A DNA stretch of 64,000 nt from Inmirania thermothiophila (lineage in GTDB: Bacteria; Pseudomonadota; Gammaproteobacteria; DSM-100275). This document shows, piece after piece, positions 1-64,000 of this stretch. Made by a program: the position numbers and the translations under genes. The stretch is from assembly GCF_003751635.1 (NCBI RefSeq), contig NZ_RJVI01000002.1, forward strand, positions 979,986 to 1,043,985. The letters are read 5' to 3'. The notes under the pieces were generated by a model, which did not search any database, was not told where the DNA came from, and saw nothing but the letters and a program-made list of their open reading frames with translations. Every line of letters starts with the position of its first letter. The stretch's first letter is position 1.

Positions 1-52
1 CCCCCCCCGCGACCCGGCGCCCGCCGATCCAGTGCCCGATGATCCCGCCCAT
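1..52 (-). CDS. mmsA: Probable methylmalonate-semialdehyde dehydrogenase, N-terminal fragment (partial)
   Basis: Only the first 17 codons lie in the window; the gene runs off the left edge on the minus strand. The ATG at 52 follows a GGGGAG ribosome site at 7 nt, and the peptide reads [17 protein letters not shown]. IGHWIGGxRVAG is the usual opening of CoA-acylating methylmalonate/malonate-semialdehyde dehydrogenases (MmsA/IolA). It sits 31 nt after the ald stop, so it is probably the last known gene of the putA-aminotransferase-ald operon. Such an enzyme would convert the malonate semialdehyde made by the aminotransferase to acetyl-CoA. The family call rests on 17 residues and on context; other aldehyde dehydrogenases begin similarly. 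Confidence 0.5.
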
Positions 53-83
53 GGCGTGGCTCCCCGCGGCCTCCGGGCCGCCG

Positions 84-1205
84 TCAGTCGATCTCCAGGG
101 CCTCGAGCGCCGGCGTGTACGGCTTGCCGAGGTCGCGCGCCACCGCCTCGTGGGTGATCCGCCCGCGGTGGACGTTGAGGCCGTTGCGCAGGTGCTCGTC
201 CTCGCGCAGGGCCTGCCGCCAGCCCTTGTCCGCCAGCGCCAGCACGTAGGGCAGGGTGGCGTTGTTGAGGGCGAAGGCCGAGGTGCGCGGCACCGCCCCG
301 GGCATGTTGGCGACGCAGTAGTGGACCACCTCGTCCACCACGTAGGTGGGATCGGCGTGGGTGGTGGGGCGGCTGGTCTCGAAGCAGCCGCCCTGGTCGA
401 TGGAGACGTCCACCACCACCGAACCCGGGCGCATGGCGCGGATCATGTCGCGGGTGACGAGCTTGGGGGCCGCCGCCCCCGGCACGAGCACGGCGCCGAT
501 GACGAGGTCGGCGTCGGTGACGTACTCCTCGAGGGCGCTGCGGGTGGAGAAGATGGTGTTGAGCTGGGCGCCGAACTGGGCGTCCAGCTCGCGCAGCCGC
601 TCCAGCGAGCGGTCCAGCACGGTGACGTGGGCCTCCATCCCGATGGCCACGCGCAGGGCGTTGGTGCCCACCACGCCGCCGCCGATCACCACCACCCGGG
701 CCGGCGCCACCCCGGGGACGCCGCCGAGCAGCATGCCGCGACCGCCCATCTCGCGCTCGAGGCAGCGGGCGCCGGCCTGGATCGACATGCGGCCGGCCAC
801 CTCGCTCATGGGGGCGAGCAGCGGCAGATGCCCGTGGGGATCGGTGACGGTCTCGTAGGCGATGGCGGTGCAGCCCGAGGCCATGAGCCCCTCGGCCTGC
901 GCCGGATCGGGGGCAAGGTGCAGGTAGGTGAAGAGCACCTGCTCCGGCCGCAGCATGCGCCACTCCTGCGGCTGCGGCTCCTTGACCTTGACGATCATCT
1001 CGGCCTCGGCGAAGACCGCCTCGGCGTCGGGCAGGATGCGCGCGCCGGCGGCGCGGTAGTCGTCGTCGCCGATGCCGATGCCGGCGCCGGCGCCGGACTG
1101 CACCAGCACCTGGTGGCCGCGCTCGGCGAGCTCGCGCACGCTCGAGGGCACGAGGCCGACGCGGTATTCGTGGACCTTGATCTCGGTGGGCACGCCGATC
1201 TTCAT
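84..1205 (-). CDS. ald: Alanine dehydrogenase
   Basis: Oxidatively deaminates L-alanine to pyruvate and ammonium with NAD+ in the cytoplasm (reversible). The 373-residue length is that of the family. Key residues fall at their canonical numbers: Arg15 and Lys75 for pyruvate binding, His96 as acid/base, and Asp270. The NAD-binding glycine cluster GGGVVG is at 175-180. The ATG at 1205 has GGAGAG 6 nt upstream, and the exact residue numbering supports this start. It lies 19 nt after the aminotransferase stop. That enzyme uses pyruvate as amino acceptor and makes alanine, so Ald would regenerate pyruvate and NADH. Confidence 0.95.
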
Positions 1206-1224
1206 GGCACTCTCCGTCCGGGGT

Positions 1225-2559
1225 TCAGTCGATGGTCTCCAGCACCTCGGCGAGCACGCCGAGGAGCTCGTCGATGTGCGCCCGCTCGATCACCAGCGGC
1301 GGCGCCAGCGCGATGACGTCGCCGGTGACGCGCACCAGCACGCCGCGCTCGAAGCAGCGCAGGAAGGCCTCGAAGCCGCGCGCCCCCGGGGCCCCGGGCC
1401 GCGGCTCGAGCTCCACCGCCCCCACGAGGCCGAGGTTGCGCAGGTCCGTCACGTGGCGCCGCCCGCGCAGGGCGTGGATCGCATCCTCCCACGCCGGGGC
1501 GAGCTCGGCCGCCCGCGCGAACAGCCCCTCGTCCTCGTAGACCCCGAGGGTGGCGAGCCCGGCGGCGCAGGCGAGGGGGTGGCCCGAGTAGGTGTAGCCG
1601 TGGAAGAGCTCGATGGGGGTCGCGGCCGCCTCCATGAAGGTGCGGTGCACCGCCTCGCTCACCAGCACCGCGCCCATGGGCACGGCGCCGTTGGTCAGCC
1701 CCTTGGCCACGGTCATGAGGTCGGGGACGACCCCGAAGCGCTCCGCGGCGAAGGCGGCGCCGAGGCGCCCGAAGCCGGTGATCACCTCGTCGAAGATGAG
1801 CAGGATGCCGTGGCGGTCGCAGAGCGCGCGCAGCCGCTCCAGGTAGCCCACCGGCGGCAGGTACACCCCCGCAGACCCCATCATGGGCTCGACGATGACG
1901 GCGGCGATGGTGCCCGCCCCGTGCAGCGCCACCAGATCCTCGAGGGCGTCGGCGAGGTGCGCCCCCCAGGCGGGCTGGCCGCGCGAGAAGGCGTTGTGCT
2001 CGGGGTGGTGGGTGTGGGGCAGGTGGTCGACCCCGGGCAGGAGCGGGCCGAACAGGCGGCGGTTGGCGCCGATGCCGCCCACCGAGAGGCCGCCGAAGTT
2101 GACCCCGTGGTAGGCGCGCTCGCGCCCCACGAGGCGGGTGCGCGTGCCCTCGCCGCGCAGCTGATGGTAGGCGAGCGCGATCTTGAGCGCGGTGTCGACG
2201 GCCTCGGAGCCGGAGTTGACGAAGAAGACGTGGTCGAGCCCGGGCGGGGCCATGGCGGCGAGGCGCTCGGCGAGCCGGAACTCGCCCGGGTGGCCCATCT
2301 GGAAGGCCGGCGCGTAGTCCAGCCGTGCGGCCTGGGCCTGGATCGCCTCGACGATCTCGCGCCGGCCGTGGCCGGCGTTGACGCACCAGAGGCCGGAGCA
2401 GCCGTCGAGGATGCGCCGCCCGTCGGCGGCGCGGTAGTGCACGCCCTCGGCCCCCACCACCAGGCGCGGTGCGGCGCGGAACTGGCGGTTGGCGGTGAAG
2501 GGCTTCCAGAGCGCGTCGAGGCGCAGCTCCGCAGGGACGGCGTGGTAGGCATCGCTCAC
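1225..2559 (-). CDS. Omega-amino acid:pyruvate (beta-alanine) aminotransferase, class III
   Basis: PLP-dependent class III transaminase of 444 residues that should move the amino group of beta-alanine or another omega-amine onto pyruvate, giving an aldehyde (malonate semialdehyde) plus L-alanine. The N-terminal LWKPFTANRQFRAAPRL segment (residues 17-33) is characteristic of the omega-amino acid:pyruvate branch. FDEVITGFGR is at 256-265, and the PLP lysine is Lys286 in TVAKGLTNG. The start is a GTG whose last two bases enter the putA stop (GTGA overlap, 2556-2559), indicating translational coupling. Downstream are ald and probable mmsA, which would consume its two products. Substrate choice is inferred. 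Confidence 0.88.
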   Translation of the reverse strand: MSDAYHAVPAELRLDALWKPFTANRQFRAAPRLVVGAEGVHYRAADGRRILDGCSGLWCVNAGHGRREIVEAIQAQAARLDYAPAFQMGHPGEFRLAERLAAMAPPGLDHVFFVNSGSEAVDTALKIALAYHQLRGEGTRTRLVGRERAYHGVNFGGLSVGGIGANRRLFGPLLPGVDHLPHTHHPEHNAFSRGQPAWGAHLADALEDLVALHGAGTIAAVIVEPMMGSAGVYLPPVGYLERLRALCDRHGILLIFDEVITGFGRLGAAFAAERFGVVPDLMTVAKGLTNGAVPMGAVLVSEAVHRTFMEAAATPIELFHGYTYSGHPLACAAGLATLGVYEDEGLFARAAELAPAWEDAIHALRGRRHVTDLRNLGLVGAVELEPRPGAPGARGFEAFLRCFERGVLVRVTGDVIALAPPLVIERAHIDELLGVLAEVLETID

Positions 2560-5500
2560 GGCTTGCTTCCTCCCTCGGCCTCCTCGTCCTGCAGCGAGAC
2601 GAGGCTGGCGTTGCCGCCGGCGGCGGTGGTGTCGATGGACAGCGTGCGCTCGGTGGCGAAGCGTAGCAGGTAGTGGGGGCCGCCGGCCTTGGGGCCGGTC
2701 CCGGACAGCCCCTCGCCGCCGAAGGGCTGCACCCCCACCACGGCGCCGATCATGTTGCGGTTGACGTAGGTGTTGCCGACCCGGACGCGGGCGTGGATGT
2801 AGCGCGCGGTGGCGTCGATGCGGGTGTGCACGCCGAGGGTCAGGCCGTAGCCGGTGCCGTTGATGGCCTCGATGACGCGGTCGAGCGCGCTGGCGCGGTA
2901 GCGGATGACGTGCAGCACGGGGCCGAAGACCTCGCGCTCGAGGCGGCCGATGTGGTCCAGCTCCACCAAGGTCGGCGGGAAGAAGGTGCCGTTGGCGGTC
3001 TCCCCGGGCAGGGGCAGGCGGTGCAGGATGCGCGCCTCGCGCTCCATGCGCTCGACGTGGGCGGCGAGCGTGGCCCGCGCCTGCTCGTCGATCACCGGGC
3101 CGACGTCGGTGGCGAGCCAGCGCGGGTCGCCGATGGCGAGCTCGTCCATGGCCCCGGCGATCATGCGCAGCAGCCGCTCGGCCACCTCCTCCTGGACGAA
3201 GAGCACCCGCAGCGCGGAGCAGCGCTGGCCGGCGCTGCGGAAGGCCGAGGTGAGCACGTCCACCACCACCTGCTCGGGCAGGGCGCTGGAATCCACCACC
3301 ATGCAGTTCTGGCCGCCGGTCTCGGCGATCAGGGGCACGATGGGCCCCTCGCGCGCGGCCAGCGCGCGGTGGATGTGGCGGGCGGTCTCGGTGGAGCCGG
3401 TGAAGGCGACGCCGGCGGTGCGGGGATCCGCCACCAGGCGCGCCCCCACCACCTCGCCCGCCCCCGGCAGCAGGTGCAGGACCTCGCCGGGCACCCCGGC
3501 CTCGTGCATGAGGGCGACCGCGCGCGCGGCCATGAGCGGGGTCTGCTCGGCGGGCTTGGCCACCACCGCGTTGCCCGCAGCGAGCGCCGCCGCCACCTGG
3601 CCGGTGAAGATGGCGAGAGGGAAGTTCCACGGGCTGATGCAGGCGAAGACGCCGCGGCCGTGCAGGCTCATGCGGTTGTCCTCGCCGGTGGGCCCGGGCA
3701 GGCGCATGGGTTCGGCGAAGGCGGCGCGGGTCTGCGCCGCGTAATAGCGGCAGAAGTCCACCGCCTCGCGCACCTCGGCGAGCGCATCGGGGATGGTCTT
3801 GCCGCCCTCGCGCACGGCGATGGCCATGAGCTCGTCGCGGTGGCGCTCGTAGAGCTCGGCCACCCGCTCGAGGATCTCCGCCCTGCGCGTCGCGGGGGTG
3901 GCGTCCCAGGCCGGCTGCGCCGCCGCCGCCACCGCCAGCGCCTCGTCCACGAGGGCCTCGTCCGCCTCCACCACCTCGCCCGCCACCCGGCGCCGATCCG
4001 CGGGCTCGTGCACCGGGCGGGCCCGGCCCTCGCGGGCGCGGCCCGCCACCAGCGGCGCCGCGCGCCAGCGATGCTCGCCGAAAGCGCCCATGCCCTCGGC
4101 CAGGCGCGCCAGGGCCAGCGGGTCGTTGAGCTCGATCCCGGCGGAGTTGCGCCGCTGCGGCGCGTAGAGGTCGGCGGGCAGCGGGATGCGCGGATGGGGG
4201 GCGCCGGCGAGATCCGCCGCCCGCGCCACCGGGTCGGCGACGATGGCCTCCACCGGCAGCCGCTCGTCCACGATGCGGTTGACGAAGGAGGTGTTGGCGC
4301 CGTTCTCCAGCAGCCGCCGCACCAGGTAGGGCAGCAGGTCCTCGTGGCTGCCCACCGGGGCGTAGACCCGGCAGGCGACCCCCTCGGGGCCCACCACCTG
4401 GTCGTAGAGCGGCTCGCCCATGCCGTGGAGGCGCTGGAACTCGAGGTCGCGCCGGCCCGCGGCCATCTCCAGGACCCAGGCCACGGTGTGGGCGTTGTGG
4501 GTCGCGAACTGCGGGTAGAAGGCCGCACCGGCGGCGAGCAGGCGGCGGGCGCAGGCGAGGTAGGAGACGTCGGTGTAGACCTTGCGGGTGAAGACCGGGT
4601 AGCCGGCCAGCCCCCGCTCCTGGGCGCGCTTGATCTCGGTGTCCCAGTAGGCGCCCTTGACCAGCCGCACCATGAGACGGCGCCCGCTCGCGCGCGCCAG
4701 CCCCTCGAGCCAGTCGATGAGGGGACGGGCCCGCTTCTGGTAGGCCTGCACCGCAAGCCCCAGCCCCTCCCAGCCGGCGAGCCCCGGATCGCGCGCCAGA
4801 CGCTCGACGAGCGCCAGCGAAAGATCCAGCCGCTCGGCCTCCTCGGCGTCGATGGTCAGGCCGATGTCCACCTCGCGCGCGGCCGCCGCGATCTCGCGCA
4901 GGCGCGGCCAGAGCTCGGCGAGCACGCGCTCGCGCTGGGCCTCCTCGTAGCGCGGGTGGAGGGCCGAGAGCTTGACCGAGATCCCCGGCCCCTCCAGCGG
5001 GCCGCGTCCGCCGGCCTCGCGGCCGATGGCCTCGATGGCGCCGAGGTAGGCGCGGTGGTAGCGCTCGGCGTCGGCGCGGGTGCGCGCCGCCTCGCCGAGC
5101 ATGTCATAGGAGTGGCGGTAGCCGCGCCCCTCGGCCTCGCGCGCCCGCGCGAGGGCCTCGCCGATGGTGCGCCCCATCACGAACTGCCGCCCCAGGATGC
5201 GCATCGCGGCGAGCAGGGCCTGGCGCACCACGGGCTCGCCGCTGCGGGCCACCAGGCGCTGGAGGAAGCCGCCGACGTCCTCGGTCTCGCGCTCGCTCAG
5301 GCGCACCAGGCGGCCGGTGAGCATCAGCGCCCAGGTGGAGGCGTTGACGAAGATGGAGCCGCCCTCGCCGAGATGGCGCGAGAAGTCGGCCTCGGCCAGC
5401 TTGTCGCGGATGAGGCGGTTGGCGGTCTCGGGGTCGGGGATGCGCAGCAGCGCCTCCGCCAGGCACATGAGCACGATCCCCTCGCGGCTGGAGAGGTCGT

Positions 5501-5723
5501 ACTCGTGGAGGAAGGCGTCGAGGCCGCCGCGCCGCGTGCGCTCGGCACGCACCGTCTCCACCAGGGCGCGGGCGCGCGCCTCGATGCGGGCGCCGGTGGC
5601 GGCGTCGGTGCGCGCCTCCGCCACCAGGCGCATGACCGCGTCGGCCTCGGGCGCGAGATAGGCCTCGCGCACGGCCCGGAGGCCGGCGCCCCCTGCGGAG
5701 GACATGTTCTGCGGACGGATCAT
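2556..5723 (-). CDS. putA: Bifunctional proline dehydrogenase / L-glutamate-gamma-semialdehyde dehydrogenase
   Basis: Oxidises proline to glutamate in two channelled steps. The 1055 residues form an N-terminal helical arm, an FAD-dependent proline dehydrogenase barrel (VKGAYWDTEIKRAQ near residue 356) and an NAD-dependent P5C dehydrogenase whose catalytic Cys is in FRSAGQRCSALR near residue 833. The ribbon-helix-helix DNA-binding domain of trifunctional PutA is absent, so it should not autorepress. The ATG at 5723 has GGAAGG 5 nt upstream; a Met six codons in is an alternative. It is first gene of the minus-strand catabolic operon and overlaps the next gene by GTGA. A strong hairpin lies upstream at 5795-5828. 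Confidence 0.95.
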   Translation of the reverse strand: MIRPQNMSSAGGAGLRAVREAYLAPEADAVMRLVAEARTDAATGARIEARARALVETVRAERTRRGGLDAFLHEYDLSSREGIVLMCLAEALLRIPDPETANRLIRDKLAEADFSRHLGEGGSIFVNASTWALMLTGRLVRLSERETEDVGGFLQRLVARSGEPVVRQALLAAMRILGRQFVMGRTIGEALARAREAEGRGYRHSYDMLGEAARTRADAERYHRAYLGAIEAIGREAGGRGPLEGPGISVKLSALHPRYEEAQRERVLAELWPRLREIAAAAREVDIGLTIDAEEAERLDLSLALVERLARDPGLAGWEGLGLAVQAYQKRARPLIDWLEGLARASGRRLMVRLVKGAYWDTEIKRAQERGLAGYPVFTRKVYTDVSYLACARRLLAAGAAFYPQFATHNAHTVAWVLEMAAGRRDLEFQRLHGMGEPLYDQVVGPEGVACRVYAPVGSHEDLLPYLVRRLLENGANTSFVNRIVDERLPVEAIVADPVARAADLAGAPHPRIPLPADLYAPQRRNSAGIELNDPLALARLAEGMGAFGEHRWRAAPLVAGRAREGRARPVHEPADRRRVAGEVVEADEALVDEALAVAAAAQPAWDATPATRRAEILERVAELYERHRDELMAIAVREGGKTIPDALAEVREAVDFCRYYAAQTRAAFAEPMRLPGPTGEDNRMSLHGRGVFACISPWNFPLAIFTGQVAAALAAGNAVVAKPAEQTPLMAARAVALMHEAGVPGEVLHLLPGAGEVVGARLVADPRTAGVAFTGSTETARHIHRALAAREGPIVPLIAETGGQNCMVVDSSALPEQVVVDVLTSAFRSAGQRCSALRVLFVQEEVAERLLRMIAGAMDELAIGDPRWLATDVGPVIDEQARATLAAHVERMEREARILHRLPLPGETANGTFFPPTLVELDHIGRLEREVFGPVLHVIRYRASALDRVIEAINGTGYGLTLGVHTRIDATARYIHARVRVGNTYVNRNMIGAVVGVQPFGGEGLSGTGPKAGGPHYLLRFATERTLSIDTTAAGGNASLVSLQDEEAEGGSKP

Positions 5724-5794
5724 GGGCCTTCCACCCGTGTGGTGCGGCGCGCCCCGCGGCCGAAGGCCCGGGGACGCCGCGGCTGCCGGAAACG

Positions 5795-5828
5795 GCGAGG
5801 GCCCGGGGTCGCGGCCCCGGGCCCTCGC
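5795..5828 (-). terminator. Hairpin terminator between livK and putA
   Basis: A perfect 14-bp inverted repeat (5795-5808 with 5815-5828) encloses a 6-nt loop, 26 nt downstream of the livK stop. Read on the minus strand, the stem is followed by CGTTTCC, so the T tract is short. Its position between livK and putA fits an intrinsic terminator that keeps the two operons separate. Confidence 0.7.
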
Positions 5829-5853
5829 GTCTCAGAGCGGCCTCAGGGACCGG

Positions 5854-6951
5854 TCAGTTCTGGACGTAGTCGTACTTGCCGTCCTTCCACTCGTAGACGA
5901 CGTAGCCGGGGGCGGTGACGTCGCCCTTGGCGTCGAAGCCGATGCGGCCGAGGACGGTGTCGAACTGGCTGCTCTTGAGGACCTTCGCCAGCTTCATCGG
6001 GTCGGTGGTGCCGGCCTTCTCGGCGGCCTGGGCGAAGACCTGGATGGCGCCGTAGGTGTAGAGGGTGTAGCCCTCGGGCTTGTAGCCGGCGGCGAGGAAC
6101 TTCTCCACCACCGGGCGCGCCTCCGGGTTCTTCGCCGGGTCGGGGCTGAAGGTCATCAGCGTGCCCTCGCCGGCCTTGCCCGTGATCGCCCAGTACTCGT
6201 CGGTGACCAGCGCGTCACCCGACATCAGGACGGCGTCGAGCCCCTGCTGGCGGGCCTGGCGGATGATGAGCCCGGCCTCGGTGTGATAGCCGCCGATGTA
6301 GATGAGGCCGATGCCCTCGTCCTTCATCTTGGAGACCAGCGCCGAGTAGTCCTTCTCGCCGGCGGTGTAGGGCTCGTACATGGCCTCACGGATGCCGCGC
6401 TTGTGCAGCTGCTTGCGCGTCTCGTCCGCCAGCCCCTTGCCGTAGGCGGTCTTGTCGTGGAGGATCGCGATCTTGCGATCGGCGAAGTGGTCGGCGATGT
6501 AGTTGCCGGCGACGATGCCCTGCTGGTCGTCACGGCCGCAGACGCGGAAGACGTTGGGCAGGCCGCGGTCGGTCAGCTTCGGGTTGGTGGAGGCGGGCGA
6601 GATCATCAGGATCCCCTCCTCGGCGTAGACCTCGGAGGCCGGGATCGACGAGCCGGAGCAGAAGTGCCCGGCCACGAACACCACGCCCTTGTTGACGAGC
6701 TGGTTGGCCACCGCCACCGCCTGCTTGGGGTCGCAGGCGTCGTCGCCGATGATCAGCTCGAGCTTCTGGCCCAGCACCCCGCCCTTGGCGTTGATGTCGG
6801 CCACCGCCATCTCGGCGCCGCGGCGCATCTGCTCGCCGAAGGAGGCGTACTGGCCGGTCATCGGGCCCACGGTCGCGATCTTGATCTCGGCGTGGGCGGC
6901 AAGCCCGAAGGCCATCGCCGCCACACCCGAAAGGAGCGCGATCTTCTTCAT
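5854..6951 (-). CDS. livK: Branched-chain amino acid ABC transporter, periplasmic binding protein
   Basis: Periplasmic solute receptor of 365 residues for the LivHMGF permease encoded upstream. A signal peptide (MKKIALLSGVAAMAFGLAAHA) occupies residues 1-21, and the mature chain begins EIKIATVGPMTGQYASFG, the standard type-I Leu/Ile/Val-binding fold opening. The ATG at 6951 is chosen because it starts the signal peptide and has AGGAGAG at correct spacing; the frame stays open 36 codons further upstream without a site. It has its own sigma-70-like promoter at 7055-7082 and ends at the hairpin 5795-5828, so it can be made in excess of the membrane subunits. Ligand specificity is inferred from family and operon. 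Confidence 0.93.
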   Translation of the reverse strand: MKKIALLSGVAAMAFGLAAHAEIKIATVGPMTGQYASFGEQMRRGAEMAVADINAKGGVLGQKLELIIGDDACDPKQAVAVANQLVNKGVVFVAGHFCSGSSIPASEVYAEEGILMISPASTNPKLTDRGLPNVFRVCGRDDQQGIVAGNYIADHFADRKIAILHDKTAYGKGLADETRKQLHKRGIREAMYEPYTAGEKDYSALVSKMKDEGIGLIYIGGYHTEAGLIIRQARQQGLDAVLMSGDALVTDEYWAITGKAGEGTLMTFSPDPAKNPEARPVVEKFLAAGYKPEGYTLYTYGAIQVFAQAAEKAGTTDPMKLAKVLKSSQFDTVLGRIGFDAKGDVTAPGYVVYEWKDGKYDYVQN

Positions 6952-6989
6952 GCCTTTCTCTCCTTCGTGGTGGCTCTCGATCTGCACGC

Positions 6990-7008
6990 CGGGCCCCCTC
7001 GGGGCCCG
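6990..7008 (-). other. Hairpin in the livK leader
   Basis: Inverted repeat of 8 bp (6990-6997 with 7001-7008) and a 3-nt loop, about 40 nt before the livK start. It lies within the predicted 5' untranslated region, between the promoter at 7055-7082 and the ribosome site. It may affect livK mRNA stability or partly terminate read-through from the liv operon; no role is proven. Confidence 0.4.
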
Positions 7009-7043
7009 CCGCGCCCTCCATCCCCGCGGGGGACGGAACCGCG

Positions 7044-7082
7044 CGGACGTCCGAACCATAGCACGCGGCCGGCGCCCGTCAA
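7044..7082 (-). promoter_or_regulatory. livK promoter with palindrome at the predicted start site
   Basis: On the minus strand a -35 TTGACG (7082-7077) and a -10 TATGGT (7060-7055) are separated by 16 bp, one of the best sigma-70 matches in the window. The perfect 10-bp palindrome CGGACGTCCG (7044-7053) starts just past the -10, where transcription would begin. It could be an operator; no regulator is encoded beside it. Confidence 0.6.
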
Positions 7083-7092
7083 ATCGTCGCCC

Positions 7093-7443
7093 TCAGCCGA
7101 AGCTGCGCTTCTCCCGGTAGGCCCAGAGCCCCGCCCGCTCGTACTGCCACGGGTACTGCTCCACCATCCGCCGCACGTGGTAGTAGCGGTAGGCCACCAG
7201 CCCGATGGCCACGAGCACCGCCGCGTCGGCGAGGAAGCCCGTGGCGCTGAGCAGCCTGCCCTCGAAGAGGGCGTAGATGAGGAAGCGGCTACCGGCGGCC
7301 TCCAGGATGCAGTAGGCGACCACCTGCCAGGCCGGGCGCCAGGTGTTGGCCACCGCCCGCCCCGTCATCCAGGCCGCGCCTCCCATGAGGATCACCGTGA
7401 CCCCGATGAACACCCCCAGTCGCGCGCCGAGCAAGGCCTCCAT
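7093..7443 (-). CDS. Small conserved membrane protein in the liv operon
   Basis: A 116-residue protein with about three hydrophobic segments (roughly residues 6-22, 38-60 and 66-85) and a positively charged, aromatic C-terminus (YRYYHVRRMVEQYPWQYERAG). GAGGAGG lies 8-9 nt before the ATG. It sits between livF and livK and is co-oriented, so it may assist assembly or regulation of the transporter. From memory, a DUF6867-type family of this size occurs at this place in some proteobacterial liv operons; I could not check that. No catalytic motif is visible. Confidence 0.7.
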   Translation of the reverse strand: MEALLGARLGVFIGVTVILMGGAAWMTGRAVANTWRPAWQVVAYCILEAAGSRFLIYALFEGRLLSATGFLADAAVLVAIGLVAYRYYHVRRMVEQYPWQYERAGLWAYREKRSFG

Positions 7444-7468
7444 CGCGTCGTCCTCCTCGCAGGCCGTG

Positions 7469-8185
7469 TCAGTGCTTGACGCCGCCCTCGAGATAGGCGG
7501 CGCGGACCTCCGGATTGGCCAGCAGCTCCTGCCCGGTCCCGGTCATGATGATCCTGCCGGTGGCCATGACGTAGGCGCGGTGGGCCAGGCGCAGGGCATG
7601 GTAGGCGTTCTGCTCCACCAGGAAGATGGTCACCTTCTGCTGGCGGTTGATCTCCCGGATGACCTCGAAGATCTGCTTCACCACCAGCGGGGCGAGCCCC
7701 AGCGACGGCTCGTCCAGGAGGAGGATGCGCGGGCGCGCCATGAGCGCCCGGCCGATCGCGAGCATCTGCTGCTCGCCGCCGGAGAGGGTGCCGCCGCGCT
7801 GGTGCTGCCGCTCCTTGAGGACGGGGAAGAGGGTGAAGACCCGCTCGAGATCCTCGTCGAAGTACCTGGGGTCGGCCACCGTGGCGCCCATCTGCAGGTT
7901 CTCGAGCACGGTCATCTTGGGGAAGATCCTGCGCCCCTCCGGGGCGTGGGCGATGCCGCGTCGCACGATCTCGTAGGTGGGCAGATGGGTGATGTCCTCG
8001 CCCTCGAGCACGATCCGCCCCGCGGCCGCCCGCGGATGGCCGCAGATGGTCATGAGCAGCGTCGTCTTGCCGGCGCCGTTGGCGCCGATGAGGGTCACGA
8101 TCTCGCCCTCCTCGACGTGCAGGTCGACGCCGTGCAGGGCCTGAATGTGCCCGTAGAAGGTCTCGACCCCCTCGATGCTCAGCAT
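7469..8185 (-). CDS. livF: Branched-chain amino acid ABC transporter ATPase LivF
   Basis: Cytoplasmic ATPase subunit (238 residues) that with LivG powers the LivHM permease. Walker A GANGAGKT is at 34-41, the ABC signature LSGGEQ at 134-139, and Walker B LLLDEP at 155-160. The short helical domain (HAPEGRRIFPKMTVLENL) is typical of LivF. TAGGAG precedes the ATG at 8185. It lies 22 nt downstream of livG in the same operon. Confidence 0.95.
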   Translation of the reverse strand: MLSIEGVETFYGHIQALHGVDLHVEEGEIVTLIGANGAGKTTLLMTICGHPRAAAGRIVLEGEDITHLPTYEIVRRGIAHAPEGRRIFPKMTVLENLQMGATVADPRYFDEDLERVFTLFPVLKERQHQRGGTLSGGEQQMLAIGRALMARPRILLLDEPSLGLAPLVVKQIFEVIREINRQQKVTIFLVEQNAYHALRLAHRAYVMATGRIIMTGTGQELLANPEVRAAYLEGGVKH

Positions 8186-8207
8186 GGCTCCTACCCCCGA
8201 ACCGTGT

Positions 8208-10384
<2,177 letters not shown>

Positions 10385-10387
10385 CGC

Positions 10388-11303
<916 letters not shown>

Positions 11304-11643
11304 GGCTTCCGCTCCTCGCTCCCGGCGGCGGTCCACGTCCGCGCCGCCCCGGGGCTGCCGTCGGGCCGTCGTCTCGGACTCAGGTCAACCTGCCACCATG
11401 CGGGGGCGCTGCGGGGGACGGTGTCGCGGCCTTGTGGTTGTCGTTGCCCGACCCTCGGCCACCCCGCACGGGCGGGGATGCGCCGACGGTGCCCGCCGCC
11501 GGGACGGGATCGTCCCGCCCCTGCGCCTCCTCCGATCCTCTCCGCTCGGGCGGGGGCCCCGCCCGATGGGGCGCGCACTTTACCGGCAAGGAGGGGCATC
11601 CGCAACCCCTTCTTATCCGAGGCATAAGGAAAAGTTGTCCTCC
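11304..11643. other. 340-nt non-coding stretch upstream of livH
   Basis: The only gap above 300 nt in the window. It is mostly GC-rich and shows no convincing gene. Two small dyads stand out: a 7-bp stem with 4-nt loop at 11500-11517, and an AT-rich island at 11611-11638 containing CTTAT-N7-ATAAG (11612-11628). The second is the likeliest promoter or operator for livH, but no well-spaced sigma-70 hexamer pair was found. Confidence 0.4.
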
Positions 11644-12342
11644 CTACGCCCCGCCCCCGATCCCCTCGCGCCCGCAGCGGCGGTTGGCCGGCACCGCCAC
11701 CTGGATCCGCCGCGGCAGCGGGAAGGCCATCGACTCCATGAGGGCCACGAAGGCCTCGCGGCTGCGTCCGGCGAGCCGGGGGTTGATGGCCTTCTCCTGG
11801 CCGATGCAGGAGACGCGCCGACCCTCGTAGTCGTGGGCCGGGTAGACCAGGGTCTCGTCCGGGAGCGTGAAGAGCTTGCCCACGATGCTGTCGTAGAGGG
11901 TGCCGGGATCGCCGTCCTGGAAGTCCGTGCGGCCGCAGCCGCCGATGAGGAGGGCGTCGCCGGTGAAGAGGCGGTCGCGCCAGAGGTAGCTGACGCAGCC
12001 GGCGGTGTGCCCCGGGGTCTCGAGGACCCGGATCACCTCGCCGCCGAAGCGGATCTCGTCGCCCTCGGCGAGCAGCCGGTCGGCGCAGGCCACCCCCGCG
12101 CGCTGCCCCACCGCGGTGGCGCAACCGGTGCGCGCCTGCAGCAGCGCGGCGGCGGTGACGTGGTCGGCATGGACGTGGGTGTCGAGGCTCCAGACCAGGC
12201 GCAGGCCCAGCCGCGCCAGCAGCGCGAGATCCCGCCCCGCCTGCTCGCGCACCGGGTCGATGAGGACGGCCTCGCCGGCCTCCCCCAGGAGATAGGTGTA
12301 GGTGCTGCTTTCGGGGTCGAAGAGCTGCCGGAAGACCGCCAC
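11644..12342 (-). CDS. ETHE1-like MBL-fold hydrolase (probable persulfide/sulfur dioxygenase)
   Basis: Metallo-beta-lactamase-fold protein of 232 residues. Its opening VFRQLFDPESSTYTYLL, the metal motif THVHADH (55-61), ETPGHTAG (His112), TGDAL (127-131) and GCGRTDFQ (136-142) match the ETHE1/persulfide dioxygenase family, which uses a mononuclear iron to oxidise glutathione persulfide to sulfite. PAHDY at 168-172 supplies another metal ligand. The start is GTG at 12342, 15 nt after the preceding small gene, so the two may be co-transcribed. A generic hydrolase or glyoxalase II role cannot be excluded. Confidence 0.82.
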   Translation of the reverse strand: MAVFRQLFDPESSTYTYLLGEAGEAVLIDPVREQAGRDLALLARLGLRLVWSLDTHVHADHVTAAALLQARTGCATAVGQRAGVACADRLLAEGDEIRFGGEVIRVLETPGHTAGCVSYLWRDRLFTGDALLIGGCGRTDFQDGDPGTLYDSIVGKLFTLPDETLVYPAHDYEGRRVSCIGQEKAINPRLAGRSREAFVALMESMAFPLPRRIQVAVPANRRCGREGIGGGA

Positions 12343-12357
12343 CCCCGCCCCCGCGGC

Positions 12358-12585
12358 TCAGGCCGTGCTGCTGCGCCGGTAGGCGCGCACCATCTCGGCC
12401 ATGCGGTCCTTGATGCGCAGCTTCTCCTTCTTCAGCCGATGCAGGGTGAGGTCGTCCATGGGCAGCGTGCCGAGCTCGGCCTCCCGGATCTGCGCCTTGA
12501 GGACGCGGTGCTGCTCGTGCAGCTCCCGGAACAGCCGGCTCTCCTCGAGAAGGGCCTCGACCACCTCCTGCTCGCTCTGCGTCAT
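12358..12585 (-). CDS. YdcH-like (DUF465) small coiled-coil protein
   Basis: A 75-residue, highly charged, entirely helical protein with the DUF465 pattern: an N-terminal helix (FRELHEQHRVLKAQI) and the conserved LHRLKKEKLRIKDRM core. The ATG at 12585 is chosen over one five codons upstream because GGAGGAG stands 6 nt before it; the upstream ATG actually lies in front of that site. The family is widespread in proteobacteria and of unknown function. It is followed 15 nt later by the ETHE1-like gene and is divergent from the exported protein at 12720. Confidence 0.88.
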   Translation of the reverse strand: MTQSEQEVVEALLEESRLFRELHEQHRVLKAQIREAELGTLPMDDLTLHRLKKEKLRIKDRMAEMVRAYRRSSTA

Positions 12586-12682
12586 CGTCGTCTCCTCCAT
12601 CCGCCTGAACCGTCGGCCCCCGCACTCACTCTAAAACCGTAGACCACGGCATCGCCCCCCGCAAGGCGGCCCGCGGGGGCGG

Positions 12683-12688
12683 TACAAT
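12683..12688 (+). promoter_or_regulatory. -10-like hexamer TACAAT
   Basis: TACAAT stands 32 nt upstream of the ATG at 12720 in the divergent region between that gene and the YdcH-like gene. No matching -35 is present at 16-18 bp. Confidence 0.35.
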
Positions 12689-12719
12689 GGCGGCGGGAGC
12701 GGCAGGGGAGACCCGGCAG

Positions 12720-13592
12720 ATGAAGAAGCGAAGGTTCCTGGCGGGGGCGGCGGCCCTCCTCCTCGCGGCCTCGACCGCCGCACCGCGCGCCGCCGACACC
12801 ACCCCCGAGGCGCAGCTCAAGGCCCGTGCCGCCCAGGTGGAGCGGCTCCTCGAGCGCTCCTCCGGGGCGCAGCGGGTCGAGGGGAGCGGCAACCCCCAGG
12901 CCCACGAGCTGCACGAGCAGGCCCGCGCCACCTACCGCGAGGCCATGCAGGCCCTGGAGGCGGGCGACTACGGCGGCGCCAACAAGCTCTTCTCGGAGGC
13001 CACGCGGACCATGTTCCAGGCCATCCGCCACGCCGACTCGGGCGCGCTCCTGGCAGAGAAGCAGCGGCGGGACTACGAGGCGCGGCACAAGAGCGTGGAG
13101 GCCCTGCTCGAGGCCCACGACCGCGTCGCCGAGGAGAAGAAGGTCGGGAAGGCGGCCAGGGAGGTCCACGACGAGGTCGCCCGCCTCGTGGGGGAGGCCG
13201 ATGCGACCTTCCGGGCGGGCCGGCTCGAGGAGGCCCGGGCCCTTCTGGACCGGGCGTACATCACCACCAAGATGGCGATCCAGCGCATGCGCGAGGGCGA
13301 CACCCTGACCCGCTCGCTGAACTTCGCCACCAAGGAGGACGAGTACAAGTACGAGCTCGACCGCAACGACAGCCACAAGATGCTCGTCAACCTGCTCCTC
13401 CAGGAGAAGAAGGACAACCCGTACACGGCCCAGATGGTGGCGCGGTTCTCGGCGCAGGCCGAGGCCCTGCGGCGCGAGGCCGAGGAGCAGGCCGCGGCGG
13501 GCGACTTCGAGGCCGCGGTGAAGAGCCTCGAGGAGTCCACCAAGCGCTACATCCGCGCCATCCGCAGCGCCGGGATCTTCATCCCGGGCTGA
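12720..13592 (+). CDS. Exported helical protein of unknown function
   Basis: A 290-residue protein that I do not recognise. The ATG at 12720 opens a signal peptide (MKKRRFLAGAAALLLAASTAAPRAA), and GGGGAG lies 8-9 nt upstream. The mature part is almost all charged helix, with two similar units that resemble TPR hairpins: YREAMQALEAGDYGGANKLF near residue 75 and AAAGDFEAAVKSLEEST near 260. A periplasmic protein-protein interaction role is plausible. It stands alone between the divergent YdcH-like gene and the pdh operon. Confidence 0.75.
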   Translation: MKKRRFLAGAAALLLAASTAAPRAADTTPEAQLKARAAQVERLLERSSGAQRVEGSGNPQAHELHEQARATYREAMQALEAGDYGGANKLFSEATRTMFQAIRHADSGALLAEKQRRDYEARHKSVEALLEAHDRVAEEKKVGKAAREVHDEVARLVGEADATFRAGRLEEARALLDRAYITTKMAIQRMREGDTLTRSLNFATKEDEYKYELDRNDSHKMLVNLLLQEKKDNPYTAQMVARFSAQAEALRREAEEQAAAGDFEAAVKSLEESTKRYIRAIRSAGIFIPG

Positions 13593-13682
13593 GCCGCGGA
13601 CGGCGGCGCGGAACGACCGCGCGCGCCGGCCGGTCTATAGGGGCAGGCCCGAAGGCCCGTTCCGAGGCCGAAGGGAGGCCCC

Positions 13683-14759
13683 ATGCGCGAGACCGTCGCC
13701 CGCTTCGCCGTCGCCTACCGGCGCCACCTCCACCCCGACGGCCGCCTCGACGACGACGCCCCCGCCTTCGCCCGCGACCCCGCCCGCCTGATCCCGCTCT
13801 ACCGGGCCATGGTGCGCGCCCGCACCTTCGACGCCAAGGCGGTGGCGCTGCAGCGCACGGGCCAGCTCGGCACCTACGCCTCCGCCCTCGGCCAGGAGGC
13901 CATCGGCGTCGCCGTCGGCAGCGCCATGCGCCCCGAGGACGTGCTCCTGCCCTCCTACCGGGAGCACGCCGCGCAGCTGCTCCGCGGCGTCACCATGACC
14001 GAGCTCCTGCTCTACTGGGGCGGCGACGAACGCGGTAGCGACTTCGCGGGCCCGCGCGAGGACTTCCCGGTCTGCATCCCGGTGGCGACCCACGCCTGCC
14101 ACGCCGTCGGCGTCGCCTACGCCTTCCGGCTGCGCGGGGAGGCGCGGGTGGCGGTGGCGGTGATGGGCGACGGCGCCACCTCCAAGGGCGACTTCTACGA
14201 GGCCCTCAACGCCGCCGGGGTCTGGCGCCTGCCCCTGGTGGTGGTGGTCAACAACAACCAGTGGGCGATCTCGGTCCCGCGCAGCCGCCAGAGCGCCGCC
14301 GAGACCCTGGCCCAGAAGGCCGTCGCCGCCGGCATCCACGGCGAGCAGGTGGACGGCAACGACGTCGTCGCCCTGCGCGCCGCGCTGGACGAGGCCCTCG
14401 GCCGCGCCCGCGCGGGCGAGGGGCCGAGCCTCGTCGAGGCCCTCACCTACCGCCTCGGCGACCACACCACCGCCGACGACGCGAGCCGCTACCGCGACGA
14501 CGACGAGGTGCGCCGGCGCTGGGCCGAGGAGCCGGCGGCCCGGCTGCGAAGCCACCTGGTGGCGGTGGGCGCCTGGGGCAAGGCCGACGAGGAGGCGCTG
14601 CTCGCCGAGGCCCGCGCCGAGGTGGAGCAGGCGGTGGCGGCCTATCTCGCCACCCCGCCGCCGGCGCCCGAGGCCATGTTCGACCACCTCCACGCGGAGC
14701 TTCCCGCGGCCCTCGCACGGCAGCGGGCGGAGGTGGCGGGGAGGGGCGGCCATGGCTGA
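13683..14759 (+). CDS. pdhA: Pyruvate dehydrogenase E1 component, alpha subunit
   Basis: Thiamine-diphosphate-dependent subunit (358 residues) of the heterotetrameric E1 that decarboxylates pyruvate and acetylates lipoyl-E2. The ThDP motif GDGATSKGDFYEALN starts at residue 162 and closes with NNN at 190-192. RARTFDAKAVALQRTGQLG is the usual substrate-channel helix, and YRLGDHTTADDASRYR is the phosphorylation-loop equivalent. GGGAGG precedes the ATG. It overlaps pdhB by 8 nt. A branched-chain 2-oxoacid or acetoin specificity is possible, but no such partner genes are nearby. Confidence 0.9.
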   Translation: MRETVARFAVAYRRHLHPDGRLDDDAPAFARDPARLIPLYRAMVRARTFDAKAVALQRTGQLGTYASALGQEAIGVAVGSAMRPEDVLLPSYREHAAQLLRGVTMTELLLYWGGDERGSDFAGPREDFPVCIPVATHACHAVGVAYAFRLRGEARVAVAVMGDGATSKGDFYEALNAAGVWRLPLVVVVNNNQWAISVPRSRQSAAETLAQKAVAAGIHGEQVDGNDVVALRAALDEALGRARAGEGPSLVEALTYRLGDHTTADDASRYRDDDEVRRRWAEEPAARLRSHLVAVGAWGKADEEALLAEARAEVEQAVAAYLATPPPAPEAMFDHLHAELPAALARQRAEVAGRGGHG

Positions 14760-15732
14760 GCTGACCCTGGTGGAGGCCGTCAACCGGGCGCTCGCCCGCG
14801 CCCTCGAGGAGGACCCGTCGGTGGTGGTCCTGGGCGAGGACGTGGGCGCCAACGGCGGGGTCTTCCGCGCCACCGAGGGCCTGCAGGCCCGCTTCGGCCC
14901 CGAGCGCGTCATCGACACCCCGCTCGCCGAGACCCTGATCGCGGGCATGGCGGTGGGCATGGCCGCGCAGGGCCTGCGCCCGGTGGCCGAGATCCAGTTC
15001 ATGGGCTTCATCTACCCCACCATCGACCACGTCCTCAACCACGCCGCGCGCCTGCGCAACCGCACCCGCGGGCGCCTCACCTGCCCCATGGTCCTGCGCG
15101 CCCCCTACGGCGGCGGCATCCACGCCCCCGAGCACCACTCCGAGAGCACCGAGGCGCTCTTCGCCCACATCCCGGGCCTGCGGGTGGTGATCCCGTCGTC
15201 GCCGGCGCGGGCCTACGGCCTGCTGCTGGCCGCCATCCGCGACCCCGACCCGGTGGTCTTCCTCGAGCCCAAGCGCATCTACCGGATGATGCGCGAGGAG
15301 GTGGACGAGGGGGCCGGGACCCTGCCGCTGGACACCGCCTTCGTCCTGCGCGAGGGCACGGACCTCACCCTGGTCTCCTGGGGGGCGATGCTGGTGGAGA
15401 CCCTGGCCGCGGCGGAGGTCCTGGCCGAGGAGGGGGTCTCCGCCGAGGTCCTCGACCTGGCCACCCTCAAGCCCATGGACACGGAGACGCTGCTCGCCTC
15501 GGTGGCCCGCACCGGGCGCTGCGTCGTCGTCCACGAGGCGGCGCGCACCGGCGGCGTCGGCGCCGAGGTGGCGGCGGTGCTCGCCGAGGAGGGGCTGACC
15601 TCGCTCCTTGCGCCGGTGCTGCGGGTGACCGGCTACGACACCGTCATGCCCCTGCCGCGGCTCGAGCGCGCCTACCTGCCCGACACCGCGCGCATCGTCG
15701 AGGCCGCGCGCCGCATCCTGGAGTACGCCTGA
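14752..15732 (+). CDS. pdhB: Pyruvate dehydrogenase E1 component, beta subunit
   Basis: Beta partner of E1 (326 residues). It opens ELTLVEAVNRALARALEED and contains the conserved VLGEDVGANGGVFRAT segment and the PLAETLIAGMAVGMA block, which contribute to the ThDP site at the interface. The C-terminal transketolase domain includes VVHEAARTGGVGAEVAA. The start lies inside the end of pdhA and the stop shares one base with the pdhC start (TGATG at 15730-15734), so the three subunits are translationally linked. Confidence 0.92.
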   Translation: MAELTLVEAVNRALARALEEDPSVVVLGEDVGANGGVFRATEGLQARFGPERVIDTPLAETLIAGMAVGMAAQGLRPVAEIQFMGFIYPTIDHVLNHAARLRNRTRGRLTCPMVLRAPYGGGIHAPEHHSESTEALFAHIPGLRVVIPSSPARAYGLLLAAIRDPDPVVFLEPKRIYRMMREEVDEGAGTLPLDTAFVLREGTDLTLVSWGAMLVETLAAAEVLAEEGVSAEVLDLATLKPMDTETLLASVARTGRCVVVHEAARTGGVGAEVAAVLAEEGLTSLLAPVLRVTGYDTVMPLPRLERAYLPDTARIVEAARRILEYA

Positions 15733-16847
15733 TGCAGATCTTCAAGCTGCCCGATCTGGGCGAGGGCCTCGCCGAGGCCGAGATCGTGGCCTGGCACGTG
15801 GCGCCCGGCGACCGCGTCGTCGCCGACCAGCCGCTGGTCTCGGTGGAGACCGCCAAGGCCATCGTCGAGATCCCGGCGCCGCAGAGCGGCACCGTGGTCC
15901 GCCTCTACGCCGAGCCCGGCGACGTGGTCCACGTTGGCGACCCCCTGGTGGAGTTCGGCGAGGGCGGGCGCGAGGACGCCGGCGCCGTGGTGGGCGAGGT
16001 GGCCAAGGCGCCCCCGGCGGCGGCCGCCCCGCCGCCGCGGCCCGCCCCCCCGGCCGCGCGCCCGAGCCCCGCCGGGGTGCGCGCGACCCCGGCGGTGCGG
16101 GCCCTCGCCCAGCGCCTCGGCGTCGACCTCGCGATGGTCAAGCCCACCGGCCCCGACGGGATGATCACCGCCGCCGACGTGCAGCGCGCCGCTCGCGCCC
16201 TGGAGGAGGCCGGCCCGCCGGAGCCGCTGCGCGGGGTGCGCCGGGCGATGGCGCGCAACATGGCCCAGGCCCACGCCGAGGTGGCCGCGGTCACGGTGGT
16301 GGACGACGCCGACATCGAGGCGTGGGAGGACGGCCAGGACGTGACCCTGCGCCTCGTCCGCGCCATCGTCGCCGGCTGCCGCGCCGAGCCCGGCCTCAAC
16401 GCCTGGTACGACGGCCACGCGATGACCCGGCGCGTGGTGGAGGCGATCCATCTCGCGATCGCCGTCGACACCCCCGACGGGCTGTTCACGCCGGTGCTGC
16501 GCGACGTCGCCGGGCGCAGCCCCGAGGACCTGCGCGCGGCCCTCGACCGCATCAAGGCCGACGTGCGGACGCGGCAGGTCCCGCCGGAGGAGATGCGCGG
16601 CTACACCTTCACGCTGTCCAACTTCGGCACCATCGCCGGCCGCTATGCCGACCCCGTGGTGGTGCCGCCGACGGTGGCCATCCTCGGCGCCGGGCGGCTG
16701 CGGCGCGAGGTGGTGGCCACCGACGAGGGCCCGGCCATCCACCGCGTGCTGCCGCTGTCGCTCTCCTTCGACCACCGCTGCGTCACCGGCGGGGAGGCGG
16801 CGCGCTTCCTGCGCGCGGTGATGGACGACCTGGCGAAGCCGCACTAG
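15732..16847 (+). CDS. pdhC: Dihydrolipoamide acetyltransferase, E2 component
   Basis: E2 core (371 residues) that transfers the acetyl group to CoA. Order: one lipoyl domain with the lipoylated Lys42 in ETAKA, a Pro/Ala-rich linker, a peripheral-subunit-binding domain (ATPAVRALAQRLGVDL, about 117-155), and the acyltransferase domain. The active-site motif normally written H-x3-D-G reads DHRCVTGG here, so His348 is kept but Asp is replaced by Thr352. This could mark a subfamily variant or a change in mechanism. No dihydrolipoamide dehydrogenase (E3) gene follows, so E3 must be supplied from elsewhere. Confidence 0.9.
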   Translation: MQIFKLPDLGEGLAEAEIVAWHVAPGDRVVADQPLVSVETAKAIVEIPAPQSGTVVRLYAEPGDVVHVGDPLVEFGEGGREDAGAVVGEVAKAPPAAAAPPPRPAPPAARPSPAGVRATPAVRALAQRLGVDLAMVKPTGPDGMITAADVQRAARALEEAGPPEPLRGVRRAMARNMAQAHAEVAAVTVVDDADIEAWEDGQDVTLRLVRAIVAGCRAEPGLNAWYDGHAMTRRVVEAIHLAIAVDTPDGLFTPVLRDVAGRSPEDLRAALDRIKADVRTRQVPPEEMRGYTFTLSNFGTIAGRYADPVVVPPTVAILGAGRLRREVVATDEGPAIHRVLPLSLSFDHRCVTGGEAARFLRAVMDDLAKPH

Positions 16848-16892
16848 GGCTCGCTTGCGCGGGCGGCGGGGGCGCGCTAACGTGCCCGCCCC

Positions 16893-17771
16893 ATGCTCGC
16901 CCTGCGCATCCTCGAGATCGTCTTCCCCCTCTTCGCCATCGTCGGCGCGGGCTATCTCTACGGGCGCCTCAAGCGCCCGGACATGACCTTCGCCAACCAG
17001 CTCAACATGGACGTCTTCGTGCCGGCGCTGCTCTTCGGCGTCCTCGCCGGCAAGGACTTCGACCCCGGCGCCTACGGCCCCCTCGCCCTCGGGGGGTTCG
17101 CGGTGGTGCTGGGCTCGGGGCTGCTGGCGCTGCCGGTGGCGCGGCTCCTCGGCTACGCGCCGCGCACCTTCGTGCCGCCGATGATGTTCTCCAACTCCGG
17201 CAACATGGGGCTGCCGCTGGCGGTGTTCGCCTTCGGCGAGCAGGCCCTGCCGGCGGCGGTGGTGCTCTTCATCATCGAGAACGGGCTGCACTTCACCCTG
17301 GGCACCTGGATCATGGACCATCGCGCCCACTGGCTCGCGGTGCTGCGCATGCCCATCGTCGTCGCCACCCTCGCCGGCATCGCCTTCAGCCTCACGGGCC
17401 TGACCCTGCCGCCGGTGCTCGCGGTGCCCATCGACATGCTGGGCCAGGTCTGCATCCCGCTGCTGCTCTTCGCCCTCGGCGTGCGCCTGATCGACGTCGA
17501 CCTGACCCACTGGCGGACGGGCCTCGTGGGCGCGGTGGTGTGCCCGGCGACGGGGCTCGCCGTCGCCCTCGCGGTGCGCCCCCTGCTCCACCTGCCGCCC
17601 CTGCAGGAGGCGCAGCTGCTCCTCTTCGGCGCGCTGCCGCCGGCGGTCCTCAACTACATCGTCGCCGAGCGCTACCGCCAGGAGCCCGCCAAGGTGGCCT
17701 CCATCGTCATGCTGGGCAACCTCGGCGCCTTCGTCACCATTCCCGCGGTGCTCGCCTTCGTCCTGCCCTGA
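16893..17771 (+). CDS. AEC-family membrane transporter
   Basis: A 292-residue integral membrane protein with about ten hydrophobic segments. The N-terminal VFPLFAIVGAGYLYGRLKRPD and the central MMFSNSGNMGLPLAVFAFG motif are characteristic of the auxin-efflux-carrier (AEC) family, whose bacterial members move organic acids such as malate or malonate. A weak but correctly spaced hexamer pair (TTGCGC at 16855-16860, TAACGT at 16878-16883, 17 bp) precedes the ATG. It lies between pdhC and acnA, which suits a carboxylate substrate, but specificity cannot be read from the sequence. A second AEC gene is at 57460. Confidence 0.85.
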   Translation: MLALRILEIVFPLFAIVGAGYLYGRLKRPDMTFANQLNMDVFVPALLFGVLAGKDFDPGAYGPLALGGFAVVLGSGLLALPVARLLGYAPRTFVPPMMFSNSGNMGLPLAVFAFGEQALPAAVVLFIIENGLHFTLGTWIMDHRAHWLAVLRMPIVVATLAGIAFSLTGLTLPPVLAVPIDMLGQVCIPLLLFALGVRLIDVDLTHWRTGLVGAVVCPATGLAVALAVRPLLHLPPLQEAQLLLFGALPPAVLNYIVAERYRQEPAKVASIVMLGNLGAFVTIPAVLAFVLP

Positions 17772-17835
17772 GCTGGCCGCGCCGCCGCCGCGGTCCTAGA
17801 CTGAGGGCAGCGATCCAGCCACGGGAGGCACACCC

Positions 17836-20514
<2,679 letters not shown>

Positions 20515-20526
20515 GGGGCGGGGCGG

Positions 20527-21003
20527 TCAGCGCAGCGGCACCAGCAGCACCGGCACCCGCGCGCGCTGGCTCACCCGGTGGGCGGTGGAGCCCACCAGCA
20601 CCTCGCCCAGGGTGGAGCGGCCGTGGCTGCCGAGCACGATGAGGTCCGCGCCCGTCTCCTCGGCGAGGGCGAGGATCACGGCGGCAGGCCGCCCCTCGGC
20701 GACCCGCGCCGCCAGCGGCGCGGGGCTGCGCCCGCCGAGGTCGCGGGCGACGACGCGGGCGGCCATGGCCTCGAGCTCGCCGCGGATGCGCGCGAGCCCC
20801 TCCTCCCAGATCCGGCGGCGGGTCTCGTGGGGGATGTGCTCCTCCACCAGGGCCTCGGCGAACCCGCTCGCCGCCTCCACCACGTGCAGCACCGTCAGCG
20901 CCGCCCCGTAGCGCAGGGCGAGCCCCGCCGCATGGGCGACCACGGGCTCGCCGTGCTCGCCCACCTCCACCGCGCAGAGGACCTTGCGATACTCCGGCAT
21001 CAT
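20527..21003 (-). CDS. Universal stress protein, UspA family
   Basis: Single-domain UspA protein of 158 residues. It opens YRKVLCAVEVGEHGEPVV and carries the ATP-binding signature GSHGRSTLGEVLVGST near its C-terminus (G-2x-G-9x-G-S/T), so it is predicted to bind nucleotide. Two adjacent ATGs (21003 and 21000) are possible; GGAG lies 8 nt before the first. It faces acnA tail to tail. The target of the stress protein is unknown; another UspA gene is at 38781. Confidence 0.88.
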   Translation of the reverse strand: MMPEYRKVLCAVEVGEHGEPVVAHAAGLALRYGAALTVLHVVEAASGFAEALVEEHIPHETRRRIWEEGLARIRGELEAMAARVVARDLGGRSPAPLAARVAEGRPAAVILALAEETGADLIVLGSHGRSTLGEVLVGSTAHRVSQRARVPVLLVPLR

Positions 21004-21120
21004 CACCCTCGCTCCACCACGTCCACCGCCCCCCCCATCATGGACCCTCCCGCGGCGCTCCGCCACCCGCCGCTGGGGCGCCCCTTGCGCCGCGGTGCCG
21101 CATCTGCGATCGTTCCCGTG

Positions 21121-21471
21121 ATGCGCGCGTCCGCCGCAGCCCTCGTCCTCGCCGCCGCCGCCTCGGCGGCCGCACCGCCGCCCGGGCACCCGACCCCGGA
21201 CGAGGCCTCCGGGCTGCTGGGCATCCCCGATCCGGTCGCCCTGCCCTACCGCGGGCGCGTGCTCGAGCACATCCCCAGCAACCGCTACCTCTACCTGCGG
21301 GTGGAGACGGCGGGCCGCGAGCTCTGGCTCGCCGCCCCGCGTACGGCGCTGCCCGATCACGGGCGCATCCGCTTCGGACCCGGCGTGCTCATGCGGAACT
21401 TCCACAGCCGCCGCCTGGACCGCACCTTCCCCGAGATCCTCTTCGTCCGCCGCGTCGCCCCCGATCCCTGA
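21121..21471 (+). CDS. NrfJ-like small exported OB-fold protein
   Basis: A 116-residue protein with a signal peptide (MRASAAALVLAAAASAAAPP). The mature part follows the pattern GRVLEHIPSNRYLYLRVE...ELWLAAP...FGPGVLMRNFHS...LDRTF.EILFV, which matches the NrfJ-related family found with periplasmic cytochrome systems. It contains no heme motif. The role of NrfJ is poorly defined; binding to a redox partner in the periplasm is the usual guess. No nrf genes lie nearby. The start is set by the signal peptide, as no clear ribosome site is present. Confidence 0.7.
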   Translation: MRASAAALVLAAAASAAAPPPGHPTPDEASGLLGIPDPVALPYRGRVLEHIPSNRYLYLRVETAGRELWLAAPRTALPDHGRIRFGPGVLMRNFHSRRLDRTFPEILFVRRVAPDP

Positions 21472-21497
21472 GCGGCGCCCAGGCCGCCCCCGGGACC

Positions 21498-22256
21498 ATG
21501 GACATCCTCACCGCACGGACCCTCGAGACGCTGCTCTATCCGCCCGCAGGGCCGCTGCTGCTGGCGCTCGCGGCGCTCGCCCTGCGCGGCCGCCTGCGCA
21601 GGCTCCTGGTGGGGCTTGCGCTGGCCGCGCTCTGGCTCGGCGCCACGCCGTGGCTTGCGCGCCTCGTCACGGCGCCCCTGGAGCGCGATCCGGCCCTTGA
21701 TGCGGCCGCGGTGCGGGCGCGGGGGGCGCAGGCCATCGTCGTCCTCGCCTACACGCGCTATCCCGACGCCCCCGAGTACGGCGGCGACACCTCCGGGGCC
21801 GGGGAGCTCGTGCGCCTCCGCTGGGCGGCGAGGCTGCAGCGGGAGACGGGCCTGCCGCTGGCGGTGATCGGCGGCGATCCCCTCGGCACGGGCACCGCCG
21901 AGGCGGAGATCATGACCCGGGTGCTCGCGCGCGACTTCGGTGTCGCCGTGCGCTGGGCCGACGGGCGCAGCCGCCACACCTTCGACAACGCCCGCTACGC
22001 CGCCGCCCTGCTCCTGCCCGAGGGGGTGCGCCGCATCGCCCTCGTCACCCACGCCTGGCACATGCCACGGGCCGTGCAGGCCTTCCGCGCGGCGGGCTTC
22101 GAGGTGATCCCCTCACCCACGGGCTTCACCACCGCCGACCCCACCACCCGCGGCTGGCGCGCCCTGCTTCCGAACGCGGACGCCCTCGTGCAGACCCGAC
22201 GCGCCCTGCACGAGTGGATCGGGCGCGCGGTCTACGCCCTCGGCCTGCGCCCCTGA
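21498..22256 (+). CDS. YdcF/ElyC-like DUF218 envelope protein
   Basis: A 252-residue protein with two N-terminal membrane helices (about residues 16-30 and 36-52) and a DUF218 domain: AIVVLAYTRYPDAPEYGG, the basic pocket LPLAVIGGDPLGTGTAEAE, SRHTFDNARYAA and VTHAWHMPRAVQAFRAAG. E. coli ElyC and SanA of this family affect lipid-carrier use and envelope integrity. In place of the common VVLGGG the first strand reads VVLAYT. Its 3' end is overlapped on the other strand by the tail of the fibro-slime gene. Confidence 0.83.
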   Translation: MDILTARTLETLLYPPAGPLLLALAALALRGRLRRLLVGLALAALWLGATPWLARLVTAPLERDPALDAAAVRARGAQAIVVLAYTRYPDAPEYGGDTSGAGELVRLRWAARLQRETGLPLAVIGGDPLGTGTAEAEIMTRVLARDFGVAVRWADGRSRHTFDNARYAAALLLPEGVRRIALVTHAWHMPRAVQAFRAAGFEVIPSPTGFTTADPTTRGWRALLPNADALVQTRRALHEWIGRAVYALGLRP

Positions 22257-22997
22257 GCGCGGCGCGCGGCCCACAGGCTCCGGCACGCTCGACGGGGGGG
22301 CGATGCGGAAGCTGGTGGTGATGTTGAAGTTGGAGGCCACCGTGTGCCGTTCGGCGAAGAAGACGTCGAGGTCGTACAGGGTGTCCTCCTCGAGCCCCAA
22401 CGCCAGCAGGTCCGCTCCCGTGATGGTCTTCGACGCGGCGCCGTGCACCCCGCCGAGGTCGATGGCGAGCCGCCCCCCGACGTAGATCCAGAGGTCGTCG
22501 TCGCCGGTGAAGGTGAAACTGTCCGCGGCCCGGAAGCTCGTCTGCCCCTCCAGGTGCAGGGTGAAGTGGTAGTTGTGCGACCGGCCCTGATTGCCGAACC
22601 CCATGCCGTCGACGGGGAAGAAGGCGCTGCTGGCGAAGCTGAAGACCCCGCTCCCGGGCGCCGTCTCGGTCAGCGTCAGCGCATAGGGGATGGGCGTGTT
22701 GAAGCCCGGCGCGTCCGTGTACCACCGGGCGAAGTTGGCGGCGTTGGTGGCGCCCGCGCCGCCGCCCACGTAGTCGGGAAGTCCCGCGGCGTTGAGGGTC
22801 GGGCTCACCATGCCCGTGACCACGCCGGTGATGGCACCCTCGAAGTCGGCAAGGCGCGTGCACGTGCCCGGGATGTCGGGGGCGCAGAAGTCCCGGATGG
22901 TCCCCGTCAGCGTCACCGCCCCCGCCGCGCCCGAGCCGAGCATCAGCACGGCAAGGCCGAGCGCGCGGCCCGTGCGTCCGTCTGCCAGCAATCTCAT
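22113..22997 (-). CDS. Fibro-slime-domain exported protein with a lost PEP-CTERM tail
   Basis: A 294-residue secreted protein: signal peptide (GRALGLAVLMLGSGAAGAVT), then a fibro-slime domain marked by TLTGTIRDF, DFEGAITGVVTGM, FTFTGDDDLWIYVGGRLAID and LGGVHG. Near residue 238 it reads SSVPEP, the start of a PEP-CTERM sorting signal, but no hydrophobic helix or Arg-rich end follows. The frame instead runs antisense into the YdcF-like gene for 144 nt. The ATG at 22997 has GGAGG 8 nt upstream. A sigma-54-type promoter lies at 23036-23049. Fibro-slime domains occur in surface and matrix proteins; function here is inferred. Confidence 0.78.
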   Translation of the reverse strand: MRLLADGRTGRALGLAVLMLGSGAAGAVTLTGTIRDFCAPDIPGTCTRLADFEGAITGVVTGMVSPTLNAAGLPDYVGGGAGATNAANFARWYTDAPGFNTPIPYALTLTETAPGSGVFSFASSAFFPVDGMGFGNQGRSHNYHFTLHLEGQTSFRAADSFTFTGDDDLWIYVGGRLAIDLGGVHGAASKTITGADLLALGLEEDTLYDLDVFFAERHTVASNFNITTSFRIAPPSSVPEPVGRAPRSGAQAEGVDRAPDPLVQGASGLHEGVRVRKQGAPAAGGGVGGGEARG

Positions 22998-23035
22998 TCT
23001 GCACACCTCCAGGGAAGACCTCGATCCCTCCCCAT

Positions 23036-23049
23036 GCAACCATCGTGCC
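23036..23049 (-). promoter_or_regulatory. Sigma-54-type -24/-12 promoter
   Basis: On the minus strand CGGCACGATGGTTGCATG (23050-23033) fits the RpoN consensus yTGGCACG-N4-TTGCw, with exactly ten bases between GG (23049-23048) and GC (23037-23036). The predicted start is about 12 nt further on, near 23024, leaving room for the GGAGG and the ATG at 22997. No competing sigma-70 promoter was seen. Confidence 0.75.
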
Positions 23050-23111
23050 GCATGATGCACCCTGTTGATTGCTCGGCTTCCTTCCCGGTTCGGGCGGGGG
23101 ATCGGGCGGCC

Positions 23112-23134
23112 GGGTGTAAAGAAAACCGACACCC
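23112..23134. promoter_or_regulatory. Dyad, candidate activator site upstream of the sigma-54 promoter
   Basis: GGGTGT (23112-23117) and ACACCC (23129-23134) form an interrupted dyad around an A-rich centre, in the longer string TGTAAAGAAAACCGACA. It lies 65-85 bp upstream of the -24 element, the usual distance for an enhancer-binding protein site. Binding by any protein is untested. Confidence 0.5.
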
Positions 23135-23221
23135 CCGGGGAGGGCTGCGCGCCCGCGCCGCCGGGCCGCCGTCCGGGCTGCCCGGCGCGGACGCAGGGGA
23201 TGCGCCCCGCAGGCGCCGGCC

Positions 23222-24865
23222 TCAGCCGCCGACGAGGTTGCGCCAGTGCTGCATGAGCCCCACGGTGGAGGCGTCGTGGGCCCCCGTCGCGCCCCCCTCC
23301 AGCTCGGGCAGGATGGCGCTTGCGAGCTGCTTGCCGAGCTCCACGCCCCACTGGTCGAAGGCGTTGACGTCCCAGATCACCCCCTGGACGAAGATCTTGT
23401 GCTCGTAGAGGGCGATGAGGCGGCCGAGGGTGCGCGGGTCCAGGCGGCGGTAGAGGATGAAGGTGCTGGGACGGTTGCCGGGGAAGACCTTGTGCGGCAG
23501 GAGCCGCTCCAGGGCCTCGCCGGAGAGGCCTGCCGCCTCCAGCTCGGCACGGGCCTCGGCCTCGGTCCGCCCCCGCATCAGGGCCTCGGCCTGGGCGAGC
23601 GCGTTGGCCACCAGGATACGGTGATGCTCCGGGTAGGGGTCGCCGCCCTCGGCGGCGAGGAGGAAGTCGCACGGCACGAGCCGCGTACCCTGGTGCAGGA
23701 GCTGGAAGAAGGCGTGCTGGCCGTTGGTGCCGGGCTCGCCCCAGACCACCGGGCAGGTGTGCCAGCCCACGCGGCGGCCGGCGCGGTCCACCGACTTGCC
23801 GTTGCTCTCCATCTCCGCCTGCTGCAGATAGGCCGGGAGGCGTTCGAGGCGCTGGTCGTAGGGCAGCACGGCCTGGGTCTCGGCGCCGAGGAAGTCCACG
23901 TACCAGACGCCCACGAGGGCCAGCAGCACCGGGAGGTTCGCCCCCAGCGGCGCGGTGCGGAAGTGCTCGTCCATCTCGTGGGCGCCGGCGAGCAGCGCCT
24001 CGAAGCGGTCCATGCCCACGTAGAGGGCGATGGGCAGGCCGATGGCCGACCAGAGGGAGAAGCGCCCGCCGACCCAGTCCCAGAACTCGAACATGTTGGC
24101 GGGGTCGATGCCGAAGGCGGCCACCGCCTCGCGGTGGGTGGAGACGGCGACGAAGTGCCGGGCCACCGCCGCCTCGTCGGCGAGGCGCTCCAGCAGCCAG
24201 GCGCGCGCCGAGCGCGCGTTGGTCAGCGTCTCCTGGGTGGTGAAGCTCTTGGAGGCGACGATGAAGAGGGTGCGCTCGGGGTCGAGGCCGGCGAGGGTGT
24301 CGGCGAGGTCGGCCCCATCCACGTTGGCCACGAAGTGCACCCGCAGCGGCCCGCCCCAGGGGCGCAGCGCGCGGCAGACCATGCGCGGGCCGAGGTCGGA
24401 GCCGCCGATGCCCAGGTTGACCACGTCGGTGATGCGCCGGCCCGTGTGGCCGCGCCATGCGCCGGTGCGCACCGCCTCGCTGAAGGCGCGCATGCGCGCG
24501 AGCACCGCCTCCACCCGGGGCATCACGTCCTCGCCGTCGACCCGGATCGGGCGCCCGCTGCGATTGCGCAGCGCCACGTGCAGCACCGCCCGCCCCTCGG
24601 TGTGGTTGATGCGCTCCCCCGCGAACATGCGCGCGATCCAGCCGGGCACGTCGGCGCGCTCGGCCAGGCGCAGCAGCAGGCGCAGGGTCTCGTCGGTGAC
24701 GAGGTTCTTGGACAGGTCCAGCAGCAGGTCGTCGAAGCGGAACGAGAGCCGCTCGAAGCGCCCCGGGTCCTCCTCGAAGAGCCGGCGCAGGTGCAGCTGC
24801 CGCACCGCGCGCGCGTGGGCCTCGAGCGCCTGCCACTCCGGCCAGCCGAGCCGCGTCTCGCTCAC
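23222..24865 (-). CDS. pgi: Glucose-6-phosphate isomerase
   Basis: Interconverts glucose-6-phosphate and fructose-6-phosphate; 547 residues, as in E. coli. Signature regions are visible: [48 protein letters not shown], and the catalytic [13 protein letters not shown] and [17 protein letters not shown]. The GTG start at 24865 follows GGAGGAGG at 6-7 nt and lies 16 nt after the zwf stop. It ends the gnd-zwf-pgi operon, whose products cover the entry to the pentose phosphate pathway. Confidence 0.97.
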
Positions 24866-24881
24866 CTTGCCCTCCTCCCCT

Positions 24882-26363
24882 TCAGGTGGGATCCAGCGTG
24901 TGCCGCCATTCCTGATCCTCGTCCTCGAACAACCGGCTCGCCTCCGCCGGCCCCCAGCTCCCGGCGGGGTAGGTGTGGATGAAGTCGCGCTCGGTGCTCC
25001 AGACCTGGAGGATGGGATCCACCACGCGCCAGGCCCACTCCACCTCGTCGGCGCGCAGGAACAGCGAGCGGTCGCCCTCGAGCACGTCCAGCAGCAGCGC
25101 CTCATAGGCGTCCAGAGGCGGCGCCGGCATGCCGCAGTAGCTCGCGTCGAGCATGCTCGGCTGCGTGCGCAGTTCCAGCCCCGGCTGCTTGACCTGCAGC
25201 TCCACGCGCAGGCATTCCTGCGGCTGCATCCCGATCACGATCCAGTTGGGCGCGACCCGCTCCAGCGGGGTCTCGCGGAAGAGCTGCTGCGGCACGTGGC
25301 GGAAGCGCACCGCCACCAGCGAGCTGTCGCGCGCCATGCGCTTGCCGGTGCGGATGTAGAAGGGCACACCGCGCCAGCGCCAGTTGTCGATGTAGAGCTT
25401 GAGGGCGCAGAAGGTCTCGGTGGTGCTGTCGCGCGGCACGCCCGGCTCCTCCACGTAGCCCGGCACCCGCTCGTCCCCGATCCGGCCCGCGGCGTACTGG
25501 GCGCGGAAGGCGTGGGCGTGGACGGCGCGGCGCGGGATCGGCCGGATCGAGCGCAGCACCTTCACCTTCTCGTCGCGCAGGGCCTCGGCGTCGAGACTCG
25601 CCGGCGGCTCCATGGCCACCAGGGTGAGCACCTGCAGCAGGTGGCTCTGCACCATGTCGCGCAGTGCGCCCGCACCGTCGTAGTACTCGGCCCGCCCCTC
25701 GAGGCCGCGCGCCTCGGCGTGGGTGATCTGCACGTGGTCGATGTGGTTGCGGTTCCAGAGCGGCTCGAAGAGCAGGTTGGCGAAGCGCAGCACGAGGATG
25801 TTCTGCACCGTGCCCTTGCCGAGGTAGTGGTCGATGCGGAAGATCTGCTCCTCGTCGAAGGCGCGGTGCAGCCTCGCCTCCAGCCGGCGGGCGCTGTCGA
25901 GGTCGTAGCCGAAGGGCTTCTCCACCACCAGGCGCCGCCACCCGCCCTCGGCCCGGTTGAGCCCCGCCGCCGCCAGCCGCTCGGCCACCACCGCGAACTC
26001 CGCCGGGCGGATGGCGAGGTAGAAGACCGCGCTCGCCGGCGTCCCGCCGTCCCCGAGGCGCCGCCCCAGGGCCTCGTAGAGGGCGGCGTCGGCGAGATCC
26101 CCGCGCTGGAAGCCGAGCCGCTGCGCGAAGCGCCCCCACGCCGCCTCGTCGAGGCCGCCGCGGACGCGCCCCTCGATCCAGCCGCGCACCTCCTCGCGGA
26201 AGCGCCCCTCGTCCCAGTCCCGCCGCCCGATGCCCACGATGTCCACGCCCGGGGGCAGCCGCCCGTCGGCGTCCAGGTGGTAGAGCGCCGGCATGAGCTT
26301 GGTGCGCGAGAGGTTGCCGCTCGCGCCGAAGATGACGAAGGTGCAGCGCCCGCCGCCCCTCAT
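24882..26363 (-). CDS. zwf: Glucose-6-phosphate 1-dehydrogenase
   Basis: NAD(P)+-dependent first step of the oxidative pentose phosphate pathway; 493 residues. The nucleotide-binding [18 protein letters not shown] begins at residue 13; the substrate motif [13 protein letters not shown] holds the catalytic His and Lys. The usual GKE is GKG here, a mild variant. [15 protein letters not shown] is also conserved. The ATG at 26363 overlaps the gnd stop by ATGA, so translation is coupled. Confidence 0.96.
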
Positions 26364-27274
26364 CGCGGCGCCTCCGCGGCGCGGATGCGGTGGCCACCGA
26401 AGGCGTTGCGCATCGCCGCCAGGGCCCGCGCCGCGAAGCCGTCCTCGTCGCGGCTCTGGAAGCGCGCCATGAGCGAGAGGGTGATCACCGGCGCCGGCAC
26501 CGCGAGATCCACCGCCTCGCGCACGGTCCAGCGCCCCTCGCCCGAATCCTCCACCCACGGCGCCACCCCGCGCAGGTCCGGGTCGCGCGCGAGCGCCTCC
26601 GCGGTGAGATCGAGCAGCCAGCTGCGCACCACCGAGCCGTGACGCCACAGCTCCGCCACCTGGGCAAGATCGATGCCGAAGGTCTCCTTGGCGCGCAGCA
26701 GCGCCAGCCCCTCGGCCAGCGCCTGCATCATCCCGTACTCGATCCCGTTGTGGATCATCTTCACGTAGTGCCCGGCGCCGGCCGGCCCCACGTGGGCCCA
26801 GCCCTTCGGCGGGGCGAGGGCGTCCAGGACCGGGCGCAGGATCTGCACCGCCTCGGCCTCGCCGCCCAGCATCAGGCAGTAGCCCGCCTCCAGGCCCCAG
26901 ATCCCGCCCGAGGTGCCGCAGTCGACGAAGCGGATGTCGCGCGCCGCCGCCTCCTGCGCGCGGCGCTGGCTGTCGCGGTAGTCGCTGTTGGCCCCGTCCA
27001 CGAGGACGTCGCCGGCCTCGAGCAGCCCCAAGGCCTCGCCGAAGGCCTGCTCGGTGGCCCCCCCGGCGGGCAGCATCAGCCACAGCACGCGCGGGGCGCG
27101 CAGCCGCCGCACCGCCTCGGCGAGGCTCGCCGCAGGCTCCACCCCGCACTCCGCCGCGAGGGCGTCGGTCACCGCCCGGGTGCGGTTCCAGCCCACCACC
27201 CCGATGCCCGCGCGGCGCAGCCGCCGCGCCATGTTGCCGCCCATGCGGCCGAGTCCCGCGATCGCGATCCGCAC
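26360..27274 (-). CDS. gnd: 6-phosphogluconate dehydrogenase, short (YqeC-like) form
   Basis: Oxidative decarboxylation of 6-phosphogluconate to ribulose-5-phosphate. At 304 residues it is the short form rather than the 470-residue enzyme; short forms are often NAD-dependent. The dinucleotide site IAGLGRMGGNMARRL starts at residue 5, the substrate motif DCGTSGGIWG follows, and the catalytic lysine is in GHYVKMIHNGIEYGMMQ. The GTG at 27274 has GGGGGGAG 5-6 nt upstream. It is first gene of the gnd-zwf-pgi operon and is divergent from glgA, with which it shares an AT-rich promoter core. Confidence 0.94.
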   Translation of the reverse strand: MRIAIAGLGRMGGNMARRLRRAGIGVVGWNRTRAVTDALAAECGVEPAASLAEAVRRLRAPRVLWLMLPAGGATEQAFGEALGLLEAGDVLVDGANSDYRDSQRRAQEAAARDIRFVDCGTSGGIWGLEAGYCLMLGGEAEAVQILRPVLDALAPPKGWAHVGPAGAGHYVKMIHNGIEYGMMQALAEGLALLRAKETFGIDLAQVAELWRHGSVVRSWLLDLTAEALARDPDLRGVAPWVEDSGEGRWTVREAVDLAVPAPVITLSLMARFQSRDEDGFAARALAAMRNAFGGHRIRAAEAPR

Positions 27275-27319
27275 CGTTCGCTCCCCCCTCTCTCGCGCTT
27301 CTCCCACGCCGGACGGACC

Positions 27320-27327
27320 AGTATAGT
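27320..27327. promoter_or_regulatory. Shared bidirectional -10 region between gnd and glgA
   Basis: The string AGTATAGT reads as TATACT on the minus strand (27325-27320, towards gnd) and as TATAGT on the plus strand (27322-27327, towards glgA). It is flanked by GGAC and GTCC, so the element lies in a dyad. No good -35 was found on either side. Overlapping -10 boxes imply that the two directions compete. Confidence 0.5.
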
Positions 27328-27367
27328 CCGGCCCGTGCCCGCACCTGCTCACGGAAGGGGAGACCGG

Positions 27368-28834
27368 ATGCGCGTCCTGTTCGTTGCCAGCGAGGCGGTG
27401 CCCCTCGTCAAGACCGGCGGTCTCGGCGACGTCGCCGGCGCCCTGCCCCCGGCCCTGCGGCGGCTGCGCCAGGACGTGCGCCTGCTGCTGCCCGCCTACC
27501 CGGAGGCCCGCGCGCGGGCCGGGCGGCTGCGCCCGGCGGCGCGCCTGACGCTGCCGCCGCTGGGCGAGGCGGTGCTCCTCGCCGGCCGCCTGCCCGGCAC
27601 CTCGGTCCCGCTCTGGCTCCTGGACGCCCCCGCCTTCCGCCGCGAGGGCCACCCCTACACCGCCCCCGGCGGCCACGACTGGCCCGACAACCCGCAGCGC
27701 TTCGCGCTGCTTGCCCGCGCCGCGGCGGAGATCGCCCTCGACCGCTGCGGCCTCGGCTGGCGCGCCGACGTCCTTCACGCCCACGACTGGCAGACCGCCC
27801 TCGCCCCCGCCCTTCTCGCCGCCGAGCGGGACCGCCCCGCCACCGTCTTCACCATCCACAACCTCGCCTACCGCGGGATCTACGGGCGCGAGGTCTTCGA
27901 CGCCCTCGGCCTGCCCGCGGCCTGGTGGCATCCCGAGGCGCTGGAGTTCTGGGGCGCCATGGCCTTCATCAAGGGCGGGCTCGCGTTCGCCGACCGCATC
28001 ACCACGGTCAGCCCCACCTACGCCCGCGAGATCCGCACCCCGACCCACGGCGAGGGCCTCGACGGCCTGCTGCGGGCGCGCTCGGAGCGGCTGCACGGGA
28101 TCCTCAACGGGGTCGACTACGCGCTCTGGGATCCCCGCCACGACCCCCACCTGCCCTGCCGCTACGGGCCCGGCCGGCTGCAGGGCAAGGCCGCCTGCAA
28201 GGCCGCCCTCCAGGCGGAGCTGGGCCTCGAGCCGGATCCCGCGGCGCCCTTGGTGGTCCACGTCGGCCGCCTCGTGGCGCAGAAGGGGGTCGATCTGCTC
28301 GTCGACGCCGCGGCCGCGCTCTGGCCGCGCCGGCGCTTCCAGCTTGCGGTGCTGGGCACCGGCGACCCCGCCCTGGAGCGGGCGGTGCGCGACGCCGCCG
28401 CGGCCCATCCCGGGCGCATGGCGGCGCGCATCGGCTACGACGAGGCCCTGGCCCATCGCATGGAGGCCGGCGCCGACCTCTTCGCCATGCCCTCGCGCTT
28501 CGAGCCCTGCGGCCTGTCGCAGCTCTACAGCCTGCGCTACGGCACGCTCCCGGTGGTGCGCCGCACGGGGGGGCTTGCCGACACCGTCATCGACGCCCTC
28601 CCCCACCACCTGCGCGCGGGGCTCGCCACCGGCTTCGTCTTCGACCAGGCCGAGCCCTGGGCGCTGGCCGAGGCCCTCGGCCGCGCCCTCGACCTGTACC
28701 GCGACCGGCGCGCCTGGCGGCGGCTCCAGGACACCGGCATGGGCCTCGACTTCGGCTGGCCCGAGAGCGCGCGGCAGTACCTCGCGGTCTATCGCGCCGC
28801 TGTCGCCGACCGCGACGCCGCCGTGCTAACCTGA
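27368..28834 (+). CDS. glgA: Glycogen synthase (ADP-glucose)
   Basis: GT5 glucosyltransferase of 488 residues that extends glycogen from ADP-glucose. It opens MRVLFVASEAVPLVKTGGLGD, with the nucleotide-sugar Lys15 in KTGGL; HDWQTAL, the YRGIYG region, VHVGRLVAQKGVD and the acceptor-loop sequence SRFEPCGLSQLYSLRYGT are conserved. AAGGGGAG stands about 6 nt before the ATG at 27368; the frame continues upstream antisense to gnd without a credible start. No other glg gene is in the window, so the remaining pathway must be elsewhere. Confidence 0.96.
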   Translation: MRVLFVASEAVPLVKTGGLGDVAGALPPALRRLRQDVRLLLPAYPEARARAGRLRPAARLTLPPLGEAVLLAGRLPGTSVPLWLLDAPAFRREGHPYTAPGGHDWPDNPQRFALLARAAAEIALDRCGLGWRADVLHAHDWQTALAPALLAAERDRPATVFTIHNLAYRGIYGREVFDALGLPAAWWHPEALEFWGAMAFIKGGLAFADRITTVSPTYAREIRTPTHGEGLDGLLRARSERLHGILNGVDYALWDPRHDPHLPCRYGPGRLQGKAACKAALQAELGLEPDPAAPLVVHVGRLVAQKGVDLLVDAAAALWPRRRFQLAVLGTGDPALERAVRDAAAAHPGRMAARIGYDEALAHRMEAGADLFAMPSRFEPCGLSQLYSLRYGTLPVVRRTGGLADTVIDALPHHLRAGLATGFVFDQAEPWALAEALGRALDLYRDRRAWRRLQDTGMGLDFGWPESARQYLAVYRAAVADRDAAVLT

Positions 28835-28888
28835 CACCGCAATCCCCTGTCGACGGCGCGGGCATCACCGCGCCCCGGAGCGTCGCCT

Positions 28889-29092
28889 ATGAACATGAAG
28901 GAGATCCGCCTCATCGCCCGGGAGAAGGGCGTCCACCCCGGCCGCCTCCGCAAGGTGGAGCTGGTCCGGACCATCCAGCGCGCGGAGGGCAACTTCGACT
29001 GCTTCGCCACCGCCTACGACGGCGAGTGCGACCAGCTCGGCTGCCGCTGGCGCGAGGACTGCCTCGCCCTGTCGAGGCGGGGCGCGGCCTGA
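28889..29092 (+). CDS. Small SAP-like protein with four cysteines
   Basis: A 67-residue protein. The first half (MKEIRLIAREKGVHPGRLRKVELVRTIQ, written in parts: MKEIRLIAREKG, then GRLRKVELVRTIQRAEG) matches the SAP helix-turn-helix fold that binds DNA. The second half carries four Cys: FDCFATAYDGECDQLGC and WREDC, which could hold a metal ion. CGGAG precedes the ATG. I recall similar short proteins in other proteobacteria but no assigned function. A nucleic-acid-binding zinc protein is a reasonable guess. Confidence 0.75.
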   Translation: MNMKEIRLIAREKGVHPGRLRKVELVRTIQRAEGNFDCFATAYDGECDQLGCRWREDCLALSRRGAA

Positions 29093-29106
29093 GCCGCCGG
29101 GCGCCC

Positions 29107-29487
29107 TCAGGCGGCCTGCTTGGGGATGGAGCCTGCGCGGCGGACGATGCGGTTGGCGCCGTCGAAGTAGAGCAGCACCGGCTCGAAGCCCTCGAGCTCG
29201 GCCTCGTCGAGGACGGCGTAGGCGCAGATGATGACGCGGTCGCCGGGCGCGGCCTTGCGTGCCGCGGCGCCGTTCATCGAGATCACCCCCGAGCCCTCCT
29301 CGGCGCGGATGGCGTAGGTGGTGAAGCGCTCGCCGTTGGCGAGGTTGTAGATGTGCACCTGCTCGAACTCGCGGATGCCGGAGGCATCCAGCAGCGCGCC
29401 GTCGATGGCGCAGGAGCCCTCGTACTCGAGCTCGGCGTGGGTCACGGTGACCTTGTGCAGCTTGGCCTTGAGCATGGTGAGCCGCAT
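29107..29487 (-). CDS. panD: Aspartate 1-decarboxylase proenzyme
   Basis: Pyruvoyl-dependent enzyme making beta-alanine for pantothenate from aspartate; 126 residues. The self-cleavage site Gly24-Ser25 in EGSCAIDG lies exactly at the E. coli position when the ATG at 29487 is used, and GGAGGAG stands 7 nt upstream of it. The downstream residues [16 protein letters not shown] and [10 protein letters not shown] are conserved. It follows panC by 14 nt, last in panB-panC-panD. The same organism appears to degrade beta-alanine through the operon at 1-2559. Confidence 0.96.
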
Positions 29488-29501
29488 CCGCCGCTCCTCC
29501 C

Positions 29502-30353
29502 CTAGCGTTCCACCACCACGTTGTCGATGAGGCGCGCCGAGCCGAGACGGGCGGCGGCGAGCACCACCAGCGCCCGCTCGCCGGGGGCCGGCTCGGCGAG
29601 ATCCGCCGCGCGGCGCACGGCGAAGTAGTCCGGCCGCATCCCCGCCGCCTCCAGGCGCGCCCGCCCCGCGGCCTCGACGGCGGCGAAGTCGTCCTCGCCG
29701 GCGCGCAGCCGCGCCGCCGCCTCCGCGAGCGCCCCATGCAGCTCGGGGGCACGGACGCGCTCGTCCGCCGTCAGATAGGCGTTGCGCGAGCTCATGGCGA
29801 GCCCGTCGGGCTCGCGCACGGTGTCCACGCCTTCGATCCGCACCGGGATGCAAAGGTCCTCCACCATGCGGCGGATGATGACGAGCTGCTGGTAATCCTT
29901 GCGGCCGAAGACGGCGACGTCGGGGCGCACGATGTGCAGCAGCTTGGCCACCACCGTGGCCACGCCGACGAAGTGGCCGGGCCGGAAGGCCCCGCAGAGG
30001 ATGTCGGACAGCCCCGGCACCTCCACCCGCGTCGTCTCCTCCATGGGGCGGGGGTAGATCTCCGCCACCTCGGGCGCGAACAGCAGGTGGGCGCCGCGCG
30101 CCTCGAGCAGCGCGAGGTCGGCCTCGAGGGTGCGCGGATAGCGCTCGTAGTCCTCGCCGGGGCCGAACTGCATGGGGTTGACGAAGACGCTCACCACCAC
30201 CCGCGGCGCCATCTCCAGGGCCCGATCCACGAGCCGCAGGTGGCCCTCGTGGAGGTTGCCCATGGTGGGCACGAAGCCGACCTCGAGGCCCTCGGCGCGC
30301 CAGGCGGCGACCTGCGCCGCCACCGCCTGCCGGGTGTGCACGAGCTCGGTCAT
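29502..30353 (-). CDS. panC: Pantothenate synthetase
   Basis: ATP-dependent condensation of pantoate with beta-alanine; 283 residues, the E. coli length. [11 protein letters not shown] at 29-39 is the HIGH-type nucleotide motif; [27 protein letters not shown] and [10 protein letters not shown] complete the active site. The start at 30353 is preferred over an ATG two codons upstream because GGGGG is then properly spaced. It begins 14 nt after the panB stop. Confidence 0.96.
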
Positions 30354-30367
30354 GGCCATCCCCCGTC

Positions 30368-31183
30368 TCAGTCGAAGCCGTGCTCGGGCCCCGGGAAGCT
30401 GCCGTCCTTGACCGCGGCGACGTAGGCCCGCACCGCCGCCAGCAGGTCCGCCGACCCCTCGGCGAAGTTGCGCGAGAAGCGCGGGCGGCGCCCGCGGTAG
30501 ATCCCGAGCATGTCGTAGCTGACCAGGATCTGGCCGTCGCAGCGCGGCCCCGCGCCGATGCCGATCACGGGGATGGCGAGCGCCGCGGCGATGTCGGCCG
30601 CGAGCGCGCGCGGCACGCACTCGAGGATCAGCAGATCGGCGCCCGCCGCCTCCAGGGCGCGGGCATCGGCGAGCATCCGCCGCGCCGCCTCGGCGTCGCG
30701 CCCCTGCACGCGGAAGCCCCCCAGCTTGTGCACCGACTGCGGCTGCAGGCCCAGGTGGGCGCAGACCGGCACGCCGCGGGCGGCCAGGGCCTCGACGGTG
30801 GCGAGCTGCGTCGCCCCGCCCTCGAGCTTGACCATCTGCGCGCCCCCCTCCTGCATCAGCCGGGCGCTGCTGGCCAGGGCCTGCTCCGGCGTGGTGTAGC
30901 TGAGGAAGGGCAGGTCCGCGACGAGCAGCGCCCGACGCCGGGCGCGGGCGACGCAGGCGGTGTGGTAGACCATCTGCTCGACGGTGACCGGGACCGTGGT
31001 GTCATGGCCCTGCACCACCATGCCCAGCGAGTCGCCGACGAGGATCACCTCGACGCCGCCCTCCTCCAGGAGGGCGCAGAAGCTGGCGTCGTAGGCGGTG
31101 AGGGCGGCGATGCGCTCGCCGGCCTCCTTCATCCGCCGCAGGCGCGCCACCGTCACCGGCTTGTCGGCGTCCGACCCCGTCAT
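30368..31183 (-). CDS. panB: 3-methyl-2-oxobutanoate hydroxymethyltransferase
   Basis: First committed step of pantothenate synthesis: transfers a hydroxymethyl group from methylene-tetrahydrofolate to ketoisovalerate. 271 residues. Signature elements are [49 protein letters not shown] and [16 protein letters not shown] perfect TATAAT lies 29 nt upstream on this strand (31212-31217), so panBCD probably has its own promoter although the kinase, folK and pcnB genes upstream are co-oriented. Confidence 0.96.
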
Positions 31184-31211
31184 GGGATGCCCCCGCTGTG
31201 GAAAGGCGGCG

Positions 31212-31217
31212 ATTATA
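31212..31217 (-). promoter_or_regulatory. -10 box of the panBCD operon
   Basis: A perfect TATAAT on the minus strand in the gap between the deoxynucleoside kinase stop and the panB start. No recognisable -35 lies 16-18 bp upstream, so an activator or an atypical -35 may be used. Confidence 0.5.
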
Positions 31218-31250
31218 TCGCAGCGCAGCAGCCGCCCCGACCCGCCCCGC

Positions 31251-31901
31251 TCACAGGCCCATGGGCGCCGGGTTGAGATAGTGGCGCCCGTGGCGGGTGG
31301 CGCGCACGTGCCGCAGCAGGGCCTCGTAGTCGGCCTCGCTGTCGACGAGATCGATCTCGGCGGCGTTGACGATGAGTAGCGGCGCCTCGTCGTAGTGGTG
31401 GAAGAAGCGGGTGTAGGCCTCCGCCAGCCGCTCCAGGTACCCGGCCTCGATGCCGCGCTCCCACGGCCGGCCGCGTCGGGCGATGCGCGCCAGCAGCACG
31501 CCCACCGGGGCCTGGAGGTAGATCACGAGGTCCGGCGGCGGCGGGTTGGGCGCGAGCCGCCGGTGGAAGGCCTCGTAGAGGCGCAGCTCGTCGGCGTCCA
31601 GGGTGACCTCGGCGAAGAGGCGGTCCTTGGCGAGGAGATAGTCGGCGACGAGATCGCCGCGGAAGAGGTCGCCCTGGCGCAGGGCCTCGAGCTGCTGCAC
31701 GCGCTGGATCAGGAAGGCGAGCTGGGTCGGCAGGGCCGCCCCGCGCGGGTCGCGGTAGAAGCGCTCGAGGAACGGGTTCTCCTCAGCCGCCTCCAGCAGC
31801 AGCTCGGCGCCGAGGCTCGCCGCGAGCCTGCGCGCCAGGCTCGTCTTGCCTACCCCGATCGGCCCCTCGACGACGATGTAGCGCCCGCCGGCGCCGCTCA
31901 C
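31251..31901 (-). CDS. Deoxynucleoside kinase
   Basis: Phosphorylates deoxynucleosides for salvage; 216 residues. The P-loop GPIGVGKTS is at 13-21, followed by [16 protein letters not shown], a DRLFAEVTL segment equivalent to the DRS/ERS substrate motif, and the lid-type [13 protein letters not shown]. This matches the dAK/dGK family commonly found between folK and panB in gammaproteobacteria. It starts with GTG, overlapping the folK stop (GTGA, 31898-31901). Whether it prefers dA, dG or dC cannot be read here. Confidence 0.88.
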
Positions 31902-32410
31902 GCCCCCTGCCCCCCGATGCGCTCCAGGATGCCCGCCTCGCCGCCGCGGCGCCGCAGTGCCTCCACCCGGCCGACCCCCGGGATCTCGAGCCCGGGGGCG
32001 ATCTCGGCCAGCGGCACCAGCACGAAGGGCCGCTCGGCGATGCGCGGATGGGGCACCTCGAGCCGCCGGCTGCGGTAGCGCAGGCCGCCGTAGGTTAGCA
32101 GATCGAGGTCCAAGGTGCGCGGCCCCCAGCGCGAACCGTCGCGCCGCCGTCCGTGGGCGCGCTCGATGGCCTGGAGCGCGTCCAGCAGCCCCTCGGGGTC
32201 GAGCCCGGTGGCGAGGAGGGCGGCCGCGTTGAGGTAGTCGGGCTGCCCCGGCGGGCCCACCGGCGCCGTGCGGTAGAGGGCCGAGCAGGCGAGGAGCCGC
32301 GTCCCGGGCAGGGCCGCGAGCGCCGCCACCGCCGCGCGCAGGGTCGCCGCCGCATCGCCCAGGTTGGCGCCGAGGGCGACGGCGCAGGGCACCGGCGCGG
32401 CCGCCCTCAC
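31898..32410 (-). CDS. folK: HPPK, folate biosynthesis pyrophosphokinase
   Basis: Transfers pyrophosphate from ATP to 6-hydroxymethyl-dihydropterin; 170 residues. The family motifs VALGANLGD (about 11-19), SALYRTAPVG, DYLNAA and GPRTLDLDLL are all present, with HPRIAERPFVLVPLAEIAP closing the fold. The GTG start overlaps the pcnB stop by GTGA (32407-32410), and the gene overlaps the kinase the same way, so pcnB, folK and the kinase are a chain of coupled genes. Confidence 0.95.
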   Translation of the reverse strand: MRAAAPVPCAVALGANLGDAAATLRAAVAALAALPGTRLLACSALYRTAPVGPPGQPDYLNAAALLATGLDPEGLLDALQAIERAHGRRRDGSRWGPRTLDLDLLTYGGLRYRSRRLEVPHPRIAERPFVLVPLAEIAPGLEIPGVGRVEALRRRGGEAGILERIGGQGA

Positions 32411-33702
32411 TCCGCCGTCTTGCGCCGCCGCCGACGGCGCCTGCGCCGCCCGCCCGCGGCGCGGCCCTCCATCATGCGTTGCTGCCCGTCGCGGTCGGCC
32501 TCCTGGAAGCGGGTCCACCACTGCGCCAGCTCCTCGACGTCCTCGCCGCCGCGGGCGCGCAGAAGCAGGAAGTCGTAGGCGGCACGGAAGCGCGGATGGG
32601 TCAGGAAGCGCTGCGGGCGGCGGCCGCTTCGGCGCGCGAACCGCGGCTGCAGGGTCCAGATCTCGCGCATCGGCGTGGCGAAGCGGCGCGGGATGGCCAC
32701 CCGCGCCTGGCAGCGGGCGATGACGTCCTCGGCGGCGGCGTGCAGCGACTCGGTCTCGGCCATGCCGGCGGCGCGGTGGATCGCGGCCTGGCGGCGCACC
32801 GGCTCCCACAGCAGGCAGGCGAGGAGGAAGGCCGGCGTCACCGGTCGGCCCTCGCCCACGCGCTCGTCGGTGTTGGCCAGGGCGTGGGCGAGGAAGGTCC
32901 GCGGGTAGCCCGCCTCCTCCTCGGCGAGCAGCGCCTCCACCTCCGGAAAGAGCTCGCCGAAGAGCCCGAGCGCGCGCATCCGCTCGAAGCTCTCGAGTCC
33001 GTACCCGCCGAGGAAGAGCTTGAGCACCTCCTCGAACAGCCGCGCCGGCGGCACCTCGCGCAGCAGCGGCGCGAGCCGCAGGATGGGCCCGGCGGTGTCC
33101 GGGTCGATGCGGAAGCCCAGCTTGGCGGCAAAGCGCGCCGCCCGCAGCATCCGCACCGGGTCCTCGCGGTAGCGCCGCTCGGGCTCGCCGATGAGCCGCA
33201 GCACCCCGGCGCGCAGGTCGGCCATGCCGCCGACGTAGTCCACCACCGAGAAGTCGTCGATGTTGTAGTAGAGGGCGTTGACGGTGAAGTCGCGCCGGAA
33301 GGCGTCCTCCTCGAGGGTGCCGTAGAGGTTGTCGGCGACGATGATGCCGTCGACCACCTCGCGCTCGCCCTCGCCGTCGTGCAGCGCCCGGAACGTCGCC
33401 ACCTCCACGATCTCGCCCTTGAAGTGGACGTGGGCGAGGCGGAAGCGCCGTCCGATGAGGCGGCAGTTGCGGAAGATCTCGCGCACCCGCTCGGGCCGGG
33501 CGTCGGTGGCGACGTCGAAGTCCTTGGGCTCGCGCCCGAGCAGGAGGTCGCGCACGCTGCCGCCCACCAGATAGGCCTCGTGGCCGGCCTTGCGCAGGCG
33601 GTAGAGGACCTTGAGGGCGTTGTCGCTGATGCTCGCGCGGGAGATGTTGTGCTCCGGGCGCGGGACGATGATCGGTTGTCGCGTCAGTGCCGGACTCTCC
33701 AT
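32407..33702 (-). CDS. pcnB: Poly(A) polymerase I
   Basis: Adds 3' adenylate tails to RNA for decay and quality control; 431 residues. The nucleotidyltransferase motif VGGSVRDLLLGREPKDFD spans 46-63, with catalytic Asp61 and Asp63, and RRDFTVNALYYN and EDPVRMLRAARFAAKLGF follow. The N-terminal PRPEHNISRASIS distinguishes PcnB from tRNA CCA-adding enzymes. The C-terminus ends in nine consecutive Arg then KTAE, a very basic RNA-binding tail. The ATG at 33702 has GAAGG 5 nt upstream. Confidence 0.94.
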   Translation of the reverse strand: MESPALTRQPIIVPRPEHNISRASISDNALKVLYRLRKAGHEAYLVGGSVRDLLLGREPKDFDVATDARPERVREIFRNCRLIGRRFRLAHVHFKGEIVEVATFRALHDGEGEREVVDGIIVADNLYGTLEEDAFRRDFTVNALYYNIDDFSVVDYVGGMADLRAGVLRLIGEPERRYREDPVRMLRAARFAAKLGFRIDPDTAGPILRLAPLLREVPPARLFEEVLKLFLGGYGLESFERMRALGLFGELFPEVEALLAEEEAGYPRTFLAHALANTDERVGEGRPVTPAFLLACLLWEPVRRQAAIHRAAGMAETESLHAAAEDVIARCQARVAIPRRFATPMREIWTLQPRFARRSGRRPQRFLTHPRFRAAYDFLLLRARGGEDVEELAQWWTRFQEADRDGQQRMMEGRAAGGRRRRRRRRRKTAE

Positions 33703-33778
33703 GGGGCCTTCGAGCGCCCCGCCGCCGGGGCGCCTCCCGCTTCGTGCGAGGGGGGTGTGCAAGGACGAAACGCGCGCG

Positions 33779-33784
33779 TATAAT
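33779..33784. promoter_or_regulatory. Bidirectional -10 (TATAAT) between pcnB and tRNA-Glu
   Basis: TATAAT on the plus strand, inside the symmetric string GCGTATAATACGC, so that the minus strand reads TATTAT. It can serve the tRNA gene (about 80 nt downstream) and pcnB (about 75 nt in the other direction). No strong -35 is visible on either side. Confidence 0.5.
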
Positions 33785-33866
33785 ACGCCCCGCCTTTCGC
33801 GCCGTACAGGCCGGAAGGCTTTCTTGTTGCCCGCACACCGTCGGCAGCAGAGCGTGCAAGCAGAAC

Positions 33867-33941
33867 GCTCCGTTCGTCTAGGGGTCAGGACGCCGGCCTC
33901 TCACGCCGGTAACAGGGGTTCGAATCCCCTACGGAGCGCCA
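33867..33941 (+). tRNA. tRNA-Glu (anticodon CTC)
   Basis: Full cloverleaf, with CCA encoded. The acceptor stem GCTCCGT (33867-33873) pairs with ACGGAGC (33931-33937), with discriminator G. The anticodon stem CCGGC/GCCGG encloses loop CTCTCAC, giving anticodon CTC for codon GAG. The T arm AGGGGTTCGAATCCCCT is canonical. It reads GAG, the favoured Glu codon at this GC content. A GC hairpin follows at 33949-33973. Confidence 0.97.
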
Positions 33942-33948
33942 ACAACCC

Positions 33949-33973
33949 GCGGGCGGCGGTCCCCGCCGCCCGC
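33949..33973 (+). terminator. GC hairpin after tRNA-Glu
   Basis: A perfect 11-bp stem (33949-33959 with 33963-33973) and a 3-nt loop start 8 nt after the tRNA CCA end. No T tract follows, so it is a terminator or 3' processing structure rather than a textbook intrinsic terminator. Confidence 0.55.
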
Positions 33974-34103
33974 ACCGCCCGATCCCGGCCCGGCCACCCA
34001 TGACCGGGGCAAGATCAAGCCCCCCGCGCCGGTCCCGTCCCGGGAGCGGCCCCGCGCCCGTCGCGCCGGCCCCCGCCTCACCCACCCCCGCCGGAGAAGC
34101 GGC

Positions 34104-35402
34104 ATGAACCTCGACGACCGCTACGTGCCCGCCATCCACCTCAACCTCAACGTGCGCGGCCTCGGCCCCTCGGCGACGCTCGCCATCAACGAGCGCTGCG
34201 CCCAGCTCGCCCACGAAGGACGCGACGTCTTCCGCCTCGGCCTCGGCCAGTCGCCCTTCCCGGTGCCGCAGCCGGTGGTGGACGAGCTCAAGGCGCAGGC
34301 CCACCAGAAGGCCTACCTGCCCGTGAAGGGGCTGCGGGAGCTGCGCGAGGCGGTGGCCCAGTACCACCGCCGCCAGGAGGGGGTCGAGTACAGCGGCGCC
34401 GACGTCCTCATCGGCCCCGGCAGCAAGGAGCTGATGTTCCTGGTCCAGCTCGTCTACTACGGCGACCTCGTCATCCCCACCCCGAGCTGGGTCTCCTATG
34501 CGCCCCAGGCCGCCATCATCGGCCGCCACGTGCGCTGGGTGCCGACCCGGGCCGAGGACGGCTGGCGCATCACGCCGGAGGCGCTGGACCGCCTGTGCCG
34601 CCCGGATCCCACGCGCCCGCGCATCCTGATCCTCAACTACCCCAACAACCCGGCCGGCACCACCTACGGACCCGACGAGCTCGAGGCGCTGGCGGAGGTG
34701 GCGCGCCGCTACCGCGTCATCCTGATCTCCGACGAGATCTACGGCGAGCTCCACTTCCACGGCCGCCACGCCTCCATCGCCCGCTTCTACCCCGAGGGCA
34801 CCATCATCAGCGCGGGGCTCAGCAAGTGGGCCGGCGCGGGCGGCTGGCGCCTCGGCACCTTCACCTTCCCGCCCAGCCTGCGCTGGCTGCTCGACGCCAT
34901 GGCCGCGGTGGCGAGCGAGACCTACACCTCCACCAGCGCGCCGATCCAGTACGCGGCCATCCGCGCCTACCAGGGCGGCCTCGAGATCGAGCGCTACCTG
35001 CACAACTCGCGCCGCATCCTGCGCGCGCTGGCCCAGCGGCTGCACGGGATGCTGACCGCGGCGGGCATCGACTGCGCCGCCCCCGAGGGCGGCTTCTACC
35101 TCTTCCCGGACTTCTGCCCCCTGCGCGAGCGCCTCGCCCGCCGCGGCATCACCGCCTCGGGCGAGCTCTGCGACCGGCTGCTGGAGGAGACCGGGGTCGC
35201 GATCCTTCCCGGCACCGACTTCGGCCGGCCCGCGGCGGAACTCACGGCACGGCTGGCCTTCGTCGACTTCGACGGGGCCCGCGCCCTGGTCGCGGCCGAG
35301 GCGGTCCCGCCCCACCAGGAGCTCGACGACGACTTCCTCGAGACCTACTGCGGCCGGGTGCTCGCGGCGGTGCAGCGCGTGGTGGATTGGACCGCGGACT
35401 GA
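34104..35402 (+). CDS. PLP-dependent class I/II aminotransferase
   Basis: Fold-type I aminotransferase of 432 residues. ILNYPNNPAGTTYGPDELEAL and LISDEIYGELHFHG carry the PLP-phosphate and pyridine-nitrogen contacts; the Schiff-base lysine is in ISAGLSKWAGAGGWRLG, and the C-terminal Arg is in TARLAFVDFDG. It resembles aspartate or aromatic aminotransferases, but the substrate is not readable. GGAGAAG precedes the ATG. It lies alone between tRNA-Glu and the TRAP operon, whose TATAAT is 37 nt beyond its stop. Confidence 0.88.
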   Translation: MNLDDRYVPAIHLNLNVRGLGPSATLAINERCAQLAHEGRDVFRLGLGQSPFPVPQPVVDELKAQAHQKAYLPVKGLRELREAVAQYHRRQEGVEYSGADVLIGPGSKELMFLVQLVYYGDLVIPTPSWVSYAPQAAIIGRHVRWVPTRAEDGWRITPEALDRLCRPDPTRPRILILNYPNNPAGTTYGPDELEALAEVARRYRVILISDEIYGELHFHGRHASIARFYPEGTIISAGLSKWAGAGGWRLGTFTFPPSLRWLLDAMAAVASETYTSTSAPIQYAAIRAYQGGLEIERYLHNSRRILRALAQRLHGMLTAAGIDCAAPEGGFYLFPDFCPLRERLARRGITASGELCDRLLEETGVAILPGTDFGRPAAELTARLAFVDFDGARALVAAEAVPPHQELDDDFLETYCGRVLAAVQRVVDWTAD

Positions 35403-35439
35403 CCCGTCCGACTGGAAAAGGGGGGGCGGCGCGCTAGGC

Positions 35440-35445
35440 TATAAT
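35440..35445 (+). promoter_or_regulatory. -10 box of the TAXI-TRAP operon
   Basis: Perfect TATAAT in the string GCTAGGCTATAATGCGG, giving a leader of about 60 nt before the ATG at 35509. A -35 is not evident. The next gene has the strong ribosome site AGGAGG, 6 nt from its ATG. Confidence 0.5.
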
Positions 35446-35508
35446 GCGGCGACGGCGCGCGGGGCGGCCCCGCACGCCCATGAGGACAACGACAACAGGA
35501 GGATCACC

Positions 35509-36486
35509 ATGCGCATCCCCGTCCGCACCCTCGGCGCCCTGGCGCTTGCGGCGGCCTTCGCCGCCACCCCGGCACGCGCCGCGCAGGACCTGCTCATCGG
35601 CGGCGGTTCCGTCACCGGCGTCTACTACCAGGTCGCGCTCCAGGTCTGCAGCCTGGTCAACAAGTACTCGGACGGCAAGTACAACTGCGTCGGCCGGCCG
35701 GCCCTCGGCTCGGTGTTCAACATCAACGCCGTCAACCGCGGGCTGCTCGACTTCGGCGTCGCCCAGTCCGACCGCAACTGGCAGGCCTACACCGGCAACG
35801 CCGACTGGGAGGGCAAGCCGGTCAAGGACCTGCGCAGCGTCTTCAGCGTGCACCCGGAGACGGTGCTGCTGGTCACGCGCAAGGACACGGGCATCCGCTC
35901 GGTGACCGACCTCAAGGGCAAGCGGGTCAACATCGGCAACCCCGGCTCGGGCCAGCGGGGCAACGCCATGGACGTGCTGCGCCTCTACGGCATCGACGTC
36001 GACAAGGACATCCAGGCCGAGGGCCTGCAGCAGCATGACGCCTCGCGCGCCCTCGTCGACCGCAAGATCGACGCCTTCTTCTACACCGTGGGCAACCCGA
36101 GCGCGGCCATCGAGGAGCCGGCCAACTCCACCGACATCCGCATCATCCCCATCAACTCGCCGGCCATCAAGCGCTTCGTCGCCGAGCGCCCCTACTACGT
36201 CATGACCAAGATCCCCGCCGGCACCTACCGCGGCGTGGACGAGGACGTGGAGACCTACGCCGTCAAGGCCACCGTGGTCACCAGCGCCAAGGCCTCGGAG
36301 CAGATGGTCTACGACGTGGTCAAGATCGTCTTCGAGCACCTGGACGAGCTGCGCGGGGCCCACGCCGCCTTCCGCCACCTCCAGCCCGAGGAGATGCTCG
36401 GCGGTCTGTCGGCCCCCTTCCATCCGGGGGCGCTGCGCTACTACCGCGAGCGCGGCTTCAGGATCCCCAAGACGCTCGCCGAGTAA
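35509..36486 (+). CDS. TAXI-family TRAP transporter solute-binding protein
   Basis: Periplasmic receptor of 325 residues. Signal peptide residues 1-24 end ARA, and the mature chain begins AQDLLIGGGSVTGVYYQVAL, the TAXI-type opening (IGTG.. GVYYP in relatives). GVAQSDRNWQAYTG, VSGCT-independent features and GNPSAAIEEPAN follow family order. It delivers an unidentified substrate, often a carboxylate such as glutamate or 2-oxoglutarate, to the fused permease at 36580. A 13-bp terminator-like hairpin follows its stop, so the receptor can be produced in excess. Confidence 0.9.
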   Translation: MRIPVRTLGALALAAAFAATPARAAQDLLIGGGSVTGVYYQVALQVCSLVNKYSDGKYNCVGRPALGSVFNINAVNRGLLDFGVAQSDRNWQAYTGNADWEGKPVKDLRSVFSVHPETVLLVTRKDTGIRSVTDLKGKRVNIGNPGSGQRGNAMDVLRLYGIDVDKDIQAEGLQQHDASRALVDRKIDAFFYTVGNPSAAIEEPANSTDIRIIPINSPAIKRFVAERPYYVMTKIPAGTYRGVDEDVETYAVKATVVTSAKASEQMVYDVVKIVFEHLDELRGAHAAFRHLQPEEMLGGLSAPFHPGALRYYRERGFRIPKTLAE

Positions 36487-36492
36487 GGCAGC

Positions 36493-36525
36493 GGAGAAGG
36501 GGGCGCGGGCGCCCCCTTCTCCTTT
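36493..36525 (+). terminator. Terminator/attenuator hairpin between TRAP receptor and permease
   Basis: A perfect 13-bp stem (36493-36505 with 36510-36522) and a 4-nt loop are followed directly by TTT. It begins 6 nt after the receptor stop and precedes the co-oriented permease, so partial termination would give more receptor than permease. Confidence 0.75.
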
Positions 36526-36579
36526 GCCGTCCACTCCTCGCGCCGCCCGCGCGGGCGGCGCCCGCCGCGTGACCCGCCC

Positions 36580-38769
36580 ATGTCCGAGATCGAGAAGCAC
36601 GTCGTGGACGCAGAGGCCGAGGCCGAGGCGCGACGCATCGCCGCCGAGGTGGAGACCGGCCCGCGCGAGCCGGCGAGCCGCTTCACCACCGCCCTGATCA
36701 CGCTGCTGTGCCTGGCGTGGTCCGGCTTCCAGCTCTACATCGCGTTCCGGCCCATCAACGCCATCATCGCGCGGGCCTGGCACCTCGCCTTCGCCATCGC
36801 CCTGGTCTACCTCGCCTACCCGCTCTACAAGCACCGCCGCCCGCCCTTCTGGCTGCGCGGACTGCAGCGCCTCTTCCCGCGGCTCGGCACCCGCCCGCAC
36901 CGCGAGTACGTGCCGGTCTACGACTTCGTCTTCGCCGCCGTCGCCGCCGGCGCCGCCCTCTACATCTGGTGGGACTACGAGGGCATCGTCATGCGCTCGG
37001 GCCTGCCCACCCGGCTCGACGTCTGGATGGGCGTGGTCATGATCGTCTTCCTGCTGGAGGCGGCGCGCCGGGCGCTGGGGCCGGCCCTGCCGACGCTGTG
37101 CCTGATCTTCCTCGTCTACACCTTCGCCGGCCCCTACATGCCGGAGATCCTGCGCCACCGGGGCATCCCGCTGGAGTTCGTCATCAACGACATGTACCTC
37201 TCCGACACCGGCATCTTCGGGGTGCCGCTGGGGGTCTCCACCAGCTTCGTCTTCCTCTTCGTCCTCTTCGGCGCGCTCCTGGACAAGGCGGGCGCAGGCA
37301 AGTACTTCATCGACGTCGCCTTCGCCGGCCTCGGCGGCCTGCGCGGCGGCCCCGCCAAGGCCTGCGTGGTGGCCTCGGGCCTGACCGGGCTGGTCTCGGG
37401 CTCGTCCATCGCCAACACCGTCACCACCGGCACCTTCACCATCCCCCTCATGAAGAAGGTGGGCCTGCCCGCCTACAAGGCCGGCGCGGTGGAGGTGGCG
37501 GCCTCCACCAACGGCCAGCTCATGCCGCCCATCATGGGTGCCGCGGCCTTCATCATGGCCGAGATCCTCGGGATCCCTTATCTCGACGTAGTCCGCGCCG
37601 CCTTCTTCCCCGCCGTCATCTCCTACATGGCGCTCTTCTACGTGGTCCACCTCGAGGCCGTGAAGCTCGGCATCCAGGCCCTGCCGCGCAGCGAGCTGCC
37701 GCCCTTCCTGAAGACGGTGCTGCGCGGGCTGCACTACGTCATCCCGCTGGCGATCCTGATCCTCTTCCTCGTGGTGCTGCGGCGCTCGGCGATCCAGTCG
37801 GCGCTGCTCGCCATCGAGGCCCTGGTGGTGATCATGCTGGTGCAGCGGCCCATCATGGCCTACCTCGCCCTCGGCGCACGCCGCCGCGCCGGGACCCTGG
37901 ATCCCGAGACGCGGCTCGGCGCCGTCCTGGGCCGCGCCCTCCTTCAGGGGCTTCGCGACATCTGGGACGGGCTCATCGCCGGCGCCCGCAACATGATCGC
38001 GGTGGGCGTGGCGACGGCCGCCGCGGGGATCATCGTCGGCGTGGTGACCATCACCGGGCTCGTGGGCCGCTTCGTCACCGTGATCGAGGTGATCTCGCTG
38101 GGCAACGTCTACCTGATGCTGATCCTGACGGCGCTGACCAGCATCGTCCTCGGCATGGGGCTGCCCACCACCGCCAACTACATCATCATGGCGACCCTGA
38201 CCGCCCCCGTCATCGTCCATCTCGGCGCCGACGCCGGGCTCGTCTTCCCCCTCATCGCCGCGCACCTCTTCGTCTTCTACTTCGGCATCCTCGCCGACGA
38301 CACGCCGCCGGTGGGGCTGGCGGCCTACGCCGCTGCGGCCATCGCCCGCGCCGACCCCATCCGCACCGGCATCCAGGGCTTCACCTACGATCTGCGCACC
38401 GCGATCCTGCCCTTCGTCTTCATCTTCAACCTGGATCTCCTCATGATCGCGGGGGCGACCCCGGACGGCGGCATCATCTGGGAGACCAACGCCCTCAAGA
38501 TCGCCTTCGTCTTCGTCGCCTCGCTCGCCGCCATGTTCGCCTTCGCCTCGTTCATGCAGGGCTGGTCCGGCGACCGCTGCTCCTGGCCCGAGCGGCTGCT
38601 GCTGCTCGCCATCGCCATCGCCCTCTTCCGGCCCGGCCTCTACGAGGAGCTGGTCCCCGTCCCGGACGAGGCGGTGCAGGCCGCGACCCTGCTCCTCTAC
38701 GGGCTGCTCTATCTCCACCAGAAGGCGCGCCACCGCCGGCGCACGGCGGCGCAGGCCGCCTCACCCTGA
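36580..38769 (+). CDS. TRAP transporter fused permease (DctQM type)
   Basis: Inner-membrane protein of 729 residues combining the small (about 4-helix) and large (about 12-helix) TRAP subunits. The N-terminal 40 residues are cytoplasmic and acidic/helical; then come hydrophobic helices and the large-subunit motifs GPAKACVVASGLTGLVSGSS, GTFTIPLMKKVGLPAY, AAGIIVGVVTITGLV and VLGMGLPTTANYIIMATL. It works with the TAXI receptor using a sodium or proton gradient. The ribosome site is weak. The UspA gene follows after 11 nt. Confidence 0.93.
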   Translation: MSEIEKHVVDAEAEAEARRIAAEVETGPREPASRFTTALITLLCLAWSGFQLYIAFRPINAIIARAWHLAFAIALVYLAYPLYKHRRPPFWLRGLQRLFPRLGTRPHREYVPVYDFVFAAVAAGAALYIWWDYEGIVMRSGLPTRLDVWMGVVMIVFLLEAARRALGPALPTLCLIFLVYTFAGPYMPEILRHRGIPLEFVINDMYLSDTGIFGVPLGVSTSFVFLFVLFGALLDKAGAGKYFIDVAFAGLGGLRGGPAKACVVASGLTGLVSGSSIANTVTTGTFTIPLMKKVGLPAYKAGAVEVAASTNGQLMPPIMGAAAFIMAEILGIPYLDVVRAAFFPAVISYMALFYVVHLEAVKLGIQALPRSELPPFLKTVLRGLHYVIPLAILILFLVVLRRSAIQSALLAIEALVVIMLVQRPIMAYLALGARRRAGTLDPETRLGAVLGRALLQGLRDIWDGLIAGARNMIAVGVATAAAGIIVGVVTITGLVGRFVTVIEVISLGNVYLMLILTALTSIVLGMGLPTTANYIIMATLTAPVIVHLGADAGLVFPLIAAHLFVFYFGILADDTPPVGLAAYAAAAIARADPIRTGIQGFTYDLRTAILPFVFIFNLDLLMIAGATPDGGIIWETNALKIAFVFVASLAAMFAFASFMQGWSGDRCSWPERLLLLAIAIALFRPGLYEELVPVPDEAVQAATLLLYGLLYLHQKARHRRRTAAQAASP

Positions 38770-38780
38770 GGGAGGGCGAC

Positions 38781-39212
38781 ATGTTCCGCAACATCCTCCT
38801 GCCGGTGAACCTGACCGAGGGGCCGCACAGCCCGCGCGCCCTGGAGGCGGCGCTGGAGTATGCGCGCCGCGACGGAGCCCATCTCTACGTGCTGGAGGTG
38901 CTGCCCGACTACGGCCTGCCGGTGGTGGCCTCCTTCTTCCCGCCGGAGGCGCGCGCGGCGGCCGTGCGCGAGACCGAGCAGCAGCTCGCCGACTTCGTGC
39001 GCCGGCACGTGCCGGAGGGGGTCGCGGTCACCGCGGTGGTGCGCGAGGGCCGCCCCTACGAGCAGATCCTCGAGGAGGCCGGCCGCCACCGCATCGACCT
39101 CATCGTCATCCCCAGCCGCCACATGGGCACCATGGAGGGCTTCCTCCTCGGCTCCACCGCCGAGAAGGTGGTGCGCCACGCCCGCTGCTCGGTGCTGGTG
39201 GTGCGCGACTGA
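38781..39212 (+). CDS. UspA-family protein of the TRAP operon
   Basis: A 143-residue single UspA domain: MFRNILLPVNLTEGPHSPRA at the start and IVIPSRHMGTMEGFLLGST as the nucleotide-binding loop near the end. GGGAGG precedes the ATG. It is the last gene of the TRAP operon, like TeaD beside the Halomonas ectoine TRAP carrier, which modulates transport in an ATP-dependent way. A regulatory role for this protein in the TRAP system is inferred from that precedent. Confidence 0.88.
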   Translation: MFRNILLPVNLTEGPHSPRALEAALEYARRDGAHLYVLEVLPDYGLPVVASFFPPEARAAAVRETEQQLADFVRRHVPEGVAVTAVVREGRPYEQILEEAGRHRIDLIVIPSRHMGTMEGFLLGSTAEKVVRHARCSVLVVRD

Positions 39213-39266
39213 AGCCGCGGCGGGACCGCGTCGCCCCGGCGCCGTGCCGCCGGCGGCGGCGCGGTC

Positions 39267-39602
39267 TCAGCGTTGCTGGCGGCGCTTCCAGGCCTGCCAG
39301 GCGCGCCATTCCTGGAACTCGCGCCAGGCCTCGGTGCCCTCGTTGGCCTCGCGCCAGCGCATGTAGGCGCGCCAGGCACGGAAGGTCTCCAGATCGTCCT
39401 CCCCCTGCGCCGTCGCAGCCTGCGCGGCATCCTGCGCCGCCTTGGGAGCCGCCGCCGCGTCGGACCGCCCGAGGGCGACCTCGCCCGACGCCCCGGACAG
39501 GATGCCCGGACCCTCGGGGATCTCGTTCTGCGAGCGGTAGGCGAACGGGCGGCCGGCACAGCCGGCGACGAGCAGCACCAGAATCGGGATCGGCCAGCGC
39601 AT
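39267..39602 (-). CDS. Small Trp/Arg-rich lipoprotein
   Basis: A 111-residue lipoprotein: MRWPIPILVLLVAGC ends in a lipobox (LVAGC, Cys15). The middle is Ala-rich and disordered, and the last 40 residues carry repeated aromatic/charged units: FRAWRAYMRWREAN, AWREFQEWRAWQAWKRRQQR. GAGGAG stands 5-6 nt before the ATG. It lies 48 nt downstream of the porin gene on the same strand and may be attached to the outer membrane near it. No family recognised. Confidence 0.75.
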   Translation of the reverse strand: MRWPIPILVLLVAGCAGRPFAYRSQNEIPEGPGILSGASGEVALGRSDAAAAPKAAQDAAQAATAQGEDDLETFRAWRAYMRWREANEGTEAWREFQEWRAWQAWKRRQQR

Positions 39603-39615
39603 CGGAACTCCTCAG

Positions 39616-39642
39616 GGGGGCGCACCCCCGCGGTGCGCCCCC
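39616..39642 (-). other. Intergenic hairpin between porin and lipoprotein genes
   Basis: A perfect 11-bp GC-rich stem (39616-39626 with 39632-39642) and a 5-nt loop, just past the porin stop and only a few bases before the lipoprotein ribosome site. There is no T tract. It could stabilise the porin mRNA 3' end or limit expression of the lipoprotein. Confidence 0.55.
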
Positions 39643-39650
39643 GCGATGGG

Positions 39651-40718
39651 TCAGAACTTCACCCGGCTGCCCAGCGTGGCGATGGTGATGTCGTCGAAGT
39701 TCGCGCCGGACCGATCGAGGCTGTGCACCTTGACCCCGGCGAAGAGCTCCACGCTCGCGATCGGCTTGAAGACGTAGCCGATCCCCACCATGTCGGCGTC
39801 ATCGCCTTGCTGCGCCTCGTCCTCGGCGCTCGCGAAGTCCACCGACACCGCGTGGCGGCCCTGCCGGTAGCCCAGCTTCAGGTACCAGTAGTCGGCATCC
39901 AGCATGTCGTCGTCCTCACGGTGGGAAAGCGCGGCGGTGACGTTGAAGCCGCTCGGGTGCAGCCACGAGATGGAGCCGCCGCTGGTCTCCACGTCGCCCT
40001 TGTCCTTGGTATCCCTCGTGGAGAAGCCCACCGCCGCCGCCAGGCGCCCGCCGCCGCCGAGCTCGCCGGCATAGCGCCCCGCCACCTCGATGACGTCGTC
40101 CCCATCGCCCCCCTTGCTGCCGAAGCTGACCGCGAGCCCGAACGGGCCGAGCGGGGGCGTGTCGTAGCGCACGCGGTCGTAGCGGCTCTCGAAATCGAAC
40201 TGATCGATCACCTCGCCGATCTTGGGCCCTGCGGTTCCTCCGTCCTGGAACCTGATACTGGCGCCGATGTCGGTCACCCCCGCATAGTTGACGATGCTGG
40301 TGCCCGACAGATCCACCTCGACCCCGCCGTTGGCGGCGCCGTCGCCCTGACCCAGGCTCACCTTGCCGAAGGCGCCCTGGAGGAAGACGTCGAGATGGCG
40401 CTCGTTGAGGTCCAGGCCGCCGGTGTTGCGCTCGGCGAACGAGACCTTGCTCGAGTTGTTGGAGACCATCTCCACCTCCCAATTGATCCCCGCCTTCATG
40501 CCGCCGCCGATGTCACCGGCGCCGACGAAGCGGAAGCGGGTGTTGCTGGTCTCCGGATCGACGAAGAAGCTGTCGGAGCGGTCGCCGTCGTCGACGAACA
40601 TGAGGGCCCGGGCCACGTGCCCGGAGATCTTGGCCTCGATGGCCGATGCCGGTGCAGCGGCGAGGCCGCCCGCGAGAGCCGCGGTCACGGCGGCGGTCAG
40701 GACAGGCATGCGCATCAT
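39651..40718 (-). CDS. Outer-membrane porin
   Basis: General trimeric porin of 355 residues. Signal peptide MRMPVLTAAVTAALAGGLAAAPASA; the mature chain begins IEAKISGHVARALMFVDDGD. Typical alternating strands follow (NTRFRFVGAGDIGGGMKAGI, KVSLGQGDGAANGG), and the last residue is Phe (LGSRVKF), the outer-membrane insertion signal. Two adjacent ATGs are possible; GGGAGGA lies 6 nt before the one at 40718. A sigma-70-like promoter is at 40837-40866. The pore-lining chemistry and substrate are not evident. Confidence 0.9.
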   Translation of the reverse strand: MMRMPVLTAAVTAALAGGLAAAPASAIEAKISGHVARALMFVDDGDRSDSFFVDPETSNTRFRFVGAGDIGGGMKAGINWEVEMVSNNSSKVSFAERNTGGLDLNERHLDVFLQGAFGKVSLGQGDGAANGGVEVDLSGTSIVNYAGVTDIGASIRFQDGGTAGPKIGEVIDQFDFESRYDRVRYDTPPLGPFGLAVSFGSKGGDGDDVIEVAGRYAGELGGGGRLAAAVGFSTRDTKDKGDVETSGGSISWLHPSGFNVTAALSHREDDDMLDADYWYLKLGYRQGRHAVSVDFASAEDEAQQGDDADMVGIGYVFKPIASVELFAGVKVHSLDRSGANFDDITIATLGSRVKF

Positions 40719-40836
40719 CGTGGTCCTCCCTGAAGGGTGGCAGAAGCGTAACGACGCGATCGTTGCGCCCTCCTGGCGGACCCGGCGGTCCACCGCCCCT
40801 CCGGAGGACTGCAGCCCGACGGCGGGCCGCGGAATC

Positions 40837-40866
40837 AGTGTAAAGACCAAGCCACGGAGATTGCAA
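40837..40866 (-). promoter_or_regulatory. Porin promoter
   Basis: On the minus strand a -35 TTGCAA (40866-40861) and a -10 TACACT (40842-40837) are 18 bp apart, about 120 nt before the porin ATG. TTGCAA is self-complementary and sits just beside the divergent aldolase promoter, so the two may interfere. Confidence 0.5.
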
Positions 40867-40871
40867 CCACG

Positions 40872-40900
40872 TTGTCCCCTCCCGGCGAATTGTCTATCGT
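40872..40900 (+). promoter_or_regulatory. Promoter of the aldolase-PPDK operon
   Basis: TTGTCC (40872-40877) and TATCGT (40895-40900) with a 17-bp spacer, four of six consensus matches each. The predicted start is near 40907, 40 nt before the aldolase ATG. Confidence 0.5.
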
Positions 40901-40946
40901 GGACGCCTCCGCGGATCCCGACCCGTCCCCGTCAGGGAGGTGCGCC

Positions 40947-41996
40947 ATGAACACCATCGAGGCCCTGCTCGGCCCGGAGGCCGAGGATCTCCTGACCCAC
41001 CGCTGCACCACCATCCCCAAGGAGCGGCTGCACCTGCCGGGCCCCGACTTCGTCGACCGCGTGGTGGCGCAGAGCGACCGCAGCCCGGCGGTGATGCGCA
41101 GCCTGCAGACGCTGTTCGACACCGGGAGGCTCGCCGGCACCGGCTATCTCTCGATCCTGCCCGTGGACCAGGGCGTGGAGCACTCGGCCGGGGCCTCCTT
41201 CGCCCCCAATCCCATCTACTTCGACCCCGAGAACATCGTGCGCCTGGCCATCGAGGGCGGCTGCAACGCGGTGGCCTCGACCCTGGGGGTGCTGGGCGCG
41301 GTGGCGCGCCGCTACGCCCACCGCATCCCCTTCATCGTCAAGCTCAATCACAACGAGCTGCTCACCTACCCCAACATCCACGACCAGACGCTGTTCGCGC
41401 AGGTGGAGCAGGCCTTCGAGATGGGCGCGGTGGCGGTGGGGGCCACCATCTACTTCGGCTCCGAGGAGTCGCGCCGGCAGATCCTGGAGATCAGCGAGGC
41501 CTTCGCCCGCGCCCACGAGCTGGGCATGGCCACCGTCCTCTGGGCCTATCTCCGCAACCCCGCCTTCAAGCACGAGGGCACGGACTACCACGTCGCCGCC
41601 GACCTCACCGGCCAGGCCAACCACCTGGGCGTGACCATCGAGGCCGACATCGTCAAGCAGAAGCAGGCCGAGAACAACGGCGGCTACACCGCCCTCGGCT
41701 TCGGCAAGACCCACCCCAAGGTCTACGAGGCCCTCACCTCCGACCACCCCATCGACCTCGTGCGCTACCAGGTGGCCTGCTGCTACATGGGGCGCGCGGG
41801 GCTGATCAACTCCGGCGGCCCCTCGGGGCAGAACGACCTCCACCAGGCGGTGCGCACGGCGGTGATCAACAAGCGCGCCGGCGGCATGGGGCTGATCTCC
41901 GGGCGCAAGGCCTTCCAGAAGCCCATGGAGGAGGGCGTGCGGCTGCTGCACGCGATCCAGGACGTCTATCTCTCGAAGGACGTCACCATCGCCTGA
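40947..41996 (+). CDS. fbaB: Class I fructose-bisphosphate aldolase (FbaB/DhnA type)
   Basis: Schiff-base aldolase of 349 residues that splits or forms fructose-1,6-bisphosphate. [36 protein letters not shown] and the long [21 protein letters not shown] region match the archaeal-type DhnA/FbaB family, not the metal-dependent class II enzyme. AGGGAGG stands 6 nt before the ATG at 40947. It is 31 nt upstream of ppdK in the same direction, so glycolysis/gluconeogenesis steps are co-expressed. Confidence 0.95.
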
Positions 41997-42027
41997 GGAT
42001 CTCGACACCCGAGGCTGGGGAGGGGAC

Positions 42028-44776
<2,749 letters not shown>

Positions 44777-44796
<20 letters not shown>

Positions 44797-45220
44797 GCCG
44801 GCGGGGCTGGGGCGGCGCCTCGGCGCCGCCCTCTACGACGGGCTGCTGCTGCTCGCCCTGTGGTTCTTCGCCACCCTCGCCCTGATGCCCTTCACCGGCG
44901 GCGCGATCCCGCCCGGGGATCTGCGCTACGAGGCGTATCTCGTGGCGGTGGGCGGGCTCTTCTTCGTCTACTTCTGGAGCCGCGGCGGCCAGACGCTGGG
45001 CATGCGCGCCTGGCGGCTGCGCCTGGTGGGGCCCGACGGGCGCCCGCCCCGGGCCGGGCGCGCCGCCTGCCGCTACCTCCTGGCCTGGCTCTCGTGGGGG
45101 CTCGGCGGCCTGGGGATCCTCTGGGTGCTGGTCGACCGCGAGCGGCGCGCCTGGCACGACCTCGCCTGCGGCACGCGCGTGCTGCGGCTGCCGAAGGGCG
45201 GGCTCAGCGCACGGCCCTGA
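44777..45220 (+). CDS. RDD-family membrane protein
   Basis: A 147-residue protein with two or three membrane helices. The RDD pattern is clear: GLGRRLGAALYDGLLLLAL (Arg and Asp in helix 1), GQTLGMRAWRLRLVGPDG between helices, and RRAWHDLACGTRVL at the end. The family's function is mostly unknown; some members act in Na+/H+ exchange. It overlaps the ppdK end by 20 nt in another frame, and its 3' end overlaps the convergent lptG by 17 nt. Confidence 0.88.
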
Positions 45221-46262
45221 ACGCGACCCCCACCGCGAGGGCCAGCACCGCCGCCGGCAGCGCGGCCCCCAGCACCGGCGGCCAGCCGAAGGCGTGTCCG
45301 GCCTGCTCGCTGAGGCGCGCCCCCAGGTGCACGGCGATGCCGAGGAAGATCCCCGCCGCCAGCCGCGCCCCCGCGGAGCTGCTGCGCAGCGGCCCGAAGA
45401 CGAAGGGCACCGCCAGGGCCACGATCAGCAGGTTGGTCAGCGGCGAGAGGAGCTTGGCCCACAGCGCCGCCTCGTAGCGGCGCGCATCGAGGCCGTTGGC
45501 GCGCAGATAGGCGCGGTAGCGCAGAAGGCCGCGCACCGAGAGCTCCTCCGGAGGGGTGGCGAGAACCCGCGCCGTCTCCGGGTCCAGCAGCGCCGGCGCC
45601 TGCACCCGCGCCGCGTCCCGCGCCCCCACTGTCCCCTCGCCGAAGTCGGTGGTGCGCACGTCGTGCAGCACCCATGCACCCTCCTCGAGGGTCGCGAGAC
45701 GCGCCGTGCGCACGCGGCGGAGCCCCTCTTCGTCCGTCTCGTAGACGGTCACCCCCACCAGCCGCCCGCCCGGCAGGATGCGCTGGACGTGGACGAAGTG
45801 CCCCCCGGCGCGGGCCCAGAAGCCGCTCTCGCTGTACATGATGCCCAGCGACTCGGCGTGCGCGCGGGTGGCGCGGGCGAGGCGCTCGGTCTGCGGCACC
45901 ACCCACTCGCCCAGCACCGCCGCCGCCGCGGCCAGGGGCAGGGCCGCCACCATCACCGAGGCCCCGATGCGCGGCACCGAGATCCCCGCCGCCCGCATCA
46001 CCACGAGCTCGCTGCGCGCGGCGAGCGCCCCGAGCCCCATCAGGGTCCCGAGGAGCAGCGCCAGCGGCATCAGCGCCACCGCCTCCCCGGGCAGGCCCAG
46101 CAGCACGTGGCGCAGGGCGGCGGCGGGCGGATAGGCGGCGTCCACCCGCGCAAGCTCCCCCATGAGGCCCACCACCGTGTCCAGGGCCGCCACCGCCCCG
46201 AGCGCGAGCAGCGTCGCCGCCGCCACCGTGCGCCCGATGTAGCGGTCGAGGATCCCGATCAC
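45204..46262 (-). CDS. lptG: LPS export ABC transporter permease LptG
   Basis: Inner-membrane permease (352 residues) of the LptB2FG complex that extracts lipopolysaccharide. It opens IGILDRYIGRTVAAATLLAL; three helices, a periplasmic jelly-roll domain and three more helices follow. ELVVMRAAGISVPRI is the coupling helix that contacts the LptB ATPase. The GTG start overlaps the lptF stop (GTGA, 46259-46262). LptB and LptC are not in the window. Confidence 0.93.
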   Translation of the reverse strand: MIGILDRYIGRTVAAATLLALGAVAALDTVVGLMGELARVDAAYPPAAALRHVLLGLPGEAVALMPLALLLGTLMGLGALAARSELVVMRAAGISVPRIGASVMVAALPLAAAAAVLGEWVVPQTERLARATRAHAESLGIMYSESGFWARAGGHFVHVQRILPGGRLVGVTVYETDEEGLRRVRTARLATLEEGAWVLHDVRTTDFGEGTVGARDAARVQAPALLDPETARVLATPPEELSVRGLLRYRAYLRANGLDARRYEAALWAKLLSPLTNLLIVALAVPFVFGPLRSSSAGARLAAGIFLGIAVHLGARLSEQAGHAFGWPPVLGAALPAAVLALAVGVAFRAVR

Positions 46263-47320
46263 CGCCGCCCCCGCAGCGGGCGCAGGGCGAGCCCGGCCCA
46301 GAGCAGCAGCGCCGCGCCGTGCACCCACCAGAGGCCCAGCGCCGCCGGCACCCGCCCGCCCTCGAGCCAGCTGCGCCCGGCGAGCAGCAGGTTGAAGTAG
46401 ACGAGATAGAGGACGAGCGCGGCGAGCAGCGGCCAGGCCCTGCCCCGGCGCGGATCGGTGCGCGCCAGCGGCAACGCCACCACCCCCAGGACCGGGATCG
46501 CCAGCGCCAGCGCCAGGCGCCAGTGCAGCTCGGCGCGCGCGGCGGGGGCGCCGTCGGCGAGGAGCTCGCCCAGGTCGCGCGCCCGCTCCACCGCCCCGGG
46601 GTCGAGCCGCGGCTCGGCCACGCGCAGCCCGTGGGCGGCGAAGCGCAGCAGCCGCCAGTCGCGCCGCCCCGGCTCGCCCTCGTAGCGCACCCCGTCGTGG
46701 AGGATCAGGTGGCGCTCGCCGTCGGGCAGGGTGACCCGCTCGGCCCAGCGCGCGCGCAGCACCGTACGCCCCTCGGGGCCGCGCACCTCGGCGAAGACCG
46801 CCTCGAAGCGGCGCCGGTCGGGCGAGATGCGTTCGGCGTAGAAGGTCACGCGACCGTCCTCCGAGGAGCGGAAGCGGCCCGCCTCGAAGGCGCTCGCCTC
46901 GGCCCGCAGCTCCGCCTCGCGCTCCATGCGCTCGGCCGCGGTCTCGGCCCAGGGCGCCGCCCAGCCCGCGACGACCAGCACCAGCCCCGCCGCCGGCAGC
47001 GCCACCGCGAGGACGCCGCGGTAGATGCGCGCGGGCGGCACCCCGCAGGCGAGCATCGCGGTGATCTCGCTGTCGCGGTAGAGGCGGCCCAGGACCGCCA
47101 TGGCGGCGACGAAGAAGGCCGCCGGCAGGATCGCCGGCAGGGTCTTCAGCACCTTGAGCAGCAGCAGGGTGCCGAGGACGTCCGCGGGCAGCTCGCCGGC
47201 GGCGACCCGCGCCGCGAGGGCGGCGAAGCGGTTGCTGAGGAGCATCGCCACCAGGACCAGGAGCGCGAGCACCGAGGCGCGCGCCACGTCCCCGCCCACA
47301 TAGCGGGTCAGGACCGCCAC
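46259..47320 (-). CDS. lptF: LPS export ABC transporter permease LptF
   Basis: Partner of LptG; 353 residues with six membrane helices and a periplasmic beta-jelly roll. AVLTRYVGGDVARASVLAL is the family start; SEITAMLACGVPPARIYRG is the LptB-coupling helix. The GTG at 47320 is chosen because GGGAGG lies 7-8 nt upstream and it gives the family N-terminus. The operon is divergent from pepA, the usual gammaproteobacterial arrangement, with a 145-nt AT-richer region between. Confidence 0.92.
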   Translation of the reverse strand: MAVLTRYVGGDVARASVLALLVLVAMLLSNRFAALAARVAAGELPADVLGTLLLLKVLKTLPAILPAAFFVAAMAVLGRLYRDSEITAMLACGVPPARIYRGVLAVALPAAGLVLVVAGWAAPWAETAAERMEREAELRAEASAFEAGRFRSSEDGRVTFYAERISPDRRRFEAVFAEVRGPEGRTVLRARWAERVTLPDGERHLILHDGVRYEGEPGRRDWRLLRFAAHGLRVAEPRLDPGAVERARDLGELLADGAPAARAELHWRLALALAIPVLGVVALPLARTDPRRGRAWPLLAALVLYLVYFNLLLAGRSWLEGGRVPAALGLWWVHGAALLLWAGLALRPLRGRR

Positions 47321-47465
47321 GGCGGGCCTCCCGCGGGCCGCTTTTCTTGTCCTTTTCGCGCCCTTTGCGCCGGATTCATGTAAACTGCCCGAATTCGAAA
47401 CTCTCGCCCCCACGACGGGGCCCACAGCATAGCACGGCGTCCACCCGGAACCGCGGAGGGAGGAG

Positions 47466-48962
47466 ATGGAATACCAGCTCAAGAGCGGAAGCCCGGACAA
47501 GCAGCGCAGCGCCTGCCTCGTGGTCGGCGTCTTCGAGCCGCGGCGGCTGTCGGCGGCGGCGGAGGCGGTGGACCGCGCCGCCGGCGGCCTGCTCTCGACC
47601 ATCCTGCGCCGCGGCGACATGGACGGGCGGCGCGGCCAGCTCCTGCTGCTCCACCAGGTCCCGGGCGTGCTCGCCGACCGCGTCCTCCTGGTGGGCCTCG
47701 GGCGCGAGCGGGAGCTCACCGACGGCCGCTACCGCGAGGTGGTGCGCGCGGCGGTGGCCCACCTCGACGAGGGCGGCGCCATGGAGGCCACGGTGTGCCT
47801 GTGCGAGCTCCCGGTGAAGGGGCGCGACCTCTACTGGCGCGTGCGCGAGACCGTGGTGGCGGCCGAGGACGCCCTCTACCGCTTCGAGACCCTCAAGAGC
47901 GAGAAGACGCCGCGCCGCCGCCCCCTGCGCCGCCTCACCCTGATGGTGCCGGGGCGGCGCGAGCGCGCCGTGGGCGAGGAGGCGGTCCGCCACGGCGAGG
48001 CCATCGCCGAGGGCGTGCGCCTCGCGCGGGACCTGGGCAACCTGCCCGGCAACATCTGCACCCCGGCCCATCTCGCCGACGAGGCCCGACGCCTCGCCGA
48101 GGCCCACGAGGCGGTCTCGGTGGAGGTGCTCGAGCGCGAGGACATGGAGCGGCTCGGCATGGGGGCGCTGCTCTCGGTGGCCAAGGGCAGCCGCCAGCCC
48201 CCCAAGCTCATCGTGCTCCACTACCGGGGCGCGGCCGAGGACGAGCGCCCCTACGCGCTGGTGGGCAAGGGGATCACCTTCGACTCCGGCGGCATCTCCA
48301 TCAAGCCGGCGGCGGCCATGGACGAGATGAAGTTCGACATGTGCGGCGCCGCCGCCGTGCTCGGCACCTTCCGGGCCGCCGCGAGGCTCGGCCTGCCCGT
48401 CAACCTCGTCGGCCTGATCCCGAGCTGCGAGAACCTCCCCGACGGCGCCGCCAACAAGCCGGGCGACGTCGTCACCTCCCTGTCCGGCAAGACCATCGAG
48501 GTGCTCAACACCGACGCCGAGGGGCGGCTCATCCTGTGCGACGCCCTGACCTACGCCGGCCGCTACGAGCCCCGCGCGGTGGTGGACATCGCCACCCTCA
48601 CCGGGGCCTGCGTCATCGCGCTGGGGCGGCACGCCCACGGCCTCTTCGCCAACCAGCCCGGGCTTGCCCACGAGCTGCTCGAGGCCGGCCGCCGCGCCGG
48701 GGACCGCGCCTGGGAGCTGCCGCTGTGGGACGAGTACCAGGAGCAGCTCAAGAGCAACTTCGCCGACATGGCCAACGTCGGCGGCCGCGACGCCGGCGCC
48801 ATCACCGCCGCCTGCTTCCTCGCCCGCTTCGCCGAGAAGTACCGCTGGGCCCACCTGGACATCGCCGGCACCGCCTGGCTCACCGGCGAGCAGAAGGGGG
48901 CCACGGGGCGGCCGGTGCCGCTGCTGGTGCAGTGGCTGCTGGACCGCGCCGCAGGGGCGTGA
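47466..48962 (+). CDS. pepA: Leucyl aminopeptidase
   Basis: M17 di-metal aminopeptidase of 498 residues, hexameric in relatives. KGITFDSGGISIKPAAAMDEM supplies metal and catalytic residues, and NTDAEGRLILCDAL is the family signature (Asp and Glu ligands). The N-terminal domain (VVGVFEPRRLSAAAEAVDRA) is the usual macro-like domain. GGAGGGAGGAG precedes the ATG. Besides peptide turnover, PepA binds DNA in some bacteria. It overlaps holC by GTGA (48959-48962). Confidence 0.96.
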   Translation: MEYQLKSGSPDKQRSACLVVGVFEPRRLSAAAEAVDRAAGGLLSTILRRGDMDGRRGQLLLLHQVPGVLADRVLLVGLGRERELTDGRYREVVRAAVAHLDEGGAMEATVCLCELPVKGRDLYWRVRETVVAAEDALYRFETLKSEKTPRRRPLRRLTLMVPGRRERAVGEEAVRHGEAIAEGVRLARDLGNLPGNICTPAHLADEARRLAEAHEAVSVEVLEREDMERLGMGALLSVAKGSRQPPKLIVLHYRGAAEDERPYALVGKGITFDSGGISIKPAAAMDEMKFDMCGAAAVLGTFRAAARLGLPVNLVGLIPSCENLPDGAANKPGDVVTSLSGKTIEVLNTDAEGRLILCDALTYAGRYEPRAVVDIATLTGACVIALGRHAHGLFANQPGLAHELLEAGRRAGDRAWELPLWDEYQEQLKSNFADMANVGGRDAGAITAACFLARFAEKYRWAHLDIAGTAWLTGEQKGATGRPVPLLVQWLLDRAAGA

Positions 48963-49396
48963 CCCCGGCGGTGACCCGGATCGACTTCTACGTCCTCGAG
49001 GAGCCGGGGACGGAGCCGCGCCGGCGCCTCGCCTGCCGCCTCGCGGAGAAGGCCTTCGCCCAGGGCCACGCCGTCTTTCTCCACGCCGCCGACGAGGCCG
49101 AGGCGGCGGCCCTGGACGAGCTGCTCTGGACATTCCGCGCCGGCAGCTTCGTCCCCCATGCGCGCCCGGGCGATCCCCTCGCCGCGACCGTGCGCGTGCT
49201 CATCGACGCCGGCGCGCCGCCCGCGGACATGAGCGACGTCCTCGTCAACCTCCACCCCGACGTCCCGCCCTTCTTCAGCCGCTTCGGGCGCCTGGCCGAG
49301 ATCGTCACCCCCGACACCCGCGCGGCCGCCCGCGCCCGCTACCGCCACTACCAGCAGCGCGGCTACCCGCTCCACACCCACCGGCTCGGCCGCTGA
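48959..49396 (+). CDS. holC: DNA polymerase III chi subunit
   Basis: Clamp-loader accessory that links the replisome to single-strand-binding protein; 145 residues from the GTG at 48959, which overlaps the pepA stop. A second in-frame GTG at 48971 gives the tighter family start VTRIDFYVLEE and may be the true one. Visible conserved parts are RLACRLAEKAFAQGHAVFLH, LDELLWTFRAGSFVPH and VLVNLHPDVPPFFSRF. pepA-holC-valS is a conserved gammaproteobacterial order. Confidence 0.92.
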   Translation: MTPAVTRIDFYVLEEPGTEPRRRLACRLAEKAFAQGHAVFLHAADEAEAAALDELLWTFRAGSFVPHARPGDPLAATVRVLIDAGAPPADMSDVLVNLHPDVPPFFSRFGRLAEIVTPDTRAAARARYRHYQQRGYPLHTHRLGR

Positions 49397-49477
49397 GCCG
49401 CCGGCGGCGAGACGCGGCCGCACGCATCCTTTAGAATCTTCAGCCCTTTCCGCCTTGCACGCATCGGCCGAGGGACC

Positions 49478-52363
49478 ATGGACAAGAGCTACGACCCCCA
49501 AGCCATCGAACGCCGCTGGTACGAGCACTGGGAGCGCAAGGGCTACTTCCGCCCCTCGGGCAGGGGCGAGCCCTACTGCATCATGATCCCGCCGCCCAAC
49601 GTCACCGGCAGCCTCCACATGGGGCACGCCTTCCAGGACACCATCATGGACGCCCTCATCCGCTACCACCGGATGCGGGGCCGCAACACCCTCTGGCAGG
49701 GGGGCACCGACCACGCCGGCATCGCCACCCAGATGGTGGTGGAGCGGCTCCTGGAGCAGGAGGGCAAGACCCGCCACGACCTCGGCCGCGAGCGGTTCCT
49801 CGAGCGGGTGTGGCGGTGGAAGGAGGCCTCCGGCGGCACCATCACGCGGCAGCTGCGCCGCCTCGGCGCCTCGGTGGACTGGTCGCGCGAGCGCTTCACC
49901 ATGGACGAGGGCCTCTCGCGCGCGGTGCGCGAGGTCTTCGTCCGCCTCTTCGAGGAGGGGCTCATCTACCGCGGCAAGCGCCTGGTGAACTGGGACCCGG
50001 TGCTGCACACCGCGGTCTCCGACCTGGAGGTGGTGAGCGAGGAGGAGGAGGGCCACCTCTGGCACATGCGCTACCCGCTGGCCGACGGCGAGGGCCACCT
50101 GGTGGTGGCCACCACCCGGCCCGAGACCATGCTCGGCGACACCGCAGTGGCCGTGCACCCCGAGGACGCCCGCTACCGCCACCTCGTCGGCCGCGAGGTG
50201 ATCCTGCCCCTCACCGGCCGGCGCATCCCCGTCATCGCCGACGCCTACGTGGACCCCGAGTTCGGCACCGGCTGCGTCAAGATCACCCCCGCCCACGACT
50301 TCAACGACTACCAGGTGGGGCTGCGCCACGGCCTGCCCATGATCAACGTCCTCACCGAGGACGCCCGCATCAACGACAACGCCCCCGAGCCCTACCGCGG
50401 CCTCGACCGCTACGAGGCCCGCCGGCGCATCGTCGCCGACCTCGAGGCGCAGGGGCTGCTGGAGAAGGTGGAGCCGCACCGGCTCATGGTCCCCCGCGGC
50501 GACCGCTCCCACGCCGTCATCGAGCCCTTCCTCACCGACCAGTGGTTCGTGCGCACCGCACCGCTCGCCGAGGAGGCGATCCGGGTCGTGCGCGAGGGGC
50601 GGATCCGCCTCGTGCCCGAGAACTGGACCAAGACCTACTACCAGTGGCTCGAGCACATCGAGGACTGGTGCATCTCGCGCCAGATCTGGTGGGGGCACCA
50701 GATCCCGGCCTGGTACTGCGCCGACTGCGACGGCGCGCACATCGTCCTCCTCGGCGCCGGCGAGGGCGCGGCCACCGCGGCCGAGCTGCTTGCCGCCGGG
50801 CGGGACCTCGACCAGGCCCTCGCCGCCGCGCGCGCGGTGCAGGTCCGCGGCGAGGCCCGCCCCATCGTCGCCGAGTCGCGCCCGGCGCGCTGCCCGCGCT
50901 GCGGCGGCAGCCGCCTGGTGCAGGACCCGGACGTGCTGGACACCTGGTTCAGCTCCGCCCTGTGGCCCTTCTCGACCCTCGGCTGGCCGGACGACACCCC
51001 GGAGCTGCGCACCTTCTACCCCACCGACGTGCTCGTCACCGGCTTCGACATCATCTTCTTCTGGGTCGCCCGCATGGTGATGATGGGCTGCAAGTTCATG
51101 GGCGACGTCCCCTTCCGCGAGGTCTACATCCACGGCCTCGTGCGCGACGCCCACGGCCAGAAGATGTCGAAGTCCAAGGGCAACATCCTCGACCCCCTCG
51201 ACCTCATCGACGGCATCGACCTCGAGTCGCTGGTGCGCAAGCGCACCACCGGGCTGATGCAGCCGCAGATGGCCAGACGCATCGAGGAGGCGACGCGGCG
51301 GGAGTTCCCCGAGGGCATCCCCGCCTTCGGCGCCGACGCCCTGCGCTTCACCTTCGCCGCGCTCGCCTCCACCGGGCGCGACATCAAGTTCGACCTCGGC
51401 CGCATCGAGGGCTATCGCAACTTCTGCAACAAGCTCTGGAACGCCGCCCGCTACGTGCTCATGCGCACCGAGGGCGAGGACTGCGGCACCGGAGGGGGCG
51501 AGATGGCGCCCACCGCGGCCGACCGCTGGATCCGCTCGCGCCTCGACCGCACCGTGGCCGCGGTCCACGAGGCCATCGCCGCCTACCGCTTCGACCAGGT
51601 GGCCAACGTTCTGCACGAGTTCACCTGGGACGAGTTCTGCGACTGGTACCTGGAGCTCTCCAAGCCCGTCCTCCAGGATCCCGACGCGCCGGAGGCGGTG
51701 CGCCGCGCCACCCGCCGCACCCTGGTCACGGTGCTGGAGACGCTGCTCAGGCTCCTCCACCCCATCATGCCCTTCATCACCGAGGAGATCTGGCAACGGG
51801 TGGCGCCGGTGGCCGGGGTGGCGGGCGAGAGCATCATGCTCGCCCCCTATCCCGAGTCCGACCCCGCCGCGCGCGACGAGGAGGCCGAGGCCGAGATCGC
51901 CTGGCTCAAGGCCTTCGTCCTCGCGGTACGGCGGATCCGCGGCGAGATGGACATCGCCCCCTCGCGCCCCCTGCCCGTGCTGCTCGCGGAGGGCACGGCC
52001 GAGGACCGCGCCCGCGTCGAGCGGCACCTGCCGGCCCTGACCGCGCTGGCGCGGCTCGCGTCGGTGCGCTGGCTGGAGGCAGGCGAGGCCGCCCCCGAGG
52101 CCGCCACCGCCCTTGCCGGCGAGCTTCGCATCCTCATCCCCATGGCGGGGCTCATCGACAAGGCGGCCGAGCTCGCCCGCCTCGACAAGGAGATCGCCCG
52201 CCTTGAGGAGGGGCTTGCGCGCAGCCGCGCCAAGCTCGCTAACCCCGGCTTCGTGGAGAAGGCGCCGGCGGCGGTGGTGGAGAAGGAGCGCACCCGCCTG
52301 GCCGAGGCGGAGGCGGCGCTGGCGCGGCTGCGCGAGCAGCACCGGCGCATCGCGGCGCTCTAG
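49478..52363 (+). CDS. valS: Valyl-tRNA synthetase
   Basis: Class Ia synthetase of 961 residues charging tRNA-Val. The ATP motif HMGH is at 47-50 in [16 protein letters not shown], and KMSKSKGN lies near 562-569. The editing domain contains [17 protein letters not shown], and the C-terminal coiled-coil arm ([20 protein letters not shown]) contacts tRNA. GAGGGACC precedes the ATG. A TAGAAT at 49432 in the 81-nt gap after holC may be part of a promoter; an internal Cys pair (CPRCGG) is in the connective region. Confidence 0.97.
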
Positions 52364-52387
52364 CGGCGGGACCGGCGCCGGCGGGGC

Positions 52388-52393
52388 TATACT
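52388..52393 (+). promoter_or_regulatory. -10-like TATACT upstream of the Memo/AMMECR1 genes
   Basis: TATACT starts 24 nt after the valS stop and 39 nt before the next ATG, which has GGGAGG as ribosome site. No clear -35. Confidence 0.4.
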
Positions 52394-52426
52394 GATGCCG
52401 ACGCCATGCCGTAAGGGAGGTGCCGC

Positions 52427-53212
52427 ATGGCCACCGTCAGACCCCCCGCCGTCGCCGGCCTGTTCTATCCCGAGCAGCGCGAGGAGCTCGCCCGCACCGT
52501 GGACGCCCTGCTCGCCGGGGCACAGGCCGCGGGTCCGCCCCCGAAGGCCATCGTCGCCCCCCACGCGGGCTACGTCTACTCCGGCCCCGTGGCCGCCACC
52601 GCCTACGCCGCCCTGCGCCCGCTCGCCGGGCGCATCGAGCGCGTGGTCCTGCTCGGGCCGTCGCACCGCGTCCCGTTCGACGGGCTGGCGGCGCCCTCCA
52701 CCGACTACTTCCGCACGCCCCTCGGCGACGTCCCGGTGGACCGCGAGGCCATCGAGTCCATCCGCGACCTGCCCCAGGTGTGCATCCTCGACGAGGCCCA
52801 CGCCCTCGAGCACAGCCTCGAGGTGCACCTGCCCTTCCTGCAGCGCGTCCTCGGCGGGTTCCGCCTCGTGCCGCTGGTGGTGGGCGACGCCGCCCCCGAG
52901 GAGGTGGCCGAGGTCATCGAGCGCCTGTGGGGCGGGGACGAGACCCTGATCGTGGTCAGCTCTGACCTCTCCCACTACCACGACTACCACACCGCGCGGC
53001 GGATGGACGCGGCCACCTCCATGGCGGTGGAGGCGCTGGCGCCGGAGCGCATCGGCTACGAGCAGGCCTGCGGCCGTCACCCCCTGCAGGGCCTGCTGGT
53101 GGCGGCGCGCCGCCGCGGGCTCCAGGCCCGCACCCTGGACCTGCGCAACTCGGGCGACACCGCAGGCCCCAGGGACCGGGTCGTGGGCTATGGCGCCTAT
53201 GCCTTCCACTGA
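52427..53212 (+). CDS. AmmeMemoRadiSam system protein B (Memo-like)
   Basis: A 261-residue Memo-family protein. MATVRPPAVAGLFYP is the family opening; histidines in APHAGYVYSG and GPSHRVPF, SLEVHLPFLQRVLG and SSDLSHYHDYHTARR form the putative metal site related to extradiol dioxygenases. Bacterial members usually occur with an AMMECR1 protein and a radical-SAM enzyme; the first is next door but the second is not in the window. The reaction is unknown. It overlaps the next gene by 23 nt. Confidence 0.92.
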   Translation: MATVRPPAVAGLFYPEQREELARTVDALLAGAQAAGPPPKAIVAPHAGYVYSGPVAATAYAALRPLAGRIERVVLLGPSHRVPFDGLAAPSTDYFRTPLGDVPVDREAIESIRDLPQVCILDEAHALEHSLEVHLPFLQRVLGGFRLVPLVVGDAAPEEVAEVIERLWGGDETLIVVSSDLSHYHDYHTARRMDAATSMAVEALAPERIGYEQACGRHPLQGLLVAARRRGLQARTLDLRNSGDTAGPRDRVVGYGAYAFH

Positions 53213-53777
53213 CGGCCGCCTCGGCACGCGCGAGCGCGACGTCCTCCTGGGCATCGCCCAGGCCTCCATCCGTCACGGCCTCGAGCGCGGCACCCCGCTC
53301 CCGGTGCGCGCACCCGACTACGAGGGCGCCCTGCGCGAGCCGGGGGCGAGCTTCGTCACCCTCAAGCGCGGCGGCGCGCTGCGCGGCTGCATCGGCAGCC
53401 TCGAGGCGCGCCGGCCGCTGGTGGAGGACGTGGCCGCCAACGCCTTCGCCGCCGCCTTCGAGGACCCCCGCTTCCCGCCCCTCGCCCCCGAGGAGCTGGA
53501 GGATCTCGCGGTCTCGGTCTCGGTGCTGACGCCGCCCGAGCCGCTGCCCTGCGCCAGCGAGGAGGAGCTGATCGCGCGGCTCGTCCCGGGCGAGGACGGC
53601 CTCATCATCGCCGACGGGGCGCATCGGGCCACCTTCCTCCCGGCGGTGTGGGAGTCCCTCCCCGAACCCCGCGACTTCCTGCGCGAGCTGCGGCGCAAGG
53701 CCGGCCTGCCGCCGGACCACTGGTCGCCGCGGCTGCGGGTCTGGCGCTACCGCACCGAGAGCTTCGGCACCGCCTGA
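53190..53777 (+). CDS. AmmeMemoRadiSam system protein A (AMMECR1 domain)
   Basis: A 195-residue AMMECR1-domain protein with the invariant LRGCIGSLEARRPL motif near residue 66 and the flanking FEDPRFPPL and VSVLTPPEPL segments. The function is unknown; the RGCIG loop is presumed a binding or catalytic site. ATGs at 53190 and 53199 are both possible; both overlap the Memo gene, so the pair is translated together. Confidence 0.92.
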   Translation: MAPMPSTDGRLGTRERDVLLGIAQASIRHGLERGTPLPVRAPDYEGALREPGASFVTLKRGGALRGCIGSLEARRPLVEDVAANAFAAAFEDPRFPPLAPEELEDLAVSVSVLTPPEPLPCASEEELIARLVPGEDGLIIADGAHRATFLPAVWESLPEPRDFLRELRRKAGLPPDHWSPRLRVWRYRTESFGTA

Positions 53778-53783
53778 GCGGCC

Positions 53784-55604
53784 TCAGCCCCGCTCGAGGC
53801 GGAAGCGCGCCTCCAGGTTCGGCAGGTCCACACCGGTAAGCACCACCGGCAGCCGCTCGTTGGGCTGCGGCACGCCCCGCAGGGCCACCTGCGCCTCCAG
53901 GGCGAGCTCCGGCACGATGACCACGCTGCGGCGCTCGCGCGGCTCCACCACCACCGCCTCGCCGCGCCAGCGCTCGTGGCGCAGCAGCCAGACCAGGGTC
54001 CAGTGCCGGTTGGAGGCGCGCTCGGCGCGCCGCACCGCGGCCATGGCCTGCTCGGCGGCGCCGGCGCGGGCGCGCACGGTCTCGGCGTCGAGGGGCTCGC
54101 CGCCGGTGACGTGGGCGCGGAGCTGCTGGTGGGTGAGCAGATCCGTGTAGCGGCGCAGCGGGCTCGTGGCCTGGCAGTAGGCGGCGAGCCCGAGGCCGGC
54201 GTGCGGCTCCGGCGCGGTGACGATCTGGCGCGGACGCATGCGCCGACGCAGGGCGTACATCCCGGCCAGGCCCTCCCCGGGGTCGGCCTCGTCCGGCGGC
54301 GACTGGGCGATGAAGGGCAGGGCGATGCCCTCGGCCGCGGCGTAGCGCGCCGCCGCCTCCCCCGCGCGCAGCATGAGCTCGCTCACCAGGAGCCGGCTCG
54401 CAAGGGGCGGCAGCGGCTCGATGCGGACCTCGCCCGCCACCACCCGCACCCGCGCCTCGGGCAGGCGGATGTCCACCGCGCCCGCCGCGAGACGCCGCTC
54501 GCGCAGCCGCAGCGCGAGCCGGTGGAGGCCGGCGAAGGGCTCCTCGTGGAGGCGCCTCTCCGCCTCGCCGTAGCTCAGCCGCCGCACCCGCACCGTGCTC
54601 GGGACGATGGCCACGTCCAGGATCTCCCCCTCGGCGTCCATGCGGATCCCGAAGGAGAGCGCCGGCGAGACCGGCGCGAGGCCGAGCCCGAGGCGTTGCA
54701 CGGCCTGCACCGGCAGCATCGGCACCTGGCGGTGCGGCAGATACTGGGTGGCGCCGCGCAGGCGGGCCTCCTCGTCCGCCGCGCTCCCGGGCAGCACCAG
54801 GGCGGCGGCGTCGGCCACGTGCACCCAGAGCCACCGGCCGTCCCAGCTCACGGCGTCGTCGGGGTCCTGGTTGCCCTCGTCGTCGATGGCGAAGGCCTCG
54901 AGCGCGGTGAGATCGCGCCTGGGCGCGGCGGCGAGCTCCGGCAGCTCCAGCGCCGGCGGCGCCTCCGGCAGGCCCTCGCGCACCGGATGGGGATCCACCT
55001 CCGGCCCCCACGCGCCCAGCTTGAGAAGCAGCTCGTGCGCCACCTCCGGGCGCTCGGCGCGGTCGAGGGCGCGCAGGATGCGGCTGCCCTCGTGCCGCCC
55101 CAGGGCCAGGCCCTCGAGATCGGCGAGCTGCGGCCGGTCCTCGGGCAGCACGCGCCCGGCCTGGATCCGCTGCAGCAGCTCGCCCCAGGCGCGGCGCCGG
55201 CGGTCGCGCCCCTCCCGCGCCTCCCGCTCCGCCGCGGCCTCCTCCGGCGTGCGCACGCGGATGGCGTCCGGCGCCTCCCCCTCCAGCTCGATCCCCTCCT
55301 CCACCCGCTCCCACACCGCCCACGCGGTGGCCGGGGTGAAGGCGCCGAAGGCGAGCTCGGCCAGCTCCGCCACCGTGGTGGTCTGGCCCGCCAGCAGCTC
55401 GCACGCGGCCTCGATCTCGCCCTCGACGGGACGCAGCTCGCCGAGGCTGCGCAGCGGCCCCGGATGCAGCGGCACCACGTCCTTGGGGCGCACCCGCCGG
55501 GCGCCGCCCCCGGGCAGCTCGATCTCCAGCTTGTCGGTCACCGCCACCACGCGGGCGGGGCGGCGCTTGTAGAGGACGAGGCTGTCTGCCGCGGGCTGCT
55601 CCAT
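53784..55604 (-). CDS. RNase II-family (RNB domain) exoribonuclease
   Basis: A 606-residue RNB protein. The catalytic Asp cluster is in AIDDEGNQDPDDAVSWD near residues 235-250; further signatures are LPHRQVPMLP, SFGIRMDAEGEI and the C-terminal ATSPLRRYTDLLTHQQL. N-terminal cold-shock domains are degenerate: the first 60 residues form a small basic barrel-like region (VLYKRRPARVVAVTDKLEIE). It is shorter than E. coli RNase II or R and belongs to an RNB branch seen in other proteobacteria and cyanobacteria. The start at 55604 has GGAG 6 nt upstream. It is convergent with the AMMECR1 gene. Confidence 0.88.
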   Translation of the reverse strand: MEQPAADSLVLYKRRPARVVAVTDKLEIELPGGGARRVRPKDVVPLHPGPLRSLGELRPVEGEIEAACELLAGQTTTVAELAELAFGAFTPATAWAVWERVEEGIELEGEAPDAIRVRTPEEAAAEREAREGRDRRRRAWGELLQRIQAGRVLPEDRPQLADLEGLALGRHEGSRILRALDRAERPEVAHELLLKLGAWGPEVDPHPVREGLPEAPPALELPELAAAPRRDLTALEAFAIDDEGNQDPDDAVSWDGRWLWVHVADAAALVLPGSAADEEARLRGATQYLPHRQVPMLPVQAVQRLGLGLAPVSPALSFGIRMDAEGEILDVAIVPSTVRVRRLSYGEAERRLHEEPFAGLHRLALRLRERRLAAGAVDIRLPEARVRVVAGEVRIEPLPPLASRLLVSELMLRAGEAAARYAAAEGIALPFIAQSPPDEADPGEGLAGMYALRRRMRPRQIVTAPEPHAGLGLAAYCQATSPLRRYTDLLTHQQLRAHVTGGEPLDAETVRARAGAAEQAMAAVRRAERASNRHWTLVWLLRHERWRGEAVVVEPRERRSVVIVPELALEAQVALRGVPQPNERLPVVLTGVDLPNLEARFRLERG

Positions 55605-55701
55605 CCCTCGCTCCATGACGCCGGCGGCACTGGCGCCGTCCGGCCGGGGGCCACTATTATGCGGAAAACGGATCCCGCGGGGATCCGGGGGGGCAGGGGA
55701 C

Positions 55702-56847
55702 GTGCCGAGGATCCGCGTCGCCATCGTCGGCTGCGGCTTCGCCGGGCTCGCCGCGGCGCGCCGCCTCGCGGCGGCGCCGGGGGTCGAGGTCACGGTGTTC
55801 AACCCGCGCCCCGAGCTCTACAACTACCCCGTGCTGCCGCGCCACCTGGTGGACCCCGTCCCCCGCGCGCTCCTCGCCGTGCCCCTCGCCCCCCTGCTCC
55901 CGGGCGTGCGCCTGCGCAGCGAGCGCGTCGAGGCGGTGGATGCGCCCGCGCGCCGGGTGGAGACCGCCTCCGGCACCACGGCCTGGGACTTCCTGATCCT
56001 CGCCGTGGGCGTGCGCGCGCGCACCCTTCCGCGCGGCGAGCGCACGCCGCTGGTCTTCCCCAAGAGCGAGCGCCACCTCGCGCGCCTGCGCGGCGAGCTC
56101 GAGCAGCTCGCCGCGGAGCGCCGGTCGGGCCTCGTCTGCATCGTCGGCGGCGGGCTCACCGGCATCGAGTTCGCCGCCGCCGTGCGCGCCCGCCTCGACG
56201 ACGCCGCCCGCCGCCACCGGCGACGGCCCGACGCCTTCCGCGTCCTCCTCCTGGAGCGCGGAGCGCGGCTTGCCCCGGACTGCTCGCCGGCGCTTGCGGC
56301 ACGGCTCGCGGCGGCGCTCGCCGCGGCCGGGGTCGGCGTGCGCACCGGGTGCGCCGTGCACGGGATCGAAGGCCGGCGGATCGAGACCGAGGCCGGCGCC
56401 CTCGAGGCCGACATCACGCTCTGCTGCGCCGGGGCCGAGCCCGACCTGCGCCTCGGCCTCGCCGGGCTCGACGCCGGCGCCGACGGGATCGCCTGCACCG
56501 CCGGGCTCGTCGCGCAGGGAAGCGACGCGGTCCTCGTCGCCGGCGACATCGCCCGGCCCCGCTCCCCCGCACCGGCCCCGCCCCGCCGCGCCGCCCATGC
56601 GCGCCGCCAGGGGGCGCACGCCGCGGCCAACGTCCTGCGCCTCGCCGCCGGGCGCGCACCGCGCCCGTACCGGCCCCGGGCCCTGCCCACCGCCGTCTAC
56701 CTCGGGCCGCGGCGCGGCCTCGTCGCCCTGGGACCGCTGTGTCTCGGCGGATCCGCGGCGGCCCGCACCAAGCACTGGCTCGAGCGCGACCACTTCCGCC
56801 ATGCCGTGCCGTCCATCGCAGGAGGAGAGGGATGGATGCCCTGGTGA
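55702..56847 (+). CDS. FAD-dependent NADH dehydrogenase-like oxidoreductase (NDH-2 family)
   Basis: A 381-residue two-dinucleotide-fold flavoprotein. The FAD site IVGCGFAGLAAARRLA starts near residue 8, and the NAD(P)H site CIVGGGLTGIEFAAAV near 147. NPRPELYNYPVLPRHL and VLVAGDIARP match type II NADH dehydrogenases and sulfide:quinone reductase relatives; the two redox Cys of SQR are not evident. No clear membrane anchor is visible at the C-terminus. The GTG at 55702 follows AGGGGA. It overlaps the ferritin-like gene by 16 nt, so the products may work together. Confidence 0.85.
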   Translation: MPRIRVAIVGCGFAGLAAARRLAAAPGVEVTVFNPRPELYNYPVLPRHLVDPVPRALLAVPLAPLLPGVRLRSERVEAVDAPARRVETASGTTAWDFLILAVGVRARTLPRGERTPLVFPKSERHLARLRGELEQLAAERRSGLVCIVGGGLTGIEFAAAVRARLDDAARRHRRRPDAFRVLLLERGARLAPDCSPALAARLAAALAAAGVGVRTGCAVHGIEGRRIETEAGALEADITLCCAGAEPDLRLGLAGLDAGADGIACTAGLVAQGSDAVLVAGDIARPRSPAPAPPRRAAHARRQGAHAAANVLRLAAGRAPRPYRPRALPTAVYLGPRRGLVALGPLCLGGSAAARTKHWLERDHFRHAVPSIAGGEGWMPW

Positions 56848-57473
56848 CGAAGGCGTACTGCCTCGCCCATCCCGTGGAGATCGTGCGCCTCTTCGGCGCC
56901 GGCGCCTGGCTGCGTGCGCTGCTCTCGCGCCGGCGCACGCTGCTCGCCATCGTCGCCGAGCGCGACCGCCACCACCGCGTGCCGCTCCCGGGGGCGCCCG
57001 GGCGGGCCTACTGCGTCTCGGCCCTGATCGAGGAGGCGGTGGCCGCGTTCTACCGCCGCGCCGCGCGGCGCTTCCGCCACATCCCCGAGGCGGCGGCGCT
57101 GTTCGACCACCTCGCCGAGGAGGAGCGCGAGCACGCGCATCTCATGATCGTGTGCCTCCACGCCGCGCGCCTGCCGGAGGCGGGCGGCTACGTGCCCACG
57201 GTGGGCGATCCCGAGGTGCGCGAGCTCCTGGCGCGGCTGCGGGCCCTGCGCCGGGGGGTCGAGACCATGACCTTGGAGGAGGCGCTGGCGGCGGCCGAGG
57301 CGTTGGAGCGCGGCGAGGCCAACGTCATCTTCGGGCGCCTCCTGGAGCAGGTGGGCGCGCCGCAGGCGGCCTTCCTGCGCGCGCGCCTGGCCGAGGTGGA
57401 GGATCACACCGAGTACGTGCCCCGCCGCATCGCGGAGCTGCGCCGCGGCATCGGCCTGGATGGCGCCGCCTGA
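56832..57473 (+). CDS. Ferritin-like/rubrerythrin-type diiron protein
   Basis: A 213-residue helical protein. Glu and His residues are spaced as in ferritin-like diiron carboxylates: IEEAVAAFYRRAARRF, HLAEEEREHAHLMIV (EREH), GEANVIFGRLL and EVEDHTEYVPRR. There is no rubredoxin Cys4 domain. An N-terminal segment of about 50 residues precedes the bundle (MDALVTKAYCLAHPVEIVRL). GGAGGAGAGGG precedes the ATG. It is embedded between the flavoprotein and an AEC transporter with overlaps on both sides; a peroxide- or oxygen-reducing partnership with the flavoprotein is inferred. Confidence 0.8.
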   Translation: MDALVTKAYCLAHPVEIVRLFGAGAWLRALLSRRRTLLAIVAERDRHHRVPLPGAPGRAYCVSALIEEAVAAFYRRAARRFRHIPEAAALFDHLAEEEREHAHLMIVCLHAARLPEAGGYVPTVGDPEVRELLARLRALRRGVETMTLEEALAAAEALERGEANVIFGRLLEQVGAPQAAFLRARLAEVEDHTEYVPRRIAELRRGIGLDGAA

Positions 57474-58365
57474 GCTCGCGCTGCGGCTTGCGCCGGTGCT
57501 CGCCGCCTTCGCCGCCGGCGTCGCCGGCCGCCGCTTGGGGTGGTTCGCCCCGCGTCACGCCGATGCCCTGCTGCGCCTCATGGTCCGCGCGGGCCTCCCC
57601 GCGCTGATCCTCGGCACCGTGCCCGCGCTGGACCTCGCGCACGGGGCGGCGCTGCTGCCCCTGGTGGCGGCCGCCGCCATCCTCGCCGGCTGGCCCGCGG
57701 GGCTCGCCCTCGCCCGCGGCTTCCGCCTGCCGCGGCCCGCCGCGGGCGTCGTTGTGACCGGGCTGATGATCCTCAACCTCGCCGCCGTCTATCCCTTCGC
57801 GTGGGCGGCCTGGGGGGCGGAGGGCGCGGGACGGCTGGCCCTCTTCGACTTCGGCAACGGCCTCCTGGTGCTGACCCTCGTCTACGCCCTGGCCTGCGCC
57901 TACGGCTCGGGTCGGCCGCTTGCGGCCCGCATCCTGCGGGCGCTGGCCACCTTTCCGCCGACCCTGGCGCTCGCGCTCGCGCTCGCCCTCAACCTCGCCG
58001 GACTGGCCCCGCCGGGCCCCGCCGCGGCCGCCCTGCGCGCCCTCGGCGGCGCCTCCGTGCTGCTGGTGGTGCTCGCCCTGGGCGTGCACTTCCGCGCCCC
58101 GGGCAGGCACCTCGGGATCGTCGCCGCCGTGGTCGCGGCGCGTCTCGGCGTGGGCCTCGCCACCGGCCTCGGCGCGGCCCTGCTCCTCGGCCTCGAGGGC
58201 GTCGACCGGGGCGTCGTCCTCCTCGGCGCGGCCGCGCCCGTCGGCTTCAACACCCTCGTCTTCGCCGCCGCCCAGGATCTCGACCGCGAGCTCGCGGCGG
58301 GCCTCGTCTCCGTCTCCCTGCTCGCCGGCCTCGTCTACCTGCCGCTGCTGATCCTCGCGGCCTGA
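57460..58365 (+). CDS. AEC-family membrane transporter (second copy)
   Basis: A 301-residue protein of about ten hydrophobic segments with the AEC layout: an N-terminal half ending in GVVVTGLMILNLAAVYPF (equivalent to the MMFSNSGNMGLP motif but divergent) and a C-terminal half with GAAAPVGFNTLVFAAAQ. It overlaps the ferritin-like gene by 14 nt. Substrate unknown; it differs markedly from the copy at 16893. It ends 4 nt before the convergent Wzz-like gene. Confidence 0.82.
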   Translation: MAPPELALRLAPVLAAFAAGVAGRRLGWFAPRHADALLRLMVRAGLPALILGTVPALDLAHGAALLPLVAAAAILAGWPAGLALARGFRLPRPAAGVVVTGLMILNLAAVYPFAWAAWGAEGAGRLALFDFGNGLLVLTLVYALACAYGSGRPLAARILRALATFPPTLALALALALNLAGLAPPGPAAAALRALGGASVLLVVLALGVHFRAPGRHLGIVAAVVAARLGVGLATGLGAALLLGLEGVDRGVVLLGAAAPVGFNTLVFAAAQDLDRELAAGLVSVSLLAGLVYLPLLILAA

Positions 58366-58369
58366 GCGG

Positions 58370-59191
58370 TCAAGCCGCGGCCTCCTCCTCGGCGAGGGCC
58401 TCGCGGACCCGATCCCGGAAGGCGTCGACGAAGACCGCCCCGAGCCCCGCGAACACCCCCGCCACCACCGCCAGCACGGCGATCGCCGCCCTGCCCCGGC
58501 CCTTGGGCTCGAGCCCCCGCTGGGCCAGCACCTCGATCCGGGCCGGCCGCACCTGGTCCGCCACCAGCTCCTCGAGCCGCCCGAGGTCCGGCTCGGCCTT
58601 GGCAAACGCCTGCTCACCCTGCCGCGCGATCACCTCGCGGAGGCGCACCAGCGCGTCCCGTCGGACAGCCCTCGCCGCCTCCACGAGATCCTGCTGCGCC
58701 ACGACCACCCTCCGGGCCACCGTCTCGTGGAGCCGACGCACCAGCCCGGCCTCCGCCTCGGGCACCACGCTTTCCAGCACGATGAGGTCCGTGTCCTTGG
58801 GCCGCTCCGCCTCCACGAGCCCCTCGCCCACATCGCCGCGCCCCTGCGCCGACCCCGCCAGCACCGCCGGCAGGTAGACGCGACGCACCTGCTCCAGGAC
58901 CTCCGACGGCGATACCAGGGGGCGGGTCCCTTCCGGGCTCACCACGCCCGCAAGCTGGATCACCGTGGTGTAGCTGTAGCGCTCCGGAAGGAGCACCGCC
59001 GCTGCAAGCCCCGCCACGAGCACCACGGCGAAAACGGCCCAGAAGACGCGGCGGCGCCGGCGAAACTCCAGCCACAGGTCCACCAGGCTGAGCTCGTCCT
59101 CGGGCGGATACCACGCCGGCGCCCACACCTGCGGCAGCTCGCCCTCGCGACGCCCCTGCCCGTCCTTCGTCTGCCCGACCGTCTCCTTCAC
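58370..59191 (-). CDS. Wzz-like polysaccharide chain-length/co-polymerase protein
   Basis: A 273-residue inner-membrane protein with the Wzz layout: a cytoplasmic N-terminus (VDLWLEFRRRRR just before the membrane), TM1 at about 50-69, a periplasmic helical coiled coil, and TM2 at about 235-255 followed by a short acidic tail. No Tyr-kinase domain is fused. The GTG at 59191 follows GGAGGGGAG. Wzz proteins set the chain length of O-antigen or exopolysaccharide. It follows cysC on the same strand by 91 nt; no glycosyltransferase lies in the window. Confidence 0.82.
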   Translation of the reverse strand: MKETVGQTKDGQGRREGELPQVWAPAWYPPEDELSLVDLWLEFRRRRRVFWAVFAVVLVAGLAAAVLLPERYSYTTVIQLAGVVSPEGTRPLVSPSEVLEQVRRVYLPAVLAGSAQGRGDVGEGLVEAERPKDTDLIVLESVVPEAEAGLVRRLHETVARRVVVAQQDLVEAARAVRRDALVRLREVIARQGEQAFAKAEPDLGRLEELVADQVRPARIEVLAQRGLEPKGRGRAAIAVLAVVAGVFAGLGAVFVDAFRDRVREALAEEEAAA

Positions 59192-59282
59192 TTGCTTCTC
59201 CCCTCCGTGTCGCGTCCCCGCGCCGCCCATCGAGGCCGGTACACACCCGGAGGGCGGGCTCCCTCGTCCGCCGCGGCGCGCC

Positions 59283-59924
59283 TCAGGGCAGCGAGAGGCG
59301 CTCGCCCGCCGGGGCGATGAGGCCGCGCCCGCGCAGGTAGGCGAGCAGCTCCTCCACGCACTCCTCCACCGTGCGCTCGGCCGTGTCCACCACGATCTCC
59401 GGATCCTCCGGCTCCTCGTAGGGCGAGGAGATCCCCGTGAACTCCGGAATCTCACCCGCACGCGCACGCCGGTACAGCCCCTTCACGTCCCGCCGCTCGC
59501 ACACCTCCAGCGGACAGCGGACGTAGATCTCGATGAAATCCTCCCCCACCAGCTCGCGCACCCGCGCCCGGTCCCGCCGAAACGGCGAGATGAACGCCGT
59601 CAGCGTGATCACCCCCGCCTCGATGAAAAGCTTCGCCATCTCCCCGATGCGCCGGATGTTCTCGTGCCGGTCCTCGGGCGAAAAGCCCAGATCCGCGCAC
59701 AGCCCGTGGCGCACGTTGTCGCCGTCGAGGACGAAGGTGCGGCACCCCTCCTGGTGCAGCGCCTCCTCCAGGGCATGGGCCAGGGTCGACTTGCCGGCCC
59801 CCGACAGCCCCGTGAACCACAGCAGCATGGCACGGTGCCCGTTGAGGGCCTCCCGCCTCGCCCGCGTCACGGTGGCGCGGTGCCAGACGACGTTGCGCGC
59901 CTTCCAGTTCTCGTCCGTGGCCAC
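59283..59924 (-). CDS. cysC: Adenylylsulfate (APS) kinase
   Basis: Phosphorylates APS to PAPS; 213 residues. The P-loop GLSGAGKST is at 39-47, DGDNVRHGL at 67-75, and the phosphorylation-site equivalent FISPFRRDR holds Ser113; [20 protein letters not shown] is the usual APS-binding stretch. The start is GTG at 59924. It stands without cysD, cysN or cysH, so it is not in a plain assimilation operon. Beside a Wzz-like gene, PAPS for a sulfated surface polymer is possible, but that is inference. Confidence 0.95.
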
Positions 59925-59963
59925 GGCGTCATTTCCCTCCGATCCCGGCAGCGTCCTCGGGCC

Positions 59964-61208
59964 CTACTCCATCTTCATGCGGGTGACGCCGCCGAAGGTG
60001 CCGATCCAGTAGAACCCGTCCTCGCCGTCCGCCATGGAGAAGACGTTGCTGGTGACCAGCCCGTCACGCTGGGTGATGGCGGGCGTGAAGCGCCCGTCCT
60101 CGTAGCGGGTCAGGCCGTTGTTGGTCCCCACCCAGAGACGTCCCCTGCGGTCCACGTGCAGCATGAAGATGTGGTTGCCGGGCAGGCCCTCGTCCATGGT
60201 GAAGTTGGTCCACTGCCCGTCCTTGAGGCGCGCCAGCCCCCCGCCCCAGGTGCCGCACCAGACTGCGCCGTCCGGCGTCACCACCATGGAGATGACGTAG
60301 TTGGGGTTGTAGGCCCCGCTCACGCGCGTCAGCCCCTGCTCCTGCTTCTGGCGGGCGTGGTGGGCCGAGACCTGCGCCGGATCGGTCTGGAACGGGTTCT
60401 GCTCCTTGACCTTCTCGTAGGGCGCGCCGAGGCCGTCGTCGTGGGTCCAGTGCTGCCAGGCGCCGTCCTTGAAGCGCGCAAGCCCCCCCTCGGTGGCGAG
60501 CCAGATGCTGCCGTCGGGCCCCTCGTCGAGGCCGTAGACCCAGTCGTTGGGGAGCCCGCCCTGGGTGTTCTTGACGGTGAAGGTGTCCCACGCCGCGCGA
60601 TCGTCGAGGCGCCCGCCCCGCACGCGGTTGGCGCCGGACCAGGTGGCGATCCAGATGTCGCCGTTGGAGGCCTCCAGAACGTCGTAGACGAAGGCGTCGG
60701 CGAGCCCGTGCTGGATGTTGTAGTTGTCCCAGCTCCCGGTCTCGGCGTCGTAGAGGAGGGAGAGGCCCCCGCCGTAGGTCCCCACCGCGAGCCGCCCCTG
60801 GAGCTTGCCGAGGTAGAAGATGCCGTTGGAGAGGAGCCCCGAGCGGACGTCGAAGAAGCGGGTGTCCTCGGTCCTCGGGTCGTAGCGCACGACACCGCCG
60901 GAGGTGCCGACCCAGACGACGCCGTCGTCCACGAGGAGGGCCTTGACGTTGCGGTTGCCGGTGCGGAAGCGGGTGAAGCGCCCGTTGTCCGCGGGCAGCT
61001 CGACCCCGGCGCGGGCGTGCGCGGCGGCCGCGGACTCCGGAGCGGGGGCCGGCGGGACCGCGGCCGGCGCCGGCGCAGGCTGGGGCGCCGGCGCGGTCGC
61101 CTGCGGGGCGGGCCCGCCGCCCTGCTCGGCCCCCATGCGGTAGGCCACCACGCCCACCCCCAGGGCCACCACCACGAGAAGGAACAGCGTCCTGGCATCC
61201 AGCTTCAT
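59964..61208 (-). CDS. Exported seven-bladed beta-propeller protein B
   Basis: A 414-residue protein: an uncleaved or cleaved N-terminal hydrophobic segment (LFLLVVVALGVGVVAY), a Pro/Ala-rich linker to about residue 65, and seven repeats of about 42 residues of the two-component-regulator propeller type, each near GxIWxGTxGGxxRxDGxxW. An insertion after blade 4 contains WTHDDGLGAP and YNPNYV, exactly as in protein A. No kinase or output domain follows. Its ATG shares one base with the protein A stop (TGATG). Such propellers are the sensor half of hybrid histidine kinases; here they are free-standing in the periplasm. Confidence 0.82.
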   Translation of the reverse strand: MKLDARTLFLLVVVALGVGVVAYRMGAEQGGGPAPQATAPAPQPAPAPAAVPPAPAPESAAAAHARAGVELPADNGRFTRFRTGNRNVKALLVDDGVVWVGTSGGVVRYDPRTEDTRFFDVRSGLLSNGIFYLGKLQGRLAVGTYGGGLSLLYDAETGSWDNYNIQHGLADAFVYDVLEASNGDIWIATWSGANRVRGGRLDDRAAWDTFTVKNTQGGLPNDWVYGLDEGPDGSIWLATEGGLARFKDGAWQHWTHDDGLGAPYEKVKEQNPFQTDPAQVSAHHARQKQEQGLTRVSGAYNPNYVISMVVTPDGAVWCGTWGGGLARLKDGQWTNFTMDEGLPGNHIFMLHVDRRGRLWVGTNNGLTRYEDGRFTPAITQRDGLVTSNVFSMADGEDGFYWIGTFGGVTRMKME

Positions 61209-62449
61209 CACCTGCCCTCCGAGGCCTCGTCCCGCACCAGCCGCGTCACACCGCCCCGGGTCCCGGCCCAGATGCTGCCGTCCGGGGTCGCCACCACTGC
61301 ATAGACGTCCCGCCCGGTGAGGCCGTGATGCGGATTGAACGACTCCCAGTCGCGCCCGTCGAAGCGGCTCAGCCCCGCGTCGGTGCCGAACCAGAGGGCG
61401 CCGTCCGGCGCCTGTGCCACGGCATAGACGATGTTGCCCGCGAGCCCGTCCTTGCGCGTGTAGTTGGTCCAGCGCCGGCCGTCGAACCGGCTCACGCCCC
61501 CGCCCCAGGTGCCGGCCCAGATGGTGTCGTCCCGCGCCGCGATGATGGAGAAGACGTAGTTCGGGTTGTACGTCGGTCCCGTGCCCGAGAGCACGCCCAG
61601 GTTGTGCCGCTGGCGCGTGCCGAGGCCGGTGTTGGTGCTCGGCGGCAGGCCGGCCTCGTTGGGGGCGCCGAGACCGTCGTCGTGGGTCCACTCGTACCAG
61701 GCGCGGCCGTCGTACATGGAGACGCCGCCCTCGGTGCCGAACCAGACCCGGTCCTTGGAGTCCACGGCGATGCCGTAGACCCACTCGTTGACGAGCTCCT
61801 TCACGTAGGTGGTGAGCCGGCCCGTGCGCGGGTCGTAGCGGTTCACCCCAGCCCAGGTGCCGATCCAGATGTCCCCGGAGCGCTGCTGGGCGAAGGAGTA
61901 GACCCAGTAGTCGGCCAGCCCGTGCATGGGGAAGAAGACCTTCCACTGCCCGTCACGGTAGCGCGAGACGCCGCCGGCATTAGTCCCGAACCACTTGTTG
62001 CCGTCGCGGTCGACGGCGATGGCGAAGACGTACTCGTTGGCGAGCCCGTCCTTGCGGGTGAAGGTGTTGCGCACGCGGTAGTCGTCGAGACCCACCTCCA
62101 GCACGCCCGCGGAGGTGCCCACCCAGAGGGCGTCGGCGCCCGGGTCGTAGGCGAGGGCGCGGACGTAGACCCCGGGACCGACCTCGAAGCGGTCGGCGAC
62201 GCGATAGCGCCGGCGCGCCTCGGCACCGTCCCCGCCCGCCGCCCCGGCCTGCGCCTTCGGGGCCGGAGCGGGCGGAGGCTGCGGCGGCGCCGCCTCCGGG
62301 GCCTGCGGCGGCGCGGCCGGTGCGGGCGTCACCGCGGCCTGCGGCACATCCGGCCGCGCCCCGGCACGGTCCCTCGCCTCGTCGGCGCGGTCGCAGGCGG
62401 TCAGGGCCGCGGCCAGCGCCGCGACGGCGATCCATTGCCTCGTGCTCAT
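61208..62449 (-). CDS. Seven-bladed beta-propeller lipoprotein A
   Basis: A 413-residue lipoprotein: signal AVAALAALTAC-type lipobox (LTAC, Cys19), a long Pro/Ala linker to about residue 80, then seven propeller repeats such as YVFAIAVDRDGNKWFGTNAG and GGVSRYRDGQW. Blade 4 carries an insertion with WTHDDGLGAP at its start and YNPNYV at its end. It aligns blade for blade with protein B, so the pair arose by duplication. The ATG overlaps the cytochrome stop by ATGA (62446-62449). Ligand unknown; no output domain. Confidence 0.82.
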   Translation of the reverse strand: MSTRQWIAVAALAAALTACDRADEARDRAGARPDVPQAAVTPAPAAPPQAPEAAPPQPPPAPAPKAQAGAAGGDGAEARRRYRVADRFEVGPGVYVRALAYDPGADALWVGTSAGVLEVGLDDYRVRNTFTRKDGLANEYVFAIAVDRDGNKWFGTNAGGVSRYRDGQWKVFFPMHGLADYWVYSFAQQRSGDIWIGTWAGVNRYDPRTGRLTTYVKELVNEWVYGIAVDSKDRVWFGTEGGVSMYDGRAWYEWTHDDGLGAPNEAGLPPSTNTGLGTRQRHNLGVLSGTGPTYNPNYVFSIIAARDDTIWAGTWGGGVSRFDGRRWTNYTRKDGLAGNIVYAVAQAPDGALWFGTDAGLSRFDGRDWESFNPHHGLTGRDVYAVVATPDGSIWAGTRGGVTRLVRDEASEGR

Positions 62450-62754
62450 TGCGTGAAGGTCCTCAGGTAGGCGATGACGTCCAGGATCTCGGCCTCGGAG
62501 AGGATCCCGAAGAAGGCCGGGCCGGCCCCGGTCCCGTCGCGGATGGCCGAGAGCAGCCGGCGGTCCGTGCGCATCAGCGTCTCCGGGCGCGTGAAATCCG
62601 GCACCCCGGGCATGACGCCGCGCCCGTCGGCACCATGACAGGTGACGCAGTGGGTCTCGTAGAGACGGCGCCCGTTGGCGGGATCGGCCGCCTGCGCCCC
62701 CGCGGCCCAGATGGCAACGGCGAGCACCCCCGCCGGCGCGAGCATCCTGGTCAT
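62446..62754 (-). CDS. Small monoheme cytochrome c lacking the usual Met ligand
   Basis: A 102-residue class I cytochrome c with a signal peptide (MLAPAGVLAVAIWAAGAQA), heme-attachment Cys36-Val-Thr-Cys39-His40, and the C-terminal LSEAEILDVIAYLRTF helix. The segment that normally reads G-x-MPAF reads GAGPAFFG here, so the expected axial Met near residue 78 is Gly. Met48 and Met61 are elsewhere and would need an unusual fold to bind. The ATG overlaps the Sel1 gene stop and its stop overlaps propeller A; GAGGAG precedes it. Confidence 0.85.
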   Translation of the reverse strand: MTRMLAPAGVLAVAIWAAGAQAADPANGRRLYETHCVTCHGADGRGVMPGVPDFTRPETLMRTDRRLLSAIRDGTGAGPAFFGILSEAEILDVIAYLRTFTQ

Positions 62755-63413
62755 CCCCGCTCCTCTTTCCGTCCGCCCCCCTGCTCCCGCTCCTCGCGCC
62801 GGCGCCGCTCCAGCGCCTGCGCCCGCTCCGTCCACCGGGCGGAGAGGGTCGGATCGGGGGGAAGCACGTCCCCAATGCCGCTGCGGTACACCTCGGCGAG
62901 CTCGCGCATCGCCGGCAGGTAGTCCTGGGCCGCGGCGAGCTCCAGCCACTCGAGCCCGGTGCGTACGTCCCGCTCCACGCCGAGCCCGCCCCGCAGGTAG
63001 GCCTGCCCCATCACCACCATCGCCGGCAGGTGCCCGCGGTCCACCGCGGCCAGGACCCAGCGGCGGGCGGTGGCGAAGTCGCGCTCGACCCCCTCGCCGC
63101 TGGCATACATCAGGCCGAGCCGCATCATGCCCTCGGCGTCACCCAGCTCGGCGGCGCGGCGGTAGAGGGCCACCGCACGCTCGTTCTCCTCGGCCTTGTC
63201 CATGATGTAGCCGAGGAAGAGCAGGGCGGGGACGTAGTCGGCGGCCGCGGCCTGCTCGAGCTTCGCCATCGCGGTGACGAGATCCTCGCGGTTGTAGGCG
63301 CTGACCCCGTCGCGGTAGTCCTGGGCGGGGTCGCCCCAGGCGCTGGCCGCCGCCAGCACGAGGGCCGCGCACCCGTGACGAAGAAGCCGCCGCCGTGCCA
63401 CGCCTCCCCTCAT
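62751..63413 (-). CDS. Exported Sel1/TPR-like repeat protein
   Basis: A 220-residue protein: signal peptide (RRRLLRHGCAALVLAAASAWG), then Sel1-like repeats of about 36 residues: AMAKLEQAAAADYVPALLFLG, AVALYRRAAELGDAEGMMRLG, ARRWVLAAVDRGHLPAMVVMG and GLEWLELAAAQDYLPAMRELA. The C-terminus is charged (RRREEREQGGGRKEERG). The ATG at 63413 is preferred: GAGGAG lies upstream and it follows the regulator stop; an in-frame ATG at 63440 is possible. Sel1 proteins are scaffolds, and here it may assemble the propellers or cytochrome. Confidence 0.82.
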   Translation of the reverse strand: MRGGVARRRLLRHGCAALVLAAASAWGDPAQDYRDGVSAYNREDLVTAMAKLEQAAAADYVPALLFLGYIMDKAEENERAVALYRRAAELGDAEGMMRLGLMYASGEGVERDFATARRWVLAAVDRGHLPAMVVMGQAYLRGGLGVERDVRTGLEWLELAAAQDYLPAMRELAEVYRSGIGDVLPPDPTLSARWTERAQALERRRREEREQGGGRKEERG

Positions 63414-63429
63414 GCCGCCGTTCCGCTCC

Positions 63430-64000
63430 TCAGGACGCATACCCGGCGCGCTCGTATTCCTCGAGCTTGCGGTAGAGCGTGGAGAGGCCGATGCCGAGCC
63501 GCCGCGCGGCCTCCCTGCGGTCCCCCCCCGCCTCCTCGATCGCGCGTAGGATAACACCGGCCTCGAACTCCCGCACTTGCTCGCGCAAGGTCCTCGCGCC
63601 CTGGGCGCGCGGCGTGCTCGGCCGGGCGAACTGCGCCGGCAGGTCCGCCACCGTGATGACGCCGTCCTCGGCGAGGATGAGGGCACGCTGGATGACGTTC
63701 TCCAGCTCGCGCACGTTACCCGGCCAGTCGTGGGCCATGAGCATCGCCTCGGCCTCGGGATCCAGCCGCCAGGATTCGCCGTGGCCGTGCCTGCGCAGGA
63801 AGTGCTCCACCAGCCTAGGCACGTCCTCGCGGTGCTCGCGCAGCGGCGGCACCTGGATCTGGAAGACGTTGAGGCGGAAGTAGAGGTCCTCGCGGAAGGT
63901 CCCCTCGGCGACCATGGCCGCGAGATCGCGGTTGGTGGCGGCGATGATGCGCACGTCCACGGGCCGTGCCGTCTCGCTCCCCACGGGGCGGACCTTCTTC
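63430..64000 (-). CDS. Sigma-54-dependent transcriptional activator, C-terminal part (partial)
   Basis: The right window edge cuts this gene; about 190 C-terminal residues are visible. They contain the end of the AAA+ domain (VRIIAATNRDLAAMVAEG, FREDLYFRLNVFQIQVPPLR, DWPGNVRELENVIQRALIL) and a Fis-type helix-turn-helix (DRREAARRLGIGLSTLYRKLEEY). The GAFTGA loop and any receiver domain are outside. It begins the minus-strand run that contains the Sel1, cytochrome and propeller genes. It is a candidate activator for the sigma-54 promoter at 23036-23049, although that link is only inference. Confidence 0.9.
   Translation of the reverse strand, partial: KKVRPVGSETARPVDVRIIAATNRDLAAMVAEGTFREDLYFRLNVFQIQVPPLREHREDVPRLVEHFLRRHGHGESWRLDPEAEAMLMAHDWPGNVRELENVIQRALILAEDGVITVADLPAQFARPSTPRAQGARTLREQVREFEAGVILRAIEEAGGDRREAARRLGIGLSTLYRKLEEYERAGYAS

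Follow-up and report, generated by a model that had tools for sequence, protein, structure and literature searches.

The fibro-slime gene and its surroundings

The window analysed here, a stretch of 64,000 nucleotides from Inmirania thermothiophila, carries on its minus strand a gene for a small and probably exported protein which converges with an intact ydcF/elyC-like gene on the opposite strand (Table 1). An earlier note, made from the sequence alone, had placed the reading frame on the correct strand and at the correct coordinates and had assigned a fibro-slime domain to its product. Our profile search agrees with this assignment, with 92-95 bits to TIGR02148 against a cut-off of 45, and the related PA14 family (PF07691) is also reached with 25.4 bits against a cut-off of 24. 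No other fibro-slime domain is encoded in the genome. The body of the gene is intact and free of internal stops, and the DUF218 match of the convergent gene extends nearly to the C-terminus of its product.

Proteins with the TIGR02148 domain are known mainly from cellulose adhesion in Fibrobacter, and according to a 2018 paper no bacteria apart from Fibrobacter had been found to carry the domain (PMC6291624). In contrast to that statement, fibro-slime proteins are documented here as PEP-CTERM cargo in proteobacterial genomes. The window protein has the domain, above cut-off, in common with the Fibrobacter-type proteins but is unlike them in being small and single-domain, in its apparent PEP-CTERM origin and in its promoter, which is of the XrtA-regulon type.

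Table 1. Positions in the window of the fibro-slime gene, its control elements and the features at its 3' end.
Feature	Position	Strand	Basis
Motif 1, putative PrsR enhancer-binding site, TGTCGGTTTTCTTTACA	23115..23131	-	Genome-wide motif search; PEP-CTERM promoters; motif of Haft et al. 2006
Sigma-54 -24/-12 promoter, CGGCACGATGGTTGCA	23035..23050	-	GG-N10-GC spacing; 64 nt after motif 1
Fibro-slime gene, open reading frame of 294 aa	ATG 22997 to stop 22113	-	
Start codon and predicted signal peptide (MRLLADGRTGRALGLAVLMLGSGAAGA)	22917..22997	-	Direct reading by eye; alignment with homologue N-termini
Fibro-slime/PA14 domain (TIGR02148) with GDDDLWIYVGG loop	22305..22577	-	TIGR02148 match (G000:C2:1002290-1002562); PA14 score; PDB fold matches
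VPEP motif, remnant start of PEP-CTERM sorting signal	22275..22286	-	Aligned with the PEP of homologues
Probable in-frame read-through after VPEP, 53 aa and stop	22113..22274	-	Antisense to ydcF; lacks the codon signature of the gene
Frame +1 remnant SLWAARRAQGRRPRA and stop, similar to the last part of PEP-CTERM tails	22232..22279	-	Tail comparison
Convergent, intact ydcF/elyC-like gene (DUF218)	21498..22256	+	PF02698, 103.7 bits, residues 78-242 of 252

A promoter of the XrtA/PEP-CTERM regulon

The earlier note had proposed a near-consensus RpoN promoter for this gene, with an upstream dyad at enhancer distance. The proposed promoter is well supported, as CGGCACGATGGTTGCA agrees with the consensus at 11 of 12 positions, is the best sigma-54-like site within the window and belongs to just seven sites in the 2.6 Mb of the genome that match YGGCACRNNNNTTGCW exactly, as against none for the reversed control. 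The dyad, TGTCGGTTTTCTTTACA, is likewise real and not a product of chance; what the sequence of the window alone could not reveal is that it represents a genome-wide regulon motif placed at the standard spacing. A search of the whole 2.6-Mb genome with TGTCRGNTTTYTTTACA, allowing up to two mismatches, returned 12 sites, and the same pattern reversed as a control returned none. The copy at the window gene agrees with the regulon consensus of the genome at 17 of 17 positions.

Comparison of upstream regions located the same 17-nt element in front of the PEP-CTERM genes of this genome. Three of the sites belong to two VWA PEP-CTERM genes (L001 and L006) and to the window gene, while further sites precede L002, L003, L004, L005 and L008, the last of which has two copies. 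One more stands in front of a PAP-CTERM gene (C1:637620; tail PAPLALLGAGLLALGAMARRRRG) and another in front of a gene without PEP-CTERM at C3:172643. The site at C1:774714 lies inside the Lnt gene with no sigma-54 site near it and was set aside as a coincidence. L007 is on the same strand as L008, downstream of it and without a motif 1 site of its own, and therefore probably shares the L008 promoter. The spacer between motif 1 and the sigma-54 site measures 62-65 nt in eight of the ten promoters, the window gene included, and 52 and 108 nt in the other two.

This arrangement corresponds to the one described by Haft et al. (2006), in which a 17-nt motif ending in TTTACA is followed, after a spacer of 62.8 +/- 10.6 nt, by a sigma-54 site, and in which the phylogenetic profile of the motif equals that of PrsK, PrsR and PrsT (PMC1569441). 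The XrtA/PEP-CTERM regulon of Proteobacteria is matched here in the motif, the spacer length, the sigma-54 site, the regulators and the exosortase. XrtA is the single exosortase of the genome (364.7 bits against a cut-off of 208); PrsR (724.7 bits), PrsK (744), PrsT (704) and EpsB_2 (536) are encoded in one cluster, and RpoN is encoded as well (479 bits). All three of the genes which the earlier note had singled out for a search, xrtA, prsK and prsR, are thus present. The machinery to switch on and to sort PEP-CTERM proteins is therefore available in this genome, and the membership in an RpoN/PEP-CTERM regulon that had been suggested for the window gene is supported by the presence of both motifs at the spacing seen in the other PEP-CTERM promoters. 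Judged by its sequence, this is a textbook promoter of the XrtA/PEP-CTERM regulon, in which protein sorting is linked to exopolysaccharide. The window protein is unlike the known cargo of this regulon (PMC1569441) in that its PEP-CTERM signal is without the transmembrane helix. Neither the regulon nor its motifs are new, both having been described in 2006, and the truncated allele adds a minor variant to them.

A comparable case is PepA of Aquincola tertiaricarbonis, a PEP-CTERM protein that depends on RpoN and takes part in floc formation (PMC9850573). Its gene has an enhancer-like site upstream of an RpoN promoter, and PepA is an exported protein of the matrix type, as the window protein appears to be, but its domain is other than fibro-slime.

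Probable loss of the PEP-CTERM helix

Six PEP-bearing homologues of the window protein (L037-L042), with identities of 44 to about 65% where measured, all end with a complete PEP-CTERM signal, in which the PEP motif is followed by a hydrophobic helix and then by an Arg-rich terminus. The PEP of these homologues stands at the same position as the VPEP of the window protein, and the alignment stops right after VPEP. A more distant fibro-slime protein from Myxococcales (L043) has no PEP at all. The comparison of C-termini, which had been recommended in the earlier note, indicates that the tail of the window protein was lost secondarily; the six complete tails rule out that the homologues, too, end after a non-conserved PEP. 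The orders of two of the homologue genomes added no new information.

Motif 1-like and sigma-54-like sites are also found at the homologues L039 and L040, with spacers of 54 and 63 nt, respectively. At L039, which comes from another gammaproteobacterial genome, motif 1 is kept at 16 of 17 positions, and the regulation appears to be conserved.

No hydrophobic 15-mer could be found after VPEP in any of the three frames, the best Kyte-Doolittle means being 0.25, -0.22 and -0.09, as compared to 1.3-2.4 in 15 reference tails. Consistent with this, the window gene is absent from the PF07589 (PEP-CTERM) matches of the genome. A single sequencing frameshift that would restore the tail is ruled out by the absence of a helix from all three frames. 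Neither of the two findings that the earlier note had named as refuting its view was thus obtained. The view that the transmembrane segment and the Arg tail are both gone holds for the helix but not entirely for the Arg-rich end, which is missing from the reading frame of the gene and is represented by SLWAARRAQGRRPRA and a stop in frame +1 after VPE.

GC content by codon position is 0.94/0.66/0.75 in the stretch downstream of VPEP as compared to 0.62/0.54/0.95 in the gene body. Since this stretch is antisense to ydcF and the codon signature of the body is missing from it, the extension is most likely a fortuitous read-through.

Origin of the truncated end

Taken as a whole, the data are probably best explained by a flocculin-like protein of the XrtA regulon from which a short deletion has removed the sorting helix, with the consequent loss of recognition by the exosortase. 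We infer that RpoN would activate the promoter jointly with PrsR, the latter bound at motif 1, and that Sec would export the protein. Some 38 nt would have been deleted between the codons for VPEP and those for the Arg-rich end, and this would have taken away the transmembrane helix and shifted the frame into the antisense of ydcF. XrtA would then no longer recognise or cleave the product, which would stay in the periplasm in soluble form or, given another secretion route, reach the outside of the cell.

The frame +1 remnant resembles the last part of the PEP-CTERM tails of this genome (for example GLGFARRRAA and stop) and has Arg-Arg at the expected place. The usual length of the helix points with moderate strength to a loss of about 38 nt, although the phase would be kept by 35 or 41 nt as well. 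By chance, 2.8% of Markov sequences contain a remnant of this kind, and so do 10 of the 249 GAGCC positions in the window (about 4%). This chance of about 3-4% comes from a post hoc test, designed after the sequence had been seen, and the support that it lends to a deletion is for that reason only moderate. Alternatively, the 3' end may have been replaced by a rearrangement next to ydcF, which would be another form of the same loss. The regulon gene at C3:172643 has no PEP-CTERM tail either, and therefore regulon membership does not require such a tail.

The truncated end is seen in one assembly only, and it could be supposed that a GC-rich stretch coding for the helix was lost in assembly or consensus calling from a living gene with a normal PEP-CTERM. 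Such an error would be in keeping with the tails of all the PEP-bearing homologues, with the intact remainder of the gene and with the GC-rich and repetitive character that the missing stretch would have. However, the other tails of this genome, eight of the PEP-CTERM and one of the PAP-CTERM type, were assembled intact, and the loss of tens of bases would be needed in place of the usual one-base error, as no single frameshift restores the helix; we therefore consider this explanation unlikely. That the tetrapeptide VPEP is coincidental and that the gene never had a PEP-CTERM would be conceivable from the existence of fibro-slime proteins without one, such as L043. This explanation is very improbable and can be dismissed, because all the homologues with an identity of about 62-65% have the PEP-CTERM at the same position and because the promoter is of the PEP-CTERM regulon type.

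Also unlikely, at slightly less than an assembly error though well above a coincidental VPEP, is a truncation that was selected. It would have turned a sorted surface lectin into a soluble, diffusible matrix protein with PrsR/RpoN control retained, and sorted as well as released matrix proteins would then come from a single regulon. The intact body without stops, the full conservation of the promoter and the enhancer site, and the tail-less regulon member at C3:172643 speak for such a re-targeting, as does the release of Myxococcus TraA to the medium via the T2SS when it is expressed without its MYXO-CTERM (PMC11980579). However, a new tail that is the antisense of ydcF and has no coding signature looks like an accident, and no second lineage shares the helix-less end. 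The short deletion remains the explanation that we prefer.

Fate and likely role of the protein

A signal peptide alone predicts a location in the periplasm, and crossing of the outer membrane needs another route. The PEP-CTERM helix is considered a transient tether which is recognised by the exosortase. The earlier expectation of a protein secreted without exosortase anchoring is thus right in the loss of the helix, goes beyond what the signal peptide predicts in the word secreted and is imprecise in the word anchoring. With the helix gone, the window protein would be periplasmic, or released if some other route exports it. The TraA case resembles it in that a C-terminal sorting tag is missing from an exported protein, but that truncation was engineered, belongs to another sortase family and leads to release via the T2SS (PMC11980579). 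If confirmed, this natural truncation of a protein that retains all the regulatory features of an exosortase substrate would offer a ready-made test of the function of the PEP-CTERM helix, with the intact versions of its relatives as controls.

A structure model of the protein was built from five sequences (pLDDT 72.5, pTM 0.74). Its top Foldseek matches in the PDB are the yeast flocculins Flo1 and Flo5, Epa1, and bacterial PA14 sugar-binding domains, among them the PA14 domain of the Marinomonas RTX adhesin, although the TM-scores are low (about 0.3). A PDB search with the protein sequence returned nothing useful. The Asp-rich GDDD loop is common to the window protein and the PA14-type lectins, and we take it to be of the type that binds calcium and sugar in this family. 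The fold matches suggest that the window protein is likely a carbohydrate-binding matrix or surface protein of a flocculin-like kind.

Other genes of the regulon

The PAP-CTERM gene (G000:C1:636541-637488; L028:1542-2489, minus strand) is preceded by motif 1 and a sigma-54 site and has PAP in place of PEP in its tail. It is absent from the PF07589 matches and has a weak similarity to PepA (NF033554, below cut-off). At G000:C3:172643-172659 (L056), a perfect motif 1 and a sigma-54 site stand before a gene with a GYWKNH segment and no PEP-CTERM, and a small PqqD-like ORF comes next after this gene. Motif 1 can thus flag former or atypical PEP-CTERM genes that are missed by the tail model, as for the window gene, the PAP-CTERM gene and the tail-less gene. 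Upstream of one PEP-CTERM gene, motif 1 occurs twice (G000:C3:178791-178966), the two copies being oppositely oriented; for some genomes, repetition of the motif was already noted by Haft et al. 2006 (PMC1569441).

Behind prsR lie two long TPR genes side by side (G000:C1:629492-635551). The first is PrsT, and the second, which has a similar start, may be a duplicate of it. Within the window itself, a gene on the minus strand that runs off the end (63451-64000) encodes an NtrC-type sigma-54 response regulator with 357.8 bits to TIGR02915, below the cut-off of that model.

Follow-up and report, generated by a model that had tools for sequence, protein, structure and literature searches.

A conserved pair of seven-bladed propeller proteins accompanies the Uet electron-uptake gene cluster of Inmirania thermothiophila and its relatives

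Results

Genes and features of the locus

The analyzed window, a 64,000-nucleotide (nt) stretch of the Inmirania thermothiophila genome (contig NZ_RJVI01000002.1), contains two adjacent genes encoding exported propeller proteins, designated P1 and P2. Features of the locus are summarized in Table 1. Both proteins match the Reg_prop family (PF07494; P1, 88 bits, E 5e-26; P2, 84.4 bits, E 7e-25; curated cut-off 20.4), and they share 38% amino acid (aa) identity over 348 columns (E 3e-60). P1 carries a lipobox, while P2 has none and begins with a hydrophobic helix; both contain Pro/Ala-rich linkers. Neither a haem motif nor an output domain was found in P1 or P2. The initial annotation had described the lengths, export, lipidation of one protein, hydrophobic N-terminus of the other and the linkers in the same way, and its gene coordinates were exact.

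Table 1. Coordinates of the features distinguished at the P1-P2 locus and of the putative promoter element before uetA
Feature	Coordinates	Strand	Basis
P1, 413-aa exported lipoprotein with a seven-bladed propeller	61208..62449	-	sequence, AlphaFold2, orthologues
Lipobox of P1, LTAC, with Cys19 as the lipidated residue and Asp at +2	62393..62404	-	sequence
Seven-bladed propeller domain of P1 (residues 82-406), with the N-terminal strand as closure	61232..62206	-	AlphaFold2
Insertion of P1 between blades 4 and 5 (residues 255-293), with the invariant motif NTG-GT-R-RH	61571..61687	-	orthologues, AlphaFold2
P2, seven-bladed propeller with N-terminal membrane helix, 414 aa	59964..61208	-	sequence, AlphaFold2, orthologues
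P2 N-terminal membrane helix, residues 5-28	61125..61196	-	AlphaFold2 model, orthologues
Seven-bladed propeller domain of P2 (residues 78-412)	59973..60977	-	AlphaFold2
Insertion of P2 between blades 4 and 5 (residues 255-300), with the invariant motif DP-S-HH-Q-E-G	60309..60446	-	orthologues, AlphaFold2
Monohaem class I cytochrome c, overlapping P1 by 4 nt	62446..62754	-	
Exported Sel1-repeat protein	62751..63413	-	
NtrC-type sigma-54 response regulator, 3' part (450 aa; remainder beyond the window)	63430..64000	-	
cysC (adenylylsulfate kinase)	59283..59924	-	
Wzz-like gene	58370..59302	-	
Sigma-54 -24/-12 element before uetA	L108:16846-16861; likewise in L075, L119, L132, L161, L177, L179		

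From the Sel1-repeat gene through to P2, the stop codon of each gene overlaps the start codon of the next: by 4 nt at the junction of the Sel1-repeat and cytochrome c genes, again by 4 nt between the cytochrome c gene and P1, and by 1 nt between P1 and P2. The cysC and Wzz-like genes lie 3' of P2 on the same strand.

The N-terminal export signals vary among orthologues. An automatic scan detected a lipobox in 35 of the 82 orthologues of P1, and inspection by eye added several; many others have ordinary or twin-arginine-like signal peptides, so P1 cannot be regarded as a universal lipoprotein. The membrane helix is present in most P2 orthologues. Twin-arginine-like signals were seen in P1 of loci L046, L052, L062, L072 and L074 and, in Leptothrix/Sphaerotilus, also in P2 (L052 and L074); relatives have a lipobox or a membrane helix at these places. 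These signals may possibly indicate export of the proteins in a folded state.

Propeller fold and conserved insertion

AlphaFold2 models of P1 and P2, built on 71-76 orthologues, reached pLDDT values of 86.4 and 89.1, respectively, with propeller cores mostly above 95. Each model has seven closed blades, in agreement with the seven repeats counted in the initial annotation and contrary to its alternative that the blades might not close as seven. Blade 7 is completed by an N-terminal strand (residues 82-89 of P1 and 78-87 of P2).

In both proteins an insertion separates the final strand of blade 4 from the first strand of blade 5, opened by WTHDDGLGAP and closed by YNPNYV, as had been noticed from the sequence. 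Its length is nearly constant (39 aa in 65 of 76 P1 orthologues and 46 aa in 65 of 71 P2 orthologues). The mean frequency of the most common residue is similar in insertion and core: 0.73 versus 0.72 in P1 and 0.71 versus 0.73 in P2. Near-invariant residues include R279, R281 and H282 of P1 and H283, H284, Q287 and E290 of P2. Because this surface loop is as well conserved as the propeller core, it probably has a function.

Among solved structures, the best matches to P1 and P2, in sequence as well as in fold, are Reg_prop propellers that form the periplasmic sensing part of hybrid two-component systems in Bacteroides and are also seven-bladed (BT4663, 4a2l; BT3049, 3v9f). The kinship to sensor propellers proposed in the initial annotation was thus borne out. 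However, the propellers of BT4663 and BT3049 are joined in one chain to a kinase, whereas P1 and P2 are encoded by separate genes, lack the kinase or response-regulator output that characterizes hybrid two-component sensors, and carry one conserved insertion each.

Conservation and origin of the gene pair

A scan of public genomes yielded 350 relatives of P1 and P2, the best 80 of which were examined. The two genes are adjacent in 81 of 83 loci, and the two exceptions stop at contig ends. In all 78 readable neighbourhoods a six-frame profile search placed P2 directly after P1. These data give strong support to the coupled, stand-alone pair suggested in the initial annotation; close homologues occur as adjacent pairs and not as single genes lacking a conserved partner. 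Genomes G057 and G143 (loci L109 and L110) contain P2 only; in G143 the lone P2 gene lies directly 3' of ccmI, and the genome has no match to the undecaheme cytochrome UetJ.

In the phylogenetic tree all P1 proteins form one fully supported group and all P2 proteins another. The pair thus stems from a single old duplication that predates its spread. The distances of P1 and P2 correlate with a coefficient of 0.55 ("mirror-tree" analysis), a value not higher than those obtained with several other neighbours, and it therefore gives no argument for a heteromer. A P1-P2 heteromer would nevertheless be plausible. No natural P1-P2 fusions were seen, and the long open frames considered as candidates proved to be overlaps typical of high-GC sequences.

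Gene neighbourhood in Inmirania thermothiophila

P1 and P2 form the end of a minus-strand gene run that opens with a Uet (undecaheme electron transfer) electron-uptake cluster. Beyond the window, on the same strand and leading away from the pair, there are genes encoding a histidine kinase, TlpA, further maturation-type proteins, CcsA, ResB and UetJ, an undecaheme cytochrome with 11 CXXCH motifs. Farther on, there are genes for two NHL or NHL-like proteins, four triheme-domain cytochromes, a 600-aa barrel candidate, a peptidyl-prolyl isomerase (PPIase) and a tetraheme cytochrome. The order along the run is uetA, PPIase, barrel candidate, trihemes, NHL, UetJ, ResB, CcsA, TlpA, kinase, NtrC, Sel1, cytochrome c, P1 and P2. 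Because the window ends inside the NtrC gene and UetJ lies outside it, the link to the undecaheme cytochrome was invisible to the initial annotation.

The Uet cluster was described in Ca. Tenderia electrophaga, and the gene set occurs in Tenderiales and some Gallionella (PMC10734462, PMC12575090). The tetraheme, PPIase, triheme, NHL and undecaheme genes of that cluster have counterparts upstream of the pair on the same strand in I. thermothiophila, where the 11 CXXCH and doubled-CXXCH motifs and matches to nanowire_3heme, PPIase and NHL were all found on one strand. At the position of UetC, where an outer-membrane porin is expected, there is an exported-looking protein (the barrel candidate) with no family match. 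The published accounts, as far as their text was available, list UetA-J only and no Reg_prop pair (PMC10734462, PMC12575090). The available descriptions of these electron-transfer clusters, searched for propellers, likewise do not mention the pair, and literature searches on regulator propellers in connection with cytochromes or extracellular electron transfer returned nothing relevant.

An operon of ANME partner bacteria encodes 16- and 26-haem cytochromes, a PPIase and a six-bladed propeller (PMC5539420). This operon resembles Uet in combining multihaem cytochrome, PPIase and propeller genes, but its six-bladed propeller is comparable to the NHL proteins of Uet and not to P1 and P2.

Association of the pair with Uet

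To determine the distribution of the pair, we looked for P1, P2, UetJ and the Uet PPIase in the same 369 genomes of the class, with MtrA serving as control; presence of UetJ and the PPIase was called at a visible gap in the scores. The pair was found in 43 genomes and UetJ in 40, with both in 39 (four pair-only, one UetJ-only; phi 0.93). Values of phi were 0.92 for the pair and the Uet PPIase, 0.96 for UetJ and its own PPIase, and 0.28 for the pair and MtrA. The nominal p-values of about 1e-46 are not to be taken literally, since the counts include related genomes that are not independent, yet 19 families hold both the pair and UetJ. Outside the class, all eight pair-bearing genomes tested possess UetJ.

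The pair and UetJ are on different contigs in 21 of the 39 genomes (draft assemblies). Where they share a contig, they lie within about 20 kb of each other in about half of the cases, so gene linkage contributes to the co-occurrence. One counter-example, G080 (L111), has undecaheme, NHL, triheme, ResB and CcsA genes and no propeller pair. Co-occurrence and gene order are strong evidence that P1 and P2 belong to Uet. Because the two proteins are nearly always together and almost confined to Uet carriers, they look like an overlooked Uet helper rather than a free-standing sensor.

Variable neighbours of the pair

Neighbour counts were made in 59 loci with enough upstream sequence. Cytochrome c maturation genes of two unrelated systems, Ccm and/or ResB-CcsA, precede the pair in 49 of these. 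An NtrC gene is present in 36 loci and missing from 23: ten have instead a downstream gene for a GGDEF-EAL protein with one CXXCH motif, and 13 have neither. The maturation system and the regulator are therefore exchangeable, as both vary by lineage while the pair stays.

Propeller pairs next to a cytochrome c gene recur in other genomes: a monohaem cytochrome c adjoins P1 in 68 of 80 loci (67 counted and one in which the locus cuts P1). It is absent from the remaining 12, so an obligatory partnership was rejected.

Several other genes accompany the pair in particular lineages. A soluble PAS hybrid kinase is encoded 3' of P2 in Sphaerotilaceae and others. Directly 3' of P2, some lineages have a gene for a Kelch-type propeller lipoprotein (L078:12544-13911, also L085 and L093), and gene runs of Sphaerotilaceae include ApbE, a flavin transferase (L036:15300-16334), and a Tll0287-like haem protein (L044:4868-5446).

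A sigma-54 promoter element upstream of uetA

In I. thermothiophila the tetraheme gene uetA is preceded by a sigma-54 -24/-12 element at a distance of 47 nt, measured from the -12 GC. With uetA starts in relatives located by profile, such an element was found in all seven genomes with the pair-operon NtrC and in none of 33 genomes without it. The seven elements have 0-2 mismatches, and two are exact; across a whole 18-kb locus, two-mismatch sites are no more frequent than expected by chance, and they are informative only by their position before uetA. Because of this distribution (7/7 versus 0/33), the two-component system of the run very probably switches on uet.

Possible roles of P1 and P2

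While their membership of Uet is strongly supported, the Uet step that P1 and P2 serve is what we infer here. We tentatively favour an accessory role in Uet for two propellers tethered to the membrane, most likely in the maturation or assembly of its cytochromes. P2 would be anchored in the inner membrane by its helix, with P1 lipid-anchored or free in the periplasm, and together they would form a platform whose conserved insertions are turned to a client, i.e. UetJ, the trihemes or the adjacent monohaem cytochrome. The client might be held while CcmFHI or ResB-CcsA attach haem and TlpA supplies thiol reductant, or, alternatively, while it is docked into the conduit. The kinase and NtrC would turn on the uet genes via the sigma-54 promoter as a separate, replaceable module. 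Several points speak against such an assembly role: the closest solved relatives are sensor domains and not chaperones, a signalling gene lies near roughly three quarters of the loci, P1 is missing from G057 and G143, UetJ from four genomes with the pair, and the pair from G080; nor do the distance correlations set P1 and P2 apart from other neighbours. A more specific form, in which P1 and P2 are a dedicated assembly factor for very haem-rich cytochromes, usable with either cytochrome c maturation system, is possible but doubtful.

Exported propellers without output domains can serve assembly in other systems, as do PorZ in type IX secretion and Ycf48, an assembly factor of photosystem II. 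Both are among the fold matches of P1 and P2. NirF, likewise an exported propeller-type protein without an output domain, acts in cytochrome cd1 maturation (PMC3694632). All three belong to families other than that of P1 and P2 (the PorZ model NF052228 scored 41.4 bits against a cut-off of 260), and any likeness is in the way of working only.

Rather unlikely is a split sensor, in which P1 and P2 would respond to a ligand or redox state of the periplasm and relay this in trans to the histidine kinase/NtrC encoded nearby, the GGDEF-EAL protein or the soluble PAS hybrid kinase, adjusting uet expression. It would fit the hybrid-kinase origin of the nearest solved relatives, the presence of one of these three kinds of signalling gene near 46 of 60 loci and the probable control of uet by the NtrC of this operon. 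However, the signalling partner comes from one of several unrelated families, or is lacking altogether (14 of 60 loci), while the pair stays, and P2 has a single helix and no output domain. No propeller-bearing kinase, nor any other Reg_prop protein, was found in the I. thermothiophila genome, and the kinase of the run, which brings a short periplasmic part of its own, lacks a propeller; the absence of kinase/NtrC from many pair carriers further weakens the idea that the propellers are its sensor. The initial annotation had proposed a periplasmic sensor or a receptor for a polymer; neither role is established, and the strongest association of the pair is with UetJ.

We consider it unlikely that P1 and P2 are structural or docking subunits of the mature electron route, holding the neighbouring monohaem cytochrome c in position to link the Uet conduit with the respiratory chain. 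Such a function would accord with the strict link to UetJ and with the frequent position of the cytochrome gene directly upstream, overlapping P1 in the window, but the 12 loci without this cytochrome before P1 and the lack of a haem motif in either propeller argue against it. Binding of an extracellular polymer or glycan, brought to mind by the nearest fold match, BT4663, a heparin/heparan sulphate sensor, and by the downstream cysC and Wzz-like genes, is highly improbable, as those genes were not seen to recur beside the pair in relatives, both proteins are predicted to be periplasmic and their association is with cytochromes.

Significance

If P1 and P2 are indeed a dedicated assembly factor for very haem-rich cytochromes, they would represent a new class of multihaem-cytochrome chaperone, absent from the Uet literature compared here in the text available, and a marker for Uet electron uptake. 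The finding bears on how cytochromes with at least 11 haems are built in bacteria and how they are connected to the inner membrane. A non-haem pair that tracks UetJ almost like a core Uet gene offers a new handle on this system and a marker for it, and the NtrC-type regulator with the sigma-54 promoter before uetA defines a testable regulon. Most knowledge of Uet comes from electrode- and iron-oxidising bacteria that are uncultured; the pair is also carried by the cultured Leptothrix discophora, Sphaerotilus mobilis and Ramlibacter lithotrophicus, which are possible hosts for its study.
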